This document shows, piece after piece, positions 1 through 5,220 of a stretch of 5,220 nucleotides of DNA. The DNA comes from Chloroflexota bacterium (GTDB taxonomy: Bacteria; Chloroflexota; Dormibacteria; Dormibacterales; Dormibacteraceae). A program made the translations under genes and the position numbers. How positions within the stretch are numbered: position 1 is the stretch's first letter; each line of letters starts with the position of its first letter. The notes beneath the pieces are model-generated. The model was not told the origin of the DNA, made no database searches, and saw only the letters and a program-made list of their open reading frames with translations. Location of the stretch: positions 1 to 5,220 of the forward strand of contig VBJR01000079.1 of the NCBI GenBank assembly GCA_005880175.1. Direction: 5' to 3'.

Positions 1-98
1 TGGCTGAGACGGCTCTGCACCTGCTGGTTGACGTTGTACACCTTCTGCGACGCGTCACCCATCGTCTGGATGTCGGTCTGGTAGCTGCTCGAAGGCAC
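1..98 (-). CDS. WXG100/ESAT-6-like small protein (5' part only)
   Basis: The gene reads leftward and is cut by the window edge after 32 codons. The GTG start (98-96) is preceded by a strong GGAGGAGG ribosome site at about 103-111. The visible protein begins MPSSSYQTDIQTMGDASQKV and continues with an Asn/Gln-rich amphipathic stretch (VNQQVQSRLS). A short N-terminus running directly into a helical, Gln-rich segment is typical of WXG100-family type VII secretion substrates, which are about 100-residue helical hairpins. The defining Trp-x-Gly turn would lie beyond the window and cannot be seen. The gene diverges from everything else here, so it probably belongs to a separate unit to the left. The ribosome site and codon choice make a real gene likely; the family call is tentative. 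Confidence 0.5.
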   Translation of the reverse strand, partial: MPSSSYQTDIQTMGDASQKVYNVNQQVQSRLS

Positions 99-224
99 GA
101 GCTCCTCCTCCACACGCAGTAGACGCTCGACGTCACCCGCGTGCTACCCCACACGCTGTGAAAAGCGACGCCGCGTGCCGGCCAGGATAGCGAAGGTGTG
201 CACTGGAAAGCAAAGGGTGCGGCT

Positions 225-269
225 CATAGTAGTCGAAGACTACGGTACGTAGTAGTGGCCAATACTATG
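225..269. promoter_or_regulatory. Nested inverted repeats, possible operator/promoter
   Basis: Three inverted repeats are packed together. An outer pair CATAGTA (225-231) / TACTATG (263-269) encloses GTAGTC-gaa-GACTAC (229-243) and the overlapping ACTACG-gta-CGTAGT (239-253). The segment is much more AT-rich than its surroundings. The outer repeat places a -10-like TACTAT on each strand: 263-268 on plus and 231-226 on minus, the latter pointing to the leftward gene. No good -35 element was found for either. The 17-bp core has a near copy at 2849-2865. Its function is inferred from structure only. Confidence 0.4.
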
Positions 270-417
270 TCGCGGTGGTACAGGCCCGCGCACCCCGCGG
301 ACGAGGGGCACGTCCGCCGGCGAATGGCCCCTACCCGCTCAGACGGGCGCGGGACCAGGGCCAGGGGCCGGCCCGGCTGCTTCGTGCGCAGGGGTTGGGC
401 GGCGGGCGGCTCGCCCT

Positions 418-471
418 GGCCTCGCCTTCGGCCTCAGAACGCTCCCCTTCGCCATGTGGGGAGGCGAGGCC
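418..471. repeat. 10-bp perfect inverted repeat (hairpin)
   Basis: GGCCTCGCCT (418-427) pairs perfectly with AGGCGAGGCC (462-471). Inside the 34-nt loop, CCCC (444-447) can pair with GGGG (458-461). It is the first of four consecutive hairpins in this gene-free stretch. Confidence 0.55.
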
Positions 472-486
472 GCTGGCACCCCGGCA

Positions 487-527
487 CCCATCCTGGCCGG
501 GCACCGGGGCGCCCTTGCCAGGATGGG
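487..527. repeat. 11-bp perfect inverted repeat (hairpin)
   Basis: CCCATCCTGGC (487-497) pairs perfectly with GCCAGGATGGG (517-527). The stem extends inward through GGGC (499-502) / GCCC (511-514) after a small internal loop, leaving an 8-nt apical loop. It is a stable structure on either strand. Confidence 0.6.
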
Positions 528-536
528 GCCCTGCCG

Positions 537-552
537 GCTGGCGTCGGCCAGC
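537..552. repeat. Compact hairpin GCTGGC-gtcg-GCCAGC
   Basis: A perfect 6-bp stem (537-542 with 547-552) closes a 4-nt loop. It lies between the 487-527 hairpin and the 556-595 palindrome, continuing the run of structures. Confidence 0.5.
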
Positions 553-555
553 AGG

Positions 556-595
556 CTGGGAGACGTTCAAGTATCGACAGTTCAACGTCTCCCAG
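556..595. repeat. 40-bp near-palindrome with 12-bp perfect arms
   Basis: CTGGGAGACGTT (556-567) is the exact reverse complement of AACGTCTCCCAG (584-595). The 16 bases between them are also largely self-complementary about the central TCGA (574-577), with mismatches only at 568/583, 571/580 and 573/578. It could be a cruciform-forming operator, a bidirectional terminator, or the end of a decayed element. Confidence 0.6.
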
Positions 596-628
596 GTGCC
601 CGAGACGTGCAGGTGTCGACACTTCAAC
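560..628. repeat. 27-bp imperfect direct repeat, 42-bp period
   Basis: Bases 560-586 and 602-628 match at 23 of 27 positions, both beginning GAGACGT and ending TTCAAC. The second copy contains the perfect palindrome GTGTCGACAC (613-622). Start-to-start spacing is 42 bp, about four helical turns, so two bound proteins would sit on the same DNA face. In one plus-strand frame three of the four differences are synonymous (DVQVST shared by both copies), so a decayed coding repeat is an alternative. Confidence 0.5.
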
Positions 629-772
629 CCCTCCGCCCTTACGCGTCCAGGTCGCCGGCCCGTGCGCGCGCGAATAGGGGGTCCGGCGCCAGATCGGCCC
701 GGATCGGCCTGGCCCGGGGCGGGGAAAGGGCCGTATCGTCCGACCTGGCCCACGCTGGCCGCCGGAAACCCC

Positions 773-803
773 TTGACACCTGGCGGCTCAGTCTGCTTAG
801 CTC
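773..803 (+). promoter_or_regulatory. Sigma-70-type promoter for the CsoR-family unit
   Basis: A perfect -35 TTGACA (773-778) is followed after 18-19 bp by a weak -10, TTAGCT (797-802) or TAGCTC (798-803). The operator-like palindrome begins about 10 bp downstream, where it would overlap the transcription start. That fits autorepression of the regulator gene. The -35 is certain as sequence; the -10 choice is not. Confidence 0.6.
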
Positions 804-812
804 TTGCACGGA

Positions 813-840
813 TACCCCTAGGGGTAGGGGTAATCCGGAT
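813..840 (+). promoter_or_regulatory. CsoR/RcnR-type operator (TACCCC-TA-GGGGTA)
   Basis: TACCCCTAGGGGTA (813-826) is a perfect 14-bp palindrome. A second GGGGTA (827-832) follows immediately, and CGGAT (809-813) / ATCCG (833-837) flank the whole. CsoR/RcnR-family repressors are known to bind G/C-tract inverted repeats of this kind. The position between the promoter and the regulator's ribosome site suggests the encoded protein represses itself, the peptide, and any read-through into the protease. Confidence 0.7.
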
Positions 841-854
841 CAGGGAGGATCGAG

Positions 855-1232
855 TTGGAAAGCCAAATCCGGCAGACGCTCCGGCAGCGCCTGCGCCGTA
901 TCGAAGGCCAGGTCAAGGGCGTCGAGAGGATGATCGACGAGGGTCGGGACGACACCAGCATCCTGACCCAGCTCAGCGCCATCCAGTCGGCCGCCAGGTC
1001 GGCCGCTGAGCTGATCCTCCTCGAGCGGATGATCGCACGTGTCCAGCAGTCCGTCGGCGCCGCCATCGTGCAGTGCGTCGGCGACTGCCCCGTATGCGGC
1101 CAGGCCGACAACCTGGCCGAAGCGCTGGCCCAGGCCGACTACTCGTCGCTGCTGACGGAGATCGGCCGGCTGCCGCTGCCCCAGATGGTCTCGACGCTAC
1201 AAATCCAAGAACAAGGAGGTGAGAACACATGA
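855..1232 (+). CDS. CsoR/DUF156-family transcriptional repressor, atypical ligands
   Basis: The 125-residue product is an all-helical, DNA-binding regulator of the CsoR/RcnR/CstR family. Family hallmarks are LRRIEGQVKGVERMIDEG (residues 13-30) and QLSAIQSAARSAA (39-51). The TTG start at 855 is chosen because AGGGAGG (842-848) lies 6 nt upstream. Aligned by eye to M. tuberculosis CsoR, the copper ligands Cys36, His61 and Cys65 correspond to Asp33, Arg58 and Arg62. The protein is therefore unlikely to be a classical Cu(I) sensor, and it lacks the CstR cysteine pair. It has Cys74, Cys78 and Cys81 instead (CVGDCPVC), just after helix 2. A CsoR-type operator precedes the gene, and the stop codon overlaps the ATG of the next small gene (ATGA). 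The family is confident; the inducer is unknown. Confidence 0.88.
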   Translation: MESQIRQTLRQRLRRIEGQVKGVERMIDEGRDDTSILTQLSAIQSAARSAAELILLERMIARVQQSVGAAIVQCVGDCPVCGQADNLAEALAQADYSSLLTEIGRLPLPQMVSTLQIQEQGGENT

Positions 1233-1300
1233 AGATCAAGGTGCGCGTGCTCAAGGGCGCGAAGCTGACGGCGGCCTGCGCCGACTGCGCGGACGCGTAG
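1229..1300 (+). CDS. 23-residue Cys-containing peptide, candidate RiPP precursor
   Basis: This tiny gene starts at ATG 1229, inside the regulator's stop (ATGA), and ends at TAG 1298-1300. Its ribosome site AAGGAGGTGA (1213-1222) is a full 10-nt match to the 16S rRNA 3' end, far stronger than others here, with 6 nt to the ATG. The peptide has a basic first half (MKIKVRVLKGAK) and a small-residue second half with Cys17 and Cys20 in a CADC motif, ending ADA. It is translationally coupled to the CsoR-like gene and followed by a hairpin terminator, then by a PqqD-M50 protease. That order suggests a precursor peptide with a leader that the PqqD-like domain binds. A metal-binding CxxC peptide or a regulatory leader peptide is also possible. 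I recognise no named family. Confidence 0.7.
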   Translation: MKIKVRVLKGAKLTAACADCADA

Positions 1301-1319
1301 GCGTTAGGTAGTGCGACCA

Positions 1320-1353
1320 GCGGCCAGGACGCCGGTGCGTCCTGGTCGCCTTT
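1320..1353 (+). terminator. Hairpin terminator/attenuator after the peptide gene
   Basis: The arm 1320-1332 pairs with 1337-1349 in a 13-bp stem with one G-U pair and a CGGT loop; its core is CCAGGACGC/GCGTCCTGG. A short TTT (1351-1353) follows. The weak T-run suggests partial termination, which would give more peptide message than protease message from one promoter. Confidence 0.65.
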
Positions 1354-1409
1354 CCCAACCCGAAAGTGTACGAGCTCGCGGGCTCGACGTACAGGGAGGT
1401 GTATCGATC

Positions 1410-2687
1410 GTGGCCGAGGCCGTTACCGTCGAGGAGTCCGGCCTGCCGGGAACCAGCCGGGTGCGCTTCCGCCCCCTCACGTTCCGACAGGAGGGGCCGG
1501 AGTACGTGGTCGGGTGCCGGGACATCTCCGTGTACCTCAGCGTGCCCACCGTCGGCGTGGACGTCATCCGGATGCTCGACGGCGGCGCCACCATCGACGA
1601 GGTCGAGCGCAAGTTCGCGAGCCTCCCGCCCGACGAGCGACCCGACGTCAGCGACTTCGTCACCTCGCTGGCCGACGTCGGCCTGGTCGCCGAGCTGGAC
1701 GGCAAGCCCGTCCCGTACGAGGCCCCCGAGCCGGAGGAGGGCACCGGCATCCCGATCCTGCGCGGGATGCGCGGCGAGCACGTGCGCTGGCTGTTCAGCC
1801 GGCCGGCGCTCGTCCTCCACGCCGCGGCGTTCGTGGCGGTGGTGGTGCTGCTGGCGCTCCACCCCAGCTACTTCCCGCTCAGCCGCGACTTCTTCGTGCT
1901 CCCCTGGCTCTCGATCAACACGGTGCTGGTCGCCGTGACGAGCGTCCTCGCCGTCTTCATCCACGAGGTGGCGCACGTCGCGGCCGCCCGCGCGATGGGC
2001 GTGGACGGCCGGGTGAACATCGGCCGCCGGCTGTGGATCCCGGTCGCCCAGACGAACCTGGGCGAGATCTGGGAGCTGTCCCGCGGCGCCCGCATCCTGG
2101 TCTTCCTGGCCGGGATGATCCTCAACACGTGGCTGCTCCTGGCCTGCCTGCTGATCGTCCTGAACACCGGCCCGTCGCCGTGGCAGGCCTGGCTCCGGCT
2201 GGTGATGATCACGATGTTCTACGGGATCGCCTCGCAGTTCGTGTTCATCGTCAAGACGGACCTCCACTACGTCCTGGCGGACGTCTTCTACGCCCGGAAC
2301 CTGATGGAGCAGTCCCGCGAGTACCTCGAGGGCATCGCCGGCAAGATCATCCCCGGCCTGTGCCCCGCGCCCGACCTCAGCCAGCTCCCGGCGGTGGAGC
2401 GGCGGTTCATCCGCGTCTACGCGTGGGCCACGGTGTTCGGCCTCGGCCTCGCCGTCGTGCTGTTCTTCACGTACGCGCTGCCGTTCGCGGTGCGGTCGAT
2501 CGGCACCTCGGTGATCGCGCTGTTCACGTCCCACAGCCTGGACCGGCAGGCGGACTCGGTGCTGACCCTGCTCCTGTTCGGGATCAACCTCGGGATGGTC
2601 GGGTACGTGCTCTGGCGCGACCAGCTGCGCAAGCGGTTCCGCAGGGCGCCCGTTCCCGAGCCCGCGCTGGAGCTGCCCACCGCCTGA
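1410..2687 (+). CDS. PqqD-like domain fused to M50 membrane zinc metalloprotease
   Basis: The 425-residue product starts at GTG 1410, 9 nt after AGGGAGGT; earlier in-frame starts lie inside the terminator hairpin. Residues about 22-96 form a PqqD-like winged-helix domain (LTFRQEGPEYVVGCRD, then IRMLDGG and the F..SLADVGLV end), the kind that binds RiPP leader peptides. Hydrophobic segments near 133-150, 162-190, 229-252, 261-281, 337-357 and 384-401 make it an integral membrane protein. The zinc site is HEVAH at 185-189 within a membrane segment; Asp284 in KTDLHYVLAD, followed by ARNL, is the probable third ligand, as in M50 peptidases of bacteriocin clusters. The catalytic residues appear intact. 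A role in cleaving or exporting the neighbouring 23-residue peptide is inferred from position. No separate promoter was found. Confidence 0.85.
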   Translation: MAEAVTVEESGLPGTSRVRFRPLTFRQEGPEYVVGCRDISVYLSVPTVGVDVIRMLDGGATIDEVERKFASLPPDERPDVSDFVTSLADVGLVAELDGKPVPYEAPEPEEGTGIPILRGMRGEHVRWLFSRPALVLHAAAFVAVVVLLALHPSYFPLSRDFFVLPWLSINTVLVAVTSVLAVFIHEVAHVAAARAMGVDGRVNIGRRLWIPVAQTNLGEIWELSRGARILVFLAGMILNTWLLLACLLIVLNTGPSPWQAWLRLVMITMFYGIASQFVFIVKTDLHYVLADVFYARNLMEQSREYLEGIAGKIIPGLCPAPDLSQLPAVERRFIRVYAWATVFGLGLAVVLFFTYALPFAVRSIGTSVIALFTSHSLDRQADSVLTLLLFGINLGMVGYVLWRDQLRKRFRRAPVPEPALELPTA

Positions 2688-2735
2688 CCGCAGCCACCGG
2701 CCGCGCTGACAGAGCCGCGCCCGGCGGCCGATGCT

Positions 2736-2779
2736 CCGTGCCGCCTCCGACAGCGGACAACTGTCAGGAGGCGGCACGG
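2736..2779 (+). terminator. Strong hairpin terminator after the protease gene
   Basis: CCGTGCCGCCTCC (2736-2748) pairs perfectly with GGAGGCGGCACGG (2767-2779). The stem continues through GACAG (2749-2753) / CTGTC (2761-2765) across a single bulged A, leaving a 7-nt loop. There is no T-run, which is common for actinomycete terminators. It separates the regulator-protease unit from the next promoter. Confidence 0.7.
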
Positions 2780-2848
2780 ACGCACTGTAACGCAGAGCGA
2801 AGATATATGTGCGCCGCTGACATAACGAGGGCACGCGGCGTGACGAAC

Positions 2849-2870
2849 CTACGGAATGTAGTAGTTGGTC
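2849..2870. promoter_or_regulatory. Motif shared with 240-256, possible operator
   Basis: CTACGGAATGTAGTAGT (2849-2865) matches 15 of 17 bases of CTACGGTACGTAGTAGT (240-256), and both sit in AT-richer gene-free DNA. CTAC (2849-2852) and GTAG (2858-2861) form a short inverted repeat. The 7-mer GTAGTAG recurs inverted as CTACTAC (2943-2949), overlapping the -10 of the downstream promoter. A common regulator is possible; none is identified. Confidence 0.35.
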
Positions 2871-2923
2871 GACAACGACGGCCGGACAGTACAGGAAGGA
2901 ACACGAAATAGGCGTCTTGCCCA

Positions 2924-2952
2924 TTGACACCGGTTGCGGCTGCTACTACTCT
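2924..2952 (+). promoter_or_regulatory. Sigma-70-type promoter for the gene at 3037
   Basis: TTGACA (2924-2929) is a perfect -35, followed after exactly 17 bp by TACTCT (2947-2952), a partial -10. Transcription would begin near 2959, giving a leader of about 78 nt. The -35 context (TTGACACC) matches that of the CsoR-unit promoter at 773. Confidence 0.65.
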
Positions 2953-3036
2953 GCACCGTGGGACGACCGAGCCCGCACCACGGGCCTCTCGTGCGTACCG
3001 TTTTGAGGCCTTGGCAGGCGATTGGGAGGAATGCGT

Positions 3037-3480
3037 ATGTCGGTTGATATCAGTCCGGAGCTCACTCCGGAACTGCTCGCGTCGCGGAGGAACGCGCCGC
3101 CGGGGAGCCAGGTCGTGTTCAGCCTCAAGGCGATCTACGGCCTCTCCCCGCGCAGCTACCAGTTTCCCATCAACGAGCGCGAATCGATCGAGTCCGGCCA
3201 GATCTCGATCAGTGCGGACCCCGACGTCGATCCCTCGTTCAACATCGGCGTCATCGACTACGACCGGCTGAAGCTGAAGGTCCGCTACGGCGTCCAGATC
3301 GTCTTCCCGGGTCTGTGGAAGATGGTCACCGAGGGCAACCACGATCCCAGCCTGCTGAACCCGGTCCGGGCGATGGCGACGGACACGTGCACGGTCACCG
3401 AGGACCTGCGCGGGTGGCACGCCCTGGGCCTGCTGCAGTTCCTCCCCGGCTCCATCTGGGCCGGCGCGGAGGGTGGTTGA
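3037..3480 (+). CDS. Unrecognised protein, 147 aa to an in-frame TGA; possible 206-aa recoded protein
   Basis: ATG 3037 is chosen because GGGAGGA (3024-3030) lies 6 nt upstream; the ATG at 3031 is too close to it. The product begins MSVDISPELTPELL and looks soluble, with alternating short beta-like segments (SQVVFSLKAI, SGQISISADP, FNIGVIDYDR, LKVRYGVQIVF) and no signal peptide or membrane helix. It contains one Cys (TDTCT). I recognise no family. Translation halts at TGA 3478-3480 after GAEGG, yet the same frame stays open for 58 more codons with the same G/C-ending codon use, to TAG 3655-3657. The gene may be a complete 147-residue protein, a 206-residue protein in which UGA (codon 148) is read as selenocysteine or by readthrough, or a gene broken by a TGG-to-TGA change. 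It has its own promoter and is followed by a hairpin before the reductase gene. Confidence 0.7.
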   Translation: MSVDISPELTPELLASRRNAPPGSQVVFSLKAIYGLSPRSYQFPINERESIESGQISISADPDVDPSFNIGVIDYDRLKLKVRYGVQIVFPGLWKMVTEGNHDPSLLNPVRAMATDTCTVTEDLRGWHALGLLQFLPGSIWAGAEGG

Positions 3481-3657
3481 GACGGCCGCATTGTCTCCAG
3501 TTTGGGAGACGACCTCTCGGCGCTCCGCGAAGGCGGGATCGTACAGATGCAGTGGGGCAGCCAGTTCCTGGTCAACTGGCCGACGCACCTCGGAGGCGGC
3601 TCGGTGTACGTCGACTTCGAGGGCTCGATGGTTCTGACGCCCCTGCTGTCCCTGTAG
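3478..3657 (+). other. In-frame TGA and 58-codon open continuation of the 3037 gene
   Basis: From TGA 3478-3480 the reading frame of the upstream gene continues without a stop to TAG 3655-3657. The segment begins DGRIVSSLGDDLSALREGG and contains QWGSQFLVNWP and GSVYVDFEGSMVL, again short beta-like strands. Almost 90% of its third positions are G or C, as in the upstream part, so it looks like conserved coding sequence rather than chance. No good ribosome site precedes the internal ATG at 3547. This favours one interrupted or recoded gene over two genes. Confidence 0.6.
3493..3510 (+). promoter_or_regulatory. SECIS-like hairpin directly after the in-frame TGA
   Basis: GTCTCC (3493-3498) pairs perfectly with GGAGAC (3505-3510) around the 6-nt loop AGTTTG. 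The stem begins 12 nt after the TGA and the loop 18 nt after it. As I recall the bacterial SECIS consensus, it asks for a 4-16 bp stem, a 3-14 nt loop with G in its first two bases, and 16-37 nt from UGA to loop; all are met. A lower stem GCCG (3485-3488) / CGGC (3518-3521) is possible. A bulged U like that of E. coli fdhF is not evident. A chance hairpin in GC-rich coding DNA cannot be excluded. Confidence 0.4.
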
Positions 3658-3675
3658 CAGCGTAGGTAACGGCGC

Positions 3676-3715
3676 CGGCGCCGTCCGCAGTGACCGCGTT
3701 ACGCGGACGGTGCCG
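3676..3715 (+). terminator. Hairpin between the UGA gene and the reductase gene
   Basis: The arm 3676-3688 pairs with 3703-3715 in a 13-bp stem with one G-U pair, core GCCGTCCGC/GCGGACGGT, and a 14-nt loop. No T-run follows. It lies just downstream of TAG 3655-3657, not downstream of the TGA, which fits transcription and translation of the extended frame. No new promoter was seen before the reductase gene, so it may act as an attenuator. Confidence 0.6.
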
Positions 3716-3736
3716 CGCGCCCATTTGGAGTCAAGC

Positions 3737-4801
3737 GTGCCACTTCCATTTCTGACGCGACGGGCGCCCTGGTTCTCCATGCTCGTCCACTTCCGGGACA
3801 AGAGCGACATGTACCGGGTGGGGGGCACCGAGTTCCTGCGCCGCTACAGCCTCGACGACGCCGACTACGAGCGGAAGCTCTGCTCGTTCCCACCGGTGGT
3901 GGCTTCCGAGCTGACCTTCGGGATGGACACCGCCATCTGCGGCGAGCTCGTGATGATCATGCGGGAGGCGCCGATGCTGATCGGGCCGAACGCGCGCACC
4001 GACGTGATGGACGCGGTCGACCTCTGCGTCCAGCGCGGCACCCGGGTCATCGGCCTCGGCGGGCTGACATCACCGGCGACCGGTGGTGGAGCGCTCGTGG
4101 CCGAGCGCGTGCCGGCGGGCGTCACGGTCACCAACGGCAACGCGTACACCGCCGCGGTGGTGCGCAGCAACGTGGTTGACGTGGTGGAGGAGCTGGACCT
4201 CGGCCGCCGCCCCGTCGTCGGCGTGGTCGGCTGCACCGGCTCCGTCGGCAGCGCCGCCTCGTGGCTCATCGGGGCCGCCGGCTACGACATGATCCTGGTT
4301 GGCCGCTCGGTGCAGCGGGTCCAGGAGCGGCTGCCGGGCCTGGCCAGCGAGCACCGGTGCGTCGACAGCGTCAGCGCGCTGAGCGACGCCGACGTCGTGG
4401 TCCTGCTCACGAACAACCCCGAGGCGCAGCTCCTGCCGTCGCACGTCCGCTCGGGCGCGGTCGTCCTCGACGTCACCGAGCCGGTCACCATCGAGCGGGA
4501 GGCCATGGCCGAGTTCCAGGCCCACGGCGTCACGGTGCTGAAGGGCGGCCGGGCGCGCATCCCCAACTTCCGGAGCTCCACCGACCTGGGCTCCGACGTC
4601 CCGCCCCCGAACTCGTACGCCTGCTTCGCCGAGACGTACCTGTTCGCCCGCGAGGGCATCCGCGAGCACTCCGTGGGGCTGCCCACGCAGGCGCAGGCCG
4701 AGGAGATGGAGCGGGTGGCCAAGCGCCACGGCGTGCATCCGCGGCCGCTAGAGCTCGAGCGCATCCAGGCCACTCGCGAAGCCGTCGCCGGAGGTGCGTA
4801 G
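3737..4801 (+). CDS. Acyl-ACP reductase (AAR)-like NAD(P)H-dependent dehydrogenase
   Basis: The 354-residue product resembles the cyanobacterial long-chain acyl-ACP reductase, which reduces an acyl thioester to an aldehyde via a Cys-bound acyl intermediate. Matching segments are GLGGLTSP (residues 106-113), VTNGNAYTAAVV (131-142), the Rossmann motif VGCTGSVGSA (164-173, GxxGxxG), VLKGG (267-271) and YACFAETYLF (294-303). Cys296 aligns with the catalytic Cys of the FACFAEAML motif. Length is close to the usual 340 residues, with about 14 extra N-terminal residues from GTG 3737 (GGAG 6 nt upstream); the ATG at 3779 is an alternative without a ribosome site. The product should be cytosolic. The acyl or peptidyl thioester substrate here is unknown. 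The next gene starts 3 bp after its stop, so the two are an operon. Confidence 0.8.
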   Translation: MPLPFLTRRAPWFSMLVHFRDKSDMYRVGGTEFLRRYSLDDADYERKLCSFPPVVASELTFGMDTAICGELVMIMREAPMLIGPNARTDVMDAVDLCVQRGTRVIGLGGLTSPATGGGALVAERVPAGVTVTNGNAYTAAVVRSNVVDVVEELDLGRRPVVGVVGCTGSVGSAASWLIGAAGYDMILVGRSVQRVQERLPGLASEHRCVDSVSALSDADVVVLLTNNPEAQLLPSHVRSGAVVLDVTEPVTIEREAMAEFQAHGVTVLKGGRARIPNFRSSTDLGSDVPPPNSYACFAETYLFAREGIREHSVGLPTQAQAEEMERVAKRHGVHPRPLELERIQATREAVAGGA

Positions 4802-4804
4802 CAG

Positions 4805-5220
4805 GTGAAGATCCGACTCCCCCTTGGACTCTCCATCGCCTCCGGCGTGCCCGTCCTGGTCCTGGTCTCGGTCGGCCCGGTGGCCGCGCTGGCCGGGCCG
4901 GCGTCGATCGTCGTCTGGAGCGCCTCCGCGGTCATCGGCCTGCTGATGGCGTTCGCGTTCGCCGAGCTGACCGGCAGCCTGCCGGGCGTGTCCGGAGGCA
5001 TCGCCGCGCTCAGCGCGGAGGTCCTCGGCCGGCGCAGCCGGCCGCTCGCGCTGATCAGCCAGTGGAGCTACTGGTTCGGCTGGAGCCCCACCCTGGCCAT
5101 CAGCTCGGCCATCGCGGCCGGGTACGTGCAGACGGCGCTGATCCCCCAGAGCCCGCCCTGGGTGGGCTGGCTGCTGGCGTTCGCGGTGCTCGGCCTGAGC
5201 GGCACCGTCAACATCCACGG
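4805..5220 (+). CDS. APC-superfamily amino-acid/amine permease (5' part)
   Basis: The gene starts at GTG 4805, 9 nt after GGAGGT (4790-4795), which lies inside the end of the reductase gene. It runs off the window after 138 codons. The visible part has hydrophobic segments near residues 9-31, 33-53, 82-106 and 119-135, as expected for the first membrane helices of an APC transporter. The AFAFAELTGSLPGVSGGI stretch (49-66) matches the family's TM2/loop region (AELA...P..GG), and NxxG at 136-139 is also typical. The first-helix substrate motif reads SIASGVP. Such proteins import or exchange amino acids or amines across the cytoplasmic membrane. Pairing with the reductase suggests uptake of a substrate or export of a product. 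Substrate is not predictable from this fragment. Confidence 0.83.
   Translation, partial: MKIRLPLGLSIASGVPVLVLVSVGPVAALAGPASIVVWSASAVIGLLMAFAFAELTGSLPGVSGGIAALSAEVLGRRSRPLALISQWSYWFGWSPTLAISSAIAAGYVQTALIPQSPPWVGWLLAFAVLGLSGTVNIH

Follow-up and report, generated by a model that had tools for sequence, protein, structure and literature searches.

Table 1 of PMC13188914 comprises 119 bacterial selenoprotein families or subfamilies with a bacterial SECIS element (bSECIS), for which section 5 of that article gives as criteria a loop of 3-9 nt, a stem of 4-16 bp, a G in the first two loop positions, a spacing of 16-37 nt and a minimum free energy (MFE) of -7.5 kcal/mol or lower. According to a 2025 paper (PMC12013277), cysteine-containing homologues now seem to exist for every known selenoprotein; the paper adds that its method may filter out selenoproteins that lack them. 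The candidate family described here is absent from Table 1 of PMC13188914, as judged by the names and motifs listed there. It shares with bacterial selenoproteins an in-frame UGA, a stem-loop with G-U in its loop located 18 nt downstream and selenocysteine (Sec) genes in the genomes of relatives, yet differs in that no Cys homologue was found for it and in that its model is a beta-barrel rather than a thioredoxin fold.

The gene concerned lies in the window, i.e. the whole stretch of 5,220 nucleotides of Chloroflexota contig VBJR01000079.1 that was analysed. A sequence-only reading of this window had proposed that the gene passes an in-frame TGA as a selenoprotein or by programmed readthrough, and the selenoprotein proposal was supported by a conserved UGA, a coding extension, a conserved RNA motif and the presence of Sec genes in relatives; the probability that the UGA is read as selenocysteine and that the gene encodes a selenoprotein is put at roughly 0.92.

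Table. Features of the window, with positions counted from its first nucleotide
Feature	Position	Strand	Remark
CsoR-like repressor gene	855-1229	+	
M50-like protease gene, weak	1410-2684	+	22.8 bits, under Pfam cut-off
Shine-Dalgarno-like GGGAGG	3024-3029	+	ahead of ATG 3037, read from sequence
Selenoprotein candidate gene	3037-3657	+	206 codons with UGA counted as Sec
UGA as probable selenocysteine, residue 148 after conserved Gly-Gly	3478-3480	+	TGA in 11/11 sequences
58-codon extension	3481-3654	+	purifying selection, alignment and AlphaFold2 model; most of last three barrel strands
SECIS-like stem-loop	3491-3512	+	8-bp stem, loop AGUUUG
TAG, probable real stop of selenoprotein candidate gene	3655-3657	+	
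Strong hairpin, no T tract	3671-3721	+	between TAG and next gene
AAR-like NAD(P)-dependent reductase, partner gene	3737-4801	+	conserved Cys motif
APC-type amino acid permease	4805-5220	+	cut by window end; same cluster in L004, L005, L006, L008

The frame beginning at ATG 3037 was confirmed to remain open past the TGA for 58 codons up to the TAG, and the G/C third-position bias was likewise found to be kept, GC3 being 0.91 upstream of the TGA and 0.88 across the extension, compared with 0.55 over the 58 codons that follow the TAG. The hairpin that had been called terminator-like is indeed present after the TAG and is strong (23 bp, -45.4 kcal/mol, z -4.1), but it lacks a T tract, and a consensus terminator scan of positions 2600-4000 was empty; located between the gene and its partner, it may be a terminator, an attenuator or a processing site.

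Searching 5.8 billion proteins with the 206-residue reading returned 82 matches with lengths of 114-171 residues, and a profile search returned 438 family proteins, the best 120 of which were listed. From both searches 142 proteins were fetched, one being the window's own, and 139 of these end exactly at W-x-G-x-x-G-G, i.e. at the UGA, with three stopping earlier and none extending beyond, from which it follows that annotation cuts the family short at this codon. When residues 146-211 of the L005 protein, its last 66, served as the query, no match was obtained, and none of the proteins in reach of that search thus carries the extension, with Cys or otherwise. The window protein had no Pfam match, profiles A1 and A2 of the candidate family had no sequence match in the PDB, and no paper on this protein family was found in the literature outside subscription journals and preprints.

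Ten relative loci (L001 to L010, each belonging to the genome G00n of the same number) were found by an alignment-based genome scan, in which L006 and L010 are near-copies among the loci. These were assigned to Acidobacteriota (L001), Chloroflexota (L002), Streptacidiphilus (L003), Eremiobacterota (L004), Virgisporangium (L005 and L007), a Micromonosporaceae metagenome-assembled genome (MAG; L006), a Nocardiopsaceae MAG (L008) and Actinomadura (L009 and L010), and so represent Actinomycetota, Acidobacteriota, Chloroflexota and Eremiobacterota, with proteins 49-59% identical to that of the window. A genome scan with the single protein yielded no relatives, a scan of viral contigs likewise none, and A2 searches in six groups (354, 341, 117, 148, 393 and 336 genomes) no new carrier; one extra match from the A2 searches (E 9.5e-4 over 42 positions) was judged spurious.

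All 11 sequences (the window and its ten relatives) carry TGA at this position and never Trp, Arg or another sense codon, an outcome that the sequence-only reading had named as favouring Sec. In each of them, the TGA follows Gly-Gly and is succeeded by GACGG.CG.AT...TCC[AG]GT and then by 58-59 further in-frame codons. Across the extension, mean pS was 0.58 and mean pN 0.27 (pN/pS 0.46), compared with a pS of 0.56 and a pN of 0.31 in the N-terminal part, and pN was below pS in 55 of 55 pairs, which are not independent of one another. Stops in the extension were absent from its own frame in 11/11 sequences, and were present in the +1 frame in 11/11 and in the +2 frame in 6/11. This pattern points to purifying selection on the extension codons, and such selection in turn suggests that they are translated. 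Synonymous substitution is reduced just downstream of the UGA, with a pS of 0.42 over the first 13 codons compared with 0.63 over the remaining ones of the extension.

The main alternative had been a TGG-to-TGA nonsense mutation. An ordinary gene could have been split recently by this or another nonsense change, or by a sequencing error; one base would suffice, and TGA is a common stop in GC-rich genomes. Such an event is excluded, with next to no probability left to it, in view of a TGA at the same codon in 11/11 sequences from four phyla at 49-59% identity, the 139 of 142 fetched proteins that end exactly there, and a downstream frame under purifying selection.

An AlphaFold2 model based on 35 sequences represents the full reading as a single beta-barrel (pLDDT 90.6, pTM 0.81), of which strands 145-154, 169-180 and 189-205 are located at or after the UGA, with residue 148 in a strand after Gly-Gly. 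The 147-residue form, modelled from a different alignment, gave a pLDDT of 87.8 and a pTM of 0.71, and its first strand (25-36) was broken up; in these models, the extension appears to complete the barrel. A reading in which the functional protein is this short form with its Gly-Gly end, and the codons downstream make up a small gene of their own or an overlapping RNA, is very unlikely, even if the Gly-Gly end is nearly invariant and the model of the short form is fairly confident. The only start-like codon common to 11/11 sequences is the ATG at codon 50 of the extension, which is far too late, and the next-best start, at codon 8, is TTG or GTG in 6/11; moreover, in 11/11 the extension stays in frame with the gene upstream of it, and it is the form with the extension that has the higher pTM (0.81 versus 0.71, from different alignments).

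Cys118 is invariant in alignment A2 and was identified by motif in 141 of the 142 fetched proteins, the exception being a fragment that ends before this position; a Cys118-Sec148 pair is possible. OmpW-like porins, PsbO, YceI, avidins and the Diels-Alderases PyrI4, AbyU and PloI4 are also small beta-barrels, with identities of 4-14% among the matches listed, and the best Foldseek match of the model had an E value of 3.9e-4 and a TM score of 0.37. Kinship with known small beta-barrel proteins was rejected, the likeness being one of shape only, as fold searches return common barrel shapes.

The hairpin GTCTCC-AGTTTG-GGAGAC starts 12 nt after the TGA, just as had been reported, and its stem extends to eight pairs, with arms at 3491-3498 and 3505-3512 and a loop (3499-3504) that starts 18 nt after the TGA. 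In all 11 sequences, a stem of 5-8 bp carries a loop of 5-6 nt beginning with [AG]GU at 18 nt from the UGA, and all 11 fall within the bSECIS limits given above, with the MFE of the UGA plus 45 nt ranging from -10.1 to -22.9. Such loose rules prove little, because those for stem, loop and spacing alone are satisfied at 2,973 of the 3,999 TGAs that the ten loci contain. A strict version of the stem-loop, for which the family sequences themselves supplied the definition, was found in 11/11 family genes compared with 4 of the 3,989 remaining TGAs (14 matches in these loci, of which 10 are the family UGAs), in agreement with the SECIS-like element proposed earlier. The seventh codon after the UGA is AGU in 10/11 sequences, whereas elsewhere in these genes and their AAR-like partners AGU represents 19 of 404 Ser codons; in L004, this codon is GGU, by which the residue is changed and the GU of the loop is kept. 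Furthermore, a covariance model built from the other ten sequences recovered the window element at an E value of 1.2e-9, and the same model produced, in 315 kb and besides its own ten members, one match up to E 1, at E 0.78.

Taken alone, the window hairpin is unexceptional (MFE z -1.1; p 0.05 for a stem at 18 nt compared with synonymous recoding), and the case for Sec rests on the relatives and not on this hairpin. Folding energies were ordinary compared with shuffles in most sequences, and synonymous-codon shuffles gave p values of 0.003-0.18 per sequence, combined by Fisher's method over nine of the 11 sequences (L006 and L010 dropped) to 1.2e-4, a value which ignores kinship. Covariation in the stem was weak, with one pair changing on both sides and 98 of 500 shuffles scoring as high (ungapped alignment of 10 sequences). 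When the sequences were loop-aligned by script, one stem pair was U-A in three (the window, L003 and L004) and C-G in the remaining eight, a distribution for which a tree with weak support would imply about three changes. Neither the window nor any of L001-L007 had an Rfam match at gathering score.

The Sec genes on which the sequence-only reading had made its proposal depend were detected in the genomes of the ten relatives, with selD over cut-off in 10/10, selB in 9/10, selA in 8/10 and a credible selC in 9/10. A tRNA-Sec scored over the Rfam cut-off in 10/10 and was assigned the anticodon TCA by ARAGORN in 8/10, that of G001 being identified by Rfam score only. In G004, selA and selB were not found in the bin and the sole tRNA-Sec match over cut-off is a tRNA-Ser according to ARAGORN, and no selA was found in G008. 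Among 14 control genomes, hits over cut-off were obtained for tRNA-Sec in five, selB in two, selA in one and selD in two; an Rfam tRNA-Sec score over cut-off is by itself not specific. The window's own organism presumably also possesses Sec machinery.

In seven of the ten genomes, a sel gene is present on the contig of the UGA gene, 3-23 kb away. This contig encodes selD, selA, selB and selC in G005 (with selA at a distance of 2.9 kb), selA, selB and selC in G006, selC, selD, selA and selB in G007, selB and selC in G008, and selA-D, about 22 kb away, in both G009 and G010. The selD gene of L004 (5482-6408, minus strand), located 3.6 kb from the UGA gene, contains one in-frame TGA at the usual Sec position, in a G-U-x-x-K-L context like that of Sec-containing SelD. 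This context also fits the UxxK entry in the table of PMC13188914. A second selD, without TGA, was observed on another contig of G004.

Programmed readthrough by a near-cognate tRNA (e.g. Trp) without selenium would account for the conserved extension by passage of the UGA alone, and a stop-proximal hairpin could promote it. This is nevertheless improbable given the Sec genes in the relatives' genomes, their presence on the same contig in 7/10, the TCA tRNA-Sec in 8/10, the TGA-containing selD near the UGA gene in L004, and a stem-loop whose G-U in the loop and spacing of 18 nt agree with the bacterial SECIS model set out in section 5 of PMC13188914. Sec, rather than another residue, is probably inserted at the UGA; under this selenoprotein reading, the codon would be decoded by tRNA-Sec(UCA) and SelB, directed by the stem-loop with its AGUUUG loop 18 nt downstream, to give a full product of about 206 residues.

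Two selA/selB sets each were observed in G005, G006, G007, G009 and G010, and the copy on the contig of the UGA gene differs from the other. Among 135 sampled genomes of the family to which G005 belongs, two selA copies over cut-off were present in three, which are exactly the three carriers, and among 135 sampled genomes of G009's family in eight, including G009. As selA is common in these two carrier families (73/135 and 83/135 genomes), its co-occurrence is no argument within them. The linked SelA and SelB had been expected to form a dedicated system of one clade, but the linked copies do not represent one clade; since this is so for SelB by tree, there is no support for one dedicated Sec system.

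No Cys-containing homologue was found among the 82 direct matches, the best 120 of the 438 profile matches or in the extension search (0 matches). Such homologues are usual for a selenoprotein without being obligatory, and their absence is unusual. Three family members gave no NCBIfam match, and thus none to the hypothetical selenoprotein DG (NF049953), a model that was presumably among those scanned. DG, with its GUxG motif in the table of PMC13188914, shares the short G-Sec-x-G motif with the candidate, a likeness that serves as a lead.

A gene like that of acyl-ACP reductase (AAR) is present near the UGA gene in 11/11 loci. In eight of these it is the next gene downstream, in L001 one more gene intervenes, and in L009 and L010 it precedes the UGA gene, from which a small ORF separates it. 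A profile of the 11 partners matched AAR (6jzq) at an E value of 2.9e-28, and likeness to cyanobacterial AAR (TIGR04058; PDB 6jzq) and PigE extends over most of the partner's length, including the Rossmann glycine motif. The partner's C296 is invariant in 11/11 and aligns with the Cys motif of AAR (ACLAETYLF versus ACFAEAMLL), whose aligned Cys is presumably catalytic in AAR. The window partner nonetheless scores far under the curated cut-offs, with 53.9 versus 449.7 bits for TIGR04058 and 73.8 versus 850 for prodigiosin PigE.

Other neighbours vary between loci, and some of their names rest on one member of a cluster. A permease is encoded in the window, L004, L005, L006 and L008, a P450 in L003 and L004, an acyl-CoA dehydrogenase together with a phosphonate-binding-type protein in L003, L004 and L007, a class-V aminotransferase in L003 and G007, and ketoacyl synthases in L009 and L010. 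This mixture, to which an ArsM-like methyltransferase in L005, L006 and L008 belongs, looks like specialised metabolism. The ArsM-like methyltransferase has an extra N-terminal part and is encoded directly upstream (L005 8696-9946, L006 8626-9885, L008 5940-7121); it could act on arsenic or selenium compounds.

In a possible scheme for this locus, offered tentatively, a Sec-dependent step would be linked to the action of an acyl-thioester reductase. Sec148 would be the nucleophile or the redox centre of a barrel protein, either an enzyme or a carrier, which may handle an acyl compound or another small molecule of similar reactivity. Its neighbour, the AAR-like reductase, would take part by reducing a thioester (or selenoester) with the help of the conserved Cys that it has itself. 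In several lineages, the gene pair resides in a region with sel genes of its own. A wider proposition, likewise speculative and with the odds against it, would be a Sec-only family of beta-barrel enzymes in which Sec is irreplaceable (no Cys version), which would depend on joint work with the acyl-thioester reductase, would be encoded in a mobile biosynthetic cluster with a second Sec-decoding gene set of its own, and would as such constitute a selenium-dependent specialised-metabolite pathway.

The candidate thus looks like a new selenium-containing protein family in several bacterial phyla, which databases end at the UGA, and would link selenium to a cluster of the acyl-reductase type. If confirmed, the family would be a counter-example to the Cys-homologue rule and indicate that methods built on that rule can miss families. 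Cultured actinomycete genera that carry it are Virgisporangium, Actinomadura and Streptacidiphilus. Table 1 of PMC5029168 includes Actinomadura atramentaria and other actinomycetes with selD and no known selenium trait, for which unrecognised uses of selenium are a possible reason.

Upstream in the window, the M50-like protease gene showed weak similarity to YydH/LiaK and to daptide proteases. A 23-codon ORF (MKIKVRVLKGAKLTAACADCADA; 1229-1300) was observed directly after the CsoR-like gene and shortly before this protease gene, and could encode a small peptide precursor.
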